DNA of 64,000 nt from Burkholderiales bacterium (GTDB taxonomy: Bacteria; Pseudomonadota; Gammaproteobacteria; Burkholderiales; Burkholderiaceae_C), in contig JAGWTH010000015.1 in the NCBI GenBank assembly GCA_028868995.1, positions 1-64,000 of the forward strand, written 5' to 3'. Below are positions 1-64,000 of the stretch, in pieces. The notes beneath the pieces are model-generated. The model searched no databases, had not been told where the DNA came from, and saw nothing but the letters and a program-made list of their open reading frames with translations. Made by a program: the position numbers and the translations under genes. Numbering within the stretch: the stretch's first letter is position 1; every line of letters starts with the position of its first letter.

Positions 1-1388
1 TAATCGTCGCCGGGCGTGATGCCCTCGATGTTGTAGCGGCGGTATTCGCGGTTCTGCATCTGGTGGTGGTGGAACACCACGCAGGACGCCTGGGTCGCCT
101 CGCCGGCCGTGTGCGAGATGTCGAAGCACTCGACGCGGAAGGTGTCGAGATGGTCCGGCGCCAGGTCCAGGGCCTCCACCAGGGCGCGGGTGCGCGCCTG
201 CTGCGAGCCCTCCTCCGCCAGCAGCCGGGCGAGCTGCAGCTGCGCGTTCTTGGCCGCCATCTCCAGCCACACCCGCCGCTGGCCGCGCGGGTGGTGGACC
301 GCCGCGATGCGGCTGCCGGCCTGCTGCGACAGGGCCTCCACCAGCTGCGGGGCCACCGGGTGGCTGGTGATCAGCGCCGACGGCACCGGCACGCCGATGT
401 AGTGCTGCGCGATGAAGGCCTCCAGCACCTGGACCTCCACCGCCTGTCCCGGCGCGGCATCGTCCGCGCCGTCGAAGTCCTGCACCGCCGCCGCGTCCTC
501 GACATGGCTGGGGAAGTAGGCCCGGTCGCCGAGATGGCGGCCGCCGCGCACCATGGCCAGGTTGACGCAGGCCTTGCCGCCCTGGACCTGCACGGCCAGG
601 ATGTCCACGTCCAGGTCGGAGACCGTCTCGACCGACTGCTGGTGCAGCACCTTGGACAGCGCCGCCATCTGGTTGCGCAGTTCGGCCGCCTGCTCGAACT
701 CCAGCCGCTCGGCATGCGCCAGCATGCGCGCCTCCAGCGCCTGCAGCACGCCCTGGGCGTCGCCGCGCAGGAAGGCCTCGGCGTTCAGCACGTCCTGGTG
801 GTAGTCCTCGGGCGACACCAGGTTCACGCACGGGCCCGAGCAGCGCTTGATCTGGTACAGCAGGCAGGGCCGCGTGCGGTTGGCGAACACGGTGTCCTCG
901 CAGGTGCGCAGGCGGAACACCTTCTGCAGCAGCTGGATCGACTCCTTGACCGCCCAGGCGCTGGGATAGGGACCGAAATAGCGGTGCCGGCGGTCCACGG
1001 CGCCGCGGTAGTAGGCCATGCGCGGGAACACCGCCGCGCCCTCGCCGCCGGCGCGCCCGGGCGAGCCGGTGATCTTGAGGTAGGGATAGCTCTTGTCGTC
1101 GCGGAACAGGATGTTGTAGCGCGGCGCGAGCGCCTTGATCAGGTTGTTCTCGAGCAGCAGCGCCTCGGCCTCCGAACGCACGACCGTCGTCTCCAGCTTC
1201 GCGATCTTGCCCACCATGTGGCCGATGCGGGTGCCGCCATGGTTCTTCTGGAAATAGCTGGAGACGCGCTTCTTCAGGTTGCGCGCCTTGCCCACGTACA
1301 GCACGCCGCCTTCCGCGTCGTAGTAGCGGTAGACGCCGGGCAGCGACGGCAGGGCCGCGACCTGGGCGAGCAGTTCCTCCGAATGCAT
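1..1388 (-). CDS. uvrC: Excinuclease ABC subunit C, 3' end outside window
   Basis: Nuclease subunit of UvrABC nucleotide excision repair; it makes the two incisions around a DNA lesion. About 462 N-terminal residues are visible and the gene runs off the left edge, so the C-terminal RNase H-like nuclease domain and HhH motifs are not seen. The N-terminus carries the GIY-YIG nuclease domain (GVYRYY around residues 18-23, then LYVGKARNL around 29-37). A Cys-rich stretch follows ([16 protein letters not shown]), then a UVR-like helix pair around 200-240 ([13 protein letters not shown]), the UvrB contact. The ATG at 1388 gives the usual start [10 protein letters not shown]. Only 20 bases separate this start from the divergent earP start, so its promoter must lie in that gap and inside earP. 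Confidence 0.96.
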
Positions 1389-1393
1389 CCGTC

Positions 1394-1400
1394 TATTATC
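1394..1400. promoter_or_regulatory. Overlapping bidirectional -10 elements between uvrC and earP
   Basis: The 20-base gap between two divergent ATGs holds one near-symmetric AT-rich heptamer. It reads TATTAT (1394-1399) towards earP and GATAAT (1400-1395) towards uvrC. Each hexamer ends only 6-9 bases before its ATG, so transcripts would start at or within a few bases of the start codon. No clear -35 hexamer is visible on either side. This is inferred from sequence only. Confidence 0.45.
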
Positions 1401-1408
1401 CCGGCCAC

Positions 1409-2452
1409 ATGCGCTGGGACATCTTCTGCAGGGTCATCGACAACCACGGCGACGCGGGCGTCGGCTGGCGCGTGGCCGCGGAACTGGGCGCGCGCGGCGA
1501 GCAGGTGCGGCTGTGGCTGGACGACGTGTCCATGCTGCCCTGGATGGCGCCGCAGGGCGCGCCGGGCGTGGAAGTGATCCCGTGGACCGGCGCCCTGCCC
1601 CCGGCGGAGCCAGGCGACGTGGTCGTGGAAGCCTTCGGCTGCGACCCGCCCGAGGCCTTCGTGGCCCGCATGGCCGCGCGCCCGCGGGCGCCCGTGTGGC
1701 TCAACCTCGAATACCTCTCGGCCGAGCCCTACGTGGAGCGCAGCCACGGCCTGCCCTCGCCCGTGATGTCGGGCCCCGGGGCGGGCCTCACCAAGCACTT
1801 CTTCTATCCCGGCTTCACGCCGCGCACCGGCGGGCTGCTGCGCGAGCGGGACCTGGGCGAGCGGCGCGCGGCCTTCGACCGGGGCGCCTGGCTGGCGCAG
1901 CGAGGCATCCCGGCGGACGGCAGCCAGGTGATCAGCCTGTTCTGCTACGAGCCCCCGGCCCTGCCGCAGTTGCTGGACCAGCTGGCCGCCCAGGCACGCA
2001 TCACGCACCTGCTGGTCACGCCGGGGCGGGCCGCGGCCGCGGTGCGGGCGCTCGGGGCCGGCGACCGGGGCAGCCTGCGCCTGCACTGGCTGCCCTGGCT
2101 GAGCCAGCGGGCCTACGACGAGCTGCTGTGGTCCTGCGACCTGAACTTCGTGCGAGGGGAGGATTCCTTCGTGCGCGGGCTGCTGGCCGCAGCTCCCTCG
2201 GTCTGGCAGATCTATCCCCAGGACGACAGTGCGCACCACGCCAAGCTTCTCGCCTTCCTGGACTGGCTGCAGCCCCCGGCGGACCTGCGGGATTTCGTCC
2301 TGGCCTGGAACGGCGTGGTCCCCGGCGCCCTGCCCCCGCCGGACCTCGCCGCCTGGGCCGCCACGGCGCGCCTGGCGCAGGGCCGGGTCGAGGCCCTGCC
2401 GGAACTCGCCACTGAGCTTCTGCGTTTCGCGGCCGGGCACGGTAGAATATAG
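1409..2452 (+). CDS. earP: EF-P arginine rhamnosyltransferase EarP
   Basis: Transfers rhamnose from dTDP-L-rhamnose onto Arg32 of elongation factor P, activating EF-P for rescue of polyproline-stalled ribosomes. The 347-residue length is normal for the EarP (DUF2331) family, a GT-B fold inverting glycosyltransferase. The N-terminal motif carries D11 and D15 ([12 protein letters not shown]), matching the conserved aspartates of the family, and the nucleotide-sugar motif RGEDSFVRG spans 249-257 with E251 and D252. The gene sits 99 bases upstream of efp on the same strand, the usual earP-efp linkage. No Shine-Dalgarno is visible upstream of the ATG, in keeping with a possible leaderless transcript. 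Confidence 0.95.
2443..2448 (+). promoter_or_regulatory. Possible -10 element for efp inside the earP 3' end
   Basis: TAGAAT is followed by further AT-rich bases (TATAG) across the earP stop codon, in an otherwise GC-rich context. It would give efp its own promoter with a leader of about 90 bases. The -35 region (around 2418-2425) is weak. Confidence 0.35.
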
Positions 2453-2551
2453 AGCTTTGCGTTACCGGGCAGCGCCTGCCCGCCTCGCGCACCCTATGCC
2501 GCCCACCGCAGTTCTTGCGCGCGCCGCGGCTTCTCCACCGAAGACACCGTC

Positions 2552-3106
2552 ATGAAAATCGCTCAAGAAATCCGCGCCGGCAACGTGATCATGCACAGCA
2601 CCCAGCCGTGGGTCGTGCTCAAGACCGAGTACTCGCGCGGCGGCCGCAACGCCGCCACCGTCCGCATGAAGCTGAAGTCCCTGCTGAACAACCAGGGCAC
2701 CGAAGTCGTGTTCAAGGCCGACGACAAGATGGACCAGATCGTCCTGGACAAGAAGGAGTGCACCTACTCCTACTTCGCCGACCCGATGTACGTTTGGATG
2801 GACGGCGAGTACAACCAGTACGAGGTCGAGGCCGACAACATGGGCGACGCCCTGAACTACCTGGAAGACGGCATGCCCGCCGAAGTGGTCTTCTACGAGG
2901 GCAAGGCCATCTCCGTCGAGATCCCGACCAGCCTCGAGCGCGAGATCACCTGGACCGAGCCGGCCGTCAAGGGCGACACCTCGGGCAAGGTGCTCAAGCC
3001 CGCCAAGATCGCGACCGGCTTCGAGATCGGCGTGCCGATCTTCGTGGCCCAGGGCGACAAGGTCGAGATCGACACGCGCACCGGCGAATACCGCCGCCGC
3101 GTGTAA
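2552..3106 (+). CDS. efp: Translation elongation factor P (Arg32 type)
   Basis: Binds between the P and E sites of stalled ribosomes and promotes peptide bond formation at consecutive prolines. The 184-residue protein has the three-domain EF-P layout: KOW-like domain I (1-65), the central OB domain, and a C-terminal OB domain ending GEYRRRV. The modification loop reads YSRGGRNAA with arginine at position 32 instead of lysine. This is the substrate type of the rhamnosyltransferase encoded just upstream, so the pair is internally consistent. Start ATG at 2552. A strong hairpin terminator lies 20 bases after the stop. Confidence 0.98.
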
Positions 3107-3125
3107 GCTCCGGCCACCCCCGACG

Positions 3126-3148
3126 AAGGCTCCGCAAGGGGCCTTTTT
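3126..3148 (+). terminator. Rho-independent terminator after efp
   Basis: Eight-base stem AAGGCTCC/GGGGCCTT (one G-T pair) closed by a GCAA tetraloop and followed by a run of T. It lies directly after efp and 7 bases before the next ATG. Confidence 0.85.
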
Positions 3149-3154
3149 CGTTTC

Positions 3155-3949
3155 ATGCCCCTGGACTTCGACCGCATCGCCGTCCCCTTCCGCATGCAGC
3201 CCGGGCTGCAGCGGCTGGCGGCCGGTGCGCGCCACCTGATGCCGCTCGCCCCCGGCAGCGCGCTGTGGCAGGAGAAGAAGCGGGTGCGGGACGCCGGCGC
3301 CAGCCGGCACCAGGTGCCCGGCTTCGACCCGGGGCCGGCCATCGCGGCCATCCTCGCCCAGGCGCGCAGCGAAGGCATCGCCGCGCAGGAGCCGATCGAA
3401 CTCGCCTTCGAGGAGGACTTCGCCGTGCTGGAGGCCGCCGGCGGCACCCTGCCCTGGCTGTGCGTGTGCCTGCCCTCGCACTGGGCACCCGAGGAAAAGG
3501 TGGGCCTGTCCTTCGCGGCCGTCCATGCGCCGGTGGCGGACAGCCAGGCCCTGCTGGCCGCCAGCAGGCAGCTGGTGCGCCTGGTCACCGGCGGCGAGCG
3601 CTTCGAGCGCTACGTCTGGACCGTGAGCGCTAGCGGCCGCCACGACCAGCACCCGCTGCGGCATGCACGCGAGCCCTGGCCGGAGGCGGCCGACCCGCAG
3701 GCCTTCGCGCGCCGATGCTTCCTGCGCGCCGAACGCCAGACCTTCCTCCCGGTCGCCGGAGCGCCCGGCCAGGCGGTGTTCACGATCCGCGTCATGCTGC
3801 AGCCGTTGCCGGAGGCGGTGCGGACCGTGGAGGACGCGCGGCGCCTGCACGATGCGCTCGCGTCCATGAGCGCTGCGGTGCTGGCCTACAAGGGCCTGGC
3901 GCCGGCGCGGGACCGCCTGCTGGCCTGGCTGGCCGCGCGCGACGCCTGA
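3155..3949 (+). CDS. DUF3445 protein, heme-dependent oxidative N-demethylase-like
   Basis: 264 residues resembling the DUF3445 family, which includes the subunit of heme-dependent oxidative N-demethylases acting on dimethylamine-type substrates. The assignment rests on the conserved block FLRAERQTFLPV followed by AVFTIRVMLQPL in the C-terminal half, the N-terminal ALWQEKKRVRD, and RYVWTVSASGR in the middle. No signal peptide or membrane segment. Partner reductase subunits of the characterised enzymes are not next to it, so the substrate is unknown. The start at 3155 overlaps the trailing end of the efp terminator, so it probably has only weak independent expression or is read by terminator leakage. 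Confidence 0.75.
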   Translation: MPLDFDRIAVPFRMQPGLQRLAAGARHLMPLAPGSALWQEKKRVRDAGASRHQVPGFDPGPAIAAILAQARSEGIAAQEPIELAFEEDFAVLEAAGGTLPWLCVCLPSHWAPEEKVGLSFAAVHAPVADSQALLAASRQLVRLVTGGERFERYVWTVSASGRHDQHPLRHAREPWPEAADPQAFARRCFLRAERQTFLPVAGAPGQAVFTIRVMLQPLPEAVRTVEDARRLHDALASMSAAVLAYKGLAPARDRLLAWLAARDA

Positions 3950-3963
3950 TCGCCGGGGGAGCC

Positions 3964-4644
3964 TCAGCGGCGCGCGAGCGTCCAGACCAGCAGGCCGGCG
4001 ACGACCACCATGCTGCCCACGATGATCGCCCAGAGCATGGGATGCAGCGAGCCGGAACGCCGGCGCGTGCGCCCGGCCAGCGGCTCGCTGCCGGGATAGG
4101 GCGCGGTGTGGGGCAGGCTCTCGGCCAGCTCCCCGGCGGCCTCGGGCTTGAGCAGGTCCAGGCTGATGCGCTGCGTGCCGGACGCTCCGGCGGTGCGGAT
4201 CCACAGGTCCACCACGGTGCCGCGCAGGCGGGCATGGGCGATGTCGGGCAGCGGGAACTTCACCCGGTCTTCCTTCCAGGCCAGCCCCTCGCGCCAGCGG
4301 CCGGAGACGCGCAGCGCCTTGGTCTGGACCCGGACTTCCACCTCGCCCTTGAACGGGGGAACCTTGAAACCCCGGCCCTCCACCTCCAGCAGCCGGGCGG
4401 CGTGGATGCCCTGGACGACGGAATAGCTGCCGCCGCCCGGCGCGCCCGGCGGGATGGCGCCCGACCCGTCCTGCGGCTGCCCCTGGCGGACCAGTTCGCC
4501 GACGGTGAGCTCGGTGCCGTCGGCGCCGACCAGCACGCTCTGGCTGCTCAGCGCCTTCTTCACCTTCATGCCGACGATCGTGCGCCGGTCGTAGGGACCG
4601 ATCCTGCGCCCGTCGAGCAGCACGTGGTAGACCGGGTTGTCCAC
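3964..4644 (-). CDS. Hypothetical membrane-anchored protein with GYF_2-like N-terminus
   Basis: About 226 residues with no recognised enzyme motif. The N-terminus (NPVYHVLLDGRRIGPYDRRT) looks like a GYF_2/DUF4339-type module, where a residue pair GP-Y and a short beta hairpin are typical. The middle is a beta-rich region, and the C-terminus has one transmembrane helix (about 203-222, LWAIIVGSMVVVAGLLVWTL) ending in LARR. This suggests a tail-anchored protein with its body in the cytoplasm. The GTG at 4644 is chosen as start because AAGGGGG lies just upstream; extending further would run into the divergent LOG gene. Function unknown. Confidence 0.6.
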   Translation of the reverse strand: MDNPVYHVLLDGRRIGPYDRRTIVGMKVKKALSSQSVLVGADGTELTVGELVRQGQPQDGSGAIPPGAPGGGSYSVVQGIHAARLLEVEGRGFKVPPFKGEVEVRVQTKALRVSGRWREGLAWKEDRVKFPLPDIAHARLRGTVVDLWIRTAGASGTQRISLDLLKPEAAGELAESLPHTAPYPGSEPLAGRTRRRSGSLHPMLWAIIVGSMVVVAGLLVWTLARR

Positions 4645-4732
4645 GATGCCCCCTTCGATGCCCGACAGGATAGCGGCAGGCGCCGTCCGGCGTGATCCCG
4701 TCCTGCCCGGGATGCAGCCACAATGGGTCCAT

Positions 4733-5596
4733 ATGTCTTCGACCCGCAACATCCACGACCGGCGCCTGGCGGACGCCTGGGCGACCCTCAAGGCCCATTC
4801 GGACACTGGCCTGCCCCTGGACCCCGACGCCGGCCGCCTCGCCTTCGCCGACCCCGAGTTCCTGCTGCGCCGCGAGACACGCGGCATCCGCTTCCAGCTG
4901 GAGCTGCTCAAGCCCGACCTGGAGCAGCAGGCCCACGGCATCGAGAACACCATCGTCGTGTTCGGCAGCGCCCGGCTGCGCGACAGCGAAACCTCCGCCC
5001 AGCTGGTGAAGTCGGCCGAGGCGTCCGACGACGAGTCGGTGATCCGCCGGGCCCGGGCGCTGGCGCGCAACGCCCACTACTACGAAAAGGCCCGCGCCTT
5101 CGGCGGCCTGGTGGCGCAATACAGCGCCGGCAAGGAGCCGCGCGACATGCTGTTCGTCTGCACCGGCGGCGGCCCGGGCATCATGGAGGCGGCCAACCGC
5201 GGCGCCCACGAGGCCGAAGGCATCAGCGTCGGCCTGTCCATCGCCCTGCCCATGGAGGAGGCGGCCAATCCTTACGTGACGCCGGCCCTGTCCTTCAAGT
5301 TCCACTATTTCGCGCTGCGCAAGATGCACTTCATGATGCGCGCGAAGGCCCTCGTCGCCTTCCCCGGCGGCTTCGGCACCCTGGACGAGCTGTTCGAGGT
5401 GATCACGCTGGTGCAGACGCGCAAGGCGCGCCAGGTGCCCATCGTGCTGTTCGGCACCGACTACTGGAGGCGGCTGGTGGACTTCGACCTGCTGGTGGAG
5501 GAAGGCGTCATCTCGCCGGCCGACCTGGAGCTGTTCCAGTTCGCCGACGAGCCCGAGGCGGCCTGGGACATCATCAGGACCTTCTATCGTCTCTGA
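4733..5596 (+). CDS. LOG family protein (putative cytokinin riboside 5'-monophosphate phosphoribohydrolase)
   Basis: 287 residues of the Rossmann-like LOG/lysine-decarboxylase-like family, whose members hydrolyse nucleoside 5'-monophosphates (AMP or cytokinin ribotides) to the base and ribose phosphate. The two family motifs are present: GGGPGIMEAANRGA and PGGFGTLDELFE (catalytic PGGxGTxxE). It is longer than the minimal ~190-residue LOGs, with an N-terminal extension of about 70 residues. The ATG at 4733 (MSSTRNIHDRRL) is preferred over an upstream in-frame ATG at 4637, which would overlap the divergent gene. The 3' end overlaps the convergent MFS gene by 23 bases. Confidence 0.85.
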   Translation: MSSTRNIHDRRLADAWATLKAHSDTGLPLDPDAGRLAFADPEFLLRRETRGIRFQLELLKPDLEQQAHGIENTIVVFGSARLRDSETSAQLVKSAEASDDESVIRRARALARNAHYYEKARAFGGLVAQYSAGKEPRDMLFVCTGGGPGIMEAANRGAHEAEGISVGLSIALPMEEAANPYVTPALSFKFHYFALRKMHFMMRAKALVAFPGGFGTLDELFEVITLVQTRKARQVPIVLFGTDYWRRLVDFDLLVEEGVISPADLELFQFADEPEAAWDIIRTFYRL

Positions 5597-6752
5597 GCCC
5601 CAGGGCCACCCGCACGCCCAGGCCGACCGAGGTGGCCACCGTCCAGAACACGGCGCTGACGCCCACCACGGCGCCGAAGCTGCCGAACAGCAGGGGCGTG
5701 GCCACGCTGGAGGCGTTGATCACCAGCATGCGCATGCCCACCGCCTCGCCGTGGCGGTGCTCCGGCGTGATCTGGTGCAGCATGCTCATGACCATGGGCT
5801 GGACCATGCCCAGCGCGAAACCCAGCAGCAGGGAGCACAGGCCCATGGTGAGCGCCAGGTGCATGAAGGGGTAGACGGAGTAGATCGCGCTGGTGGCCAC
5901 CATCGCGGCCACGATCAGCACCCACTCCCGCACCCGCGAAGCCACCAAGGGCAGCAGGACGCGGACGCCGGCGGCCGCGGCGGCGAACACGCCGAGGATG
6001 GTGCCGATCACCGAGGCCGACAGCTGGCGCTCGTGTCCCAGCACCGGGACGACGAAGGTGTGAACGTCCCAGGCCGAGGACAGGAACCAGTTCACCAGGA
6101 TCAGCCGGCGGAACAGGGGCGCGCGCCAAAGGTCCCAGGCGCGGCCGCGCGGCCGGTTGCGGTGCGCCTCCGGCAGCGGCAGCTCGCGGGCCGTGCGGAT
6201 CCAGTACCAGCACACCAGCGGGAAGGTCGCCAGCAGCGCGAAGGCGGCGCGGTAGCCGGCGTGGTCGATCACCAGGCCGGCGGCGAAGGGCCCGAGGAAG
6301 TTGGAGAAGGCCGGGCCGATCGCCAGCCAGGAGAAGGCCTGCTTGAGCTGGTCCGGGCCGGCGGCGGCCCGTCCCACGTGGCGCTGCAGGGCGATCAATG
6401 CGCTGCCGGTGGCCCCGCCCGTGAGCAGCGCGGCCAGGCACAGCACGGGGAACACCGGGAAGGCGACGGCCAAGCCGGTGCCGATCGCGGCCGCGGTCAC
6501 GCTCAGCGCCACGGGCTTCTTCAGGCCGTGCCGGTCGGCGAAGCGACCGGCCGGCAGTGACAGGAACACTTGCGTGAGCGCATAGAGCGACATCAGGACG
6601 CCCACGGCCAGCTCGCTGTAGCCGGCGGCCAGCGCCAGCAGCGGCGAGGCCATGCGCATGCCGGCCATGCAGGCGTGCAGGAAGACATGGCCGGTGATCA
6701 GGCGCGCCAGCTCGCGCGCCGATGCGGGCGACTCAGGCGTCGTTGTCGTCAC
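5574..6752 (-). CDS. MFS transporter
   Basis: 392 residues with the twelve hydrophobic segments of the major facilitator superfamily and the loop 2-3 signature in the form GRFADRHGLKKP. No specific substrate can be read from the sequence. Its 5' end overlaps the rmuC 3' end by 20 bases on the same strand, so it is probably co-transcribed with rmuC. The 3' end overlaps the convergent LOG gene. It could be a drug or metabolite exporter. Confidence 0.85.
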   Translation of the reverse strand: MTTTTPESPASARELARLITGHVFLHACMAGMRMASPLLALAAGYSELAVGVLMSLYALTQVFLSLPAGRFADRHGLKKPVALSVTAAAIGTGLAVAFPVFPVLCLAALLTGGATGSALIALQRHVGRAAAGPDQLKQAFSWLAIGPAFSNFLGPFAAGLVIDHAGYRAAFALLATFPLVCWYWIRTARELPLPEAHRNRPRGRAWDLWRAPLFRRLILVNWFLSSAWDVHTFVVPVLGHERQLSASVIGTILGVFAAAAAGVRVLLPLVASRVREWVLIVAAMVATSAIYSVYPFMHLALTMGLCSLLLGFALGMVQPMVMSMLHQITPEHRHGEAVGMRMLVINASSVATPLLFGSFGAVVGVSAVFWTVATSVGLGVRVALGLRDDRRS

Positions 6753-8067
6753 CGTTGTCGGCCGGCGGCAGCAGCGCCTGTGCCTGGTTCTCGGGCAGCG
6801 CCTCGATGTTCTTCAGGGCGCGGCGCATCTGCTTGGTCCGGGTGTCGGCCTTGTCGACCGTATCAGCCGCCTTCTGCACCTGCTCCTTGATGCGCGCGAC
6901 CCATTCGCCGTAGCGCTCGAACTCGGTCTTCACCGCTCCCAGCACCTTCCAGACCTCGGACGCCTGCTGCTCCAGCGCCAGGGTGCGGAAGCCCATGTGC
7001 AGGCTGTTGAGCATGGCCAGCAGCGTGGTCGGGCCGGCCAGCGTCACCCGGTGCTCGCGCTGGATGCGGTCCATCAGCCCGGGGCGGCGCAGGACCTCGG
7101 CGTACAGGCTCTCGATGGGCAGGAACAGGATCGCGAAATCGGTGGTCTGCGGCGGGCTCAGGTAGTAGTCCGCGATGGACTTCGCCTCCTCGCGGATGCG
7201 CGTCTCCAGCGCGCGGCCGGCGCTCTCCACCCCGGCCGGGTCGGCGCGGTCCTGCGCCTCCAGCAGGCGCTCGTAGTCCTCGCGCGGGAACTTGGCGTCG
7301 ATCGGCAGCCACACGGCGGACCCATCGTCGCTGCGGCCCGGGAAGCGGATCGCGAAGTCCACGCGCTGGTTGCTGCGCGGCCTGGTCTCGACCTGCCTGG
7401 CGTACTGCTCCGGCGTCAGCACCTGCTCCAGCAGCGCCTGGAGCTGCACCTCGCCGAACATGCCGCGGGTCTTCACGTTGGTCAGCACGCGCTGCAGGTC
7501 GCCCACCCCCTGCGCCAGCGTCTGCATCTGGCCCAGGCCGTGGTGCACCTGCTCCAGCCGCTCCGCCACCTGGCGGAAGCTCTCGCCCAGGCGCGCCTCC
7601 AGCGTGGTCTGCAGCTTCTCGTCGACCGTCTTGCGCATCTCGTCCAGCTTGGCGGCGTTGGTCTGCTGCATCGCGGCGAGCTGGGTCTCCAGGGTCGTGC
7701 GGACCTCAGCGATGCGGCGCGCGTTGGCCTCGCTGAGGTCGCGCAGCTGGTTGTTCAAGGTGTCCATGAGCGTCTTCTGCAGCAGCGTGAGCTGCTGCGA
7801 GAAGGCGTCGATCTGCGCATTCTGGGTGCGCGTGGCCTCCTGGCCCTGCTGCATGAGGGTCTGCTGGAAGGCCGACAGGGTCTGCGTCAGCTCCCCGCGC
7901 AGCCCGCGCGAGGACTCGCTGATCTCGCGCCGCAGCTCCCGCTCCAGCCGTTCGTTGGCCGCCATCAGTTCGGCGCGGCCCGTGTCGGGTGCCGGCGGCT
8001 TGCGCAGCAGCACCAGCAGCAGGACGACGCTGGCCAGGCCCAGCCCGATCGCGATCCAGGATTCCAC
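6733..8067 (-). CDS. rmuC: DNA recombination protein RmuC
   Basis: Limits sequence inversion and recombination at short inverted repeats; the family has a PD-(D/E)XK nuclease-like core. The 444-residue protein has an N-terminal membrane helix (about 3-20, WIAIGLGLASVVLLLVLLRK). A long coiled coil of about 180 residues follows, then the conserved RmuC core with KTRGMFGEVQLQALLEQVL, LPIDAKFPREDY and FAILFLPIESLYAEVL. The GTG start at 8067 shares one base with the stop of the upstream dehydrogenase (TAGTG), pointing to translational coupling. Confidence 0.93.
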   Translation of the reverse strand: MESWIAIGLGLASVVLLLVLLRKPPAPDTGRAELMAANERLERELRREISESSRGLRGELTQTLSAFQQTLMQQGQEATRTQNAQIDAFSQQLTLLQKTLMDTLNNQLRDLSEANARRIAEVRTTLETQLAAMQQTNAAKLDEMRKTVDEKLQTTLEARLGESFRQVAERLEQVHHGLGQMQTLAQGVGDLQRVLTNVKTRGMFGEVQLQALLEQVLTPEQYARQVETRPRSNQRVDFAIRFPGRSDDGSAVWLPIDAKFPREDYERLLEAQDRADPAGVESAGRALETRIREEAKSIADYYLSPPQTTDFAILFLPIESLYAEVLRRPGLMDRIQREHRVTLAGPTTLLAMLNSLHMGFRTLALEQQASEVWKVLGAVKTEFERYGEWVARIKEQVQKAADTVDKADTRTKQMRRALKNIEALPENQAQALLPPADNGDDNDA

Positions 8068-9047
8068 TAGCCCAGCACCTCGGGATTGAGCGGGGTGAGC
8101 GGCTTGCCGTCCACCAGGAAGCCGATCAGGTTGTCGGCGGCCAGGTCCGCCATCGCCCGGCGGGTGGTCACCGTGGCGCTGGCGATATGGGGAGTCAGGA
8201 CCACGTTGGGCACCGTCAGCAGGTCGGGATGGACTTTGGGCTCGCCCTCGAACACGTCGAGGCCGGCGGCGGCGATGCGGCCGGCCTTCAGCGCCTGGGC
8301 CAGCGCCGCGTCGTCGACGATGCCGCCGCGGGCGATGTTGACGAGCGTGGCCGTCGGCTTCATGAGCGCGATCTCGGCCGCGCCGATCGCATGGTGCGAC
8401 GCCGCCGTGTAGGGCAGCACCAGCACCAGGTGGTCGGCGGTCTTCAGCAGTTCTTCCTTGCCCACGTAGCGGGCCTTGCATGCGGCCTCGAGTTCGGGCG
8501 TCAGGCGCGACCGGTTGTGGTAGATCACGTTCATGCCGAAACCGTGGGCGCCGCGCTTCGCGATGCCCTGCCCGATGCGGCCCATGCCCAGGATGCCCAG
8601 CGTGCTGCCGTGGACCTCGGCGCCGGCGAACATGTCGTAGCTCCACTTCGTCCACTGGCCGGCGCGCAGGTAATGCTCGCTCTCGCAGATGCGGCGGGCG
8701 GTGGCCATCAGCAGGGCGAAGCCGAAATCCGCGGTGGTCTCGGTCAGCACGTCGGGCGTGTTGGTGGCCAGCACCTTGCGCGCGCTCATCGCAGGGACGT
8801 CGAAGTTGTTGAAGCCCACGGCCATGTTGGCGCAGACCTTCAGATCCGGGCAGGCGGCCAGCAGCGTGGCGTCGATGCGCTCGGTGCCGGTGGTGAAGGC
8901 GCCCACCTTGCCTTGCAGGCGGGCGATCAATTCCGGCTGGCTCCAGGTGGCGTCGGCCTGGTTGGACTCCACCTCGAAGTGCTGTTCGAGGCGCGCGAGG
9001 GTCTGCGGGAACACGGCCCGGGCGACGAGGATGCGGGGTTTGCTCAT
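8067..9047 (-). CDS. 2-hydroxyacid dehydrogenase (glyoxylate/hydroxypyruvate reductase type)
   Basis: 326-residue D-isomer-specific 2-hydroxyacid dehydrogenase, NAD(P)H-dependent, probably interconverting glyoxylate/glycolate or hydroxypyruvate/D-glycerate. The nucleotide-binding motif is GILGMGRIGQGIAKR. The catalytic Arg and Glu/His regions appear as NIARGGIVDDAAL, AGLDVFEGEPKVHP and LTPHIASAT. It starts 5 bases before the stop of the upstream antiporter gene in transcription order and is coupled to rmuC downstream. Exact substrate not determinable. Confidence 0.88.
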   Translation of the reverse strand: MSKPRILVARAVFPQTLARLEQHFEVESNQADATWSQPELIARLQGKVGAFTTGTERIDATLLAACPDLKVCANMAVGFNNFDVPAMSARKVLATNTPDVLTETTADFGFALLMATARRICESEHYLRAGQWTKWSYDMFAGAEVHGSTLGILGMGRIGQGIAKRGAHGFGMNVIYHNRSRLTPELEAACKARYVGKEELLKTADHLVLVLPYTAASHHAIGAAEIALMKPTATLVNIARGGIVDDAALAQALKAGRIAAAGLDVFEGEPKVHPDLLTVPNVVLTPHIASATVTTRRAMADLAADNLIGFLVDGKPLTPLNPEVLG

Positions 9048-9052
9048 GGGGG

Positions 9053-10462
9053 TCAGCGGAACCAGAGGAAGGTCATGACCAGGAACAGCGGGACCAGGAT
9101 GCCCACCGACCAGGCCATGTAGCCGAAGAAGCTGGGCATTTTGACACCGCGATCCTCGGCGATGGCCTTGACCATCATGTTGGGAGCGTTGCCGATGTAG
9201 CTGTTGGCGCCCATGAACACCGAGCCGGCGGATATGGCCGCCAGCACCGGGGCCAGCTGCGTCATCAGCACCTTGGCGTCGCCGCCGGCGGTGTTGAAGA
9301 ACACCAGGTAGGTCGGCGCGTTGTCCAGGAAGGAGCTGAGCGCGCCGCTGGCCCAGAAGTACATGGCGGGATCGGGCGTGCCGTCGGCCCGGGTCACGGC
9401 CGCGATGATGGGTCCGAAGGGACCGTTGGGGCCGGCGCGCAGCATCGCGATCACCGGCACGATGGTCACGAAGATCCCGGCGAAGAGCTTGGCCACCTCC
9501 TGCATCGGGCCCCAGGAGAACTGGTTGGCCTCGTGCACCGGCGCCGGCGTGATCTTCAGCGACAGGAAGGTGACGGCGACCAGGCCCACGTCGCGCACCA
9601 AGTCCGGCAGGCCCAGCTCGGCGCCTGCCAGGTGGAACACCACCGGGGACTTCCAGAAGCCGCTGAGCAGCACCAGTCCCACGATGGCCGCCAGCAGCCA
9701 GAAGTTGCGCGCGCCGTCGAAGCCGATGCCGCGCGTGTCGGGCGTGGGGTCCACCGGGCGGATCTCCTCGCGCCGGTGGTAGTAGTGGAAGTCCAGCGCG
9801 TAGAAGATCGCCAGCAGCGAGCCGACCAGGAACAGGGTCTCGGGGAAGACGTGGGCCACCGTCCAGAAGAAGTCCACGCCCTGCAGGAAGCCCAGGAACA
9901 GCGGCGGGTCGCCCAGCGGCGTGAGCGAGCCGCCGGCGTTCGACACGATGAAGATGAAGAAGATGACCGTATGGACGGTGTGCCTGCGGTTGTCGTTGGC
10001 GCGGATCAGGGGCCGGATCAGCAGCATCGAGGCGCCCGTGGTCCCCATGAAGCTCGCCAGCACGGCGCCGATGGCCAGGATGGCGGTGTTCAGCCCCGGG
10101 CTGCCATGCAGGTTGCCGCGGATGTAGATGCCGCCGGCCACCGTGAACAGCGCCGTGATCAGGATGACGAAGGGGAGGTACTCCTCCACCAGCACGTGCA
10201 CCAGCGCCGAGCCGGCCGCCTCGGCCCCGAACAGGACGGCGAAGGGCACCACGAAGGCGAGCCCCCAGCCGGCGGCCACCTTGCCGAAGTGGTGGTGCCA
10301 GAACCAGGGGGTCAGCAGCGGGCACAGCGCGATCGACAGCAGGATGCCGGCGAAGGGCACGCCCCACAGGGGCGAGAGTCGGGTGGCGTCGACCTGCGCG
10401 GCGGCCGCCCAGGCCGGGCAGAGCAGCAGGCTGGCCAGCAGCAGCGGCCTCAGCTTGGACAT
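9053..10462 (-). CDS. Sodium:proton antiporter family membrane protein
   Basis: 469 residues with an apparent cleavable signal peptide (MSKLRPLLLASLLLCPAWAAAAQ) and about a dozen membrane segments. The family (CitMHS/NhaD-like ion transporter superfamily) is suggested by two repeat-like motifs, FIVSNAGGSLTPLGDPPLF and ALSSFLDNAPTYLVFFN. The NAP/DNAP and GDPP elements match known NhaD-type antiporters. A good ribosome site (GAGGAG) precedes the ATG at 10462. Likely exchanges Na+ for H+; a dicarboxylate or other anion substrate is the alternative. Confidence 0.82.
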   Translation of the reverse strand: MSKLRPLLLASLLLCPAWAAAAQVDATRLSPLWGVPFAGILLSIALCPLLTPWFWHHHFGKVAAGWGLAFVVPFAVLFGAEAAGSALVHVLVEEYLPFVILITALFTVAGGIYIRGNLHGSPGLNTAILAIGAVLASFMGTTGASMLLIRPLIRANDNRRHTVHTVIFFIFIVSNAGGSLTPLGDPPLFLGFLQGVDFFWTVAHVFPETLFLVGSLLAIFYALDFHYYHRREEIRPVDPTPDTRGIGFDGARNFWLLAAIVGLVLLSGFWKSPVVFHLAGAELGLPDLVRDVGLVAVTFLSLKITPAPVHEANQFSWGPMQEVAKLFAGIFVTIVPVIAMLRAGPNGPFGPIIAAVTRADGTPDPAMYFWASGALSSFLDNAPTYLVFFNTAGGDAKVLMTQLAPVLAAISAGSVFMGANSYIGNAPNMMVKAIAEDRGVKMPSFFGYMAWSVGILVPLFLVMTFLWFR

Positions 10463-10557
10463 CGGATCTCCTCGTCGGCCGGCGGACCCGGCCCGATCAT
10501 TCTTCTTGCAGCGCCGCCGAGCATACCCAATGCGGCGGGCGCGGCCGGCGCCGGGCG

Positions 10558-11286
10558 CTACTCCAGCCAGCGGGTGAAGGAAGCCACCGGCTCGCGCGGC
10601 GTGTGGAAGCCGTTCACCGGATGCCGCAGGTCCGGGTAGCCGAGCGACATGCCGCACACCAGCATCTCGTCGCCGCCGGCGCCGAGATGCGGCAGGATGA
10701 TCTTCGCGTAGCCGTTCCACGCCGCCTGCGGGCAGGTGTGCAGGCCGCGGGCGCGCGCCGCCACCATGATGTTCTGCAGGAACATGCCGTAGTCCATCAG
10801 CGAGCCGCGCCCCAGGACGCGGTCCATGGTGAACATCAGGCCCACGGGCGCGTCGAAGAAGCGGAAGTTGCGCTGGTGCTGCGCATGCATCTTGTCCTTC
10901 TCGCCCTTGGCGATGCCCAGCAGGCCGTACAGGCCCCAGCCGTTCTCGCGCCGGCGGTCGATATAGGGCGGCACCCATTTCGTGGGGTAGTAGTCGAACT
11001 CCTCGCGGTATTCCTCGGCCAGCGCCGGGTTCGCGTAGAGCGCGTCGTGCACCGCGCACACCTTGTCCACCAGCGTGTCGCGGCTCGCGCCCTGCAGGAC
11101 GTAGACCTTCCAGGGCTGGGTGTTGGTGCCGGACGGCGCCCGGCTGGCGACGGCGAGGATGTGCTCGATGTCCTCGCGCGGCACCGGCTGGTCGCGCAGG
11201 AAGGCGCGGCAGGAGAAGCGGCTCTCGATGGCGGCGTCGACGCTCGCGGGATCGGCCACGACGGTGGCCACCTGGGACGGTTTCAC
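10558..11286 (-). CDS. Nitroreductase family protein
   Basis: 242-residue FMN-dependent NAD(P)H nitroreductase fold. The N-terminus has the flavin-binding pattern SRFSCRAFLRDQPVP and SRAPSGTNTQPWKVYVL. The C-terminus has the conserved GMSLGYPD. It probably reduces nitroaromatics or quinones, although many members have other physiological roles. The GTG start at 11286 overlaps the upstream thioesterase stop (GTGA), so the pair is translationally coupled in an operon with the HDAC-like gene. Confidence 0.87.
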   Translation of the reverse strand: MKPSQVATVVADPASVDAAIESRFSCRAFLRDQPVPREDIEHILAVASRAPSGTNTQPWKVYVLQGASRDTLVDKVCAVHDALYANPALAEEYREEFDYYPTKWVPPYIDRRRENGWGLYGLLGIAKGEKDKMHAQHQRNFRFFDAPVGLMFTMDRVLGRGSLMDYGMFLQNIMVAARARGLHTCPQAAWNGYAKIILPHLGAGGDEMLVCGMSLGYPDLRHPVNGFHTPREPVASFTRWLE

Positions 11287-11729
11287 TGCAGGGACTCCAG
11301 GACGCGCCTCAGGCGCTCGGGCAGGGAGGTCGGACGGCGCGTGGCGCGGTCCACGTAGACGTGCACGAAGTGGCCCTTGGCCACGGTGAGCGGTTCGCCC
11401 GCCAGGAACAGGCCGACCTCGTAGCGGACGCTGGACGTGCCGATCCGAGCCACGCGCAGGCCCGCCTCCACCGTCTGCGGGAACTCCACCGGGGCGAAGT
11501 AGTTGCACTGGGTCTCGATCACCAGGCCGATGGTCCCGCCCGCGTGGATGTCGAGGGCGCCCTGCTCGATCAGGTGCGCGTTCACCGCGGTGTCGAACCA
11601 GCTGTAGTACACGACGTTGTTGACGTGCCCGTAGGCGTCGTTGTCCATCCAGCGCGTGGTGATCGTGCGGAAGGCCTTGTAGCCGGCGCGCCCCTCCGGC
11701 TGCGGCTTGGGAACGGGGGATTCGCTCAT
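11283..11729 (-). CDS. Acyl-CoA thioesterase (4-hydroxybenzoyl-CoA thioesterase-like hotdog)
   Basis: 148-residue hotdog-fold thioesterase. The active-site loop is MDNDAYGHVNNVVYYSWFD, the 4HBT/YbgC signature with the catalytic Asp in DAYGHVNN. It hydrolyses an acyl- or aroyl-CoA to the free acid; the specific acyl group is unknown. It overlaps the upstream deacetylase gene by the four bases ATGA and the downstream nitroreductase by four bases, so all three are one operon. Confidence 0.87.
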   Translation of the reverse strand: MSESPVPKPQPEGRAGYKAFRTITTRWMDNDAYGHVNNVVYYSWFDTAVNAHLIEQGALDIHAGGTIGLVIETQCNYFAPVEFPQTVEAGLRVARIGTSSVRYEVGLFLAGEPLTVAKGHFVHVYVDRATRRPTSLPERLRRVLESLQ

Positions 11730-12655
11730 CGCGGGCGATTGTGCCAGCGGCGCGAATAGGCCAGCGCCACGCCGAAGGTATTGACCTGCACCTGCACGGT
11801 GTCCTCCAGCCGGCGGCCGTAGCCGCCGGCCATGGCGAAGGCCAGCGGCACGCCGCGCTGCCAGGCCCAGTCGAACACGCGCCGGTCGCGCGCTTCCAGC
11901 CCGTCCCAGGTGAGCTTCAGGCGGCCCAGGCGGTCGCCCTCGTGCGGGTCGGCGCCCGCCAGGTAGATCACCAGGCCGGGATCGAAGCGGTGCGCGAGTT
12001 CGTCCAGGGCCCGCTCCAGGGCCTGCAGGTAGGCGTCGTCGCCGGTGCCGTCGGGCAGGTCCACGTCCAGGTCGCCCGCCTCCTTGCGGAAGGGGAAGTT
12101 CTTCTGGCCGTGCAGCGACAGGGTGAACACGGTCGGATCGTCGCGGAAGATGCGCGCCGTGCCGTTGCCCTGGTGCACGTCCAGGTCGACGATCGCCACC
12201 CGCAGCGGCCGGTGGGTGCGGCGCCCCTGCTCCGCCTGCATCAGGCGTGCCGCGACGGCGGCGTCGTTGAAGACGCAGAAGCCGCCGCCGCGGTCCGGGT
12301 AGGCATGGTGGGTGCCGCCCGCGACATTGGCCGCGACGCCCTCCTCGAACGCGGCCCGGCAGGCGGCGATGGTGGCGCCGACAGAGCGGCGGGCCCTTTG
12401 GGCCATGGCCTCGCTCCAGGGGAAGCCGATCTCGCGCAGGATCTTCGGGTCCACCGAGCCGTCTCCGATCGCCTGGATGTAGGCCGGGGTGTGGACCAGG
12501 GCCAGTTCGCCGTCCGAGGCGGGCGGGGCGGGCATCAGGCGGATGCCCGGCAGCTCGGCGGCCAGCCGGTCACGCAGCAGGCGGTACTTGCCCATGGGAA
12601 AACGGTGGCCCGGCGGCAGGGGCAGGACGAACTGGTCGGCATGGAACACCTGCAT
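11726..12655 (-). CDS. Histone deacetylase family protein
   Basis: 309-residue class II HDAC/acetoin-utilisation/acetylpolyamine amidohydrolase fold, removing acetyl groups from lysine side chains or polyamines with a zinc ion. The catalytic elements are all present: tandem histidines in GGTHHAYPDRGGGFC, the metal site DLDVHQGNGT, the second metal aspartate in GADPHEGDRLG, and the C-terminal GGYG. First gene of a three-gene overlapping operon with a thioesterase and a nitroreductase. The physiological substrate in bacteria is not established. Confidence 0.88.
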   Translation of the reverse strand: MQVFHADQFVLPLPPGHRFPMGKYRLLRDRLAAELPGIRLMPAPPASDGELALVHTPAYIQAIGDGSVDPKILREIGFPWSEAMAQRARRSVGATIAACRAAFEEGVAANVAGGTHHAYPDRGGGFCVFNDAAVAARLMQAEQGRRTHRPLRVAIVDLDVHQGNGTARIFRDDPTVFTLSLHGQKNFPFRKEAGDLDVDLPDGTGDDAYLQALERALDELAHRFDPGLVIYLAGADPHEGDRLGRLKLTWDGLEARDRRVFDWAWQRGVPLAFAMAGGYGRRLEDTVQVQVNTFGVALAYSRRWHNRPR

Positions 12656-12702
12656 CCGGCCATTGTCCGGGGGCCCCGAAACCTAGGGAAATGACTCTAG
12701 TT

Positions 12703-12717
12703 TGCTGCGCCGCAACA
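12703..12717. promoter_or_regulatory. PhaR-like operator 1 upstream of the phasin promoter
   Basis: TGCTGCGCCGCAACA, a near-palindromic 15-mer just upstream of the -35 hexamer. A second copy matching 13 of 15 positions lies after the -10. PhaR of PHA-producing beta-proteobacteria is known to repress phasin genes from two sites placed like this; assignment to PhaR is by analogy. Confidence 0.6.
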
Positions 12718-12725
12718 AAAAAGGC

Positions 12726-12753
12726 TTGCTTTCGGGGCGGCCACCCCTATACT
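12726..12753 (+). promoter_or_regulatory. Sigma-70 promoter of the phasin gene
   Basis: TTGCTT (12726-12731) and TATACT (12748-12753) with a 16-base spacer. The transcription start would be near 12760, at the second PhaR-like site, with a leader of about 65 bases. Confidence 0.7.
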
Positions 12754-12761
12754 TCGACCCA

Positions 12762-12776
12762 TGCTGCACTGCAACA
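12762..12776. promoter_or_regulatory. PhaR-like operator 2 at the phasin transcription start
   Basis: TGCTGCACTGCAACA, a strongly palindromic 15-mer centred 59 bases from operator 1, covering the predicted transcription start. Confidence 0.6.
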
Positions 12777-12824
12777 TCAGAGCAGCCAAGGAACCCCCAA
12801 CCTGTCACACACCGGAGAATCCCC

Positions 12825-13373
12825 ATGCTGACCGCTGAACAACTGCTGGCCGCCCAGAAGGCGAACGTCGAGACCCTCTTCGGCCTGACCTCCAAGGCCT
12901 TCGAAGGCGTCGAGAAGCTCGTCGAGCTGAACGTCACCGCCACCAAGGCCGCCCTGGCCGAGGCCGCCGAGACCACCACGTCCATGCTGAGCGTCAAGGA
13001 CGCCCAGGAACTGCTGGCCCTGCAAGCCGCCCTCTTCCAGCCCCTGGCCGAGAAGACCGCCGCCTACAGCCGCCACCTGTACGACATCGGCTCCACCACC
13101 GGCGCCGAGTTCACCAAGACCTTCGAAGGCCAGTTCGCCGACGCCCAGAAGAAGTTCCTGGCCGTGGTCGACAACGCCGCCAAGAACGCCCCCGCCGGCT
13201 CCGAAACCGCCGTGGCCGTGTTCAAGAGCGCCGTGGCCGCCGGCAACAATGCCCTGGAGTCGGTGCAGAAGGCCGTGAAGCAGGCCACCGACGTGGCCGA
13301 AGCCAACTTCAACGCCGTGGCCAGCACCGCCGTGAACGCCACCAAGACCACGGCCAAGGCCAAACGCGCCTGA
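12825..13373 (+). CDS. phaP: Phasin (PHA granule-associated protein)
   Basis: 182-residue phasin of the PhaP/phasin_2 type, which coats polyhydroxyalkanoate granules and sets their number and size. The start [20 protein letters not shown] is typical of beta-proteobacterial phasins. The rest is almost wholly amphipathic helix with a low-complexity Ala/Lys tail ([10 protein letters not shown]). Ribosome site GGAGA precedes the ATG at 12825. It has its own sigma-70 promoter with two PhaR-like operators and a long structured 3' region, so it is probably a strongly expressed single-gene unit induced when PHA is made. No PHA synthase is in the window. Confidence 0.93.
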
Positions 13374-13561
13374 GGCTTGAATTTCGGGTTCCTGACTTGA
13401 TTTGAGTTAAGCGGGAACTTCGCAGCTAAGCTGAGAATCATTGGAAGGTCTCTCCCGTCATCGGACGGGAGCCTCCGCAGGTTGTCTCCTCGGGTCCTTT
13501 CGACACCTTCACAGGTTCAGGGATCCCTTCAGCCGCCAGTCGCAAGACTGGCGGCTTTTTT
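13374..13561 (+). ncRNA. Candidate structured 3' UTR or small RNA downstream of the phasin
   Basis: The 188 bases after the phasin stop hold an AT-richer start, a perfect hairpin (CTCCCGTC/GACGGGAG, 13452-13471, loop ATCG), a pyrimidine-rich single-stranded stretch with anti-Shine-Dalgarno-like runs (GTCTCCTC, CACCTTCAC), and a strong terminator at the end. This is the shape of an Hfq-type small RNA released from or transcribed after an mRNA 3' end. A separate promoter is not clear, so it may simply be a long 3' UTR. Confidence 0.35.
13531..13561 (+). terminator. Rho-independent terminator of the phasin unit
   Basis: Eleven-base perfect stem AGCCGCCAGTC/GACTGGCGGCT with a GCAA tetraloop and six T residues. 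It also faces the convergent patatin gene. Confidence 0.9.
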
Positions 13562-13571
13562 CTTGCCGCCT

Positions 13572-14519
13572 TCAGGAGGGCGCATGCGAGCGGGCCGCCA
13601 GGGCCGCCCGCAGCTGCGGCAAGGCCGCCAGCATGGCCGCGCGCCCGGCCTCGATCGCCCGGCGCCGGCCCGCGAAGTCGCCGCTGCCCATGCCCGCCAG
13701 GGCCGGCCGGACCACGACGTCGGCATCGCGCAGCTCCCAGCCGTTGAGGCTCTTGCCCATGATGGCGAAGGTCTGCATCAGCACCTGCAGCGTGTCGCCG
13801 GACGGGTTGCCCTCCGGCGCGCTGGAGATGTCCACCGCGATCACCAGCTCGGCGCCCATCTGCCGCGCGTAGTGCACGGGCACCGGCGAGACCAGGCCGC
13901 CGTCCACGAACTCGCGGCTGCCGATCTTCACCGGCAGGAACACCGCCGGGACCGAGCTCGATGCGCGCACCGCCGTGCCCGTGTCGCCCCGCTGGAACAG
14001 CACGCCCTGGCCGGTGCGCAGGTCGGTGGCGACGATGCCCAGCGGCAGCGGCATGTCCTCGATCAGGCGGTGGTCCACCTGCGCGTCGACGTAGCGCGCG
14101 AGTGCCTCGCCGCGCAGCACGCCCCGGCTGAAGATCGGCAGCGTCCAGTCGGCGAAGGCCGCCTCGTCCATGCCCAGGGCCAGCTGCTGCAGTTGCGCCC
14201 CGTTGCGGCCGCTGGCATAGAGCGCCGCCACCAGGCTGCCCGCCGAGGTGCCCACCACGAGGTCGGGCTTGATGCCGGCCTCCTCCAGGACCTCGATCAC
14301 GCCGACATGGGCGAAGCCCCGCGCGGCACCGCCGCCCAGCGCCAGGCCGATGCGCGGTGGCACCTTGGCCACAGCGGCGGGAGGAGCCGGGGGCGGCTCG
14401 GGCGCCCTGGGCGGCGCCCCGGCGCAGCCCGCCAGCAGCAGGGCGGCCAGGCCGCAAAGGCCGGCCTGGCGCAGGCGCGCACCGATGTTCCGAAAAATGC
14501 TTCGCGTGTGAATCGTCAT
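13572..14519 (-). CDS. Patatin-like phospholipase lipoprotein
   Basis: 315-residue patatin-fold acyl hydrolase (RssA/NTE-like) with a Ser-Asp dyad. The N-terminus is a lipoprotein signal peptide with lipobox LLAGC, followed by a Pro/Ala linker, so the protein is anchored in the envelope. Motifs: oxyanion-hole [16 protein letters not shown], nucleophile elbow GTSAGSL, and catalytic Asp in [10 protein letters not shown]. The ATG at 14519 is preferred because it gives a normal-length signal peptide; an in-frame ATG at 14570 would lengthen the n-region by 17 residues and has a slightly better ribosome site. Substrate probably phospholipid or another lipid ester. Confidence 0.85.
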
Positions 14520-14594
14520 GCTCCGCCCTGCAGCGGGCGCTCCCGAAAGGACCGTCTCCATGGTGCCCATGGACTACCTGCATTGTCCCGCGGG

Positions 14595-14638
14595 TCGAAA
14601 TCGCCCGCCCGAGGCCCGATAATTGACGTTTACGTCAA
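14595..14638 (+). promoter_or_regulatory. Promoter of the HSD10-like SDR with LiuR-like palindrome
   Basis: TCGAAA (14595-14600) and GATAAT (14618-14623) are spaced by 17 bases. Immediately after, TTGACGTTTACGTCAA (14623-14638) is a 16-base palindrome with seven-base perfect arms that covers the expected transcription start. It resembles the operator of LiuR, the MerR-family regulator of branched-chain amino acid degradation in proteobacteria. The regulator itself is not in the window. Confidence 0.55.
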
Positions 14639-14657
14639 CGTAATACCAGGAGCAGAG

Positions 14658-15416
<759 letters not shown>

Positions 15417-15482
15417 CCCTCGCCCGGGGCGGCGCGCCCCTATAGTCCCGGGACGCAAACCACCCGCGACAGGAGAACCACG

Positions 15483-17288
15483 ATGCGCCGGCCCCTTCTC
15501 GCCTGGCTCGCCTCGCTCGCCGCGGCGGGCCTGCTGGCCGCCTGTGCCGGCGCCCCCGGGCACTTCGATGACCAGGTCCCGCCGCAACCCGAGGCGGCCT
15601 CGGGCCTGACGGCCAAGCCCGGCTGGGCGACCCGCAGGTTCGCGGTGGCCGCGGCCAACCCGCTCGCCACCGATGCCGGCTACCAGGTGCTGAAGGCCGG
15701 CGGCAGCGCGGTCGATGCGGCGATCGCCGTGCAGATGGTGCTGGCGCTGGTCGAGCCGCAGTCCAGCGGCCTGGGCGGCGGCGCCTTCCTGCTGCACTAC
15801 GACGGCCACCGGGTCCAGGCCTACGACGGCCGCGAGACGGCCCCGGCCGCCGCCGACGGGCGCCTGTTCCTCGGCGCCGACGGCAAGCCCCTTGCCTTCT
15901 ACGATGCCGTGGTCGGCGGCCGCGCGGTGGGCGTGCCGGGCACGCTGCGGGCACTGGAGCTGGCGCATCGCGAGCACGGCCGGCTGCCCTGGGCCAGCCT
16001 GTTCCTGCCGGCGATCCGCCTGGCCGAGCAAGGCTTCCGGGTCAGCCCGCGGCTGCACGCGCTGATCCGGCACGACCCCTACCTGCGCCGGGATCCCGCC
16101 GCCCGCGCCTACTTCTACCAGCCCGATGGCGAGCCGCTCGCGGTGGGCAGCACGTTGCGCAACCCGCAGCTCGCGGCGGTGCTGCGCCGCATCGCCGCCG
16201 AGGGCGCCAGCGCCTTCTACCGGGGCGACATCGCCCAGGCCATCGTCGACAAGGTGCGCGGGCACCCGACCAACCCGGGGAAGATGACCCTGGCCGACCT
16301 CGCCGGCTACCGCGCCAAGGAGCGCGAGCCGATCTGCTTCGACGACCGCGCCCGCGGGCACGACTGGCGCATCTGCGGCTTCCCGCCCCCCAGCTCGGGG
16401 GCGATCGCCATCGGCCAGATCCTGGGCATCCTGAACGACACCGATGCCGCCTCGCTGCCCCTGCAGGACGGCCTGCCCTCGGCCGCCTGGCTGCACCTGT
16501 ACACCGAGGCCGCGCGCCTGGCCTTCGCCGACCGCGGCCAGTACCTGGGCGACCCGGACTTCGTGCAGCCGCCCGCGGGGCGCTGGACGAGCCTGCTCGA
16601 TCCGGCCTACCTCGCCTCGCGCGCGCGACTGATCGGTGCGCGCAGCATGAAGGAGGTGCGGCCCGGCAACCCCGGCCAGCTCGCGAGCCTCTATGCACCC
16701 GCCGCCGACCAGGTGGAGCACGGCACCTCGCACATCAGCATCGTCGATGCCTACGGCGACGCCCTGGCCATGACCACCACCATCGAGGACGCCTTCGGCG
16801 CCCGCCAGATGGTGCGCGGCTTCCTCCTGAACAACGAACTCACCGATTTCAACTTCGCGCCCGCCGACGCCCAGGGCCGCCCCGTCGCCAACCGCGTGGA
16901 GCCCGGCAAGCGCCCGCGCTCCTCGATGGCGCCCACCCTCGTCTTCGACGCGGCCACCGGGCGGCTCGCCATGAGCACCGGCAGCCCCGGCGGCGCGCTG
17001 ATCATCCACTACACGGCCAAGACGCTCTACGGCGTGCTGGACTGGGGACTCACGCCGCAGCAGGCCGTCGACCTGCCCAACTTCGGCTCGACCGGCGGCC
17101 CGACCCTGCTGGAGCGTGGCCGCTTCCCCGCCGCGACCGTGCAGGCGCTGCAGGCGCGCGGCCACGAGGTGCGGGAGATGGACATGACCAGCGGCCTGCA
17201 GGCGATCAGCGTGGACGACGTGCACGGCCAGCGCATGCTGCTGGGCGGCGCCGACCCGCGCCGCGAGGGCATCGTCATGGGCGACTGA
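15483..17288 (+). CDS. ggt: Gamma-glutamyltransferase (lipoprotein form)
   Basis: 601-residue N-terminal nucleophile hydrolase that cleaves gamma-glutamyl bonds of glutathione and related peptides. It starts with a lipoprotein signal peptide with lipobox LLAAC, so it is exported and membrane anchored. The autocatalytic cleavage site is EHGTSHISIVD with the nucleophile Thr415. Downstream are AMTTTIEDAFGAR, LLNNELTDFNF and PGKRPRSSMAPT, the substrate-binding region including the lid Ser-Ser-Met. AGGAGA precedes the ATG, and a TATAGT box at 15441-15446 may be its -10. The 3' end overlaps the convergent YihY-like gene by 14 bases. Confidence 0.93.
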   Translation: MRRPLLAWLASLAAAGLLAACAGAPGHFDDQVPPQPEAASGLTAKPGWATRRFAVAAANPLATDAGYQVLKAGGSAVDAAIAVQMVLALVEPQSSGLGGGAFLLHYDGHRVQAYDGRETAPAAADGRLFLGADGKPLAFYDAVVGGRAVGVPGTLRALELAHREHGRLPWASLFLPAIRLAEQGFRVSPRLHALIRHDPYLRRDPAARAYFYQPDGEPLAVGSTLRNPQLAAVLRRIAAEGASAFYRGDIAQAIVDKVRGHPTNPGKMTLADLAGYRAKEREPICFDDRARGHDWRICGFPPPSSGAIAIGQILGILNDTDAASLPLQDGLPSAAWLHLYTEAARLAFADRGQYLGDPDFVQPPAGRWTSLLDPAYLASRARLIGARSMKEVRPGNPGQLASLYAPAADQVEHGTSHISIVDAYGDALAMTTTIEDAFGARQMVRGFLLNNELTDFNFAPADAQGRPVANRVEPGKRPRSSMAPTLVFDAATGRLAMSTGSPGGALIIHYTAKTLYGVLDWGLTPQQAVDLPNFGSTGGPTLLERGRFPAATVQALQARGHEVREMDMTSGLQAISVDDVHGQRMLLGGADPRREGIVMGD

Positions 17289-18171
17289 GGGCCGCGGCAG
17301 GCCGCTCGATCCGCTCGTACTCGGAGATCACCTGGGCGCCCAGCAGCAGCAGGGTTGCGGCGATCTCCAGGCTGAACAGGATCACGACCGCGGTCGTGAA
17401 CGAGCCGTAGACCACGCTCACCGCCGACAGGGTGCCGAAGTACCAGACCAGCACCCGGCGCGTGAGCTCCCACAGCAGCGCCGCCGTCACGCCACCCAGC
17501 AGCGCGCGGCGCCAGCGCAGGCGCCCGACCGGCATCACCATGTAGATCGAGGTGAGCAGCAGGATCTCGCCGGCCAGTCCCAGAAGGTACAGCAGCACGC
17601 CCGAGACGCCGTGCAGCGACCATTGCACGCCCAGGAGCCCCACGCTGTCCTCGCCCATGGCCTGGAGGCTGCCCGTCACCAGGGTCACCACCAGCAGGCC
17701 GAAGCCCAGCGAGAAGATGTAGCAGTAGGGCAGCAGCGCCGACACCAGGACATGGCGCCGGCGCACCGTGAAGCGGTGCAGGAAGATCACCGCCATCGCC
17801 TTCTCCAGCACCGTGAAGGCGAGCGAGCTGAAGAACAGCATGGTGCCCAGCAGCACCCAGCCGACCACGTCGCGGTGCGCGACGAAGTTCGCCAGCTCCG
17901 CCACGATGGCGCCGGACTGCCCCGGCGTCAGCCACTCCAGGTAGCGGCCGACCGTGGCCAGCAGCTCGTGCTCGTCCACCAGACGCGACAGGACGATCAC
18001 CGTCAGCACCATCAGCGGCACCACGGACAGCAGGGCGTAATAGGCGACCGCGCCCGCCAGCAGCAGGCCCTGGTTGGCCTGGAAGCCCTGCAGCACCTTG
18101 CGCGCGAAGGCATGGGGATGGGCCAGCACCCAGGCCGCGGCCGGACTCAGGACGCGCAGGCGGCGGGACAT
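17275..18171 (-). CDS. YihY/BrkB family inner membrane protein
   Basis: 298 residues with six predicted membrane segments of the YihY (formerly BrkB) family; the first has the family-typical GAVAYYALLSVVPLMVL. The exact role is unknown; earlier assignment as ribonuclease BN was wrong. Conserved elements in the C-terminal half include RRALLGGVTAALLWELTRRVLVWY and VYGSFTTAVVILFSLEIAATLLLLG. It starts 16 bases after the stop of the co-directional acyl-CoA synthetase, so it may be the second gene of that unit. Confidence 0.88.
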   Translation of the reverse strand: MSRRLRVLSPAAAWVLAHPHAFARKVLQGFQANQGLLLAGAVAYYALLSVVPLMVLTVIVLSRLVDEHELLATVGRYLEWLTPGQSGAIVAELANFVAHRDVVGWVLLGTMLFFSSLAFTVLEKAMAVIFLHRFTVRRRHVLVSALLPYCYIFSLGFGLLVVTLVTGSLQAMGEDSVGLLGVQWSLHGVSGVLLYLLGLAGEILLLTSIYMVMPVGRLRWRRALLGGVTAALLWELTRRVLVWYFGTLSAVSVVYGSFTTAVVILFSLEIAATLLLLGAQVISEYERIERPAAALSRP

Positions 18172-18187
18172 CGCGCCGGGGGCCGCG

Positions 18188-19834
18188 CTAGACGTCGATG
18201 GCCGTGGCCGACCCGGCCTGCTTGCGCAGCTCGAACTTCTGGATCTTGCCGGTGGAGGTCTTGGGCAGTTCGCCGAACACGATGGCCTTCGGCACCTTGA
18301 AGCCCGCGAGGTGCTTCCTGCAGTGCGCGACGAGGTCCTCGGGCGTGACGCTGGAGCCGGGCTTCAGCTCCACGAAGGCACAGGGCGTCTCGCCCCACTT
18401 GGGATCGGGACGGGCCACCACCGCCGCCGCCAGCACCGCCGGGTGCCGGTACAGCACGTCCTCCACCTCGATCGAGGAGATGTTCTCGCCGCCGGAGATG
18501 ATGATGTCCTTGCTGCGGTCCTTGATCTTGATGTAGCCGTCCGGGTACTGCACCGCCAGGTCCCCGGTGTGGTACCAGCCGCCGGCGAAGGCCTCCTGGG
18601 TGGCCTTGGGGTTCTTCAGGTAGCCCTTCATCACGATGTTGCCGCGGAACATGATCTCGCCCATGGTCTCGCCGTCCCAGGGCACCGGCTGCAGCGTCTG
18701 CGGGTCCAGCACCCGGGCGCTGCGCTGCAGGTGGTAGCGCACGCCCTGGCGGGCGTTCAGGCGGGCGCGCTCGCCGATGTCCAGGCCCTCCCACTCCTCG
18801 TGCTTCGCGCAGGCGGTGGCCGGGCCGTAGACCTCGGTCAGGCCGTACACGTGGGTGAGGTCGAAGCCCAGCTGCTCCATGCCCTCGATCAGCGAGGCCG
18901 GCGGCGCCGCGCCCGCCACCATGGCCTTGACGCCCTGGGGCAGGCCCTTCTTCAGCGCCTCCGGCGCGTTCACCAGCATGCCGTGCACGATGGGCGCGCC
19001 GCAGTAGTGGGTCACGCCGTGCTCGCGGATCGCGTCGATCATCGCCTTGGCCTCGACCTTGCGCAGGCACACGTTCACACCGGCGCGCGCGGCCACCGTC
19101 CAGGGGAAACACCAGCCGTTGCAGTGGAACATGGGCAGCGTCCACAGGTAGACCGGGTGCTTGGGCATGTCCCATTCGAGGATGTTGGACACGGCGTTGG
19201 TCGCCGCGCCGCGGTGGTGGTAGACCACGCCCTTGGGGTTGCCGGTGGTGCCGCTGGTGTAGTTCAGCGCGATCGCATCCCATTCGTCGGCCGGCAGCTC
19301 CCAGGCGAAGTCCGGGTCGCCGCCGGCGAGGAATTCCTCGTAGGTGGTGCTGCCGATGCGCTCGGCGGCGCCGGCGAACAGCGCGTCCTCGGCGTCGATC
19401 ACCAGCAGCGGCTGCGTGCCCTGGCGCTGCGCGATGGCCTTGCGCATCACCGGCGCGAATTCGGGATCCACGACCACCGCCCGGGCCTCCCCGTGATCGA
19501 GCATGAAGGCGATGGCCTCCGGGTCGAGCCGGGTGTTGAGCGTGTTAAGCACCGCCCCCGCCATCGGGATGCCAAAGTGCGCCTCCACCATGGGCGGGGT
19601 GTTGGGCAGCATCACGGCCACCGTGTCGCCCTGGCCCAGGCCGGCGCGCTGCAGGGCGCTGGCCAGGCGCCGGCAGCGCTCGTAGGTCTGGGCCCAGGTG
19701 CGGCGCAGCCCGCCGTGGACCACCGCCGTGCGCTGCGGATAGACCTCCGCCGCGCGCTCGAGGAAGGACAGGGGGGACAGGGGCGTGAAGTTCGCCTCGT
19801 TGCGGGGCAGGTCCTGGTCGAAAATGCGGGCCAT
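18188..19834 (-). CDS. Acyl-CoA synthetase (AMP-forming, medium/long-chain type)
   Basis: 548-residue ANL-superfamily adenylate-forming ligase that activates a carboxylic acid to its CoA thioester through an acyl-adenylate. Motifs in order: A3 YTSGTTGNPKGVVYHH, A5 VYGLTEVYGP, A7 GWYHTGDLAV, A8 KIKDRSKDIIISGGENIS, and the A10 lysine in PKTSTGKIQKFELR. It resembles the DmdB/fatty-acid CoA ligase subgroup, so substrates could be medium-chain fatty acids or methylmercaptopropionate; the exact acid is uncertain. It is divergent from dnaG with an 82-base gap. Confidence 0.9.
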   Translation of the reverse strand: MARIFDQDLPRNEANFTPLSPLSFLERAAEVYPQRTAVVHGGLRRTWAQTYERCRRLASALQRAGLGQGDTVAVMLPNTPPMVEAHFGIPMAGAVLNTLNTRLDPEAIAFMLDHGEARAVVVDPEFAPVMRKAIAQRQGTQPLLVIDAEDALFAGAAERIGSTTYEEFLAGGDPDFAWELPADEWDAIALNYTSGTTGNPKGVVYHHRGAATNAVSNILEWDMPKHPVYLWTLPMFHCNGWCFPWTVAARAGVNVCLRKVEAKAMIDAIREHGVTHYCGAPIVHGMLVNAPEALKKGLPQGVKAMVAGAAPPASLIEGMEQLGFDLTHVYGLTEVYGPATACAKHEEWEGLDIGERARLNARQGVRYHLQRSARVLDPQTLQPVPWDGETMGEIMFRGNIVMKGYLKNPKATQEAFAGGWYHTGDLAVQYPDGYIKIKDRSKDIIISGGENISSIEVEDVLYRHPAVLAAAVVARPDPKWGETPCAFVELKPGSSVTPEDLVAHCRKHLAGFKVPKAIVFGELPKTSTGKIQKFELRKQAGSATAIDV

Positions 19835-19916
19835 GGTCTCGTCTCCTGGATGTCGGGGCCTAGGTTAGTCCTTTTCCGCCCGGTGCAGAATCCGGGTGGA
19901 ACACGCAGCCCTCACC

Positions 19917-21770
19917 GTGGCCATCCCCCAGAACTTCATCCAGGAACTGCTCGCGCGCGCCGACATCGTCGAGATCGTCGGCCGCTACGTGCAGCTGAAG
20001 AAGGGCGGCGCCAACTTCCTGGGCCTGTGCCCCTTCCACGGCGAGAAGACGCCCTCCTTCACGGTGAGCCCCTCCAAGCAGTTCTACCACTGCTTCGGCT
20101 GCGGCAAGAACGGTAACGCCATCGGCTTTCTGATGGATTACGCCGGCATGAATTTCGTCGAGGCGGTGAAGGACCTGGCTGGCCAGTACGGCATGCAGGT
20201 ACCCGAGGACGACCGTTCCCCGGCCGATCGGGCGCGCGAGGCGGAGCAGCGCCAGAAGCAGGCGACGCTCACCGACGTCCTGGAGAAGGCGGGGGCGGCC
20301 TACCGCAAGCACCTGAAGGCTTCGCCCCGGGCCATCGCCTACCTCAAGGGCCGCGGCGTCTCCGGCGAGATCGCCAGGCAGTTCGGCCTGGGCTACGCGC
20401 CGGAGGGCTGGCGCACGCTGGCGAGCGTCTTCCCGGAGTACGACGACCCGCTGCTGGCCGAGAGCGGCCTGGTGATCGTGAACGAGGAGGACGGCAAGCG
20501 CTACGACCGCTTCCGCGACCGGATCATGTTCCCGATCCGCAACGTCAAGGGCGAGTGCATCGGCTTCGGCGGCCGGGTCCTCGGCGACGGGACGCCGAAA
20601 TACCTGAACTCGCCCGAGACCCCGGTCTTCAGCAAGGGCCGCGAGCTGTACGGCCTCTGGGAGGCCCGCAACGCCCTGCGCGAGCAAGGCTACGTGCTGG
20701 TGACCGAGGGCTACATGGACGTGATCGGCCTGGCGCAGCTGGGATTCCCCAACGCCGTGGCCACCCTGGGCACGGCGTGCACCACCGACCACGTGCAGAA
20801 GCTGTTCCGCTTCACCGACAACGTGGTGTTCAGCTTCGACGGCGACGCCGCCGGCCGGCGCGCCGCGCGCAAGGCCCTCGACGGTGCCCTGCCCTATGCC
20901 ACCGACGTGCGCACGGTGAAGTTCCTGTTCCTGCCGCCCGAGCACGACCCGGACAGCTACATCCGGGAATACGGGCAGGACGCCTTCGCCCGGTTCGTCC
21001 GGCAGGCGGTCCCCCTGAGCGAGTTCCTGATGGATGCCGCGGCGGAAGGCTGCGACCTCGGGACCGCGGAGGGCCGCTCCCGCATGGTGAGCAACGCCGG
21101 CCCGCTGTGGAAGCTGCTGCCCGAGGGGGCGCTGCGCAAGCAGCTGCTGGGCGCGATCGCCGAGCGGGCCCAGCTGGGGGAGCTCGACCTCCTGGAGCTC
21201 TGGGGCGTCGCCCGCGCGCAAGGCAAGCCCGCATCCCGGGGCGGCAAGGGCTCCGAGTCGCCTTACAAGCGGCGGGCCTACGGCGCCGGGACGCGGCATG
21301 CCATCAAGCCCAAGGCGATCGCGATGGCCGAGCACATCGGCCGCGCGGTGCTGCGCAATTCCCAGGCCTGGGATCTGCTCACCAACGAGGATCACCACGT
21401 CTTGTGCGAGCTGCAGTCGCCGCATGGCGACCTGTTCTCCTGGATCGACACCCGGTTCCACGAACATGGCGTGGAGCCCTGGGCGGTGCTGCAGCTGGGG
21501 ATCGATGGCCAGCCGTTCGCGGAACTCGCTGGCCGCCTGGTGGCCCTGGACGACCTTCAGCCAACCGGTCGGGCCCACGAGGTGGAAGAGGTCGACGAGG
21601 CGGCCCTGCGCCGGTCCATGGCCGCCATCCACCTCGACGCCCTCGCCGAGGAAATCGCACGGGTCGGAAAACTCCCGGCCTCGGACTCGGACCGGGTGGA
21701 ACGCCTGTACGAGCTCAGCCGAAAGCAGAAGGCGTTGCTGGAAGCGCAAAAACCGGGCGCCAAGGCTTGA
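19917..21770 (+). CDS. dnaG: DNA primase
   Basis: 617-residue primase making RNA primers at the replication fork. N-terminal CHC2 zinc motif (CPFHGEKTPSF ... CFGCG); the RNA-polymerase/TOPRIM core has VTEGYMDVIGL (catalytic Glu) and FSFDGDAAGRRAA (DxD metal site); the C-terminal domain binds DnaB helicase. The GTG at 19917 (MAIPQNFIQELLARADIVEIVG) is preferred over a GTG seven codons upstream because it matches the start usual in this order. It is followed by rpoD, as in the macromolecular synthesis operon, but rpsU is not upstream; instead a divergent acyl-CoA synthetase lies there. Confidence 0.96.
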   Translation: MAIPQNFIQELLARADIVEIVGRYVQLKKGGANFLGLCPFHGEKTPSFTVSPSKQFYHCFGCGKNGNAIGFLMDYAGMNFVEAVKDLAGQYGMQVPEDDRSPADRAREAEQRQKQATLTDVLEKAGAAYRKHLKASPRAIAYLKGRGVSGEIARQFGLGYAPEGWRTLASVFPEYDDPLLAESGLVIVNEEDGKRYDRFRDRIMFPIRNVKGECIGFGGRVLGDGTPKYLNSPETPVFSKGRELYGLWEARNALREQGYVLVTEGYMDVIGLAQLGFPNAVATLGTACTTDHVQKLFRFTDNVVFSFDGDAAGRRAARKALDGALPYATDVRTVKFLFLPPEHDPDSYIREYGQDAFARFVRQAVPLSEFLMDAAAEGCDLGTAEGRSRMVSNAGPLWKLLPEGALRKQLLGAIAERAQLGELDLLELWGVARAQGKPASRGGKGSESPYKRRAYGAGTRHAIKPKAIAMAEHIGRAVLRNSQAWDLLTNEDHHVLCELQSPHGDLFSWIDTRFHEHGVEPWAVLQLGIDGQPFAELAGRLVALDDLQPTGRAHEVEEVDEAALRRSMAAIHLDALAEEIARVGKLPASDSDRVERLYELSRKQKALLEAQKPGAKA

Positions 21771-21786
21771 AATTTCCGGGCGCCCC

Positions 21787-21792
21787 TATAAT
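21787..21792 (+). promoter_or_regulatory. -10 element of the rpoD promoter just after the dnaG stop
   Basis: Perfect TATAAT 16 bases after the dnaG stop codon. TTGAAA overlaps the dnaG stop at 21767-21772 but leaves only 14 bases of spacer, so the -35 contact is uncertain. The rpoD leader would be about 215 bases, GC rich and without an open frame I can support. Confidence 0.55.
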
Positions 21793-22013
21793 GTAGGGTT
21801 TGCTGGCGGCAAGAGCGACAGCAGCACCTCCGGACCGGCCGGCCCTCACGCACGAGCGGCGCCCCCCAGCGGGCATAGGCCACATCACCGCAAGGGCTGC
21901 ACACCAAATGATCGCCCACCCATCTTGCCCCTGAGGCGGCCCTCGTCCGGCCGCCCGACCCGCGCCGGGTTTCGTGGCGCATTTGTCTATCCGCAGTCCT
22001 TTACCGAGGTCGT

Positions 22014-24377
<2,364 letters not shown>

Positions 24378-24380
24378 TCC

Positions 24381-24453
24381 CGTCACTCCCGCGCAAGCGG
24401 GGGACGTTACGTCATCCCTGCGTGAGGAGCGTAGCGTACGTGGGGATCCAAGG
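24381..24453. repeat. REP-like palindromic units downstream of rpoD
   Basis: Two palindromic units. 24381-24406 folds as CCCGC-GCAA-GCGGG inside flanking CGTC/GACG. 24411-24453 starts GTCATCCCTGCG and ends TGGGGATCCAAGG with an inner hairpin (AGCGTAGCGT). The ends match the dispersed GTCATTCCCGC...GCGGGAATCCAAGG repeats common between genes in Comamonadaceae genomes. Confidence 0.65.
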
Positions 24454-24461
24454 CGTTCAGA

Positions 24462-24485
24462 AAGCCGCCCACCGGGCGGCTTTTT
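24462..24485 (+). terminator. Rho-independent terminator after rpoD
   Basis: Nine-base perfect stem AAGCCGCCC/GGGCGGCTT with a three-base loop and a run of five T. It is embedded between two oppositely oriented REP-like units. Confidence 0.9.
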
Positions 24486-24494
24486 CCTTGGAAG

Positions 24495-25656
<1,162 letters not shown>

Positions 25657-25668
25657 GCGCGCTGGGGC

Positions 25669-25695
25669 GGTGGGGTGCGGGCTTCGCCGCTCACC
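25669..25695. terminator. Hairpin between convergent genes
   Basis: GGTGGGG ... GCTCACC forms an imperfect hairpin closed by CTTC between the FAD oxidoreductase and the convergent LigB-like gene. There is no T run. A shorter relative of the same element lies at 39185-39206, also between convergent genes. Confidence 0.4.
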
Positions 25696-25701
25696 GCCAC
25701 C

Positions 25702-26538
25702 CTAAGCCAGCGCCTCCAGCGCCATCATGCCCGCCGCCGTGTTGGAGATCGGGATGTGGTAGTTGGTGTGGACCTTGCGCACCGGGCCGGAGACGGCGCC
25801 GCGGGTGGCGAGCCACATCACCAGTTCCACGCCCTGGGTGCCGGTCTTCTCCACCAGCTCGTGGATGCTGTACTGGGTCGCCCACTCGGGGTCGTTCACC
25901 AGGCTGTCCATGAACTTCAGGTCGAAGGGCTTGTTGATGAAGCCGGCGCGCTCGCCGTCCAGCTGGTGCGAGAGGCCACCGGTGCCGATCACCACGACCT
26001 TCTTGTCGCCGTCCCAGGAGCGGATGGCCTCGCCCACCGCCTGGCCCAGCGCGTAGCAGCGGCGCGCGCTGGGCAGCGGGAACTGCACGGTGTTGATGCA
26101 GATCGGCACCGTGGTCACCGGGATGCCCTCGGGCCAGAACAGCTTCAGAGGCAGCGTGAAGGCGTGGTCGACCAGCATCTCCTGGCAGGTGGTGATGTCG
26201 AATTCCTTTTCCACCAGGTGCTCGATGATGTGCCAGGACAGGTCCGGCTGGCCCCGGAAGGGCGGCAGCGTCGGGATGCCCCAGCCCTCGTCCGCGTTGC
26301 GGTACTCGGGCGCGGCGCCCACCGCGAAGGTGGGCATCTTGTCCAGGAAGAAGTTCAGGCCGTGGTCGTTGTAGAAGACGACGGCGATGTCGGGCTTGAC
26401 CTCGTCCAGCCATTTGTGCACCGGCAGGAAGCCGTCGAAGAAGGGCTTCCAGTAGGGCTCGCCCTGCAGCCCCTTGGCGATGGCGCCGCCGATGGCGGGC
26501 ACGTGGGAGGTGGTGAGGCCACCAACGATTCTGGCCAT
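25702..26538 (-). CDS. Class III extradiol dioxygenase, catalytic (LigB-like) subunit, first copy
   Basis: 278-residue LigB-superfamily Fe(II) dioxygenase that opens a dihydroxylated aromatic ring next to the diol. The metal ligands are recognisable: H12 ([10 protein letters not shown]), H59 (YNDHGLNFF) and the Glu in TQGVELVMW; the acid-base His lies in GTGGLSHQL. The small LigA-like subunit is encoded immediately upstream (26574-26933) with a 35-base gap. It differs clearly from the protocatechuate LigB-like gene at 54663 while keeping the same motifs, so it may have another substrate such as gallate, 3-O-methylgallate or a related catechol. Confidence 0.85.
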   Translation of the reverse strand: MARIVGGLTTSHVPAIGGAIAKGLQGEPYWKPFFDGFLPVHKWLDEVKPDIAVVFYNDHGLNFFLDKMPTFAVGAAPEYRNADEGWGIPTLPPFRGQPDLSWHIIEHLVEKEFDITTCQEMLVDHAFTLPLKLFWPEGIPVTTVPICINTVQFPLPSARRCYALGQAVGEAIRSWDGDKKVVVIGTGGLSHQLDGERAGFINKPFDLKFMDSLVNDPEWATQYSIHELVEKTGTQGVELVMWLATRGAVSGPVRKVHTNYHIPISNTAAGMMALEALA

Positions 26539-26573
26539 GTCGATTGTTCCTGTTGTAGTGTCGTCGACGGGGA

Positions 26574-26933
26574 TCAGGCTGCCAGCCGCGCGGGCTGCTC
26601 GTTCTGGCGCACCAGGCGCGCCTTGAATTCGTCCTTCGTCATGCCGGTCTGCGCCGCGCCCAGGTCCTGCACGTCCAGGCCCAGGATGCCGGCGAACTTG
26701 GCCAGGTAGTAGACGTTGCCGCCGGCGGCGATCAGGCCCAGAACGTCGCGCTTGCGGATCGCCTCGGCCTGCTGCGGGTTCAGGCCGTACTGGCGCATGT
26801 AGCCCTCCTCGTCCGCCCTGAAGGCGTCGCGGTTGGCCTTGTCGTTGAACGAGAAGCACATGCGGTTGAGGGCATAGCCCTTGAGCGCCTGGGCCCCGTC
26901 GAAGATCGTGGTGCCAGGGATGTCCTGTTCCAT
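26574..26933 (-). CDS. Class III extradiol dioxygenase, small (LigA-like) subunit, first copy
   Basis: 119-residue helical subunit of the LigA family, which caps the active site of LigB-type dioxygenases. Family features: [24 protein letters not shown] near the N-terminus in pieces, and AAGGNVYYLAKFAGILGLDVQDLGA in the second half, where the small subunit contacts the substrate. Encoded directly before its LigB-like partner and divergent from the MhpA-like monooxygenase, with a 187-base shared promoter region. Confidence 0.85.
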   Translation of the reverse strand: MEQDIPGTTIFDGAQALKGYALNRMCFSFNDKANRDAFRADEEGYMRQYGLNPQQAEAIRKRDVLGLIAAGGNVYYLAKFAGILGLDVQDLGAAQTGMTKDEFKARLVRQNEQPARLAA

Positions 26934-26983
26934 GAGGGAGTCTCCTTGTCGGCCGAGTATGGGATTGCGCCTCTCGCGTCCCT

Positions 26984-27060
26984 CTGACCCAGGTCAAGGT
27001 TTGGCTGCATGTTGATCCGGATCAAGGTTCCTGCGATTACGTTTAGTGAAACGCATTACG
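26984..27060. promoter_or_regulatory. Divergent regulatory region with FNR-like boxes and a palindrome
   Basis: Between the LigA-like gene and the MhpA-like gene. A perfect FNR-type box TTGATCCGGATCAA lies at 27012-27025 and a related one CTGACCCAGGTCAA at 26984-26997, centres 28 bases apart. Further on, CGTTTAGTGAAACG (27040-27053) is a palindrome flanked by two ATTACG direct repeats (27036-27041 and 27055-27060). The last elements could be operators of a pathway-specific regulator (IclR or MarR type); none is encoded nearby. Confidence 0.5.
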
Positions 27061-27120
27061 CAATAGTAAATTCCGGCGCCACGGTTGCCGCATGCCGCAA
27101 CCCTCAAGGAGACGCGCCCC

Positions 27121-28782
27121 ATGGGGACCTACACCTATCCCCGCTTCCCTTACACCCCGCCCGGGGACCTGCGCAGCGAGCCGCCCCAGCGCCGGCCCCT
27201 GGTCGTGATCGGCGCCGGCCCGGTGGGCCTGGCCGCGGCCATCGACGCCCGCCTGCAGGGCCTGCCGGTGCTGCTGTTCGACGAGGACGACTCGGTCTCG
27301 GTCGGCTCGCGCGCCGTCTGCTACGCCAAGCGCGCGCTGGAGATCCTGGACCGCCTGGGCGTCGGCGACGAGGTGTGCGAACGCGGCGTCGGCTGGAACG
27401 TCGGCCGCACCTTCCTGCGCGAGCAGGAGGTCTACCGCTTCGACCTCGTGCCCGAGCCGGGCCACAAGCGCCCCGGCATGATCAACCTGCAGCAGTACCA
27501 CCTCGAGGAGGCGCTGGTGGCCCGGGCCCGGGCGCTCGGCGCGGACCTGCGCTGGAAGTACAAGGTGGTGTCGGTGCAGCCCGCCGCCGACCACGTGCGG
27601 CTGCAGGTGGAGACGCCCGACGGCGTGTTCGCGATCGAGGCCGACTGGCTGATCGCCGCCGACGGCGCCCGCTCCCCCACCCGCCGCATGCTGGGCCTGG
27701 ACGTGGACGGGCGCATCTTCATGGACCGCTTCCTGATCGCCGACGTGGTGATGCAGGCCGACTGGCCGGCCGAGCGCTGGCTGTGGTTCGACCCGCCCTT
27801 CCACCCGAACCAGACCGTGCTGCTGCACAAGCAGGCCGACAACGTCTGGCGCATCGACTTCCAGCTCGGGTGGGACGCCGACCCGGAGGAGGAGAGGAAG
27901 CCCGAGCGGGTGATCCCGCGCATCCGCGCCATGCTGGGCGACGCGCGCCCCTTCGAGCTGGAATGGGTCAGCATCTACACGTTCCAGTGCCGGCGGATGA
28001 AGGAGTTCCGGCACGGCCGCGTGCTGTTCGTGGGCGACGCCGCGCACCAGGTCTCGCCCTTCGGCGCCCGCGGCGCCAACTCCGGCTTCCAGGACACCGA
28101 CGACCTGCTGTGGAAACTCAGGCTGGTCATGTCCGGCCTGGCGCCCGCCTCGCTGCTGGACACCTACAGCGAGGACCGGGTCTACGCGGCCGACGAGAAC
28201 ATCATGAACTCGACGCGCTCCACCGACTTCATCACGCCCAAGAGCCGGGTGAGCAAGGCCTTCCGCAACGCGGTGCTGGACCTGGCGCGCGAGCAGCCTT
28301 TCGCCCGCAAGCTGGTCAACTCGGGCCGGCTGTCGGTGCCCAGCTACCTGGTGCATTCGCGCCTGAACACGCCCGACGCCGAGGCCTTCGAGGGCGACAT
28401 GGTGCCGGGCGCGCCCATGGCCGACGCGCCGGTCGACGTCGCGGGCCAGCCCGGCTGGCTGCTGGACCAGGTGGGCGGGCGCTTCGTGCTGCTGCTGTTC
28501 CTGAGCGACACCGGCAAGGTGACGCCGCAGTGGCGCGACCGCATCGCGACGCTGGCCCAGGGCGCCATCCCGGTGGAGACCGTGGTCGTCACGCCCGCCG
28601 GCGGCGAGCTGCCCGGGCTGCGCGTGCTGGCCGACCGCCAGGGTCTGGTGGCCGCCCGCTACGACGCCTCGGCCGGCGCGGCCTACCTGCTGCGTCCCGA
28701 CCAGCATGTGGCCGCCCGCTGGCGCACGTTCGAACCCGCCCACGTGCGCGCCGCCCTGGCCCGCGCCACCTGCAACGACTGA
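27121..28782 (+). CDS. FAD-dependent aromatic monooxygenase (MhpA-like)
   Basis: 553-residue class A flavoprotein hydroxylase of the FAD_binding_3 family, using NAD(P)H and O2 to hydroxylate a phenolic ring. Motifs: GAGPVGLAAA (dinucleotide), the DG motif in IAADGARSPTRRM, and the GD motif VLFVGDAAHQVSPFGARGAN. A thioredoxin-like C-terminal domain follows, as in MhpA and phenol hydroxylases. The ATG at 27121 has AAGGAG ten bases before it and is preferred to an upstream in-frame ATG at 27085. It heads an operon with a DUF2783 protein and a VOC protein, and is divergent from a LigAB-like dioxygenase, which suggests hydroxylation followed by ring opening. Substrate unknown. Confidence 0.88.
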   Translation: MGTYTYPRFPYTPPGDLRSEPPQRRPLVVIGAGPVGLAAAIDARLQGLPVLLFDEDDSVSVGSRAVCYAKRALEILDRLGVGDEVCERGVGWNVGRTFLREQEVYRFDLVPEPGHKRPGMINLQQYHLEEALVARARALGADLRWKYKVVSVQPAADHVRLQVETPDGVFAIEADWLIAADGARSPTRRMLGLDVDGRIFMDRFLIADVVMQADWPAERWLWFDPPFHPNQTVLLHKQADNVWRIDFQLGWDADPEEERKPERVIPRIRAMLGDARPFELEWVSIYTFQCRRMKEFRHGRVLFVGDAAHQVSPFGARGANSGFQDTDDLLWKLRLVMSGLAPASLLDTYSEDRVYAADENIMNSTRSTDFITPKSRVSKAFRNAVLDLAREQPFARKLVNSGRLSVPSYLVHSRLNTPDAEAFEGDMVPGAPMADAPVDVAGQPGWLLDQVGGRFVLLLFLSDTGKVTPQWRDRIATLAQGAIPVETVVVTPAGGELPGLRVLADRQGLVAARYDASAGAAYLLRPDQHVAARWRTFEPAHVRAALARATCND

Positions 28783-28792
28783 AAGGCCCGCC

Positions 28793-29017
28793 ATGCCGCT
28801 GCAACTCCAACCCCAGTTCCACGAACCGGGCCGGCGCTACTTCCGCGACTTCAGCCCCGGCGACGACTTCTACGAGGCGCTGATCGAGGCGCACCGCGAC
28901 CTGGACGACGAGCAGAGCGAGCGCATGAACGCGCGCCTGATCCTGCTGCTCGCCAACCACATCGGCGACATCGCCGTCCTGAAGGAGGCGCTGGCCATCG
29001 CCCGGCGCGACATCTGA
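28793..29017 (+). CDS. DUF2783 domain protein
   Basis: 74-residue protein matching the DUF2783 pattern (DFYEALIEAHRDLDDEQSE ... NARLILLLANHIGD). It is predicted to be mainly helical. It starts 10 bases after the monooxygenase stop and ends 9 bases before the VOC gene, so it is part of the same operon. No biochemical role is known; the association suggests a small accessory subunit or stabiliser of the flavin monooxygenase. Confidence 0.75.
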   Translation: MPLQLQPQFHEPGRRYFRDFSPGDDFYEALIEAHRDLDDEQSERMNARLILLLANHIGDIAVLKEALAIARRDI

Positions 29018-29026
29018 GAGGCCCCC

Positions 29027-29560
29027 ATGAACATCCGCAGGATCCACCACGTCGCCTACCGCTGCAAGGACGCCAGGGAAACCGTCGAGTGGTACGGCAG
29101 GCACCTGGGCATGAAGTTCGTGCTGGCGATCGCCGAGGACCAGGTGCCCTCCACCCACGAGCCCGACCCGTACATGCACGTGTTCCTCGACGCGGGCAAC
29201 GGCAACGTGCTGGCCTTCTTCGAGCTGCCGAATTCGCCCGCGATGGGCCGCGACACCAACACCCCCGCCTGGGTGCAGCACATCGCCTTCGAGGTGGGCA
29301 GCGTGCAGGAGCTGGAGGACACCAAGGCGAAGCTGGAGGCGGCCGGCATCCCCGTCGTCGGCATCACCGACCACACGATCTTCAAGTCGATCTATTTCCA
29401 CGACCCGAACGGGCACCGCGTGGAGCTGGCGGCCAACACCGGCACGCCCGACATGTTCCGGCGCCTCGACGAGGTGAAGGTCGCGATGCTGGAGGAATGG
29501 AGCCGCACGAGGCGCGCGCCGAAGCACGCGGCGTGGATGCACGAGAAGGAGTTCGCCTGA
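29027..29560 (+). CDS. VOC family protein (glyoxalase/extradiol-type fold)
   Basis: 177 residues with paired beta-alpha-beta-beta-beta modules of the vicinal oxygen chelate superfamily. Metal-ligand candidates are His in IHHVAYRCKD, the Glu in LAFFELPN, His in VQHIAFEV and the C-terminal Glu in HDPNGHRVELAANT. The charged tail after residue 140 (MLEEWSRTRRAPKHAAW) is an addition to the fold. Third gene of the monooxygenase operon, so it may process a ring-cleavage or hydroxylation product; it could itself be a one-domain type I extradiol dioxygenase or an isomerase/hydrolase. Confidence 0.8.
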   Translation: MNIRRIHHVAYRCKDARETVEWYGRHLGMKFVLAIAEDQVPSTHEPDPYMHVFLDAGNGNVLAFFELPNSPAMGRDTNTPAWVQHIAFEVGSVQELEDTKAKLEAAGIPVVGITDHTIFKSIYFHDPNGHRVELAANTGTPDMFRRLDEVKVAMLEEWSRTRRAPKHAAWMHEKEFA

Positions 29561-29572
29561 GCCCCGGGGCGG

Positions 29573-30367
29573 TCAACGCCCGGTGAACCTCGGCTTGCGC
29601 TTCTCCATGAACGCCCGCCGCCCTTCGACGTAATCGGCGCTGGCGAAGCAGCGCTCGACCACCGCCCGGCACAGCGCCGGGTCGCGCTGCGACTCGTCCT
29701 TCAGCGCCTGCGCCACCAGGGTCTTGATGGAGGCCACCGTCAGCGGCGCGTTGCCCGCGATCCGCCCGGCGTAGTCGCGCACGTAGTCCTCCAGGCCGTC
29801 CGCCGGCAGCACGCGGTTCACCAGGCCCATGGCCAGCGCCTCCTGCGCCGTGAACTGCCGCGCCGTGTAGAAGATCTCGCGGGCGAAGGACGGGCCCACC
29901 ACCTCCACCAGCTTGCGCACGCCCTCGAACTCGTAGCCCAGGCCCAGCTTCGCCGCCGGCACGGCGAACATCGATCCCTCCGCGGCGAGGCGCAGGTCGC
30001 AGGCCAGCGCGATGGCCACGCCGGCGCCCATGCAGAAGCCGCGGATCATCGCCAGCGTGGGCTTGCCCGCGTCCTGCAGGACGGCCGTGGCCCGGCGGGC
30101 GACGGCGTCGTAGCCGGCGATCGTGCCGGCGCTGGAGCGCTTCTGCTCGAACTCGGAGATGTCGGCACCGGAGACGAAGGCCCTCTCGCCCGCGCCCTGG
30201 AGCACGATCACCCGCACCTCGTCGTCGGCCGCGAAGGCGCCCACGGCGTCGTGCAGCCCCTGCCACATGTCCAGCGACACCGCGTTGTGCTTCGCCGGCT
30301 GGTTGAAGGTGATCCAGCCGACCGCCCCTTCCTGGCGCGCGATCATGCGTTCGGTCTGCAGCTTCAT
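29573..30367 (-). CDS. Enoyl-CoA hydratase/isomerase family protein
   Basis: 264-residue crotonase-fold protein. The oxyanion-hole segments are seen (ERAFVSGADISEFE and RGFCMGAGVAIALACDLRLAA). The first catalytic Glu of classical hydratases is replaced by Met/Gly-type residues (FCMGAG) and the second region reads KLGLGYEFEGV, so it may be an isomerase, hydrolase or decarboxylase rather than a plain hydratase. Its start overlaps the CoA-transferase stop by four bases (ATGA), so the two are coupled. Confidence 0.87.
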   Translation of the reverse strand: MKLQTERMIARQEGAVGWITFNQPAKHNAVSLDMWQGLHDAVGAFAADDEVRVIVLQGAGERAFVSGADISEFEQKRSSAGTIAGYDAVARRATAVLQDAGKPTLAMIRGFCMGAGVAIALACDLRLAAEGSMFAVPAAKLGLGYEFEGVRKLVEVVGPSFAREIFYTARQFTAQEALAMGLVNRVLPADGLEDYVRDYAGRIAGNAPLTVASIKTLVAQALKDESQRDPALCRAVVERCFASADYVEGRRAFMEKRKPRFTGR

Positions 30368-31569
30368 GCCTTCGTCTCCGCGGCGCGCACGACGCCGGCA
30401 GCCAGCAGGTCGCGCACCTCGTCCTCGCCGTAGCCCGTCTCGCGCAGGATCTCCCCGGTGTGCTGGCCATGCAGCGGCGCCGGCCGGCGGATCTGCGTCA
30501 GGTCGCCGCTGGACTTCAGCGGCAGGCCCAGGGTCTTCATCGGGCCGATCCTCGGATGGTCGATGTCGTACACCATCTGGCGGTGCCGCACCTGCGGGTC
30601 GGCCAGGGCCTGGTCGTAGGTGTAGACCGGCCCGCCCGGCACGCCCGCGGCATCCAGCTTGCCGACCCAGTGGGCCGTGGGCTGCGTCACGAGGATGGCC
30701 TCGATCGCCTCCTGCAGCGCGTCGGCGTTCCTCACCCGCAGCGGATTGCGCGCGAACCGGGGGTCCTCCAGCCACTGCGGCTGCCCCACCACCTGCGTCG
30801 CGAAGGCGCGCCAAAGCTTCTCGCCGCTGGCGCCGACGGTGACGTAGCCGTCCCGGGTGCGGAAGGCCTGGTAGGGCGCCGAGCGGCGGTGCCGCGTGCC
30901 TGTGGCCGCCGGCAGCTCGCCGCCGCCGAAGAAGGCGCCGAACTCCCAGATGCTCCAGGCCAGCCCCGCCTCCAGCAGCGAGGTCTCCAGGTACTGGCCC
31001 TGGCCGTGGCGCAGCCGGCCGATGTAGGCGCCGAGGATGCCGTACAGCGTGGTCACGCCGCAGGCGATGTCGTTCATGGCGATGCCCACCTTGGCCGGAC
31101 GCCCGCCGGGGTAGCCGGTCATCATCATCACGCCGGACATGCCCTGGGCGATGATGTCGAAGCCGCCCTTGCGGCCGTAGGGCCCGGTCTGGCCGAAGCC
31201 GGACATGGACGCGTAGATCAGCGAGGGATGGACCTGCTTCAGGTCCTCGTAGGCGATCCCGAGCTTGCCCACCACGCCGGGGCGGAAGTTCTCCAGCACG
31301 ATCTCGCAGCGCGCCGCCAGCCGGTGCACGATCTCCCGGCCCTCGGGCGCCTTCAGGTCCACCGCGATGCTCTTCTTGTTGCGGTTCAGGACCGCGAAGC
31401 AGTAGGACTCGCCGTGCACCATGGGCTCGAAGTTGCGCGTGCTGTCGCCTTCCAGGCTCTCCAGTTTGATCACCTCGGCGCCCAGGTCGCCCAGCACCAT
31501 GCTGCAGTAGGGACCCGCCATCACGTTGGTCAGGTCGAGGACGCGGACGCCTTCGAGGGGAAGGGGCAT
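30364..31569 (-). CDS. CaiB/BaiF family CoA-transferase
   Basis: 401-residue class III CoA-transferase that moves CoA between carboxylic acids. The catalytic aspartate region is MNDIACGVTTLYGILGAYIGR. The N-terminus is EGVRVLDLTNVMAGPYCSMVLGDLGAEVIKLE in pieces, with NRNKKSIAVDLK further on. It lies between an aldo/keto reductase (11 bases upstream) and an enoyl-CoA hydratase-like gene (four-base overlap), forming an operon that would activate an organic acid as CoA ester and process it further. The acid is not identifiable. Confidence 0.9.
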   Translation of the reverse strand: MPLPLEGVRVLDLTNVMAGPYCSMVLGDLGAEVIKLESLEGDSTRNFEPMVHGESYCFAVLNRNKKSIAVDLKAPEGREIVHRLAARCEIVLENFRPGVVGKLGIAYEDLKQVHPSLIYASMSGFGQTGPYGRKGGFDIIAQGMSGVMMMTGYPGGRPAKVGIAMNDIACGVTTLYGILGAYIGRLRHGQGQYLETSLLEAGLAWSIWEFGAFFGGGELPAATGTRHRRSAPYQAFRTRDGYVTVGASGEKLWRAFATQVVGQPQWLEDPRFARNPLRVRNADALQEAIEAILVTQPTAHWVGKLDAAGVPGGPVYTYDQALADPQVRHRQMVYDIDHPRIGPMKTLGLPLKSSGDLTQIRRPAPLHGQHTGEILRETGYGEDEVRDLLAAGVVRAAETKA

Positions 31570-31580
31570 GGACGGGCTCC

Positions 31581-32582
31581 TCAGAAGACCTCGGTGTCGA
31601 CCTCGCGATTGGACTGCTCGCTGTAGCGGTTGCCCGCGACCGTCTTCTCGTTGACCAGCTCCCCCACCCGGGCCAGCAGCCCGGCCGACAGCTTCACGTC
31701 GGCGGCGGCCAGGTCCTCCAGCAGGTGCTCCACGCTGGTCGTCCCGGGGATGGGGAGGATGTCGCTGCCCTGGTGCAGCAGCCAGGCCAGGGCCAGCTGC
31801 GCCGGCGTGCAGCCGGCCTCCCGCGCCAGCGCCTTGTAGGCGGGCAGCAGCTGCAGGTTGCGCGCATGGTTCTCGGGGGAAAAGCGCGGCATGGACTTGC
31901 GGATGTCCTTCGCGTCGAAGGCGGCCACGTCGGGCACCGCGTCGCACAGGAAGCCGCGCGCCACCGGGCTGAAGGCCACGAAGGTGATGCCCAGCTCGCG
32001 GCAGGCGGCCAGCACCGCGATCTCGGGGTTGCGCGTCCACAGCGAATACTCGGTCTGCACCGCGGTGATGGGGTGCACCGCGTGCGCCCGGCGGAGGGTG
32101 GCGGCCGACACCTCCGACAGGCCGATGGTGCGCACCTTGCCCTGCTCCACCAGGCGGCTGAGCGCACCCACGCTCTCCTCGATCGGCACCGCCTTGTCCC
32201 AGCGGTGCAGGTAGTACAGGTCGATCACGTCGGTCTGCAGGCGGCGCAGGCTGTCCTCGCAGTTGCGGCGGATCGCCTCCGGGCGGCCGTCGATCACGCG
32301 GCGGGTCACGCCGTCGTCGCCGGTCACGCCCGCCATGCCGCCCTTGCTGCACAGGGTGATCTCGTGGCGGTGCGGCTTGAGCACGCGGCCGACCAGCGTC
32401 TCGTTGGAACCAAAGCCGTACAGCGCCGCGGTGTCGAACAGCGTCACGCCGGCGTCCAGCGCGGCGCGCAGGACTTTCTCGCCCTGTTCGGCCGAGGGCG
32501 GGGTGCCGTAGGCGTGGCTCAGGTTCATGCAGCCGAGGCCGATGGCGGTGACGGTGAAGGGGCCCAGTTGTCTGTTCTGCAT
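31581..32582 (-). CDS. Aldo/keto reductase
   Basis: 333-residue (alpha/beta)8 NADPH-dependent oxidoreductase. Catalytic tetrad elements: Asp and Tyr in FDTAALYGFGSNE, Lys in TLCSKGG, His in YYLHRWD. The phosphate-binding region at the C-terminus is LPIPGTTSVEHLLEDL. It resembles the AKR13/YajO-type reductases of unknown carbonyl substrate. First gene of the CoA-transferase operon. Confidence 0.9.
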   Translation of the reverse strand: MQNRQLGPFTVTAIGLGCMNLSHAYGTPPSAEQGEKVLRAALDAGVTLFDTAALYGFGSNETLVGRVLKPHRHEITLCSKGGMAGVTGDDGVTRRVIDGRPEAIRRNCEDSLRRLQTDVIDLYYLHRWDKAVPIEESVGALSRLVEQGKVRTIGLSEVSAATLRRAHAVHPITAVQTEYSLWTRNPEIAVLAACRELGITFVAFSPVARGFLCDAVPDVAAFDAKDIRKSMPRFSPENHARNLQLLPAYKALAREAGCTPAQLALAWLLHQGSDILPIPGTTSVEHLLEDLAAADVKLSAGLLARVGELVNEKTVAGNRYSEQSNREVDTEVF

Positions 32583-32627
32583 GCCCCTATTCTCCCGTCA
32601 TTCGCGCCCGGCCGCGCGGCCGGGGGC

Positions 32628-33053
32628 TCAGTCCGGGCTGTCGAAGTAGAAGACCGCGTCGCGCCGGCCCTGCGGCGGAACGGTCAGCTTGCGGGGCGGC
32701 GCCTTCTGGCCATGCCAGGACGCGTACAGCGTGTAGGTCCCCGGCGCCAGGTCGACCAGCAGCCAGGGCCCGCTCAGCGGCTGGTTGAACACGGCGCGCC
32801 CCTGGGCGTCGGCGATCAGCAGCTGCACGTCGGCCAGGTATTCGCCCGAGCCGCGGGCGGCCGTTCGCACCCACAGGTTGTAGCGGTCCTTCTCCTGCTG
32901 CAGCGCCTGGACCTCGTCCAGGCCGATGCCGCCCATGACGTAGGGCCCGCCGGCCGCGGTGCGGCCGCGATCGGCGGCCGCGGCCAGGCCGCAGCCGGCC
33001 AGCAGCAGCAAGGCAAGGGCTCCCGTCGCCGTCCGCCGCACGATGTTCTCCAT
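32628..33053 (-). CDS. Hypothetical exported lipoprotein with carboxypeptidase-regulatory-like fold
   Basis: 141 residues. The N-terminus is a lipoprotein-type signal (ALALLLLAGCGLAAA). The rest is predicted to be beta-rich, with LLIADAQGRAVFNQPLSGPWLLVDLAPGTYTL in pieces, which resembles transthyretin-like or carboxypeptidase-regulatory domains. A periplasmic or outer-membrane-attached beta-sandwich protein is likely. It is divergent from the proton ATPase; function unknown. Confidence 0.65.
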   Translation of the reverse strand: MENIVRRTATGALALLLLAGCGLAAAADRGRTAAGGPYVMGGIGLDEVQALQQEKDRYNLWVRTAARGSGEYLADVQLLIADAQGRAVFNQPLSGPWLLVDLAPGTYTLYASWHGQKAPPRKLTVPPQGRRDAVFYFDSPD

Positions 33054-33113
33054 GGCTGACTCCCGTTGCGTCTACGTGGGATGGGACACTGGCGGCGCGA
33101 GTTCCCTCGCTGC

Positions 33114-33127
33114 TTGACGCGAATCAA
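33114..33127. promoter_or_regulatory. FNR-like box upstream of the proton ATPase
   Basis: TTGACGCGAATCAA matches TTGAT-N4-ATCAA at nine of ten defined positions. Its centre is about 43 bases before the ATPase ATG, so the transcription start would be close to the ATG if the factor activates from -41. Confidence 0.45.
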
Positions 33128-33163
33128 GCCCACCCGGCCCGCCGCCCTCCACATTGCCCGACC

Positions 33164-35572
33164 ATGGAGCCATCCGCGACCCCTGACCCCGCGACCGGCG
33201 GCCTCGGCACGCAGGAAGCGCAGCGCCTGCTGGCCACCGTCGGCGCCAACGAGGTGGCCGGCCGGCCCGAGCGCCGCTGGCAGCGCTTCCTCGCCAAGTT
33301 CTGGGGCCCCTCGGCCTGGATGCTGGAAACCATCGCGGTCGTCTCCCTGCTCCTGGGCAAGCACGGCGACGCGGGGCTGGTCGCCTTGCTGCTGGTGCTC
33401 AACGCCGTGCTCGCCTACGCCCAGGAGCGGCGCGCCTCGGCGGCCCTGGAAGCGCTCAAGCAGCGTCTGCAGCTCGAAGCGCGGGTGCTGCGCGACGGCC
33501 GCTGGCAGAAGCTGCCCGCGCGCGAGCTGGTGCCGGGTGACGTGATCCGCTGCCGCGCCGGCGACCTGGTTCCGGCGGACGCGCGCATCGCCTCGGGTTC
33601 TCTTACGGCCGACGAGTCGGTGCTGACCGGCGAATCGCGCGAGCTCGCCAAGCAGGCGGGCGACATGGCGTATTCGGGCACGCTGGTGCGCCACGGCGAG
33701 GCCACCGCGGAAGTGACCGCCACCGGCACCCGCAGCCGCTTCGGGCGAACCGCGCAGCTGGTGCGCGATGCGCAGCCTCAGATGCACGTGGAGGCGCTGA
33801 TCGCGCGCATCGTGCGCTGGCTGGCGCTGATCGTCGGGACGCTGGTGGCCGCCGTGTTCGTGCTGGCCTGGCTGCAAGGCCAGCCGGTGATGGAGACCGC
33901 GCGGCTGTCCCTGGTGCTGCTCATGAGCGCGGTCCCGGTGGCGCTGCCCGTGATGCTGACGGTGACGATGGCGGCCGGGGCCCTGGAGCTCTCGCGCCAG
34001 GGCGTGCTGGTCACGCACCTGAGCGCGGCGGAGGACGCGGCGGTGATGGACACGCTGCTGGTCGACAAGACGGGAACGCTCACCCGGAACCAGCTCGAGC
34101 TCGCCGGCCTGGTCGCCCTCCCGGGCTTCACCGAGGACGAGGTGCTGCGGACCGCGGCGCTGGCCTCCGACGAGGCGGACCAGGACCCGATCGACCTGGC
34201 CGTGCTGCACGCGGCGGCCGCCCGCGGCCTGCCCTGGCCCGGCCCCGGCAGCCGCATCTCCTTCTCGCCCTTCGACCCGGCCAACCGCCGCACCGAGGCG
34301 CTGGTGCGCCTGGACGGCCGGCCGGTGCGCGCGATGAAGGGCGCGGTGCGCACACTGGCTCAGGCCTGCGGCCTGGCCGGCGACGCGCTGCAGGCGCTGC
34401 TGGCCCGGGTCGACCAGGCGGGCGAGGCGGGCCAGCGCGCGCTGGCGGTCGCCCGGTCCGAGGGGGACGGCCCGCCCGTGCTGCTGGGCCTGCTGCTGCT
34501 GCAGGACCCGCCGCGCCCCGACGCCGGCCAGCTGGTGCGGCGCCTGCGCGACCTGGGCATCGACATCAAGATGCTCACCGGCGATGCGCTGCCGGTGGCG
34601 CGCAGCGTCGCTCGCCAGATCGGCCTGGGCGAGATCGCGCGCTATGCGCAGGTGGCGCCCGCCGGCGAGGGGCACGGCACGCCCGACGCCGCGGCCCTGG
34701 CCGCCCTCGACGGCTTCGCCGAGGTCTATCCGGAGGACAAGTTCGCGGTGGCCCGCCAGCTGCAGTCCGCGGACCACGTGGTGGGCATGACCGGCGACGG
34801 CGTCAACGACGCCCCGGCCCTGCGCCAGGCGGAGGTGGGCATCGCGGTGGCCGGCGCGACCGACACGGCCAAGGCGGCTGCGAGCGTCGTGCTGACCCAG
34901 CCGGGGCTCACCAACATCGTGCCCCTGGTGGAACACGGCCGCATGGCCTACCAGCGGGTGCTGACCTGGATCCTCAACAAGATCAGCCGCACGATCGTCA
35001 AGGCGGGCTTCGTCGCCGTGGCCTTCGTCGCCACCGGCCGCTTCGTGGTCTCCGCCTTCGCCATGCTGCTGCTGGTGTTCATGACCGACCTGATGAAGGT
35101 CTCGCTGGCCACCGACCGCGTGGCGCCCTCGCCGCGGCCCGAGTCCTGGGACATCGCCCCGCAGGTGAAGATCGCCGTCGTGCTGGGCCTGCTGATGCTG
35201 CTGGAGTCGCTCGCGGCGCTGGCCGCCGCCTGGAGGCCGCTGCGGCTGGACGCCGATGCCGGGCGGCTGTACGCCTTCAGCTTCCTGGTGATGCTGTATT
35301 TCGGTCCCTTGTCGATCCTGTCGCTGCGCGAGCGCCGCTGGTTCGGCGCCTCCCGGCCCGGCCGGCTGCTGGCCACGGCGATGGCCTCGGAGCTGGTGAT
35401 CGGGACGATCGTGTCCCAGCTCGGAATCGCGGAGCTGCACCCGCTGCCCCTGGCCCAGGTCCTGCTGCTGCTCGCCTACGCGATGGCGTGCAGCCTGCTG
35501 CTCAACGACCCAGTCAAGGTCGGGCTGATGCGCCGGCTGCACGGCGCCGGCGGGGCCGCGCTTCCGGATTAA
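33164..35572 (+). CDS. P3-type plasma-membrane H+-ATPase
   Basis: 802-residue P-type ATPase of the proton-pumping group (PMA1-like), exporting H+ or possibly another cation. Cytoplasmic actuator motif LTGES, phosphorylation site DKTGTLT with Asp301, nucleotide-binding domain, hinge MTGDGVNDAPAL, and up to ten membrane helices. The membrane motif AVPVALPVML replaces the CPC of heavy-metal pumps, as in P3 ATPases. It has no N-terminal metal-binding domain. A FNR-like box precedes it and MarC follows after 28 bases. Such pumps help with acid or anoxic energy stress. Confidence 0.88.
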   Translation: MEPSATPDPATGGLGTQEAQRLLATVGANEVAGRPERRWQRFLAKFWGPSAWMLETIAVVSLLLGKHGDAGLVALLLVLNAVLAYAQERRASAALEALKQRLQLEARVLRDGRWQKLPARELVPGDVIRCRAGDLVPADARIASGSLTADESVLTGESRELAKQAGDMAYSGTLVRHGEATAEVTATGTRSRFGRTAQLVRDAQPQMHVEALIARIVRWLALIVGTLVAAVFVLAWLQGQPVMETARLSLVLLMSAVPVALPVMLTVTMAAGALELSRQGVLVTHLSAAEDAAVMDTLLVDKTGTLTRNQLELAGLVALPGFTEDEVLRTAALASDEADQDPIDLAVLHAAAARGLPWPGPGSRISFSPFDPANRRTEALVRLDGRPVRAMKGAVRTLAQACGLAGDALQALLARVDQAGEAGQRALAVARSEGDGPPVLLGLLLLQDPPRPDAGQLVRRLRDLGIDIKMLTGDALPVARSVARQIGLGEIARYAQVAPAGEGHGTPDAAALAALDGFAEVYPEDKFAVARQLQSADHVVGMTGDGVNDAPALRQAEVGIAVAGATDTAKAAASVVLTQPGLTNIVPLVEHGRMAYQRVLTWILNKISRTIVKAGFVAVAFVATGRFVVSAFAMLLLVFMTDLMKVSLATDRVAPSPRPESWDIAPQVKIAVVLGLLMLLESLAALAAAWRPLRLDADAGRLYAFSFLVMLYFGPLSILSLRERRWFGASRPGRLLATAMASELVIGTIVSQLGIAELHPLPLAQVLLLLAYAMACSLLLNDPVKVGLMRRLHGAGGAALPD

Positions 35573-35600
35573 GCTCGCTGCAAACGCCCGCCCCGACGCG

Positions 35601-36206
35601 ATGTTCAACGACTTCCTGTCCGCCTTCATCCTGCTGCTGCTGGTGCTCGACCCGTTCGGGGCGCTGCCGCTGTTCATCTCGGTCATGCAGCACGTGGCCC
35701 CCGGGCGGCGGCGGCTCGTGGCCCTGCGCGAGACGGCGATCGCCTTCGTCCTGCTGCTGGCCTTCCTGCTGGCGGGCCCGCGTTTCCTGCAGGTGATGAG
35801 CCTGTCGCAGCGCTCGCTGGAGGTGGCCGGCGGCGTGATCCTGCTGATCATTGCCCTGCGCATGGTGTTCGGCCGCGCCGACGCCATCGGCGTGTCGAAC
35901 AGCGACAACGGCGGCGAGCCGCTGATCGTGCCGCTGGCCGTGCCGCTGCTGGCTGGGCCCTCGGCCATGGCCACGGTGCTGGTCCACGCCTCCCGCTACC
36001 CCGAGCGCCTGCTGACCTGGTCGGCGGCCCTGCTGGCGGCGATGACGGTGTCGCTGGCCATGCTGCTGGCGGCCGAAAGGCTGCGCCGCTGGCTGGGCGA
36101 TCCGCTGATCGCGGCCATCGAGCGGCTGATGGGCCTGGTGCTGACGGCGGTGGCGATCGAGATGATCCTCGGCGGCCTCAAGCGCTACCTGCTCGGCAGC
36201 AGCTGA
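35601..36206 (+). CDS. MarC family inner membrane protein
   Basis: 201 residues with six membrane segments of the MarC/UPF0056 family (LLVLDPFGALPLFISVM near the N-terminus, IVPLAVPLLAGPSAMATVLV in the centre). Members are not linked to multidrug resistance as once thought, and their function is open. It begins 28 bases after the proton ATPase and is probably co-transcribed. Confidence 0.87.
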   Translation: MFNDFLSAFILLLLVLDPFGALPLFISVMQHVAPGRRRLVALRETAIAFVLLLAFLLAGPRFLQVMSLSQRSLEVAGGVILLIIALRMVFGRADAIGVSNSDNGGEPLIVPLAVPLLAGPSAMATVLVHASRYPERLLTWSAALLAAMTVSLAMLLAAERLRRWLGDPLIAAIERLMGLVLTAVAIEMILGGLKRYLLGSS

Positions 36207-36227
36207 GGCGACCGCAGCGCGGCGCCC

Positions 36228-36241
36228 TTGAGATTCGTCAA
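36228..36241. promoter_or_regulatory. FNR-like box upstream of the E1 alpha gene
   Basis: TTGAGATTCGTCAA, a TTGA-N6-TCAA palindrome related to the FNR/DNR site with two mismatches at the inner positions. It lies 56 bases before the E1 alpha ATG and is the only clear operator-like element there. Confidence 0.35.
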
Positions 36242-36296
36242 GGCACCGGCGGGTCCGCTGGCTAGATTGCAGGCTCCCCTACCGCAAGGAGAGCGC

Positions 36297-37304
36297 ATGA
36301 AACCCACTGCCGAGAAGCTGCTGTGGATGTACGAGACCATGCTCGTCATCCGCCGCTACGAGGAAGCGCTGGCCCAGGTCTACCTCGAAGGCAAGCTGCC
36401 GCCGGCCATCCAGAAGGGGCTGGCCTTCGACATCGCCTCGGGGCCCATCCCCGGCGAGATGCACCTGGCGGCGGGACAGGAGCCGGTGGCCGTGGGCGTC
36501 TGCGCCCACCTCACCGACGCCGACACGCTGGTGGGCACGCACCGGCCGCACCACTTCGCCATCGCCAAGGGCGTGCCGCTGGACCGGATGACCGCGGAGA
36601 TCTTCGGCAAGGCCACGGGCCTCGGCCGCGGCAAGGGCGGCCACATGCACCTGTTCGACCCCGAGCGCCGCTTCAGCTGCAGCGGCATCGTCGGCGCCAG
36701 CCTGCCGCCGGCCTGCGGCGCGGCGCTGGCGGCGAAGATGACCGGGCGCAAGACGGTGGGCGTCGCCTTCTTCGGCGAGGGCGCGGCCAACCAGGGCACC
36801 TTCCACGAATCGCTGAACCTCTCGGCCCTGTGGCAGTTGCCGGCGATCTTCGTGTGCGAGGACAACCGCTGGGCGATCTCGGTGCCCAAGGACCACGCGA
36901 CGGCGATCCCGTCCAATGCCGCGCGCGCCGCCGCCTACGACATCCCCGGCATCGCCGTGGACAGGAACGATGCGATCGCCGTCTATGAGGCCATGGCCCG
37001 GGCAGTCGAGCGCGCTCGCGGCGGCGGCGGCCCGACCCTCATCGAGGTGAAGACCGACCGCTGGTTCGGCCATTTCCAGGGCGACGCCGAGGTCTACCGG
37101 CCCAAGGGCGAGGTGCCGGAGCTGCGCAAGCACGACCCCATCCCCGCACTGGCCGCGGAGCTGCGCCGCCAGCAGCTGCTGGACGACGCCAAGGACAGGA
37201 GCCTGCAGAACGGCGCCGCCGCCCGCGTGCAGGTCGCGATGGATTTCGCCCGCCGCAGCCCCTATCCGGCCGCGGACGAGGCGCTGCAGGACGTCTTTGC
37301 CTGA
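36297..37304 (+). CDS. Thiamine-dependent 2-oxoacid (pyruvate/acetoin-type) dehydrogenase E1 subunit alpha
   Basis: 335-residue E1 alpha of the acetoin/branched-chain type. The TPP motif is FFGEGAANQGTFHESLNLSA to EDNRW in pieces, with TGLGRGKGGHMHLFD and the phosphorylation-loop equivalent in GHFQGDAEVYR. The ATG at 36297 has AAGGAG before it. First gene of a tight operon: the beta subunit follows by 15 bases, then a separate lipoyl domain and a lipoate-ligase-like gene. Pyruvate, acetoin or another short 2-oxo/hydroxy-ketone are possible substrates; the absence of AcoC/AcoL-like genes speaks against a standard acetoin operon. Confidence 0.87.
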   Translation: MKPTAEKLLWMYETMLVIRRYEEALAQVYLEGKLPPAIQKGLAFDIASGPIPGEMHLAAGQEPVAVGVCAHLTDADTLVGTHRPHHFAIAKGVPLDRMTAEIFGKATGLGRGKGGHMHLFDPERRFSCSGIVGASLPPACGAALAAKMTGRKTVGVAFFGEGAANQGTFHESLNLSALWQLPAIFVCEDNRWAISVPKDHATAIPSNAARAAAYDIPGIAVDRNDAIAVYEAMARAVERARGGGGPTLIEVKTDRWFGHFQGDAEVYRPKGEVPELRKHDPIPALAAELRRQQLLDDAKDRSLQNGAAARVQVAMDFARRSPYPAADEALQDVFA

Positions 37305-37319
37305 ACCGAGGAGCACGCC

Positions 37320-38354
37320 ATGGCAGACCCGCGCAACCTCACGATGGCCCAGGCGATCGCCGAGGCGATCGGCCAGGAAATGGAACGCGACCCCAAGGTG
37401 TTCGCGATGGGCGAGGACATCGGCCGCTACGGCGGCATCTTCAGCGCCACCAGCGGCCTGCTGGACCGCTTCGGCCCCGAGCGCATCCGCGACACGCCGA
37501 TCTCGGAAAGCGCCTTCATCGGCGCGGCCACGGGTGCGGCGGCCGAAGGCCTGCGGCCGATCGCCGAACTGATGTTCGTCGACTTCTTCGGCGTGTGCAT
37601 GGACCAGATCTACAACCACCTGGCCAAGAACACCTACATGTCCGGCGGCGCGGTCAAGCTGCCGGTGGTGCTGATGACGGCCATCGGCGGCGGCTACGGC
37701 GACGCGGCGCAGCACTCGCAGTGCCTCTATTCCACCTTCGCGCACATGCCGGGCCTGAAGGTGGTGGTTCCCTCCAACGCCTACGACGCCAAGGGCCTGA
37801 TGATCCAGGCGATCCGCGACGACAACCCGGTGATGTACTTCTTCCACAAGGGCCTCATGGGCCTGCCCTGGATGCAGTACTTCGAAGGCGCCACCACCAC
37901 GGTGCCGGCCGAGCCCTACACCCTGCCCTTCGGCCAGGCGGCCGTGGTGCGCAAGGGCAGCGACGTGACCATCGTCGCGGTCAGCCAGATGGTGCACAAG
38001 GCCGTGCTCGCGGCCAACGAGCTGACGGCGCAAGGCATCTCGGCGGAGGTGGTCGACCTGCGCACGCTGGTGCCGCTGGACATCGATACGGTGCTGAAGT
38101 CGGTGGCGAAGACCGGCCGCCTGCTGATCGCCGACGAGGACTACCTGCGCTTCGGCTTCAGCGGCGAGATCGCCGCCTGCGTCGCCGAACGGATGGACGA
38201 GGTGAAGCTGAAGGCGCCGATCAGGCGCCTGGCGGTGCCGCAGGTGCCCATCCCCTACAGCCGGCCGCTGGAGCAGGCCGTGATCCCCTCAGTCGAACGC
38301 ATCGCCGAGGCGTGCGTCGCGCTGGTCGGCGCCGGGGTGAAGGCCATCGCATGA
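37320..38354 (+). CDS. Thiamine-dependent 2-oxoacid dehydrogenase E1 subunit beta
   Basis: 344-residue transketolase-fold beta subunit paired with the E1 alpha just upstream. Conserved segments: MGEDIGRYGGIF, DTPISESAFIGAATGAA, LPVVLMTAIGGGYGDAAQHSQ, and VVDLRTLVPLD in the C-terminal domain. GAGGA precedes the ATG. The stop overlaps the next start (ATGA), so the lipoyl protein is translationally coupled to it. Confidence 0.9.
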   Translation: MADPRNLTMAQAIAEAIGQEMERDPKVFAMGEDIGRYGGIFSATSGLLDRFGPERIRDTPISESAFIGAATGAAAEGLRPIAELMFVDFFGVCMDQIYNHLAKNTYMSGGAVKLPVVLMTAIGGGYGDAAQHSQCLYSTFAHMPGLKVVVPSNAYDAKGLMIQAIRDDNPVMYFFHKGLMGLPWMQYFEGATTTVPAEPYTLPFGQAAVVRKGSDVTIVAVSQMVHKAVLAANELTAQGISAEVVDLRTLVPLDIDTVLKSVAKTGRLLIADEDYLRFGFSGEIAACVAERMDEVKLKAPIRRLAVPQVPIPYSRPLEQAVIPSVERIAEACVALVGAGVKAIA

Positions 38355-38602
38355 ACCTCGTGGATGTCGTGCTGCCCGATCGATTCTGGGAGGGCGTGGA
38401 TGCGAACGTGCAGGCGCTGCTCGATGCCTGGATGGTCTCCGCCGACGCGACCGTAGAGGCGGGCCAGCCGCTCGCGCGCGCCGTGCTGGTGAAGACCACG
38501 CTGGAGATCGAGGCGCCCGTGTCCGGGAAGATGCAGGGTTTCCTGGTCGCCGCCGGCGACAACTTCGCGCGCGGGCAGGTGCTCGCGCGCATCGAGACCT
38601 AG
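38351..38602 (+). CDS. Free-standing lipoyl-domain protein
   Basis: 83-residue biotinyl/lipoyl carrier domain with nothing else attached: no E1-binding domain and no acyltransferase core. The candidate modified lysine is K48 in RAVLVKTTLEIEAPVSG, at the tip of the beta hairpin, followed by the second half-motif GFLVAAGDNFARGQVLARIE. It overlaps the E1 beta stop by four bases and shares one base with the start of the ligase-like gene (TAGTG), so the three are tightly coupled. It may receive the acyl group from the E1 and pass it to an E2 core encoded elsewhere, or act as a hydrogen/acyl carrier by itself. Confidence 0.8.
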   Translation: MNLVDVVLPDRFWEGVDANVQALLDAWMVSADATVEAGQPLARAVLVKTTLEIEAPVSGKMQGFLVAAGDNFARGQVLARIET

Positions 38603-39180
38603 TGTCCGGCCCTCGCGCCTGGGTGGCCGTGGGCCGCACGCCGGCACTGGTGCTGGGGCGCTCCCAGCACGCGCTGCGGCCGGACACGGCGTTGCGCGTG
38701 CGTCGCCGCGCCAGCGGCGGCGGAGCGGTCCTCACCGGGCCGTGGATGCTGCGCGCGCTGCTGCGCCTGCCGCGCGCGCATCCTCTCGCGCGCGGGGGCC
38801 CGACGACGCTGGCGCGCTGGTTCGGCGGCCTGCACCTGCCCTGGCTGCGCGGCCTGGGCATCGCCGACGCGGAGCTCTATGCCGGCCCGTTCGAGGACCA
38901 CTGGGCCTGCTTCCTCGGGCGCGGGCCGGGTGAGGTCCTCGTCGACGACCGCAAGCTGGTGGGCATCGCCCAGGCCTGGCATCGCGACCGCATCCTGCTG
39001 TGGTCGGCCACGCTGCTGGAGCCGTCGCCGTGGGCGCGGCTGGGGGAGGCGTTCGGGCGGTCTGAGGCGGCGGACGCGCTGGCGGCAAGGACGATCTCGG
39101 CGCGGCAGTGCGTGGGGGGCCGCGTCGAACCGGCTGCGTGGGTGGCAAGCCTACGGGAAGTGCTTGCAGCGCGCGCCTGA
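38602..39180 (+). CDS. Lipoate-protein ligase-like protein (short LplA/BPL fold)
   Basis: 192 residues with the LplA-type lipoyl-binding motif VRRRASGGGAVLTGP and the second motif VDDRKLVGIAQ, whose lysine contacts lipoyl-AMP in LplA. It is shorter than LplA (over 330) and than octanoyltransferases, and lacks the usual N-terminal helix because the frame starts right at the strand before GRSQ. The GTG start overlaps the lipoyl-protein stop. The position argues that it charges or transfers lipoate to the adjacent free-standing lipoyl domain. Whether it adenylates lipoate itself or only transfers it cannot be told. Confidence 0.72.
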   Translation: MSGPRAWVAVGRTPALVLGRSQHALRPDTALRVRRRASGGGAVLTGPWMLRALLRLPRAHPLARGGPTTLARWFGGLHLPWLRGLGIADAELYAGPFEDHWACFLGRGPGEVLVDDRKLVGIAQAWHRDRILLWSATLLEPSPWARLGEAFGRSEAADALAARTISARQCVGGRVEPAAWVASLREVLAARA

Positions 39181-39184
39181 GGTT

Positions 39185-39206
39185 GGTGGGGTTCGCTCCG
39201 CTCACC
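39185..39206. terminator. Hairpin between convergent genes
   Basis: GGTGGGGTTCGCTCCGCTCACC forms GGTG(G)...C(T)CACC with an inner loop between the ligase-like gene and the convergent araD. Same element type as at 25669-25695. No T run, so termination would be weak or Rho-assisted. Confidence 0.35.
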
Positions 39207-39224
39207 ATCCGGCGGCCGAAGCGC

Positions 39225-40145
39225 TCAGCGCCCCCAGCGCAGCACCAGCGGATCCAGCCGCTTCGCGGTCGCCAGCAGGCCTTCCCGCACCGCCGGATGC
39301 ATGGCCGGAAAAGGATGCCGCGGCGCCTCGCAATCGATGATGCCGCCCGCCTTCATCAAGGCCTTGGCGCTGAGGATGCCGCCCTGGCGGTTCTCGTAGT
39401 TGATCAGCGGCAGCCAGCGGTAGTAGGCCTGCGCAGCTTCCTCGCGCCGGCCGGCGCGCCACGCGTCCATGATCTGGCGGATGCCGTCGGGATAGCCGCC
39501 GCCGGTCATGGCGCCGGTGGCACCGGCCTCCAGGTCGGGCAGCAGCGTGATGGCCTCCTCGCCGTCCCAGGGACCTTCGATCGCCTCGCCGCCCAGGCGG
39601 ATCAGCTCGCGCAGCTTGGTCGCGGCGCCGGCGGTCTCGATCTTGAAATAGGCGACGTGCTCGATCTCGCGCGCCATGCGCGCCAGGAAGGCAGGCGACA
39701 GGGGAGTGCCGGCCACCGGTGCGTCCTGGATCATGATCGGGATGGCGATGCGCTCCGACAGCCGCGCGTAGAACTCGTGGATCTTCTCCTCGCCCACGCG
39801 CAGCGTCGCGCCGTGGTAGGGCGGCATCACCATCACCATGGCCGCGCCCTGCTCCTGCGCGCGCCGGCTGCGCGCCGCGCACACCTCGGTGCCGAAGTGC
39901 GTGGTGGTCACGATCACCGGCACGCGGTGGGCGACGTGCTCCAGGATCGTGCGCGTGAGCACCTCGCGCTCCTCGTCGGCCAGCAGGAACTGCTCGGAGA
40001 AGTTGGCCAGGATGCACAGCCCGTCGGAGCCGGCATCGATCATGAAGTCGACGCAGCGCTTCTGGCTGGCCAGGTCCAGCGAGCCGTCCTCGCGGAAGGT
40101 CGTGGGCACGACCGGGAAGACGCCCTGGTAGCGGGGATGCGGCAT
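39225..40145 (-). CDS. araD: L-2-keto-3-deoxyarabonate dehydratase (DHDPS family)
   Basis: 306-residue class I aldolase-fold enzyme that dehydrates L-2-keto-3-deoxyarabonate to 2-oxoglutarate semialdehyde in oxidative L-arabinose breakdown. The Schiff-base lysine is in VAYFKIETAG. The sequence follows the Azospirillum-type AraD closely (FPVVPTTF, FMIDAGSDGLCILANFSEQF, and IEGPWDGEEAITLLPDL with GATGAMTGGG). Last gene of the minus-strand operon with mutarotase, lactonase and dehydrogenase. Symbol used in the Azospirillum sense, not the E. coli ribulose-phosphate epimerase. Confidence 0.88.
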   Translation of the reverse strand: MPHPRYQGVFPVVPTTFREDGSLDLASQKRCVDFMIDAGSDGLCILANFSEQFLLADEEREVLTRTILEHVAHRVPVIVTTTHFGTEVCAARSRRAQEQGAAMVMVMPPYHGATLRVGEEKIHEFYARLSERIAIPIMIQDAPVAGTPLSPAFLARMAREIEHVAYFKIETAGAATKLRELIRLGGEAIEGPWDGEEAITLLPDLEAGATGAMTGGGYPDGIRQIMDAWRAGRREEAAQAYYRWLPLINYENRQGGILSAKALMKAGGIIDCEAPRHPFPAMHPAVREGLLATAKRLDPLVLRWGR

Positions 40146-40153
40146 GGCAGTGT

Positions 40154-41161
40154 TCAGGAAGGGATGAAACGGTAGACCGTGGTGCTGGCGAAGGTCTCGC
40201 CCGGTCGCAGCACGGTGGAGGGGAAGTCGGGCCGGTGGGGCGAGTCCGGGAAATGCTGGGTCTCCAGGCACAGGCCCGCATGGCGCACCAGCGGCCCGTC
40301 GCGTCCCGCGAGGCTGCCATCGAGGAAGTTGCCGGAATAGAACTGCAGCCCCGGCTCGGTGGTGGCGACCTCCATCGCCCGGCCCGAGGCCGGGTCCTCC
40401 AGCCGCGCAACGACGCGCAGGCCCTGGCCGTCCAGGACCCAGTTGTGGTCGTAGCCGCGCGCGCGCAGCAGCTGCGGATGCGGCTCGCCGAGGCGTGCAC
40501 CGATCGCGGCGGGCGCGCGGAAGTCGAAGGGCGTGCCCGCCACCGGCGCGACCTGCGTCGGGATCAGCGCTTCGTCCACCGCGCAGTAGCTCCGGGCGGC
40601 GATGGCGAGCCGGTGGCCCAGGATGTCGCCGCCGCCGGCCAGGTTGAAGTAGGCATGCTGGCTCAGGTTGACCACCGTGGGCCGGTCGCAGCGCGCCCGG
40701 TAGGCTATGCGCCACTCCATGCGCGGCGTGAGCGTGTAGCGCACCTCCACGTCGAGCCGGCCGGGAAAGCCCTGGTCGCCGTCCTCGCTCGCCAGCCGCA
40801 ACAGCAACGTCACGCTGCCGTCGGCCGCGCGCGGCAGCGGCTCCACGTCCCAGGTGCGGCGGGCAAAGCCGGCCGGCCCGCCATGCAGGGTGTTGGCGCC
40901 GTTGTTCGCCGGCAGCCGGTGCGCCCGGCCGTCCAGGGTGAAACTGGCGCCGGCGATGCGGTTCGCATAGCGCCCGACGATCGCGCCCAGGTGCGGATGA
41001 GGCCGCGCGTAGTCGGCCGGCGCGCTCAGGCCCAGCACCACGTCGGCCAGGCGGCCCTGCCGGTCGGGCACCTTGAGCGAGGTGACGCAGCCGCCCAGAT
41101 CGAGCGCGGTGAGCGACAGGCCCGCGCCGTTGTCCAGCGTGAAGGCGCGCGGAGCGCTCAT
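40154..41161 (-). CDS. Aldose 1-epimerase (mutarotase)
   Basis: 335-residue GalM-type beta-sandwich enzyme interconverting alpha and beta sugar anomers. Catalytic residues lie in VNLSQHAYFNLAGGG (His) and LCLETQHFPDSPH (Glu); the N-terminal YANRIAGASFTLDG motif binds the sugar. It overlaps the lactonase gene by four bases. It would supply the right anomer of L-arabinose to the pyranose-specific dehydrogenase. Eight bases separate it from araD. Confidence 0.93.
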   Translation of the reverse strand: MSAPRAFTLDNGAGLSLTALDLGGCVTSLKVPDRQGRLADVVLGLSAPADYARPHPHLGAIVGRYANRIAGASFTLDGRAHRLPANNGANTLHGGPAGFARRTWDVEPLPRAADGSVTLLLRLASEDGDQGFPGRLDVEVRYTLTPRMEWRIAYRARCDRPTVVNLSQHAYFNLAGGGDILGHRLAIAARSYCAVDEALIPTQVAPVAGTPFDFRAPAAIGARLGEPHPQLLRARGYDHNWVLDGQGLRVVARLEDPASGRAMEVATTEPGLQFYSGNFLDGSLAGRDGPLVRHAGLCLETQHFPDSPHRPDFPSTVLRPGETFASTTVYRFIPS

Positions 41162-42033
41162 CGCGCCAGCACGAAGCGCGACTCCGGCAGGCCGCGCCAG
41201 CCCGGTTCCACCGCGAACACGCCGCCCGCCTGCGGCTCGTCGCGCAGGCGCTCCTTCGACAGGCCACCGCGCGCGGAGGTCACGTACAGCATGTCGAGCC
41301 CCGGACCACCGAAAGCGGAACAGGTGGGGCGCGACACCGGCAGCGGGATGCGCGCGGTCTGAGCGCCGGCCGCGTCGTAGCGCACGACGCAGCGGCCTTC
41401 CCATTGCGCGTTCCACAGGCCGCCGGCCGCGTCGATGCAGGAGCCGTCCGGGAAGCCCTCGTCCGCGCGCAGCCGCGCGAACACGCGCGGCACGCCGAGG
41501 CGGCCGTCGGCGTGGTAGTCCAGCGACCAGATCGTGCGCGTGGGCGAATCGGCGTAGTACATGGTGGCGCCGTCCGGGCTGAAGCAAATGCCGTTGGCCA
41601 CCGCCGCTGCGGGCAGCGGCAGGCGCTCCACCCGCAGGTCCGGGTGCACGCGGTAGAAGCCGCCGATGGCCTCCTCCCTCGGGTTGTACATGCCGAACAC
41701 GAAGCGGCCCTGCCGGTCGCAGCGGCCGTCGTTGATGCGGGTGGTCGGCCGGTCGGCCTCCACCGGGATCACCGGCGCCAGTTCCTGCGTCACCGTGTCG
41801 AACACCGCGATGCCCGAGGCCAGCCCCAGCAGCAGCCGCTCGCCGCCCTCGCAGAACGCGAAGCTGCCCACCCGCTCGGGCAGGGTCCAGGTCTGCACGC
41901 CGCCGTCGGCGTCCAGCCGGCAGACCTTCGAGCCTTCGATGTCGGTCCACCAGAAGCTGCCGGTCCGCTCGCACCACAGGGCGCACTCGCCCAGGCGGTC
42001 GCGTGCATCGACGACGAGCCTCGCTCCACTCAT
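41158..42033 (-). CDS. araB: SMP-30/gluconolaconase-type sugar lactonase
   Basis: 291-residue six-bladed beta-propeller lactonase (SMP-30/RGN family), hydrolysing L-arabino-1,4-lactone to L-arabonate. Metal ligands are seen in LGECALWCERTGSFWWTD (Glu), RINDGRCDRQGRF (Asn), ANGICFSPDG and FPDGSCIDAAGGLWNA (Asn, Asp). It overlaps both neighbours by four bases (ATGA), so expression is translationally coupled in the order SDR, lactonase, mutarotase, araD. The arabino assignment rests on its pathway neighbours. Confidence 0.87.
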   Translation of the reverse strand: MSGARLVVDARDRLGECALWCERTGSFWWTDIEGSKVCRLDADGGVQTWTLPERVGSFAFCEGGERLLLGLASGIAVFDTVTQELAPVIPVEADRPTTRINDGRCDRQGRFVFGMYNPREEAIGGFYRVHPDLRVERLPLPAAAVANGICFSPDGATMYYADSPTRTIWSLDYHADGRLGVPRVFARLRADEGFPDGSCIDAAGGLWNAQWEGRCVVRYDAAGAQTARIPLPVSRPTCSAFGGPGLDMLYVTSARGGLSKERLRDEPQAGGVFAVEPGWRGLPESRFVLAR

Positions 42034-42794
42034 GTCCACCCCCCGTCGACCACGAAGTCCTGCGCCGTGCACATGGCGCTGTCGTCGGCCGCCAGGAACA
42101 GCGCCATGTGCGCGATGTGCTGCGGCATCAGCGGCTCGTTGATGCACTGGCCGCGCGCGATGTCGGCCTTGCCTTCCTCGGTGAGCCACAGGCGCACCTG
42201 CTTGTCGGTCATCACCCAGCCCGGCACCAGCGTGTTGACGCGGATGCGGAACGGGCCGAAGTCGCGCGCGAGGCTGCGCGTGAGGCCTTGCACCGCCGCC
42301 TTGGCCGTGGTGTAGGCGGGCATGCCGCCTTGCTTGAGCTTCCAGCTGATGGAGCCGAAATTGACGATGGCGCCGCCGCCGGCCTGCCGCATGTCCTGCG
42401 CCACGGCGCGCGCGGCGAAGAACTGGTGCTTGAGGTTCACCGCCATCGCCTGGTCCCAGTACTCGGGCGTGGTGTCCTCGATCCGGTGGCGCTGGTCGTT
42501 GGCGGCGTTGTTCATCAGCGCGCGGATCGGCCCGAAGCGCGCGCGCACCTGGGCGATGGCCGCCTCCAGCGCCGGTGTGTCGGTGAGGTCCGCCGCCACG
42601 AACAGCGGTGCATGGCGGCTGCCCGCGAGCTCCCGCGCCAGCGCCTCGCCGGCCTCGCGCGCGATGTCGATGAATCCCACCTTCGCGCCTTGCCCGGCGA
42701 ACTCCTGCACCAGGCAGGCGCCGATGCCGGTGGCGCCGCCGGTCACGAGCACGGTGCGGTCGACGAGGCTGGGATAAGCAGCGAAGGAGCTCAT
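42030..42794 (-). CDS. SDR family sugar dehydrogenase (probable L-arabinose 1-dehydrogenase)
   Basis: 254-residue classical short-chain dehydrogenase: TGGATGIG cofactor loop, MNNAAND in place of NNAG, catalytic Ser in NFGSISWKLK, YTTAK active site, and C-terminal CTAQDFVVDGGW. First gene of the minus-strand operon and preceded by a promoter whose -35 and -10 enclose a TAGTCnGACTA operator. In Azospirillum L-arabinose 1-dehydrogenase belongs to another family; an SDR of this type is used for arabinose or xylose in other proteobacteria. By context it oxidises L-arabinose (perhaps also D-galactose or D-xylose). Confidence 0.82.
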   Translation of the reverse strand: MSSFAAYPSLVDRTVLVTGGATGIGACLVQEFAGQGAKVGFIDIAREAGEALARELAGSRHAPLFVAADLTDTPALEAAIAQVRARFGPIRALMNNAANDQRHRIEDTTPEYWDQAMAVNLKHQFFAARAVAQDMRQAGGGAIVNFGSISWKLKQGGMPAYTTAKAAVQGLTRSLARDFGPFRIRVNTLVPGWVMTDKQVRLWLTEEGKADIARGQCINEPLMPQHIAHMALFLAADDSAMCTAQDFVVDGGWT

Positions 42795-42825
42795 GCGGTC
42801 TCTCGGACTGGGAAAGGATGGCGAT

Positions 42826-42853
42826 TATGTAGTCAGACTAAATGCCATTTCAA
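42826..42853 (-). promoter_or_regulatory. Promoter of the sugar dehydrogenase operon
   Basis: On the minus strand TTGAAA (42853-42848) and TACATA (42831-42826) with a 16-base spacer. The operator at 42830-42840 lies almost entirely inside the spacer, so bound repressor would exclude RNA polymerase. Confidence 0.65.
42830..42840. promoter_or_regulatory. GntR/FadR-type operator O1
   Basis: TAGTCAGACTA is a perfect palindrome fitting the FadR-subfamily consensus TnGTnnnACnA. It matches O2 except for the centre base. The likely regulator is the GntR protein encoded at 48571. Confidence 0.65.
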
Positions 42854-42893
42854 ACGCAAATTTCTTCGGGTTTCCCCGAATCTGAAGGATTAT

Positions 42894-42904
42894 TAGTCTG
42901 ACTA
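42894..42904. promoter_or_regulatory. GntR/FadR-type operator O2
   Basis: TAGTCTGACTA, perfect palindrome 64 bases from O1. It precedes and overlaps a TATATT box (42903-42908) in front of the dehydratase gene, so it would control the plus-strand operon. Confidence 0.65.
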
Positions 42905-42941
42905 TATTTGCGTCTTCCTTTCCGCCGCCAGGATCTCCCGC

Positions 42942-44684
42942 ATGCCCAAGCCGCCCGTCAAGCTCCGCTCCGCCGAATGGTTCGGCACCACGGACAAGAA
43001 CGGCTTCATGTACCGCAGCTGGATGCGCAACCAGGGCATCCCGGACCACGAATTCCAGGGCAAGCCCATCATCGGCATCTGCAACACCTGGTCCGAGCTC
43101 ACGCCCTGCAACGCGCATTTCCGCCAGCTGGCGGAGCACGTGAAGCGCGGCGTGTTCGAGGCCGGCGGCTTCCCGGTGGAGTTCCCGGTGTTCTCCAACG
43201 GCGAATCCAACCTGCGCCCCACGGCGATGTTCACGCGCAACCTGGCGAGCATCGACGTCGAGGAGGCGATCCGCGGCAACCCGATCGACGGCGTGGTCCT
43301 GCTGGTGGGCTGCGACAAGACGACGCCCGCCCTGCTGATGGGCGCGGCCAGCTGCGACCTGCCCGCCATCGCCGTGAGCGGCGGTCCCATGCTCAATGGC
43401 AAGCACCAGGGCCGCGACATCGGCTCGGGCACCGCCGTGTGGCAGTTCTCCGAGCAGGTCAAGGCCGGCGCCATCACCCTGCACGAGTTCATGGCGGCCG
43501 AGGCCGGCATGTCGCGCTCGGCCGGCACCTGCAACACCATGGGCACGGCCTCCACCATGGCCTGCATGGCCGAGGCGCTGGGCGTCACCCTGCCCCACAA
43601 CGCCGCCATTCCCGCCGTGGACTCGCGCCGCTACGTGCTGGCCCACCTGAGCGGAATGCGCATCGTGGAGATGGTGCTGGAGGACCTGAGGCTGTCGCAG
43701 CTGCTCACGCGCCAGGCCTTCGAGAACGCGATCCGCACCAACGCCGCGATCGGCGGCTCGACCAACGCGGTGATCCACCTCAAGGCCATCGCCGGGCGCG
43801 TCGGTGTCGACCTCACGCTGGAGGACTGGACGGCGATCGGCCGCGGCACGCCCACGCTGGTGGACCTGATGCCGTCGGGCCGCTTCCTGATGGAGGACTT
43901 CTACTACGCCGGCGGCCTGCCCGCCGTGCTGCGCCGCCTGGGCGAGGCCGGGCGCCTGCCGCACCCGGACGCGCTCACGGCCAACGGCAAGACCCTGTGG
44001 GACAACGTCAAGGACGCGCCGGTCCACAACACCGAGGTGATCCGCGAATGGGACCGGCCCGTCGCCGCCGACGGCAGCATGCGCATCCTGCGCGGCAACC
44101 TCGCGCCGCGCGGGGCCGTGCTCAAGCCCTCGGCCGCCACCGCGAACCTGCTGAAGCACCGCGGCCGCGCCGTGGTGTTCGAGGACCTGGAAGACTACAA
44201 GGCCCGCATCGCCGACCCGGACCTGGACGTCACCGCCGACTCCGTGCTGGTGCTGAAGAACTGCGGCCCGCAGGGCTACCCCGGCATGGCCGAGGTCGGC
44301 AACATGGGCCTGCCGCCCAGGCTGCTGGCGCAGGGCGTGACCGACATGGTGCGCATCTCCGACGCGCGCATGAGCGGGACGGCCTACGGCACCGTGGTGC
44401 TGCACGTCGCGCCGGAGGCGCGCGCCGGCGGCCCGCTGGCCGTGGTGCGCGAGGGCGACTGGATCGAGCTGGACGCCGATGCCGGCCGCCTGCACCTGGA
44501 CGTGCCGGAGGCGGAGCTGGCCGCGCGCCTGGCCGCCTGGCAGGCCGCGCGGCAGGACGACCCCGCGGACCGTTCCGGCTACCGCAAGCTGTACGTGCAG
44601 CACGTGCTGCAGGCCGACGAAGGCTGCGATTTCGATTTTCTGGTGGGCCGCCGGGGCGCCGGCGTTCCCAGGCATTCCCACTAA
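42942..44684 (+). CDS. araC: IlvD/Edd family sugar-acid dehydratase (probable L-arabonate dehydratase)
   Basis: 580-residue Fe-S dehydratase that converts L-arabonate to L-2-keto-3-deoxyarabonate. Cluster cysteines are seen in [24 protein letters not shown] and [14 protein letters not shown]. The C-terminal swivelling domain has the conserved [16 protein letters not shown]. Length matches L-arabonate/D-xylonate dehydratases (about 580-590). Together with araD, lactonase and SDR it forms the oxidative pentose route. First gene of the plus-strand operon with the ChvE-GguAB transporter. Symbol in the Azospirillum sense; D-xylonate or L-fuconate dehydratase are alternatives. Confidence 0.85.
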
Positions 44685-44710
44685 GACGCAAAGCCCCTCA
44701 AGGAGACCCC

Positions 44711-45787
44711 ATGAAACCCATTACACGACGCTTCCTCGGCGGCCTGGCTTTCGGCACGGCCCTGCTGTTCGGCCTGGCGCCCGGCGCCTTCGCCCAGGGC
44801 AAGGGCCTGGTCGGCATCTCCATGCCCACCAAGTCCTCGGCCCGCTGGATCGACGACGGCAACAACATGGTCAAGGTGCTGCAGGCGCGCGGCTACCAGA
44901 CCGACCTGCAGTACGCCGACGACGACATCCCCAACCAGCTGGCGCAGGTGGAGAACATGATCACCAAGGGCGCCAAGGTGCTGGTGATCGCCGCCATCGA
45001 CGGCACCACGCTGACCAAGGCGCTGCAGAGCGCCGCCGACAAGGGCATCAAGGTCATCGCCTACGACCGCCTGATCCGCGGCAGCAAGAACGTCGACTAC
45101 TACGCCACGTTCGACAACTTCCAGGTCGGCGTGCTGCAGGCGAACTCCATCGTCGACAAGCTGGGCCTCAAGCAGGGCAAGGGCCCGTTCAACATCGAGC
45201 TGTTCGGCGGCTCGCCCGACGACAACAACGCCTTCTTCTTCTACAACGGCGCCATGTCGGTGCTCGACCCCTACATCAAGAGCGGCAAGCTCGTGGTGCG
45301 CAGCAAGCAGATGGGCATGGACAAGGTGGGCACCCTGCGCTGGGACGGCGCCGTCGCCCAGGCCCGCATGGACAACCTGCTGTCGGCCTTCTACGGCAAG
45401 GACAAGGTGAACGCGGTGCTGTCGCCCTATGACGGCCTGTCGATCGGCATCCTGTCGTCCCTGAAGGGCGTGGGCTACTGCACGCCGCAGCAGCCCTGCC
45501 CGGTGGTGACCGGCCAGGACGCCGAGATCCCCTCGGTCAAGTCGATCCTGCGCGGCGAGCAGACCTCCACCATCTTCAAGGACACCCGCCAGCTGGCCAA
45601 GGTGGCCGCCGACATGGTGGACGCGGTGCTGACCGGCAAGACGCCGGAGATCAACGACACCAAGACCTACAACAACGGCGTGAAGGTCGTACCATCCTAC
45701 CTGCTCAAGCCGGTCGCCGTGGACGCCAGCAACTGGAAGCACGTGCTGGTCGACAGCGGCTACTACAAGGAGTCGCAGCTCAAGTGA
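44711..45787 (+). CDS. chvE: Multiple monosaccharide-binding protein ChvE
   Basis: 358-residue periplasmic binding protein with signal peptide ending in GAFAQ. It follows ChvE closely ([19 protein letters not shown] in pieces, [20 protein letters not shown] in pieces, [16 protein letters not shown]). ChvE proteins bind L-arabinose, D-galactose, D-xylose and D-glucose. It lies 26 bases after the dehydratase with AAGGAGA before the ATG, and is followed by its ATPase and permease genes, so uptake and breakdown are one operon. In agrobacteria ChvE also feeds chemotaxis and virulence signalling; there is no such partner here. Confidence 0.92.
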
Positions 45788-45833
45788 GCCGCCTGGCGCC
45801 ACCCGACGGAATGCGAAGCATGGAGGACTTGCC

Positions 45834-47366
45834 GTGACGTCCTTGCTGGAAATGCGGGGGATCACCAAGACCTTCCCCGGCGTCGTCGCGCTGCGGGACG
45901 TCAACCTCTCGGTGCGCGCCGGCGAGATCCATGCCGTGGTGGGCGAGAACGGCGCGGGCAAGTCCACCCTGATGAAGGTGCTCAGCGGGGTCTACCCGCA
46001 CGGCAGCTACGAGGGCGAGATCCGCTTCGGCGGCGAGCCCCGCCAGTTCCGCGGCATCGCCGCCAGCGAGGCGCTGGGCATCATCATCATCCACCAGGAA
46101 CTCGCCCTGGTGCCGCTGCTCTCCATCGCCGAGAACATCTTCCTGGGCAACGAGCCGGCGCGGCGAGGCGTGGTGGACCGCCACGCCGCCTACGTGCGCA
46201 CCCGCGAGCTGCTGGCCAAGGTGGGCCTGGAGGAGTCGCCCTCGACCCTGATCGACGACCTGGGCGTGGGCAAGCAGCAGCTGGTGGAGATCGCCAAGGC
46301 GCTGTCCAAGGAGGTGAAGCTGCTGATCCTGGACGAGCCCACCGCCAGCCTCAACGAGACCGACAGCGCGGCCCTGCTGGACCTGCTGCTGGAGCTCAAG
46401 GCCCAGGGCATCGCCTGCATCCTGATCTCGCACAAGCTGAACGAGGTGGAGCGGGTGGCCGACACCATCACCGTCCTGCGCGACGGCAGCACGGTGCAGA
46501 CGCTCGACTGCCACGCCCAGCCGGTGAGCCAGGACGTGGTGATCCGCAGCATGGTGGGCCGCGAGATGGCCGACCGCTACCCCAGGCGCGAGCCGAAGAT
46601 CGGCGAGACCGTGTTCGAGCTGCGCGACTGGACCGTGCGCCACCCGCTGCATGCCGACCGCCTGGCGGTCCAGGGCGTGAACCTGCAGGCGCGCCGCGGC
46701 GAGATCGTCGGCATCGCCGGCCTGATGGGCGCCGGGCGCACCGAGCTGGCCATGAGCGTGTTCGGCCGCTCCTGGGGCCGCGGCATCGCCGGCAAGGTGC
46801 TGCTGCGCGGGCAGGAGGTGGACGTCTCCACCGTGGAGAAGGCCGTGCGCCATGGCATCGCCTACGTCACCGAGGACCGCAAGGGCTTCGGCCTGCTGCT
46901 GGACGACGACATCGCCCGCAACGTGTCGCTGGCCAACCTGCCCGCCGTGTCGACGCGCGGCGTGGTCGACGAGGGCCGCGAGTTCGGCGTGGCCGAGGGC
47001 TTCCGCCAGCAGCTGCGTATCCGGTGCTCCGGCGTCTCGCAGCCCGTCGGGCAGCTGTCGGGCGGCAACCAGCAGAAGGTGGTGCTGGGCAAGTGGCTGT
47101 TCACCCAGCCGGAGGTGCTGATCCTCGACGAGCCCACCCGGGGCATCGACGTCGGCGCCAAGTTCGAGATCTACAGCCTGATGGCGCAGATGGCCGCCGA
47201 GGGCAAGTGCATCGTGATGATTTCCTCCGAGATGCCCGAGCTGCTGGGCATGTGCGACCGCATCTACGTCATGAACGAGGGCCGCTTCGTGGCCGAATTC
47301 GACCGCATGGAGGCCAGCCAGGAGGGCATCATGCGCGCCATCGTCAACGCAGGAGTGCTGCAATGA
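45834..47366 (+). CDS. gguA: Sugar ABC transporter ATP-binding protein GguA
   Basis: 510-residue duplicated ABC ATPase of the XylG/MglA/GguA type. The first half has Walker [13 protein letters not shown] and Walker [12 protein letters not shown]; the second half has a degenerate Walker A ([13 protein letters not shown]), the signature [15 protein letters not shown] and [15 protein letters not shown] start at 45834 with GGAGG eight bases before it. The stop overlaps the GguB ATG. Confidence 0.92.
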
Positions 47367-48571
47367 GCTCCCAAGTCGTGGAACCGGCCGCCCAGGCGGC
47401 AACCGCGGGCCGCGCCCTGACCTTCCTGAAGGCCCACCTGCGTGAGTACGGCATGCTGCTGTCGCTGGTGGCCATCATGGCCTTCTTCGAGTACATGACC
47501 GGCGGCACGCTGATGGAGCCGCTGAACGTCACCAACCTGATCCTGCAGAACAGCTACATCGTCATCATGGCGCTGGGCATGCTGCTGGTGATCGTGGCCG
47601 GCCACATCGACCTGTCGGTGGGCTCGGTCTGCGGCTTCACCGGCGCGCTGGCGGCGGTGCTGATGGTGGAGCACAACGTGCCCTGGTACCTCGCCACGCC
47701 GATCTGCCTGGCCGCGGGCGCAGCGATCGGCGCGGCCCAGGGCTGGTTCGTCGCCTACATGCGCATCCCCTCCTTCATCGTCACCCTGGCCGGCCTGCTG
47801 GTGTTCAAGGGGCTGGCGCTGCTGGTGCTGCAGGGGCAGTCGGTCGGGCCCTTCCCCTCGGACTTCCAGCTGCTGTCCACCGGCTTCCTGCCCGACCCGC
47901 TGAAGGGCGCGTCGTATCGCCTCAGCTCTCTGCTGCTGGGCGTGCTGGCCGCCGGCGCCCTGGTGTTCTTCAAGGTGCGCGAGCGCCAGCAGGCCGCGAG
48001 GCACGGCATGGAGGTGGAGCCGCTGCCTTTCTTCATCGGCAAGAACCTCGTGTTCGCCGGGCTGATCCTGCTGCTGACCACCCTGCTCGCGGCCTACCGG
48101 GGCCTGCCCAACGTGCTGCTGGTGATGGCGGTGCTGATCGTCTGCTACGACTTCGTCTCGCTGCGCACCACGGTGGGCCGGCGCATCTACGCCCTGGGCG
48201 GCAACGAGAAGGCGGCGCGGCTGTCGGGCATCAAGACCGAGCGCCTGGCCTTCCTGACCTTCGCCAACATGGGCATGCTGGCCGCCCTGGCCGGCCTGGT
48301 CTTCGCCGCGCGGCTGAACACCGCGACGCCCAAGGCGGGCCTGGGCTTCGAGCTGGACGTGATCGCCGCCTGCTTCATCGGTGGCGCCTCGGCCTCCGGC
48401 GGCGTGGGCCGGGTGTTCGGCGCGGTGGTGGGCGCCTTCATCATGGGCGTGATGAACAACGGCATGTCCATCATGGGCATCGGCATCGACTATCAGCAGG
48501 TGATCAAGGGCCTGGTGCTGCTGGCCGCGGTGTTCGTGGACGTCGCGAACAAGGGCAAGCGATCGCTATAG
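47363..48571 (+). CDS. gguB: Sugar ABC transporter permease GguB
   Basis: 402-residue membrane permease of the ribose/xylose family (BPD_transp_2) with about ten membrane segments and the conserved [21 protein letters not shown] and [22 protein letters not shown] elements. The N-terminus is cytoplasmic. It overlaps gguA by four bases and shares one base with the GntR regulator (TAGTG), so the regulator is the last gene of the operon. Confidence 0.92.
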
Positions 48572-49335
48572 TGTCGGCCGTCATGCCCGTCCAGCCCTCC
48601 CACCGCGACTCCAGCTACCGGCGCCCGCCGGAGCGCAAGAGCATGCACGCGCAGATCGTGCGCGACCTCGGCATGCGCATCGTCGCCGGCGAGTTCCCGC
48701 CCGGCAGCCGCCTGCCGGGCGAGGCGGTGCTGTGCGAGCAGTACAAGGTCAGCCGCTCGGTGCTGCGCGAGGCCACCCGCGTGCTGGTGGCCAAGGGCCT
48801 GGTCGTTTCGCGCCAGCGCGCCGGCGTCATCGTGCGCCCGCGCAGCGACTGGCACCTGCTGGACCCGGACGTCCTGTACTGGCTGATCCAGTCGCAGCCC
48901 ACCGGCGAGTTCGTGGCCGCCCTCATGACCGTGCGCCGCATCTTCGAGCCCGCCGCCGCCGCCCTGGCCGCGCGCGTGGCCAGCGAGGAGCAGCGCCAGG
49001 GCATCGCCGAGGCCTACGCCGGCATGGAGGCCGCGCAGACGCCCGCGGAACTGCTGGAGCCCGACCTGGCCTTCCACCGCCGCATCGCCGAGGCGACCGG
49101 CAACGACCTGCTCGCCTACATCGGCAACATGCTGTCGCTGGCGCTGCGCGAGTCGATCACGCTCTCCAGCAAGCTGCCCAACACCCACGCCCTGTCCCTG
49201 CCGCGGCACAAGGCGATCCTCACGGCCATCCTGAACCGCGACGCGCTGGCGGCGCGGCAGGCGACGCTGGTGCAGCTGGAGGAGACGCGGGAGGACATCT
49301 CGCGGATCCTGGATACGGAGTTCCGGGTGGCCTGA
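48571..49335 (+). CDS. GntR/FadR family transcriptional regulator of the sugar operons
   Basis: 254-residue regulator with an N-terminal winged helix (IVAGEFPPGSRLPGEAVL, then VSRSVLREATRVLVAKGLV) and a C-terminal FCD ligand domain with metal-binding histidines (LAFHRRIAEATGN, LPRHKAILTAI). GTG at 48571 overlaps the permease stop; an ATG at 48583 is a possible alternative. It is the last gene of the transport operon, so it would repress its own synthesis through operators O1/O2. The ligand is probably L-arabonate or L-2-keto-3-deoxyarabonate. Confidence 0.88.
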   Translation: MSAVMPVQPSHRDSSYRRPPERKSMHAQIVRDLGMRIVAGEFPPGSRLPGEAVLCEQYKVSRSVLREATRVLVAKGLVVSRQRAGVIVRPRSDWHLLDPDVLYWLIQSQPTGEFVAALMTVRRIFEPAAAALAARVASEEQRQGIAEAYAGMEAAQTPAELLEPDLAFHRRIAEATGNDLLAYIGNMLSLALRESITLSSKLPNTHALSLPRHKAILTAILNRDALAARQATLVQLEETREDISRILDTEFRVA

Positions 49336-49353
49336 TGGCGCCCGCTTCGAAGC

Positions 49354-49656
49354 TCACGGCCAGCTCCAGCCCACGATCTCCGCCAGTCGCGTCAGCACCC
49401 AGGAAACCTCTCCCGGTTCCAGCCCGGACCCGGGGTCCGAGAGCGCGACCTCCAGCTTCGCGAGCGTCTCGCGCTCGCCGCCGCCGGACTTGAATCGCGC
49501 GGCCTGCGCCTGTTCGACGAGCATCTGCGCGAGGTCCTCGCACAGCTCGTAGCGCTCGCGCACCTGCTTCATCGGTTGCAGCAGGCGGTGGCCGGCCGGG
49601 GAAGTGAAGAGCGCCAGGAAGGACGGCGGGACTTCGATCTGGTTGGAATCGTCCAT
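49354..49656 (-). CDS. Hypothetical small protein
   Basis: 100 residues, no recognised domain, predicted mainly helical, with no signal peptide or membrane segment. Features: PPSFLALFTSPAGHRLLQP near the N-terminus, an acidic central helix (ERYELCEDLAQMLVEQAQ) and EVSWVLTRLAEIVGWSWP at the end. It ends 18 bases from the convergent regulator gene. Codon usage is like its neighbours, so it is likely a real gene. Confidence 0.6.
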   Translation of the reverse strand: MDDSNQIEVPPSFLALFTSPAGHRLLQPMKQVRERYELCEDLAQMLVEQAQAARFKSGGGERETLAKLEVALSDPGSGLEPGEVSWVLTRLAEIVGWSWP

Positions 49657-49720
49657 GCGTGTGGGGCGTCAAGCGGGCGAGCATGGCGGTCCCTTCGGGT
49701 CCGCCTGCATCCGGTCCGAA

Positions 49721-50086
49721 TCAGCCCAGAAGGGCCTTCAATTCGCCGCTGTCGATCAGCGCCTGCAGCTCGCCCGCACCGCCGACCAGGACGCCCCGGA
49801 CGAACACCATGGGGAAGGTCGGCCAGCCGGTCCACATCTTCAACGCGCTGCGCGGCCGCCACATCGAGAAGTAGCTTCCGTACTCGAGGTACTGGAACGG
49901 CTGCCCGATCGCCTGGAGCGCCTTGCGCGCCCGGGCCGGAAACGGGTTCTGCCGCATGCCCACCACCACGACGGGATGGGCAGCCACGGCCGCCTTCACC
50001 TCGTCGACGATTCCACGGTTCCAGCCCGCGACCTTCGTGCGGATGGCGGAGTGGATGGCGGATTCGTCGAGGATCGGGCGCGGCAT
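49721..50086 (-). CDS. Glutaredoxin-like protein without cysteine
   Basis: 121 residues with the thioredoxin-type fold of monothiol glutaredoxins: strand VVVVGM at 39-44, WPTFPMVFVRGVLVGGAGEL (cis-Pro and glutathione-binding region) at 88-107 and DSGELKALLG at the end. The CGFS active site that normally follows the first strand is missing; here the segment is MRQNPFPARARKAL, and the whole protein contains no cysteine. A redox or Fe-S carrier role in the usual sense is therefore unlikely. It could be a structural or glutathione-binding relic. Confidence 0.75.
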   Translation of the reverse strand: MPRPILDESAIHSAIRTKVAGWNRGIVDEVKAAVAAHPVVVVGMRQNPFPARARKALQAIGQPFQYLEYGSYFSMWRPRSALKMWTGWPTFPMVFVRGVLVGGAGELQALIDSGELKALLG

Positions 50087-50166
50087 GGATGGCTCCTTTG
50101 AAGGGACCGCCACGGTAGCACGGGTGCGGCCGGGCACGAACCCCGTGCCGCGGGCCCTGGGGTGCT

Positions 50167-50802
50167 TCACGCGGCGGCGTGCCCTCGGTCCCCGAAGTAC
50201 TCCCTGACCGCCTTCGGCACCGCCTGCCGCTGGCAGCGCTGCAGCCTCACCAGCAGGCCATGCGGGACCTCGTCCACTCCATGGTCGCGCCGGATGTCGT
50301 CCCGGATGCGCCCCAGCAGCGCGGCGGCCACCTCGGCGTCGGCCATCGCCCGGTGGGCCCGCCCCGCCGAAGGCAGGGCGTGGAAGGCGGCCAGGGCGCC
50401 GAGCCGGTAGCTGCCGGCCTGGGGATAGAGCCGCCGCGACAGCAGCATGGTGCAGGCGAATGGCGGGTTCAATGGCACGCCCCCGCCCAGCCGCTCCAGC
50501 TCCGCGGCCCAGAAGCGGCGGTCGAACGCCGCGTTGTGCGCCACCAGCGGGACGTCCCGCACGAAGCGGGCGGCCTCCGCCATCACCTCGTCGGCCGGGG
50601 GCGCCGCGCGGATCATCTCGTTGCTGATGCCGGTGTAGTCCTCGATGAAGGGAGACAGGCGCACCCCCGCGTTCATGAGCGACTGGAAGCGCCCGACCAC
50701 CTGCGTTCCCTCGACCAGGACGATGGCGATCTCGGTGGCCCGGTCGCCCATGGCGGGGGAGAGACCGGTGGTCTCGAAGTCGATGACGGCAATGCGGTGC
50801 AT
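50167..50802 (-). CDS. 3'-5' exonuclease (DnaQ-like, DEDDh)
   Basis: 211-residue RNase T/DnaQ-fold exonuclease. The four acidic residues and the histidine are present: IDFETTGLS (Exo I), VAHNAAFDRRFW (Exo II) and HRAMADAEVAA (Exo III, DEDDh type). It resembles the proofreading module of PolC or stand-alone DnaQ-like proteins, and could act in repair or RNA processing. It begins 18 bases before the dbpA stop on the same strand (50803-50820), so it is probably co-transcribed with dbpA. Confidence 0.88.
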   Translation of the reverse strand: MHRIAVIDFETTGLSPAMGDRATEIAIVLVEGTQVVGRFQSLMNAGVRLSPFIEDYTGISNEMIRAAPPADEVMAEAARFVRDVPLVAHNAAFDRRFWAAELERLGGGVPLNPPFACTMLLSRRLYPQAGSYRLGALAAFHALPSAGRAHRAMADAEVAAALLGRIRDDIRRDHGVDEVPHGLLVRLQRCQRQAVPKAVREYFGDRGHAAA

Positions 50803-50820
50803 GGGGCGGCCCGCTCAGTC

Positions 50821-52209
50821 CTACAGCAGCCGCGCCTTGACGCTGCGGCCCTTGATCCGCCCCTGGTTGAGGCGCGCCACGGCCTCGTGGGCGACGCCGC
50901 GCTCCACCGCCACGTAGGTGGCGAACTCGTTGATGTCGATCTTGCCCACCTGCTCGCGCGTGTAGCCCAGGTCCGCCGTCAGCGCGCCCAGCACGTCGCC
51001 GGGGCGGATCTTGTCCTTGCGCCCGGCCTGGATGTGGACTGTGGCCATGGCCGGCAGCAGGCGGCCTCCCGGCGCCGGCGTGAGCTCGGCCAGCGGGTGC
51101 CAGGCCGTTTCGCGGCCCTGCAGCTGCTCGATGCGCCCGACCGCGCCCATCTCGTCGAGGCTGGCGAGGCAGAGCGCCTGCCCCCTCTCGCCGGCGCGGC
51201 CGGTGCGGCCGATGCGGTGCACGTGCACTTCCGGATCCGGGGACACGTCCACGTTGATCACCGCTGCGAGGCCGGCGACGTCGAGCCCGCGCGCCGCCAC
51301 GTCGGTGGCGACCAGCACCGAGCAGCTGCCGTTGGCGAAACGCACCAGCACCTGGTCGCGCTCGCGCTGCTCCAGGTCGCCATGCAGCGCCAGCGCGCTG
51401 TAGCCCTGCGCCTGCAGCAGCTCCGCCAGCTCGCGGCAGCGCGCCTTGGTGTTGCAGAAGGCGAGCGTGCTCGCCGGGCGGAAGTGTTCCAGCAGGCGCG
51501 CGACGGCCGGCAGCCGCCCGGACTCGGCCACCTCGTACCAGCGCTGCTCGATCTGCTCGCTGCCGTGCTGCGCCTCCACCTTCACGGTGACCGGGTCGCG
51601 CAGGAACTGCGCGGCGAGCTTCGCGATGCCTTCGGGATAGGTCGCCGAGAACAGCAGCGTCTGCCGCTCGCCCGGGCACTGCCGCGCCACCTTGGCGATG
51701 TCGTCGACGAAGCCCATGTCCAGCATGCGGTCGGCTTCGTCGAGCACCAGCGTGCCGAGCGCCCCCAGCTGCAGGTTGCCCCGGTCCAGGTGGTCGAGCA
51801 CGCGGCCGGGGGTGCCCACGACGATGTGCGCCCCGCGCTCCAGGCTGGTCGCCTGCCCGCGCAGCGGCACGCCGCCCGAGAGCGTGACCACCTTGACGTT
51901 GTCCTCGGCGCGGGCCAGCCGCCGGACTTCGGTGGCGACCTGGTCGGCCAGTTCCCGGGTGGGGCACAGCACCAGGGCCTGGACGGCGAATCGGCGCGCG
52001 TCGAGCTTCGCCAGCAGCGCCAGCGCGAAGGCGGCGGTCTTGCCGCTGCCCGTCTTGGCCTGCGCGATCAGGTCCCGGCCGGCCAGCGCGGGCGGCAGGC
52101 TGGCCGCCTGGATCGCGGTCATTTCCAGGTAGCCCAGCCGGCGCAGGTTGTCCAGCGAGGCGGGGGAGAGGGCCAGCGAGTCGAAACTCCGGGAAGGGGC
52201 GGGAGACAT
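50821..52209 (-). CDS. dbpA: ATP-dependent RNA helicase DbpA
   Basis: 462-residue DEAD-box helicase needed for late 50S ribosome assembly. Motifs: Q motif EMTAIQAASLPP, AKTGSGKTAAF (I), PTRELADQV (Ia), VLDEADRML (II), LFSATYPE (III), RIGRTGRAG (VI). The C-terminal DbpA RNA-binding domain (about 388-462, ATVHIQAGRKDKIRPGDVL to GRIKGRSVKARLL) recognises hairpin 92 of 23S rRNA in the E. coli protein. ATG at 52209 gives MSPAPSRSFDSLALSP, a normal start. Confidence 0.95.
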   Translation of the reverse strand: MSPAPSRSFDSLALSPASLDNLRRLGYLEMTAIQAASLPPALAGRDLIAQAKTGSGKTAAFALALLAKLDARRFAVQALVLCPTRELADQVATEVRRLARAEDNVKVVTLSGGVPLRGQATSLERGAHIVVGTPGRVLDHLDRGNLQLGALGTLVLDEADRMLDMGFVDDIAKVARQCPGERQTLLFSATYPEGIAKLAAQFLRDPVTVKVEAQHGSEQIEQRWYEVAESGRLPAVARLLEHFRPASTLAFCNTKARCRELAELLQAQGYSALALHGDLEQRERDQVLVRFANGSCSVLVATDVAARGLDVAGLAAVINVDVSPDPEVHVHRIGRTGRAGERGQALCLASLDEMGAVGRIEQLQGRETAWHPLAELTPAPGGRLLPAMATVHIQAGRKDKIRPGDVLGALTADLGYTREQVGKIDINEFATYVAVERGVAHEAVARLNQGRIKGRSVKARLL

Positions 52210-52273
52210 GCCCCGATCATTCCACAGGACCGCGGTGCCCCCCCCGCCCCGGGCCGCGGGATGCGTTCGGCCG

Positions 52274-52287
52274 CTGACCTGGGTCAA
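52274..52287. promoter_or_regulatory. FNR-like box upstream of the FG-GAP lipoprotein
   Basis: CTGACCTGGGTCAA is a TTGAC-N4-GTCAA-type palindrome with one mismatch, 68 bases before the ATG. It resembles the element at 26984-26997. Confidence 0.35.
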
Positions 52288-52354
52288 GAGCCCCGGTCCA
52301 CCCTGCCCGCACCATGCACGCAACGCCCGTCTTCCCGGGCAACGGGAGCACGCC

Positions 52355-53620
52355 ATGAAGAGCATCCGCCCAGCTCGCGCAGCCGCCGCAGCGGCGCTCG
52401 CCCTCGTGCTCGCCGCCTGCGGCGGTGGCGGGGGTGGCGGCCGGACCATCGAGTTGCCGCCGTTCTGGATCTCCACCGACGTCCAGGTCGCCGATCTCGA
52501 CGGGGACGGGCGTCCCGACATCGTGACGATCGGCCAGTACGCCACGCCGACCACCCGCAGCGGCTACGTCCAGGTCCGCCTGCAGACCGCTCCCGGCGTC
52601 TTCTCCCCTCCCCGGAGCTACCCCGCGGGCGGCTACCCGTGGCGGCTGCAGATCGCCGACGTCGACGGCGACGGCGCCCCCGACCTGGTGGTGAGCGACG
52701 TCGACCCCACGCCGTTCGTCACGACCGGCGCCGTCCTCCTCTTGAAGCAGGCAACGGTGCGCGGCACCTTCCTCCCCGCGCAAAGCCTCGTGACCACCGA
52801 CAACAAGCCCTACGACCTCGCGGTGGGCGACGTGAACGGGGATGGCAAGCCCGACATCGTGGTGGCGGCCGACGTGGCCGGCACCGTCGGCGCCACCCTG
52901 CTCGCGCAGGACCCGGTGCACGCCGGCAGCTTTCTCGCCCCGCTCGCCCTGCCCCTGCCGGGCGCTGCGACGCACGTGGCCCTCGGCGACCTCGATGGCG
53001 ACGGCCGCAACGACCTCGTCTTCCGCGTCGTGCGCTCGGCGACGCAGGGCGTCGCGGATTCGGGGCTGGGCGTCCTCGCGGGCCGCCCCGACGGCAGCCT
53101 CGGCGCCTGGACGGCGCTGCCCTCGGACGCCATCGGGTTGAATGGCGAACGGCTCGCCGTGGTCGACGCCGACGGCGACGGCCGCAGGGACGTCCTGGAA
53201 TTCCTCTCCGCGTGCTGCACCGATTACCAGTCCCAGGCCCGGCGGCTGCTGCAGACCGCTCCTGGCACCTTCGCCCGCACCGATACGCTGCTGGGCGCCT
53301 ATCGTCCCCTGGCCGGGGCGTTCTCCGACCTCAATGGCGACGGCCGGACCGACCTGGCGCTGGCCTCCACCACCCAGGACGGCACCTCGAGCACGCGCCA
53401 GGCGCACGTGTACACGTTGTTCCAGGACCCCAGCGGCCTGTTCCAGCCCGCGCAGGCGATCGACATGATGCCGATGGAGGCCTATCGCGTGGCAGCCGCG
53501 GACCTGAACGGCGACGGCCTGCCGGACCTGGTCGTCGTCGGCACCGACAACCGGGTCTTCGTGCTGTACCAGTCCGCGGCGGCGCCGGGCACGTATCCCA
53601 CCGTGCTGGCGCTCGACTGA
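52355..53620 (+). CDS. FG-GAP/VCBS repeat lipoprotein
   Basis: 421 residues, exported as a lipoprotein (ALVLAACGGGGGGG, with seven glycines after the lipid-bearing Cys). The body holds about six FG-GAP/VCBS-type blades, each with a calcium-binding-like DxDGDGxxD motif (VADLDGDGRPDIVT, IADVDGDGAPDLVV, GDVNGDGKPDIVV, GDLDGDGRNDLVF, VDADGDGRRDVLE, SDLNGDGRTDLAL, ADLNGDGLPDLVV). This suggests a calcium-stabilised beta propeller on the cell surface, probably for binding proteins or sugars. Ribosome site GGGAG. Partner unknown. Confidence 0.87.
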   Translation: MKSIRPARAAAAAALALVLAACGGGGGGGRTIELPPFWISTDVQVADLDGDGRPDIVTIGQYATPTTRSGYVQVRLQTAPGVFSPPRSYPAGGYPWRLQIADVDGDGAPDLVVSDVDPTPFVTTGAVLLLKQATVRGTFLPAQSLVTTDNKPYDLAVGDVNGDGKPDIVVAADVAGTVGATLLAQDPVHAGSFLAPLALPLPGAATHVALGDLDGDGRNDLVFRVVRSATQGVADSGLGVLAGRPDGSLGAWTALPSDAIGLNGERLAVVDADGDGRRDVLEFLSACCTDYQSQARRLLQTAPGTFARTDTLLGAYRPLAGAFSDLNGDGRTDLALASTTQDGTSSTRQAHVYTLFQDPSGLFQPAQAIDMMPMEAYRVAAADLNGDGLPDLVVVGTDNRVFVLYQSAAAPGTYPTVLALD

Positions 53621-53709
53621 ACGCGCCGGCCGGGGGCTTCCCGATCGACCAGACGCGCGAGAACGCGCTGGCGCAGATCGAGGTGATCGTCCGGAAGGTG
53701 TGAGGGCGC
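53621..53709. other. Short intergenic segment with possible coding remnant
   Basis: The plus strand contains an open stretch ending in a TGA at 53701-53703 (…PIDQTRENALAQIEVIVRKV), which has coding-like codon use but no start or upstream body in frame. It may be the tail of a deleted gene. Nothing else is seen. Confidence 0.25.
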
Positions 53710-55910
<2,201 letters not shown>

Positions 55911-56855
55911 TCAGGCTCCTTTCCCCTCTTCCGGCCAGTACAGCCGGTTGGGGTTGTCCACCAGCAGCTTGTGCTGCAGTTCGGCCGTGGGGGCGATGTG
56001 CGGGATGAAGTCCACCAGCAGGCCGTCGTCGGGCATGTGGCCCTTCAGGTTGGGGTGCGGCCAGTCGGTGCCCCACAGCACGCGGTCGGGGAAGGACTCG
56101 ACCACCTTGCGCGCGAACGGCACCACGTCGCGGTAGGCGTTGCGCTCGCCGTTCAGGGCCGGCGGGCCGGCCACCGAGAGGCGCTCGGGGCAGCTCACCT
56201 TGCTCCAGACGTTCGGGTGCTCGCGCATGAACTTCAGGAACAGCTCGAACTCGGGGCCGTCGATGGGCTTGCCGACATCCGGGCGGCCCATGTGGTCCAC
56301 CACCACGGTGGTCGGCAGCGCGGTGAAGAAGTCCCACAGCTCGGGCAGGTCCACCGCCTCGAAGTAGATCACCACGTGCCAGCCCAGCGGGGCGATGCGG
56401 CCGGCGATCTCCAGCAGTTCGTCCTTGGGCGTGAAGTCCACCAGGCGCTTGACGAAATTGAAGCGCACGCCGCGCACGCCGGCGGCGTGCATGTCCTGGA
56501 GCTCCTGGTCGGTCACGCTGCGCCTGACCGTCGCCACGCCCTTGGCCTTGCCGTTGGCGCGCCCAAGCGCGTCGACCAGGGCGCGGTTGTCGGCGCCGTG
56601 GCAGGTCGCCTGCACGATCACGTTCTTGCTGAAGCCCAGGTGGTCGCGCAGGGCGAACAGCTGCTGCCAGCTGGCGTCGCAGGGCGTGTACTTGCGCTCG
56701 GGCGCGTAGGGGAACAGTTCGCCCGGGCCGAAGACGTGGCAGTGCGCGTCGACGGCGTTGGCGGGCAGCTTGAACTGCGGCTGGCTCGGGCCGGTGTACC
56801 AGTCGAGCCAGCCGGGCGTCTTCTCGAAGCCGCCGGTGGTGGGTTTGCCGCTCAT
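55911..56855 (-). CDS. ligI: 2-pyrone-4,6-dicarboxylate hydrolase
   Basis: 314-residue amidohydrolase-family lactonase that opens 2-pyrone-4,6-dicarboxylate to 4-oxalomesaconate. Conserved VDAHCHVFGPGE (HxH), QATCHGADNRAL, VVVDHMGRPDV and WGTDWPHPN (metal-site Asp). The order between ligK and ligA fits the pathway. The gene lies 7 bases after the ligK stop in transcription order. Confidence 0.92.
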   Translation of the reverse strand: MSGKPTTGGFEKTPGWLDWYTGPSQPQFKLPANAVDAHCHVFGPGELFPYAPERKYTPCDASWQQLFALRDHLGFSKNVIVQATCHGADNRALVDALGRANGKAKGVATVRRSVTDQELQDMHAAGVRGVRFNFVKRLVDFTPKDELLEIAGRIAPLGWHVVIYFEAVDLPELWDFFTALPTTVVVDHMGRPDVGKPIDGPEFELFLKFMREHPNVWSKVSCPERLSVAGPPALNGERNAYRDVVPFARKVVESFPDRVLWGTDWPHPNLKGHMPDDGLLVDFIPHIAPTAELQHKLLVDNPNRLYWPEEGKGA

Positions 56856-56862
56856 GTCGTCC

Positions 56863-57546
56863 CTAGTCGATGTAGCGCAGGCCGGCCTTTTCCAGCGGCT
56901 CGCGCATCTTGTACATGTCCAGGCCCAGCACGCCGCTGGCGAGCTTGGCGCGCTTCTCGCCCTCGTTGGCCTCGCGGGCCGCGGCGGCTTCCAGCGTCTT
57001 CTTCGCCAGGGCCGCGGGCACGCAGACCACGCCGTCGTCGTCGGCCACGATCACGTCGCCCGGGGTCACCAGGGCACCCGCGCAGACCACGGGGATGTTC
57101 ACCGAGCCCAGGGTCGCCTTGACGGTGCCCTTGGAGCTGATGGCCTTGCTCCACACGGGGAAGCCCATCTCGGTGAGCGTCTTCACGTCGCGGCAACCGG
57201 CGTCGATGACCAGCGCGCGGGCGCCGCGCGCCTGGAACGAGGTGGCCAGCAGGTCGCCGAAGAAGCCGTCGGTGTTGTCGGCGGTGCAGGCGGCCACGAC
57301 GATGTCGCCGGGACGGATCTGCTCGGCCACCACGTGCAGCATCCAGTTGTCGCCCGGGTGCAGCAGCACGGTCACGGCGGTGCCGGACACCTGCGCGCCG
57401 GCGTAGATGGGCCGCATGTAGGGCTTCATCAGGCCGACGCGGCCCATGGCCTCGTGCACGGTGGCGGAGCCGAACTTCGCCAGGCCGTCGGCCACTTCGC
57501 GGTCGGCGCGCTTGATGTTGCGGTAAACGACACCCAGTTCGTACAT
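56863..57546 (-). CDS. ligK: 4-carboxy-4-hydroxy-2-oxoadipate aldolase
   Basis: 227-residue class II aldolase of the HMG/CHA aldolase group, splitting 4-carboxy-4-hydroxy-2-oxoadipate into pyruvate and oxaloacetate; last step of the meta-cleavage route. The family core is [40 protein letters not shown] in pieces, with the metal/base Asp-Arg region at GCRD and the C-terminal [20 protein letters not shown] at 57546. Also called pmdF/proA. Confidence 0.92.
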
Positions 57547-57569
57547 GGTCAGTCTCCTGATTCGATGGA

Positions 57570-58604
57570 TTACCGGCCGCGCTTCTTCAGCTGGGCGTCC
57601 AGGCGGGGGAAGACACGGCGCGTGTTGCCCTCGAAGATCGCCTGCTTGTCCTCGGCGGACAGGATCGGCGAGGCGTCGATGTAGCGCTTGGTGTCGTCGT
57701 AGTAGTGGCCCGTGGTCGGGTCGATGCCGCGCACCGCGCCGATCATCTCGGAGGCGAACAGCACGTTCTTCACCGGGATCACGGTGTTGAGCAGGTTGAT
57801 GCCCGGCTGGTGGTACACGCAGGTGTCGAAGAACACGTTGTTCATCACGTGGGTGTCCAGCAGGGGCTTCTTCATCTCCTGCGCGAGGCCGCGGTAGCGG
57901 CCCCAGTGGTAGGGCACCGCGCCGCCGCCGTGCGGGATGATGAAGCGCAGCGTCGGGAAGTCCTTGAACAGGTCGCCCTGGATCAGCTGCATGAAGGCCG
58001 TGGTGTCGGCGTTGATGTAGTGGGCGCCCGTGGTGTGGAAGCAGGCGTTGCAGCTGGTGGAGACGTGGATCATCGCCGGCACGTCGTACTCCACCATCTT
58101 CTCGTAGATGGGGTACCACCACTTGTCGGTCAGCGGCGGCTCCTTCCAGTGGCCGCCCGACGGGTCCGGGTTCAGGTTGATGCCGACCGCGCCGTAGTCC
58201 CGGATGCACTTCTCCATCTCGGGGATGCAGGTCTTCGGGTCCACGCCGGGCGACTGCGGCAGCATGGCCACCGGCACGAAGTGGTCGGGGAACAGCTGGC
58301 TCACGCGGTGGCACAGCTCGTTGCAGATGCCGGCCCAGGTGCTGGAGACGTTGAAGTCGCCGATGTGGTGCGCCATGAAGCTCGCCCGCGGCGAGAACAG
58401 CGTCATGTCGTTGCCGCGGTCCTTCATCAGGCGCAGCTGGTTGCTCTCGATCGACTCGCGGATGTCGTCGTCGGAGATCTTCAGCTCGGCGACCTTCGGC
58501 ATCGCCGACGGGTCCTTGATGCCGGCGATCTGCTTGTTGCGCCACTCCTCCAGCTGCTTGGGCGCAGTGGTGTAGTGGCCGTGGCAATCGATGATCAGGC
58601 TCAT
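57570..58604 (-). CDS. ligJ: 4-oxalomesaconate hydratase
   Basis: 344-residue amidohydrolase-fold hydratase acting on 4-oxalomesaconate (LigJ type). N-terminal [12 protein letters not shown] (HxH), central [13 protein letters not shown] and [17 protein letters not shown], then [14 protein letters not shown] and [17 protein letters not shown]. It begins the catabolic run of the operon; a 42-base gap separates it from the binding protein upstream. Confidence 0.9.
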
Positions 58605-58646
58605 TGCTTGTCTTTCCTCGGGCGTGCCGGCCGGTCGGCGGGTTGT

Positions 58647-59336
58647 TCAGGCGGCGGGTTCCATGCCGTTGCGGCGCTTGGCCGCGGCGGCCTCCGGCGA
58701 AGCCATGAAGGCCAGCATCGCACGCACGGCTTCGCCCTGCGCGGACACCCGGCACAAGGCACCGGAGAAGGTGGTGTTGATCTGGACGGCGGCCGGCAGG
58801 GGACCGACCACGGTGATGCCTTCCAGGTGGATCAGCTCGCTCAGCTGCTGGAAGCCCAGGGCGACCTCGCCGCGGGCCACCAGCGAGCCGACCGGGATGC
58901 CGGGGGGCGCCTGCACCAGGCGGCCCTGCAGCTGCTGCGCGATGCCCCAGCGCTCGAACAGCTTGAGCAGCGCGACGCCGCTGGGGCCGGTGGAATAGCC
59001 CACGGTGGGGGCCGCGAGCACGGCGCTGCGCAGGGACTCTTCGCTGGAGATGTCGGGGCGCGGCGCGCCGGAGCGCACGGCGATGGAGACGCCGGAGTCC
59101 ACCAGGTCCACGCGGCTGCCGGCCACCGCCTGGCCGGCCGCGACCAGCTTGTCGATCGCATCGGAGGCCAGCACCACGAAGTCGAAGGCCTCGCCGGCGG
59201 CGACCCGCTTCGCGGCATCGACACCGCCCACGGACTCCACGACCACGGCCTGGCCGGTGCGCTGGTGGTAGGCCTCGGCCAGCTCGCCCAGCACCTGGCG
59301 CGTGGCCATGGAGGAGATTCCCTTCAGCGCATTCAT
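58647..59336 (-). CDS. Substrate-binding-domain protein without signal peptide
   Basis: 229-residue type II periplasmic-binding-protein fold (molybdate-binding ModA-like), with [24 protein letters not shown] in pieces, [18 protein letters not shown] and [13 protein letters not shown]. There is no signal peptide: the ATG at 59336 ([14 protein letters not shown]) begins directly with the first strand; even the longer in-frame start at 59357 adds only seven residues. It is the first gene of the protocatechuate operon and divergent from the LysR regulator, so it may be a cytosolic sensor or carrier of a pathway compound rather than a transporter component. Confidence 0.75.
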
Positions 59337-59393
59337 GGCGGCGATTGTGGGCGCCACCCATCGCGGTTCAAAGCCAAGGGGGGCACTAGCAGC

Positions 59394-59410
59394 TATGCCG
59401 CTTCGGCATA
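59394..59410. promoter_or_regulatory. LysR-type operator in the divergent lig promoter
   Basis: TATGCCGCTTCGGCATA, 7-base arms around CTT, with the T-N11-A core expected for LysR regulators. It lies 25 bases before the LysR ATG and 58 before the binding-protein ATG, the usual position for both autorepression and activation. Confidence 0.65.
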
Positions 59411-59434
59411 ATGACGGTCTAGCTATTCCTCTTC

Positions 59435-60349
59435 ATGGATCTCAAGCAGCTCGAATATTTCGTCCGGGTGGCCGAACTCGGCAGCTTCACGCGCGCCGCC
59501 ATCGAACTGGACGTGGCCCAGCCGGCCCTCAGCCGACAGGTGCGCCTGCTGGAGGTGGAACTGCGCCAGAACCTGCTGGTGCGCAACGGCCGGGGCGCCG
59601 TGCCCACCGAGGCGGGCAAGCTGCTGCTGGACCACGGCCGCGGCATCCTGCACCAGGTGGAGCGGGCCCGCGAGGACCTGGGCCGCCTGCGTGGCGGCCT
59701 GGCCGGCCGGGTCGCCGTGGGCCTGCCCAACAGCGTGGCCCGGGTGCTCACCGTCCCCCTCACCCGCGCCTTCCGCGAGGCGCTGCCGGAAGCGCGCCTG
59801 TCCATCAGCGAGGGCCTGTCCAGCAGCCTGCAGGAAGGCCTCTCCAGCGGCCGGCTGGACATCGTGGTGCTGTACAACGCCCAGCCTTCGCGCGAGCTGG
59901 ACCTGACCCCGCTGCTGGAGGAGGACCTGCTGCTGGTGCAGGCCCGGCCGCCGGGGCTGCACGAGGATCCGCCGCCCGGCCCGATCCCGCTGGAGGAGGT
60001 GGCGAAGCTGCCGCTGGTGATCCCGACCCGGCCCAATGCCATCCGCATGCACGTGGAAGCCGAGATGGCCGACATCGGCTACCGGCCCAACGTGGTGCTG
60101 GAGATCGACGGCGTCTCGGCCATCCTCGACCTGGTGCTCGATGGCGCCGGCAGCGCCATCCTCTCGCGCAACGCGCTGCTCAACTCGCCTCGGCCCTCGG
60201 CCTACATCGCGCGCCAGATCGGCAGCCCGCCGCTGCGCATCCACCTGTCCCTGGCCACCAGCCTGCAGCGCCCGGCCACGCCGGTGCAGAAGGCGACGCT
60301 GGAGCTGATCCGGGTCAAGGCGCCGGGGGTGGTGGCCCGGGCGATCTAG
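59435..60349 (+). CDS. LysR family regulator of the protocatechuate operon
   Basis: 304 residues with the LysR winged helix at the N-terminus (MDLKQLEYFVRVAELGSFTRAA, VAQPALSRQVRLLE in pieces) and the two-lobed effector domain. It is divergent from the lig operon across a 98-base gap that holds a good LysR box. Likely activates ring-cleavage genes in response to protocatechuate or an early intermediate. It belongs to the NAC/GbpR-type group with SxxSSLQEGLSSGRLDI. The 3' end overlaps the convergent DUF1932 gene by four bases. Confidence 0.87.
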   Translation: MDLKQLEYFVRVAELGSFTRAAIELDVAQPALSRQVRLLEVELRQNLLVRNGRGAVPTEAGKLLLDHGRGILHQVERAREDLGRLRGGLAGRVAVGLPNSVARVLTVPLTRAFREALPEARLSISEGLSSSLQEGLSSGRLDIVVLYNAQPSRELDLTPLLEEDLLLVQARPPGLHEDPPPGPIPLEEVAKLPLVIPTRPNAIRMHVEAEMADIGYRPNVVLEIDGVSAILDLVLDGAGSAILSRNALLNSPRPSAYIARQIGSPPLRIHLSLATSLQRPATPVQKATLELIRVKAPGVVARAI

Positions 60350-61242
60350 CCTTTCCTGCGCGCGCCCAGCAGCCGGTCCGCGTACTCCTGCCAGCTTGCC
60401 TTCTTCGGCAGGTCGCGGAAGACGCCGTCGCGAGCCAGGTCGGCCAGCCACTGCTGCTTGTCGGCGATGGGCCCGGTCATGATGGGGTCGAAGCCCGCCT
60501 CGCGCACCGTGTTGGCGGCCTCGCGCATCTCCTCGGCGCGGCGCTGGCCGTGCTGCACGACGCGGCTGAAGAAGTAGGCGCCCTGCCCGCTCCAGTCGAT
60601 CGAGGGAAAGGTCTCCTGCAGCGTGGGCAGGACGTGGTCCTCCACGCCGTAGGCGCGCGCGGTGCTGTAGCTCTCGATGACCAGCACTTCCAGGCCCTTG
60701 ATCATCACGCTGCGGCACATCTTGATGGCGCTGGCCACGCCGAGCTTCTCGCTCAGGACCTTGGCATCCATGCCCCAGGCGACGAGCACCGGAGCCAGTG
60801 CGGCCGCCTGCGCGCCACCGAGCAGCATCGGCACCCGGATGCCGTAGGGCGGCACCGAGGTCATCACGCCCGCCTCCACGTAATGGGCGCCGCGCGATTC
60901 GATGGCCGCGGCGCCTCTCTGCTTGGTGCCTGGGGAGGCCGAATTCAGGTCCAGGAACAGGCTGCCCGGGCGGAGGAAGCGCGCCGCCTCCTCGGCCACG
61001 GCCAGCGTGTTGGAGGCGGTCACGGCGGAGATCACCAGGTCGCTCGCCTCGCACAGCTCCTGCATGGAGCCGCAGGCCCGGATGTCCTGGCGCCGCGCAT
61101 GGCCCTGCTCCGCCTCGGCGGTCGCCGCCTGCGCGAACTTCAGGTCCCAGGCGCTCGCCTGGGCCACCTGCGGCTTCAGGCCCGCCGCGAAGATCTTGCC
61201 GACCTCGCCGTAGCCCACCACGCCGATGTTCCGGATCTCCAT
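60346..61242 (-). CDS. NAD(P)-dependent dehydrogenase with DUF1932 domain
   Basis: 298 residues of the 6-phosphogluconate/3-hydroxyisobutyrate dehydrogenase superfamily. N-terminal GVVGYGEVGKIFAAGL cofactor motif, LDLNSASPGTKQRGA in the central strand and C-terminal DUF1932 helices (KMCRSVMIKGLEVLVIESY, with Lys in the catalytic position). Specific substrate unknown, probably a 3-hydroxy acid. It lies 10 bases after the Bug protein and looks like the end of the Liv operon. Confidence 0.8.
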   Translation of the reverse strand: MEIRNIGVVGYGEVGKIFAAGLKPQVAQASAWDLKFAQAATAEAEQGHARRQDIRACGSMQELCEASDLVISAVTASNTLAVAEEAARFLRPGSLFLDLNSASPGTKQRGAAAIESRGAHYVEAGVMTSVPPYGIRVPMLLGGAQAAALAPVLVAWGMDAKVLSEKLGVASAIKMCRSVMIKGLEVLVIESYSTARAYGVEDHVLPTLQETFPSIDWSGQGAYFFSRVVQHGQRRAEEMREAANTVREAGFDPIMTGPIADKQQWLADLARDGVFRDLPKKASWQEYADRLLGARRKG

Positions 61243-61252
61243 CGCCCGCTCC

Positions 61253-62236
61253 TCACATGCGCGGAATCTTCGCCCGTTCGATCACGCCGCTCCAGCGCTG
61301 GATCTCGCTGGCGAGCAGCTCGGCGAGCTGCTGCGGCGTGCTGGACTTCGCCTCCACGCTCAGGTCGGCCAGCTTCTTCCTCAGTTCGGGGCTGGCCAGC
61401 GCCAGCTGGCACTCGTGGTTCAGGCGCTCGACCACCTCGGGCGGGGTCTTCGCCGGCGCGGCCAGGGCGTTCCAGGAGGCGATGTGCAGGCCCTGGAGCG
61501 CACCGCCGGCCTCGGCGGCCGTGGGCACGTCCGGCAGGCCGAGGGCGCGCTTCTCGCCGAAGGTCGCCAGGGCGCGCAGCGCCTTCGAGTCGATCTGCGA
61601 CTTCAGCGGCGCCAGGATCTCCACCGCCGCATCCACCTGGCCGCCGCGCAGCGCGGTGATCACCGCCGGCGTGCCGTTGAAGGGCACCACCTGGGCCTGG
61701 ATGCCGGCGGTGGTCTTGAACAGTTCGGCCGCCAGGTTCTGCGTGCTGCCCACGGCGATGGTCGCGATGTTCAGCTTGCCCGGATGGGCTTTCGCCTCGG
61801 CCAGCAGCTCGCTCAGGGTCTTGAAGCGCGAGTTCTGCGGCACCACCACGGCCAGGTCGAAGGTGCCCAGCAGCGAGATCGGAGCGAAGTCCTTGCGCGC
61901 GTCGAACGGCAGCCTGGCGAACAGCCCTTCGCTCACGGCGGTGCCGTTGCTCATGAGCAGCAGCGTGTAGCCGTCCGGATGCGCCTGCGAAACCACGCTG
62001 CCGCCCGCGATGCCGCCGGCGCCCGGCCGGTTGTCGATCACGAAGGCCTGGCCCATCTGCTCGGCGAGCTTCTGGCCCACGGCCCGGGCAGTGAGGTCGG
62101 CCACGCCGCCGGCCCCGAAGGGCACGACGATGCGGATCGGCTTGGTGGGCCACTTCGACTGGGCGCGCGCCCAGGGCGCGGCCACGGTGGCGCCGAGCGC
62201 GGCCAGCGCCTGCCGGCGGGAGAAAGGTGTGTTCAT
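61253..62236 (-). CDS. TctC/Bug family tripartite tricarboxylate-type binding protein
   Basis: 327-residue periplasmic binding protein of the Bug family. N-terminal twin-arginine-like signal (SRRQALAALGATVAAPWARAQ). Family motif KWPTKPIRIVVPFGAGGVADLTAR in pieces, VDNRPGAGG as IDNRPGAGGIAGG and GLPDVPTAAEAGG. Bug proteins bind organic or aromatic acids and usually work with TctAB, which is not encoded here. The gene starts 4 bases after livF, inside the Liv operon. Confidence 0.9.
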   Translation of the reverse strand: MNTPFSRRQALAALGATVAAPWARAQSKWPTKPIRIVVPFGAGGVADLTARAVGQKLAEQMGQAFVIDNRPGAGGIAGGSVVSQAHPDGYTLLLMSNGTAVSEGLFARLPFDARKDFAPISLLGTFDLAVVVPQNSRFKTLSELLAEAKAHPGKLNIATIAVGSTQNLAAELFKTTAGIQAQVVPFNGTPAVITALRGGQVDAAVEILAPLKSQIDSKALRALATFGEKRALGLPDVPTAAEAGGALQGLHIASWNALAAPAKTPPEVVERLNHECQLALASPELRKKLADLSVEAKSSTPQQLAELLASEIQRWSGVIERAKIPRM

Positions 62237-62240
62237 GGCG

Positions 62241-62945
62241 CTATCGTGCCACGCCCAGCAGCCGGTCCAGCAGTTCCGGCGCGGCGCGCAGCGCGGCGGC
62301 CGTGTCGGTGTGGACGACGGTGCCGTGGTCCAGGACGATCGCCCGGTCCGAGATCGCCAGGATGGCCTGCGGGTGCTGCTCCACGATGATGGCCGACAGG
62401 CCTTCCTCGCGGGTGATGCGCGCGATGGCGCGCAGCAGCTCGCTCACGATGATGGGCGCGAGGCCCTCCAGCGGCTCGTCCAGCAGCAGGAGCTTGGGGT
62501 TGACCACCAGGGCGCGGCCCATGGCCAGCATCTGCTGCTCGCCGCCGGACAGCTGCGTGCCCAGGTTGCCCTTGCGCTCGGCCAGGCGCGGGAACATCTC
62601 GTACACGCGCGCGGGCGTCCAGCGCCCCGGCCGCGCGACCGCGGTGAGGTTCTCGTGCACCGTGAGCGACTTGAAGATGTTGCGCTCCTGCGGCACCCAG
62701 CCGATGCCGGCGGCGGCCCGCTGGAACGAGGGCAGCTTGTGCAGGGGGACGCCACCCAGCGTGATGCTGCCGGCGTGCTGGCGGGTGGCGCCGGCCAGGG
62801 TGTTGATCAGCGTCGTCTTGCCGGTGCCGTTGCGGCCCAGCAGCGCCAGCGTCTGGCCCTCGCCCAGGGCGAAGCCCACGTTGTTCAGGACCACCGCCTC
62901 GCCGTAGCCGGCGGACAGTCCCTCGACCTTCAGCAGTTCAGCCAC
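62241..62945 (-). CDS. livF: Branched-chain amino acid-type ABC transporter ATP-binding protein LivF
   Basis: 234-residue ATPase. Walker A GRNGTGKTTLIN, signature LSGGEQQMLAMGRAL, Walker B LLLDEPLEGLAP. It overlaps livG by eight bases. The ligand of this HAAT-family transporter cannot be read; neighbouring aromatic genes suggest an aromatic or dicarboxylic acid, as found for several Liv-type systems in this group. Confidence 0.93.
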   Translation of the reverse strand: MAELLKVEGLSAGYGEAVVLNNVGFALGEGQTLALLGRNGTGKTTLINTLAGATRQHAGSITLGGVPLHKLPSFQRAAAGIGWVPQERNIFKSLTVHENLTAVARPGRWTPARVYEMFPRLAERKGNLGTQLSGGEQQMLAMGRALVVNPKLLLLDEPLEGLAPIIVSELLRAIARITREEGLSAIIVEQHPQAILAISDRAIVLDHGTVVHTDTAAALRAAPELLDRLLGVAR

Positions 62946-63729
62946 GGGCGTGCTCCTCCACCGGCAGGGCCTCGTTGATCTCGTCGCCGTGGCCCAGGTA
63001 CACGGCCTTCACCTCGGGGTTGGCTTCGATCTCCTCGGGCGTGCCCTCGGTCAGCACCGTGCCGTTGACCAGCACGGTCATGCGCCTGGCGAAGCTGAAG
63101 ACCAGGTCCATGTCGTGCTCGATCAGCAGCACCGACACGTCGGCCGGCAGCGCCGCCACGGTCTGCAGCAGCTCCTCGCGTTCGCCCGCGGGCACGCCGG
63201 CCACCGGCTCGTCCAGCAGCAGCACGCGCGGTTCGCAGGCCAGTGCGATGGCGATCTCCAGCAGCCGGCGCTTGCCGTAGGCCAGGTGCTCGGTCTTCTG
63301 CCCTGCGACCTCGGCCAGGTGGAACTGCTCCAGCAGCTGCTGGGCGCGTTCGGCCACGCCGGCATCGCTGCCCAGCGAGCGCCACCAGCGCGCGCCCAGG
63401 CCGCGGTGCTGCGACACCACGGTCGCGAGCGTCTCCAGCGGCGTCATCGAGGCGAACAGCTGGTTGATCTGGAAGGTGCGCACCAGTCCGCGGCGCACCC
63501 GCTGGTGGGGCGGCAGGTGGCCGATGTCCTGGCCTTCCAGCGTGATGCGGCCCGCGGTGGGCTCCAGCACGCCGGTCAGCAGGTTGATCAGGGTCGTCTT
63601 GCCGGCGCCGTTGGGCCCGATCAGGGCGTGGCGCGCGCCGCGCCGCAGCTCCAGGGTGACGTTGTTGGTGGCGGTGATGCCGCCGAACTTCTTCACCAGC
63701 CCCTGGCAGGAGAGGACGACGTCGCTCAT
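62938..63729 (-). CDS. livG: Branched-chain amino acid-type ABC transporter ATP-binding protein LivG
   Basis: 263-residue ATPase. Walker A GPNGAGKTTLINLL, signature LAYGKRRLLEIAIAL (LivG-type replacement of LSGGQ), Walker B VLLLDEPVAGVP, and the LivG-specific C-terminal region. It overlaps livM by four bases (ATGA) and livF by eight. Confidence 0.93.
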   Translation of the reverse strand: MSDVVLSCQGLVKKFGGITATNNVTLELRRGARHALIGPNGAGKTTLINLLTGVLEPTAGRITLEGQDIGHLPPHQRVRRGLVRTFQINQLFASMTPLETLATVVSQHRGLGARWWRSLGSDAGVAERAQQLLEQFHLAEVAGQKTEHLAYGKRRLLEIAIALACEPRVLLLDEPVAGVPAGEREELLQTVAALPADVSVLLIEHDMDLVFSFARRMTVLVNGTVLTEGTPEEIEANPEVKAVYLGHGDEINEALPVEEHARG

Positions 63730-64000
63730 TTCGCGCCTCCCTTGAACCAGGTCCAGGGCTTGAGCAGCCGCTCGCGGCCGACCAGCACCAGCACCACCAG
63801 GAACAGGCCGATCCAGAACATCCAGTACTGCGGCGTGATCTGCGACAGCACGTCCTGCACCACCTTGAAGATGACGGCGCCGATGATGCCGCCGTACAGC
63901 CAGCCGATGCCGCCGATCACCACCATCAGCATCACGTCGGCGGAGCGGTCGAACGACAGCGTCTCCAGCGAAACGTAGCCGGAGGTCAGCGTGAAGGCCG
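63726..64000 (-). CDS. livM: Branched-chain amino acid-type ABC permease LivM, 5' end outside window
   Basis: C-terminal 90 or so residues of a LivM/BPD_transp_2 permease, cut by the right edge. Visible are MVVIGGIGWLYGGIIGAVIF, the end of the conserved GG-x-G region, one further membrane helix (MFWIGLFLVVLVLVGRE) and the basic cytoplasmic tail (KPWTWFKGGAK). It overlaps livG by ATGA. Confidence 0.88.
   Translation of the reverse strand, partial: AFTLTSGYVSLETLSFDRSADVMLMVVIGGIGWLYGGIIGAVIFKVVQDVLSQITPQYWMFWIGLFLVVLVLVGRERLLKPWTWFKGGAK

Follow-up and report, generated by a model that had tools for sequence, protein, structure and literature searches.

The four genes at positions 36297 to 39180 of the window, by which we mean the whole 64,000-nucleotide stretch from a Burkholderiales bacterium, form a set that goes beyond chance: their order recurs elsewhere, the structure models are confident and the lysine of the encoded lipoyl carrier is kept. 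The chances appear evenly balanced that this operon is one part of a disassembled 2-oxoacid or acetoin-type dehydrogenase, in which a LipM-type octanoyltransferase would serve a free lipoyl domain protein and the E2 component would act in trans.

Open reading frame calls and Pfam profiles agree on four genuine genes, confirming the sequence-only reading of the locus as E1 alpha, E1 beta, a protein consisting of nothing but a lipoyl domain with Lys48, and a 192-residue LplA-like protein. The E1 alpha subunit of a ThDP-dependent dehydrogenase (335 aa, 36297..37304, + strand) matches PF00676 (E1_dh) with 245 bits and the NCBIfam model PDH_E1_alph_y with 297 bits, the latter under the cut-off of 394. 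Its GEGAANQG is one form of the motif GEG[AG]xNQG that is present in 47 of 50 aligned E1 alpha rows, two of the 50 being outgroup sequences. The E1 beta subunit (344 aa, 37320..38354, + strand) is recognized by PF02779/PF02780 (Transket_pyr 143 bits, Transketolase_C 125 bits) and also by NF006667 (333.5 bits, above the cut-off of 321). It is followed by the free-standing lipoyl domain protein, here termed LD (83 aa, 38351..38602, + strand; PF00364, Biotin_lipoyl, 32.3 bits with a cut-off of 22.1), and by a protein of the LplA/LipB fold, here termed LIG, that starts with GTG (192 aa, 38602..39180, + strand; PF21948, LplA-B_cat, 28.5 bits with a cut-off of 27). Each gene had been said to overlap the next by one to four bases, which is true for E1 beta and LD (4 nt, ATGA) and for LD and LIG (1 nt, TAGTG) but not for the two E1 genes, which are spaced by 15 bp (stop ending at 37304, next ATG at 37320). 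The operon was also correctly described as devoid of an E2 core and of E3: no PF00198 domain and no E3 were found among the reading frames of 36297-39180.

The AF2 model of LD (pLDDT 96.1, pTM 0.81) finds biotinyl/lipoyl folds as its structural matches. Lys48 (codon AAG, 38492..38494, + strand), the candidate lipoylation site, is invariant in alignments A2 (6 rows) and A4 (28 rows), and all 50 LDs examined from relatives present their lysine in the context [VIL]K[TSA]. With the PF00364 fold and the hairpin lysine in place, lipoylation of LD is predicted. Biotinylated lysines usually reside in an MKM context, and we rejected a biotin carrier despite the biotinyl fold matches on account of the E1 genes in the operon and a lysine outside this context. 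Glycine cleavage H proteins are longer, and LD with just 83 residues was not taken for one of them; chance reading frames were rejected because the gene order recurs. It had further been suggested that the VLVK surroundings of the lysine explain the need for a special ligase. LD from genome G017, however, reads VLVKATLE while no LIG was found in that genome, so that the context alone does not demand a special enzyme. A search of open-licence PMC for free-standing lipoyl domains found no literature.

The same gene order is indeed found in other genomes. In a survey of 81 loci, comprising 80 fetched relatives and the window, E1-E1-LD-LIG is present in 24 (class A, including the window) and adjoins AcoX in five more (class Ax). 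Another 23 loci carry an additional gene, placed after LD and before LIG, for an E2 catalytic core that stands alone (class B), while 29 contain LIG without LD (class C), two of these at contig edges. The motif DHRA[IV]DG occurs in all 23 class B cores, that of locus L107 being partial, and PF00198 is the sole match of the one core that was scanned (L132, 238 aa). Judged from these sequences, class B relatives have an E2 that is split into a separate carrier and a separate acyltransferase, and the clade of the window lacks the core. AcoR-like activators are encoded near 19/23 class B and 5/5 class Ax loci, in favour of a dehydrogenase of this type, but near 3/29 of class C and near none of the 24 loci of class A, to which the window belongs, which speaks against it; nor did tblastn give a match to AcoX or AcoR in the 16 kb covered on this contig around the operon. 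Loci L108 and L110 contain a second, acoAB-like E1 set beside AcoX that shares 40/50% identity with E1 alpha and E1 beta of the window. Plasmids yielded no match to the window LIG. On the basis of gene content, the arrangement is spread over many genera of beta-proteobacteria, and its conservation in relatives supports the notion that a detached lipoyl carrier belongs with this E1.

The idea of a ligase dedicated to this carrier fared less well. Among 100 family genomes, eight encode an E1 beta at least 74% identical to that of the window (74-79% in seven family genomes), and two of the eight, G017 and G094, have LD while no LIG was found. None of the ten LIG-only genomes tested has an E1 beta at or above 74%, and a single one, G095, contains a near-full-length free LD, its E1 beta being 60% identical. 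Going by these occurrences, LIG is not strictly dedicated to LD, since each occurs without the other, a point that also weighs against the disassembled dehydrogenase considered here.

That a protein of the LplA/B fold is encoded together with the carrier is supported. The AF2 model of LIG (pLDDT 95.9, pTM 0.91) consists of a single domain, and no accessory LplB domain is found in its 192 residues. The stretch RRRASGGGAV (38701..38730, + strand) represents the glycine-rich motif of the fold and aligns with RxSGGGAV of solved LplA. Cys103 (codon 38908..38910, + strand), the candidate thioester nucleophile, and Lys118 (codon 38953..38955, + strand), the conserved lysine of the fold, are both invariant in alignments A1 (10 rows, gathered by similarity to the window LIG with no Cys pattern imposed) and A3 (57 rows). 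They align with C150, the sole cysteine, and with the GRK lysine, respectively, of the sequence we take to be that of LipM from Bacillus subtilis, likewise a single-domain protein of this fold; Lys118 also aligns with the lysine of LplA. The LIG profile scores 55.8 bits on the assumed LipM sequence, 24.6 bits on Escherichia coli LplA, 24.1 bits on the LipL-like structure 2p5i, 0.1 bits on LipB of the same genome and at most 2.3 bits on 500 shuffled LipM sequences. The Cys/Lys pair and the profile scores thus make LIG, the shortened ligase proposed earlier, look more like an ATP-independent octanoyltransferase of the LipM type than an ATP-dependent ligase. Its setting differs from that of LipM insofar as LIG resides beside an E1-LD operon in beta-proteobacteria, whereas Proteobacteria are stated to contain LipB only and never LipM (PMC10332631); the window copy also differs in lacking the N-terminal helix.

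Two other activities have to be considered for LIG. It is possible, if rather doubtful, that LIG is a LipL-like amidotransferase charging LD, or other lipoyl domains where LD is missing, with octanoyl or lipoyl groups taken over from GcvH or a different lipoyl protein. This would agree with the persistence of LIG in genomes without LD and with BH3822 (2p5i), which scores about as high as LplA and has a GKKFAGISQRR-type motif in common with LIG; the profile score is, however, some 32 bits below that for the assumed LipM, and the genome of the window already has LipB, characterized in PMC10332631 as an all-purpose transferase. We regard it as unlikely that LIG works with ATP as a genuine lipoate-protein ligase, supplying LD with scavenged free lipoate or octanoate in the manner of sLpl(AB)-LbpA. 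LplA structures are at the top of the Foldseek matches, and SGGGAV as well as the RK..G lysine are common to LIG and LplA. Yet LipB and LipL-like structures are also among the top matches, and fold matches cannot separate LplA from LipB/LipM because all share one scaffold, according to PMC7253636. Furthermore, the LplB domain is absent, Thermoplasma LplA has Ser where LIG has its invariant Cys when both are aligned to the assumed LipM, and the profile favours that LipM over LplA by about 31 bits. The sHdr-LbpA systems do resemble the window operon in encoding a free lipoyl carrier together with its own LplA/B-fold protein, but no Hdr or LipS1/S2 gene was recognized adjoining the operon.

In the disassembled dehydrogenase that we consider here, LIG would accept octanoyl from acyl carrier protein as a thioester on Cys103 and hand it to Lys48 of LD, whereupon LipA of the same genome would insert the sulfurs. 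E1 alpha-beta with ThDP would cleave an alpha-ketoacid or an acetoin-like alpha-hydroxyketone and reductively acylate the lipoyl group of LD, which would then diffuse to an acyltransferase whose gene lies outside the operon in the genome of the window, forming acyl-CoA; with class B operons, delivery would be to the free-standing E2 core encoded beside LD. A shared Lpd would finally reoxidize LD. The genome contains LipB on contig G000:C73 and, as recognized by eye, a LipA-like gene beside lipB and an Lpd-like gene beside sucAB on C58. PF00198 picks out just two of its proteins, namely SucB and an E2 located at the edge of a contig. No aceF was found in the assembly, but nothing readable as accB was found either, and we therefore draw no conclusion from the missing aceF; the assembly may have gaps. 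It is quite unlikely that LD instead acts as an electron carrier, with E1 yielding free acid and reduced LD feeding Lpd or another acceptor without formation of a CoA ester. Class A operons lack E2, and with LbpA a lipoyl carrier engaged in redox reactions is already known (PMC6067878), but class B clusters retain the E2 core with its catalytic motif, and LD of the window, 83 residues long, has no Cys at all, whereas the same paper describes two conserved cysteines for most LbpA.

Acetoin (acoXABC) and 2-oxoacid dehydrogenase complexes share the ThDP-dependent E1 alpha-beta with the window operon, and AcoX or AcoR-like neighbours link some of its relatives to acetoin dehydrogenase. The difference lies in LD being a separate protein, in an E2 core that is separate or absent, and in an operon without E3. 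In the canonical-looking aco loci L221 and L222, by contrast, E2 reads by eye as a lipoyl domain and an alpha/beta-hydrolase in one chain, for L221 also by similarity to a hydrolase query. Catalysis with a lipoyl domain supplied in trans, as proposed here, is described in PMC10415282 for the Corynebacterium OdhA/AceF hybrid complex, although that domain is still part of AceF. Open-licence PMC was also searched for work joining at least three of GMC oxidoreductase, pyruvate dehydrogenase E1, Thauera and acoR, and none was found.

A decayed state of the window operon, as a relic with a divergent E1, a truncated LIG and no E2 partner, is improbable, for the long E1 branch (0.55, median 0.037), the lack in LIG of the N-terminal EQxWN helix seen in at least 90% of 57 rows, and GPGEV in place of SPWEV in the same protein are opposed by four open reading frames, a third-position GC of 0.91-0.95 in E1 alpha, E1 beta and LIG (LD being below the size covered), confident LD and LIG models and the retention of Lys48, Cys103 and Lys118. 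Given the long branch and the missing helix, the window copy may nevertheless have drifted in function.

An unexpected observation concerns the start of LIG in 17 relatives, which lacks a nearby ATG, GTG or TTG. A GTA or ATA codon, built from the last base of the last LD codon and the TAA/TAG stop of LD, overlaps the LD stop instead. No slippery heptamer that could lead to LIG by a -1 slip was noticed by eye at the LD stop, though such a slip may still be the route taken. The Shine-Dalgarno-like stretch before the LD stop is not specific to start-less loci because it is likewise seen in class B loci that have a regular ATG, L113 being an example. When open-licence PMC was searched for GUA/AUA start codons, the titles among the matches listed were those of organelle-genome and irisin papers. 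With less than even odds, these loci may represent a family of fully disassembled dehydrogenases in which a freely diffusing lipoyl protein would replace the tethered swinging arm and would be charged by the first LipM-type octanoyltransferase recognized in Proteobacteria, an enzyme that in relatives from Rhodoferax, Polaromonas, Hydrogenophaga and Ideonella might be translated from GTA/ATA or through an equally unusual recoding.

Textbooks account for the giant 2-oxoacid dehydrogenase complexes by the channelling of substrates on tethered lipoyl domains. Were E1, carrier and acyltransferase to work in nature as independent proteins, the benefit of tethering could be put to a direct test, and the start-less LIG genes offer a natural test case for non-canonical initiation. 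If beta-proteobacteria do possess a LipM-type enzyme, the published picture of how lipoate assembly is distributed would, moreover, have to change.

The operon at 36297-39180 on the plus strand comprises genes for E1 alpha (335 aa), E1 beta (344 aa), the free-standing protein LD (38351-38602, plus strand, 83 aa), which consists of nothing but a lipoyl/biotinyl-type domain, and LIG (38602-39180, plus strand, 192 aa), a protein of the LplA/LipB fold whose gene starts with GTG. The sequence-only reading had assigned the domains of all four genes in this way, and Pfam and NCBIfam agree with it. It had also described each gene as overlapping the next, which holds for the last two junctions (4 and 1 nt) and not for E1 alpha and E1 beta, which lie 15 bp apart. 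AlphaFold models of LIG (pLDDT 95.9, pTM 0.91) and LD (pLDDT 96.1, pTM 0.81) are confident, and their Foldseek neighbours are LplA, LipB and LipL-like structures for the former and biotinyl and lipoyl domains for the latter. Just upstream of E1 alpha, genes for a plasma-membrane-type proton P-ATPase and a MarC-family protein reside on the same strand (33164-36206); as the gaps amount to 28 bp between these two and 90 bp on to E1 alpha, a shared transcript with the E1 operon is possible.

A profile search of genome contigs with an alignment of 10 LIG proteins yielded 180 relatives, the best 80 of which were used. Among these 80 loci and the window, tblastn context revealed four ARRANGEMENTS, here termed classes A, Ax, B and C. 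Class A has the order E1-E1-LD-LIG (24 loci including the window), class Ax adds AcoX (5 loci), and in class B the genes for LD and LIG are separated by that of a free-standing E2 core (23 loci, with L107 assigned by hand because its contig begins within the E2 core). Class C (29 loci, representative L076) has LIG and no LD in the fetched stretch and takes in L061 and L064, in which LIG starts 6 and 203 bases from the contig end, so that an LD gene may have escaped notice. All 23 class B loci have the E2-core motif DHRA[IV]DG (L107 being partial), and the 238-aa core of L132, the sole one profile-scanned, matched PF00198 only. An AcoR-like sigma-54 activator is encoded nearby in 19/23 class B, 5/5 class Ax, 3/29 class C and 0/24 class A loci. 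A GMC oxidoreductase is found close to 21/23 class B loci, and it is possible that these represent an uncharacterised alcohol/ketone catabolic cluster. Class B members are L016, L101, L102, L107, L111-L115, L117-L129, L132 and L135; some of the clusters additionally encode a small protein that looks secreted, as well as a VOC protein. An E1 tree was calculated from 48 rows and two acoAB-like outgroup rows by a quick method with SH-aLRT support only, leaving aside L094, L107, L116 and L123, in which E1 genes are missing, partial or split. Twenty class A rows form one clade (SH-aLRT 99), two more (L104 and L109) branch at the base, and the E1 of the window sits on a long branch of unsure place beside the B/Ax group (85).

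The four-gene order recurs elsewhere: E1-E1-LD-LIG is clustered in six genomes of the window's family, namely those with both LIG and E1 beta, and in G003, one of the six, an E2 core intervenes before LIG. LIG was matched in 10/100 family genomes and the E1 beta subfamily, at an identity of at least 74%, in 8/100, the window's included; G095 provides a ninth E1 beta (60% identity) among the matches listed. The order-wide sample contained LIG in 9/300 genomes. Across the phylum 9/398 genomes matched in a scan that scored at most seven first-look candidates per genome and may thus have missed some, and only the window's own match spans most of the profile. The genera named among the best 80 relatives are, as far as we recognise them, beta-proteobacterial; broader labels are carried by some metagenome-assembled genomes (L063, "Gammaproteobacteria bacterium"; L064 and L075, "Proteobacteria bacterium").

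LIG had been proposed as a dedicated partner of LD, which does not hold strictly, since each occurs without the other. In G017 (locus L232) and G094 (L235), E1-E1-LD is present and LIG was not found in the genome. The LD of G017 has the same VLVK context around its lysine, and so this context, which the sequence-only reading offered as a reason for a special ligase, does not on its own require a special enzyme. A 310-aa gene, radical-SAM-like by eye, follows LD in LIG's place in L232 (2822-3754). The 60% E1 genes of G095 (L220) are accompanied by a 76-aa LD; LIG is absent from their immediate neighbourhood and is encoded elsewhere in the genome. Among ten LIG-only genomes (G004, G010, G044, G095, G497, G560, G577, G615, G650 and G762), an E1 beta of at least 70% identity was found in none (best 60%, G095), and two further genomes submitted to this search, G600 and G626, have the operon. 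Among the matches listed, G095 alone has a near-full-length LD-type match; those of the other nine are shorter and lie inside longer open frames, a pattern that carboxylases and E2s would be expected to give. LIG-type proteins with Cys and Lys intact and LD absent are encoded in the class C loci (29/81) and in L020-L022 (G010, G004 and G095), and a gene read by eye as hemB lies near LIG in six of the former and in all three of the latter.

Is LIG a ligase or an octanoyltransferase? It scores barely above the cut-off of the Pfam model LplA-B_cat (28.5 versus 27 bits) and far below that of the NCBIfam lipoate-ligase model (12.4 versus 280). Cys103 and Lys118 are invariant in 10 LIG proteins retrieved with the window protein as query, no cysteine being imposed on the search, and also in 57 LIG rows hand-picked from the 80 loci, the window and L015; both residues occur in 80/80 scanned loci, a count biased because the scan patterns included them. 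The 57-row profile gave 55.8 bits on a provisional sequence of Bacillus subtilis LipM, at best 2.3 bits on 500 shuffled LipMs and 0.1 bits on the organism's own LipB; among solved structures, Escherichia coli LplA (24.6 bits) and the LipL-like 2p5i (24.1 bits) scored best. In the alignment, Cys103 corresponds to C150 and Lys118 to the GRK lysine of LipM. Position 150 is that of the active-site cysteine of LipM, and the only cysteine of the provisional sequence sits there, which supports that sequence without standing in for a database record. The window's LIG has an ordinary GTG start but lacks the EQxWN helix. Its closest relative in the family sample (L015 in G044, 8573-9238, 49%) is likewise devoid of this N-terminal helix, and its SGGG motif is altered; this E1 beta subfamily was not found in G044. 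Excerpts of PMC7253636 place the active-site cysteines of LipB and LipM on different loops and urge caution in deriving function from sequence alone within the LplA/LipB scaffold, and an excerpt of PMC10332631 credits Proteobacteria with LipB only and never LipM.

In 17/24 class A loci (L059, L063, L068, L072, L074, L080, L081, L082, L090 and L093-L100) the LIG frame, at -1 relative to LD, continues straight past the LD stop, and LIG has no nearby ATG, GTG or TTG. Upstream, such codons are absent up to the nearest in-frame stop in 10/17 loci, and in the other seven the nearest lies 178 or 220 bases off, within the LD gene; downstream, the first such codon follows at +32 (L093), +53 (three loci), +71 (L059) or, in twelve loci, +98/+101. 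Overlapping the LD stop is GTA in 12/17 and ATA in 5/17 loci, at a position where GTGA or ATGA is found in L062 and several others. By eye, AGGA or GGAG occurs within 14 bases before the LD stop in 15/17 loci, and likewise in loci with ordinary starts. For 16 of the 17 loci (L059 differs in junction length), dN/dS, calculated pairwise among related sequences whose synonymous sites approach saturation, is 0.18 in the LIG frame versus 1.26 and 1.42 in the other frames over the first 14 codons after the LD stop, and 0.34 versus 1.39 and 1.43 over the first 32. As the ratio is low in the LIG frame alone, the stretch just past the LD stop is most likely translated in that frame. The route to LIG may be near-cognate initiation at GTA/ATA, reinitiation, or frameshifting that would result in an LD-LIG fusion.

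The window's own genome (3.76 Mb, 81 contigs, labelled 99.67% complete) contains two PF00198 E2s. One is SucB on contig C58, adjoining a sucA-type E1 and an Lpd-like gene (Lpd by eye); the other sits at a contig edge, on C64, and precedes a reading frame that looks ACP-like by eye. The edge of C14 encodes a lipoyl domain along with paired E1 alpha and E1 beta, and C14:1-2450 and C64:1-900 may be the two parts of one further operon for E1 alpha-beta and E2 that ends in the ACP-like frame. The one AceE above the family cut-off (C73:98725-101289) resides beside an Lrp-like regulator, with no E2 recognised adjacent. Contig C73 also carries LipB with a LipA-like neighbour (LipA by eye). Neither aceF nor a match readable as accB was found in the assembly, and since accB is expected to be essential, assembly gaps are likely.

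The individual parts of the system are already known. A free LD, a split or missing E2 and a LipM-like loader were not found together in the portions of the open-licence PMC literature consulted, and it is therefore the combination that appears new. In the best supported scheme, LIG would octanoylate Lys48 of LD with octanoyl-ACP as donor and LipA would then complete the lipoate; E1 would acylate LD, which would hand over to an E2 in trans and be reoxidised by Lpd. Residue conservation and profile scores suggest the transferase step, and the class B operons point at an E2 in trans; OdhA/AceF offers a precedent for catalysis with the lipoyl domain in trans (excerpt of PMC10415282). The AcoX/AcoR-like neighbours of relatives outside class A, together with the similarity of the window's E1 to an acoAB-like set (40/50% identity), suggest that the substrate may be a 2-oxoacid or an acetoin-like hydroxyketone.
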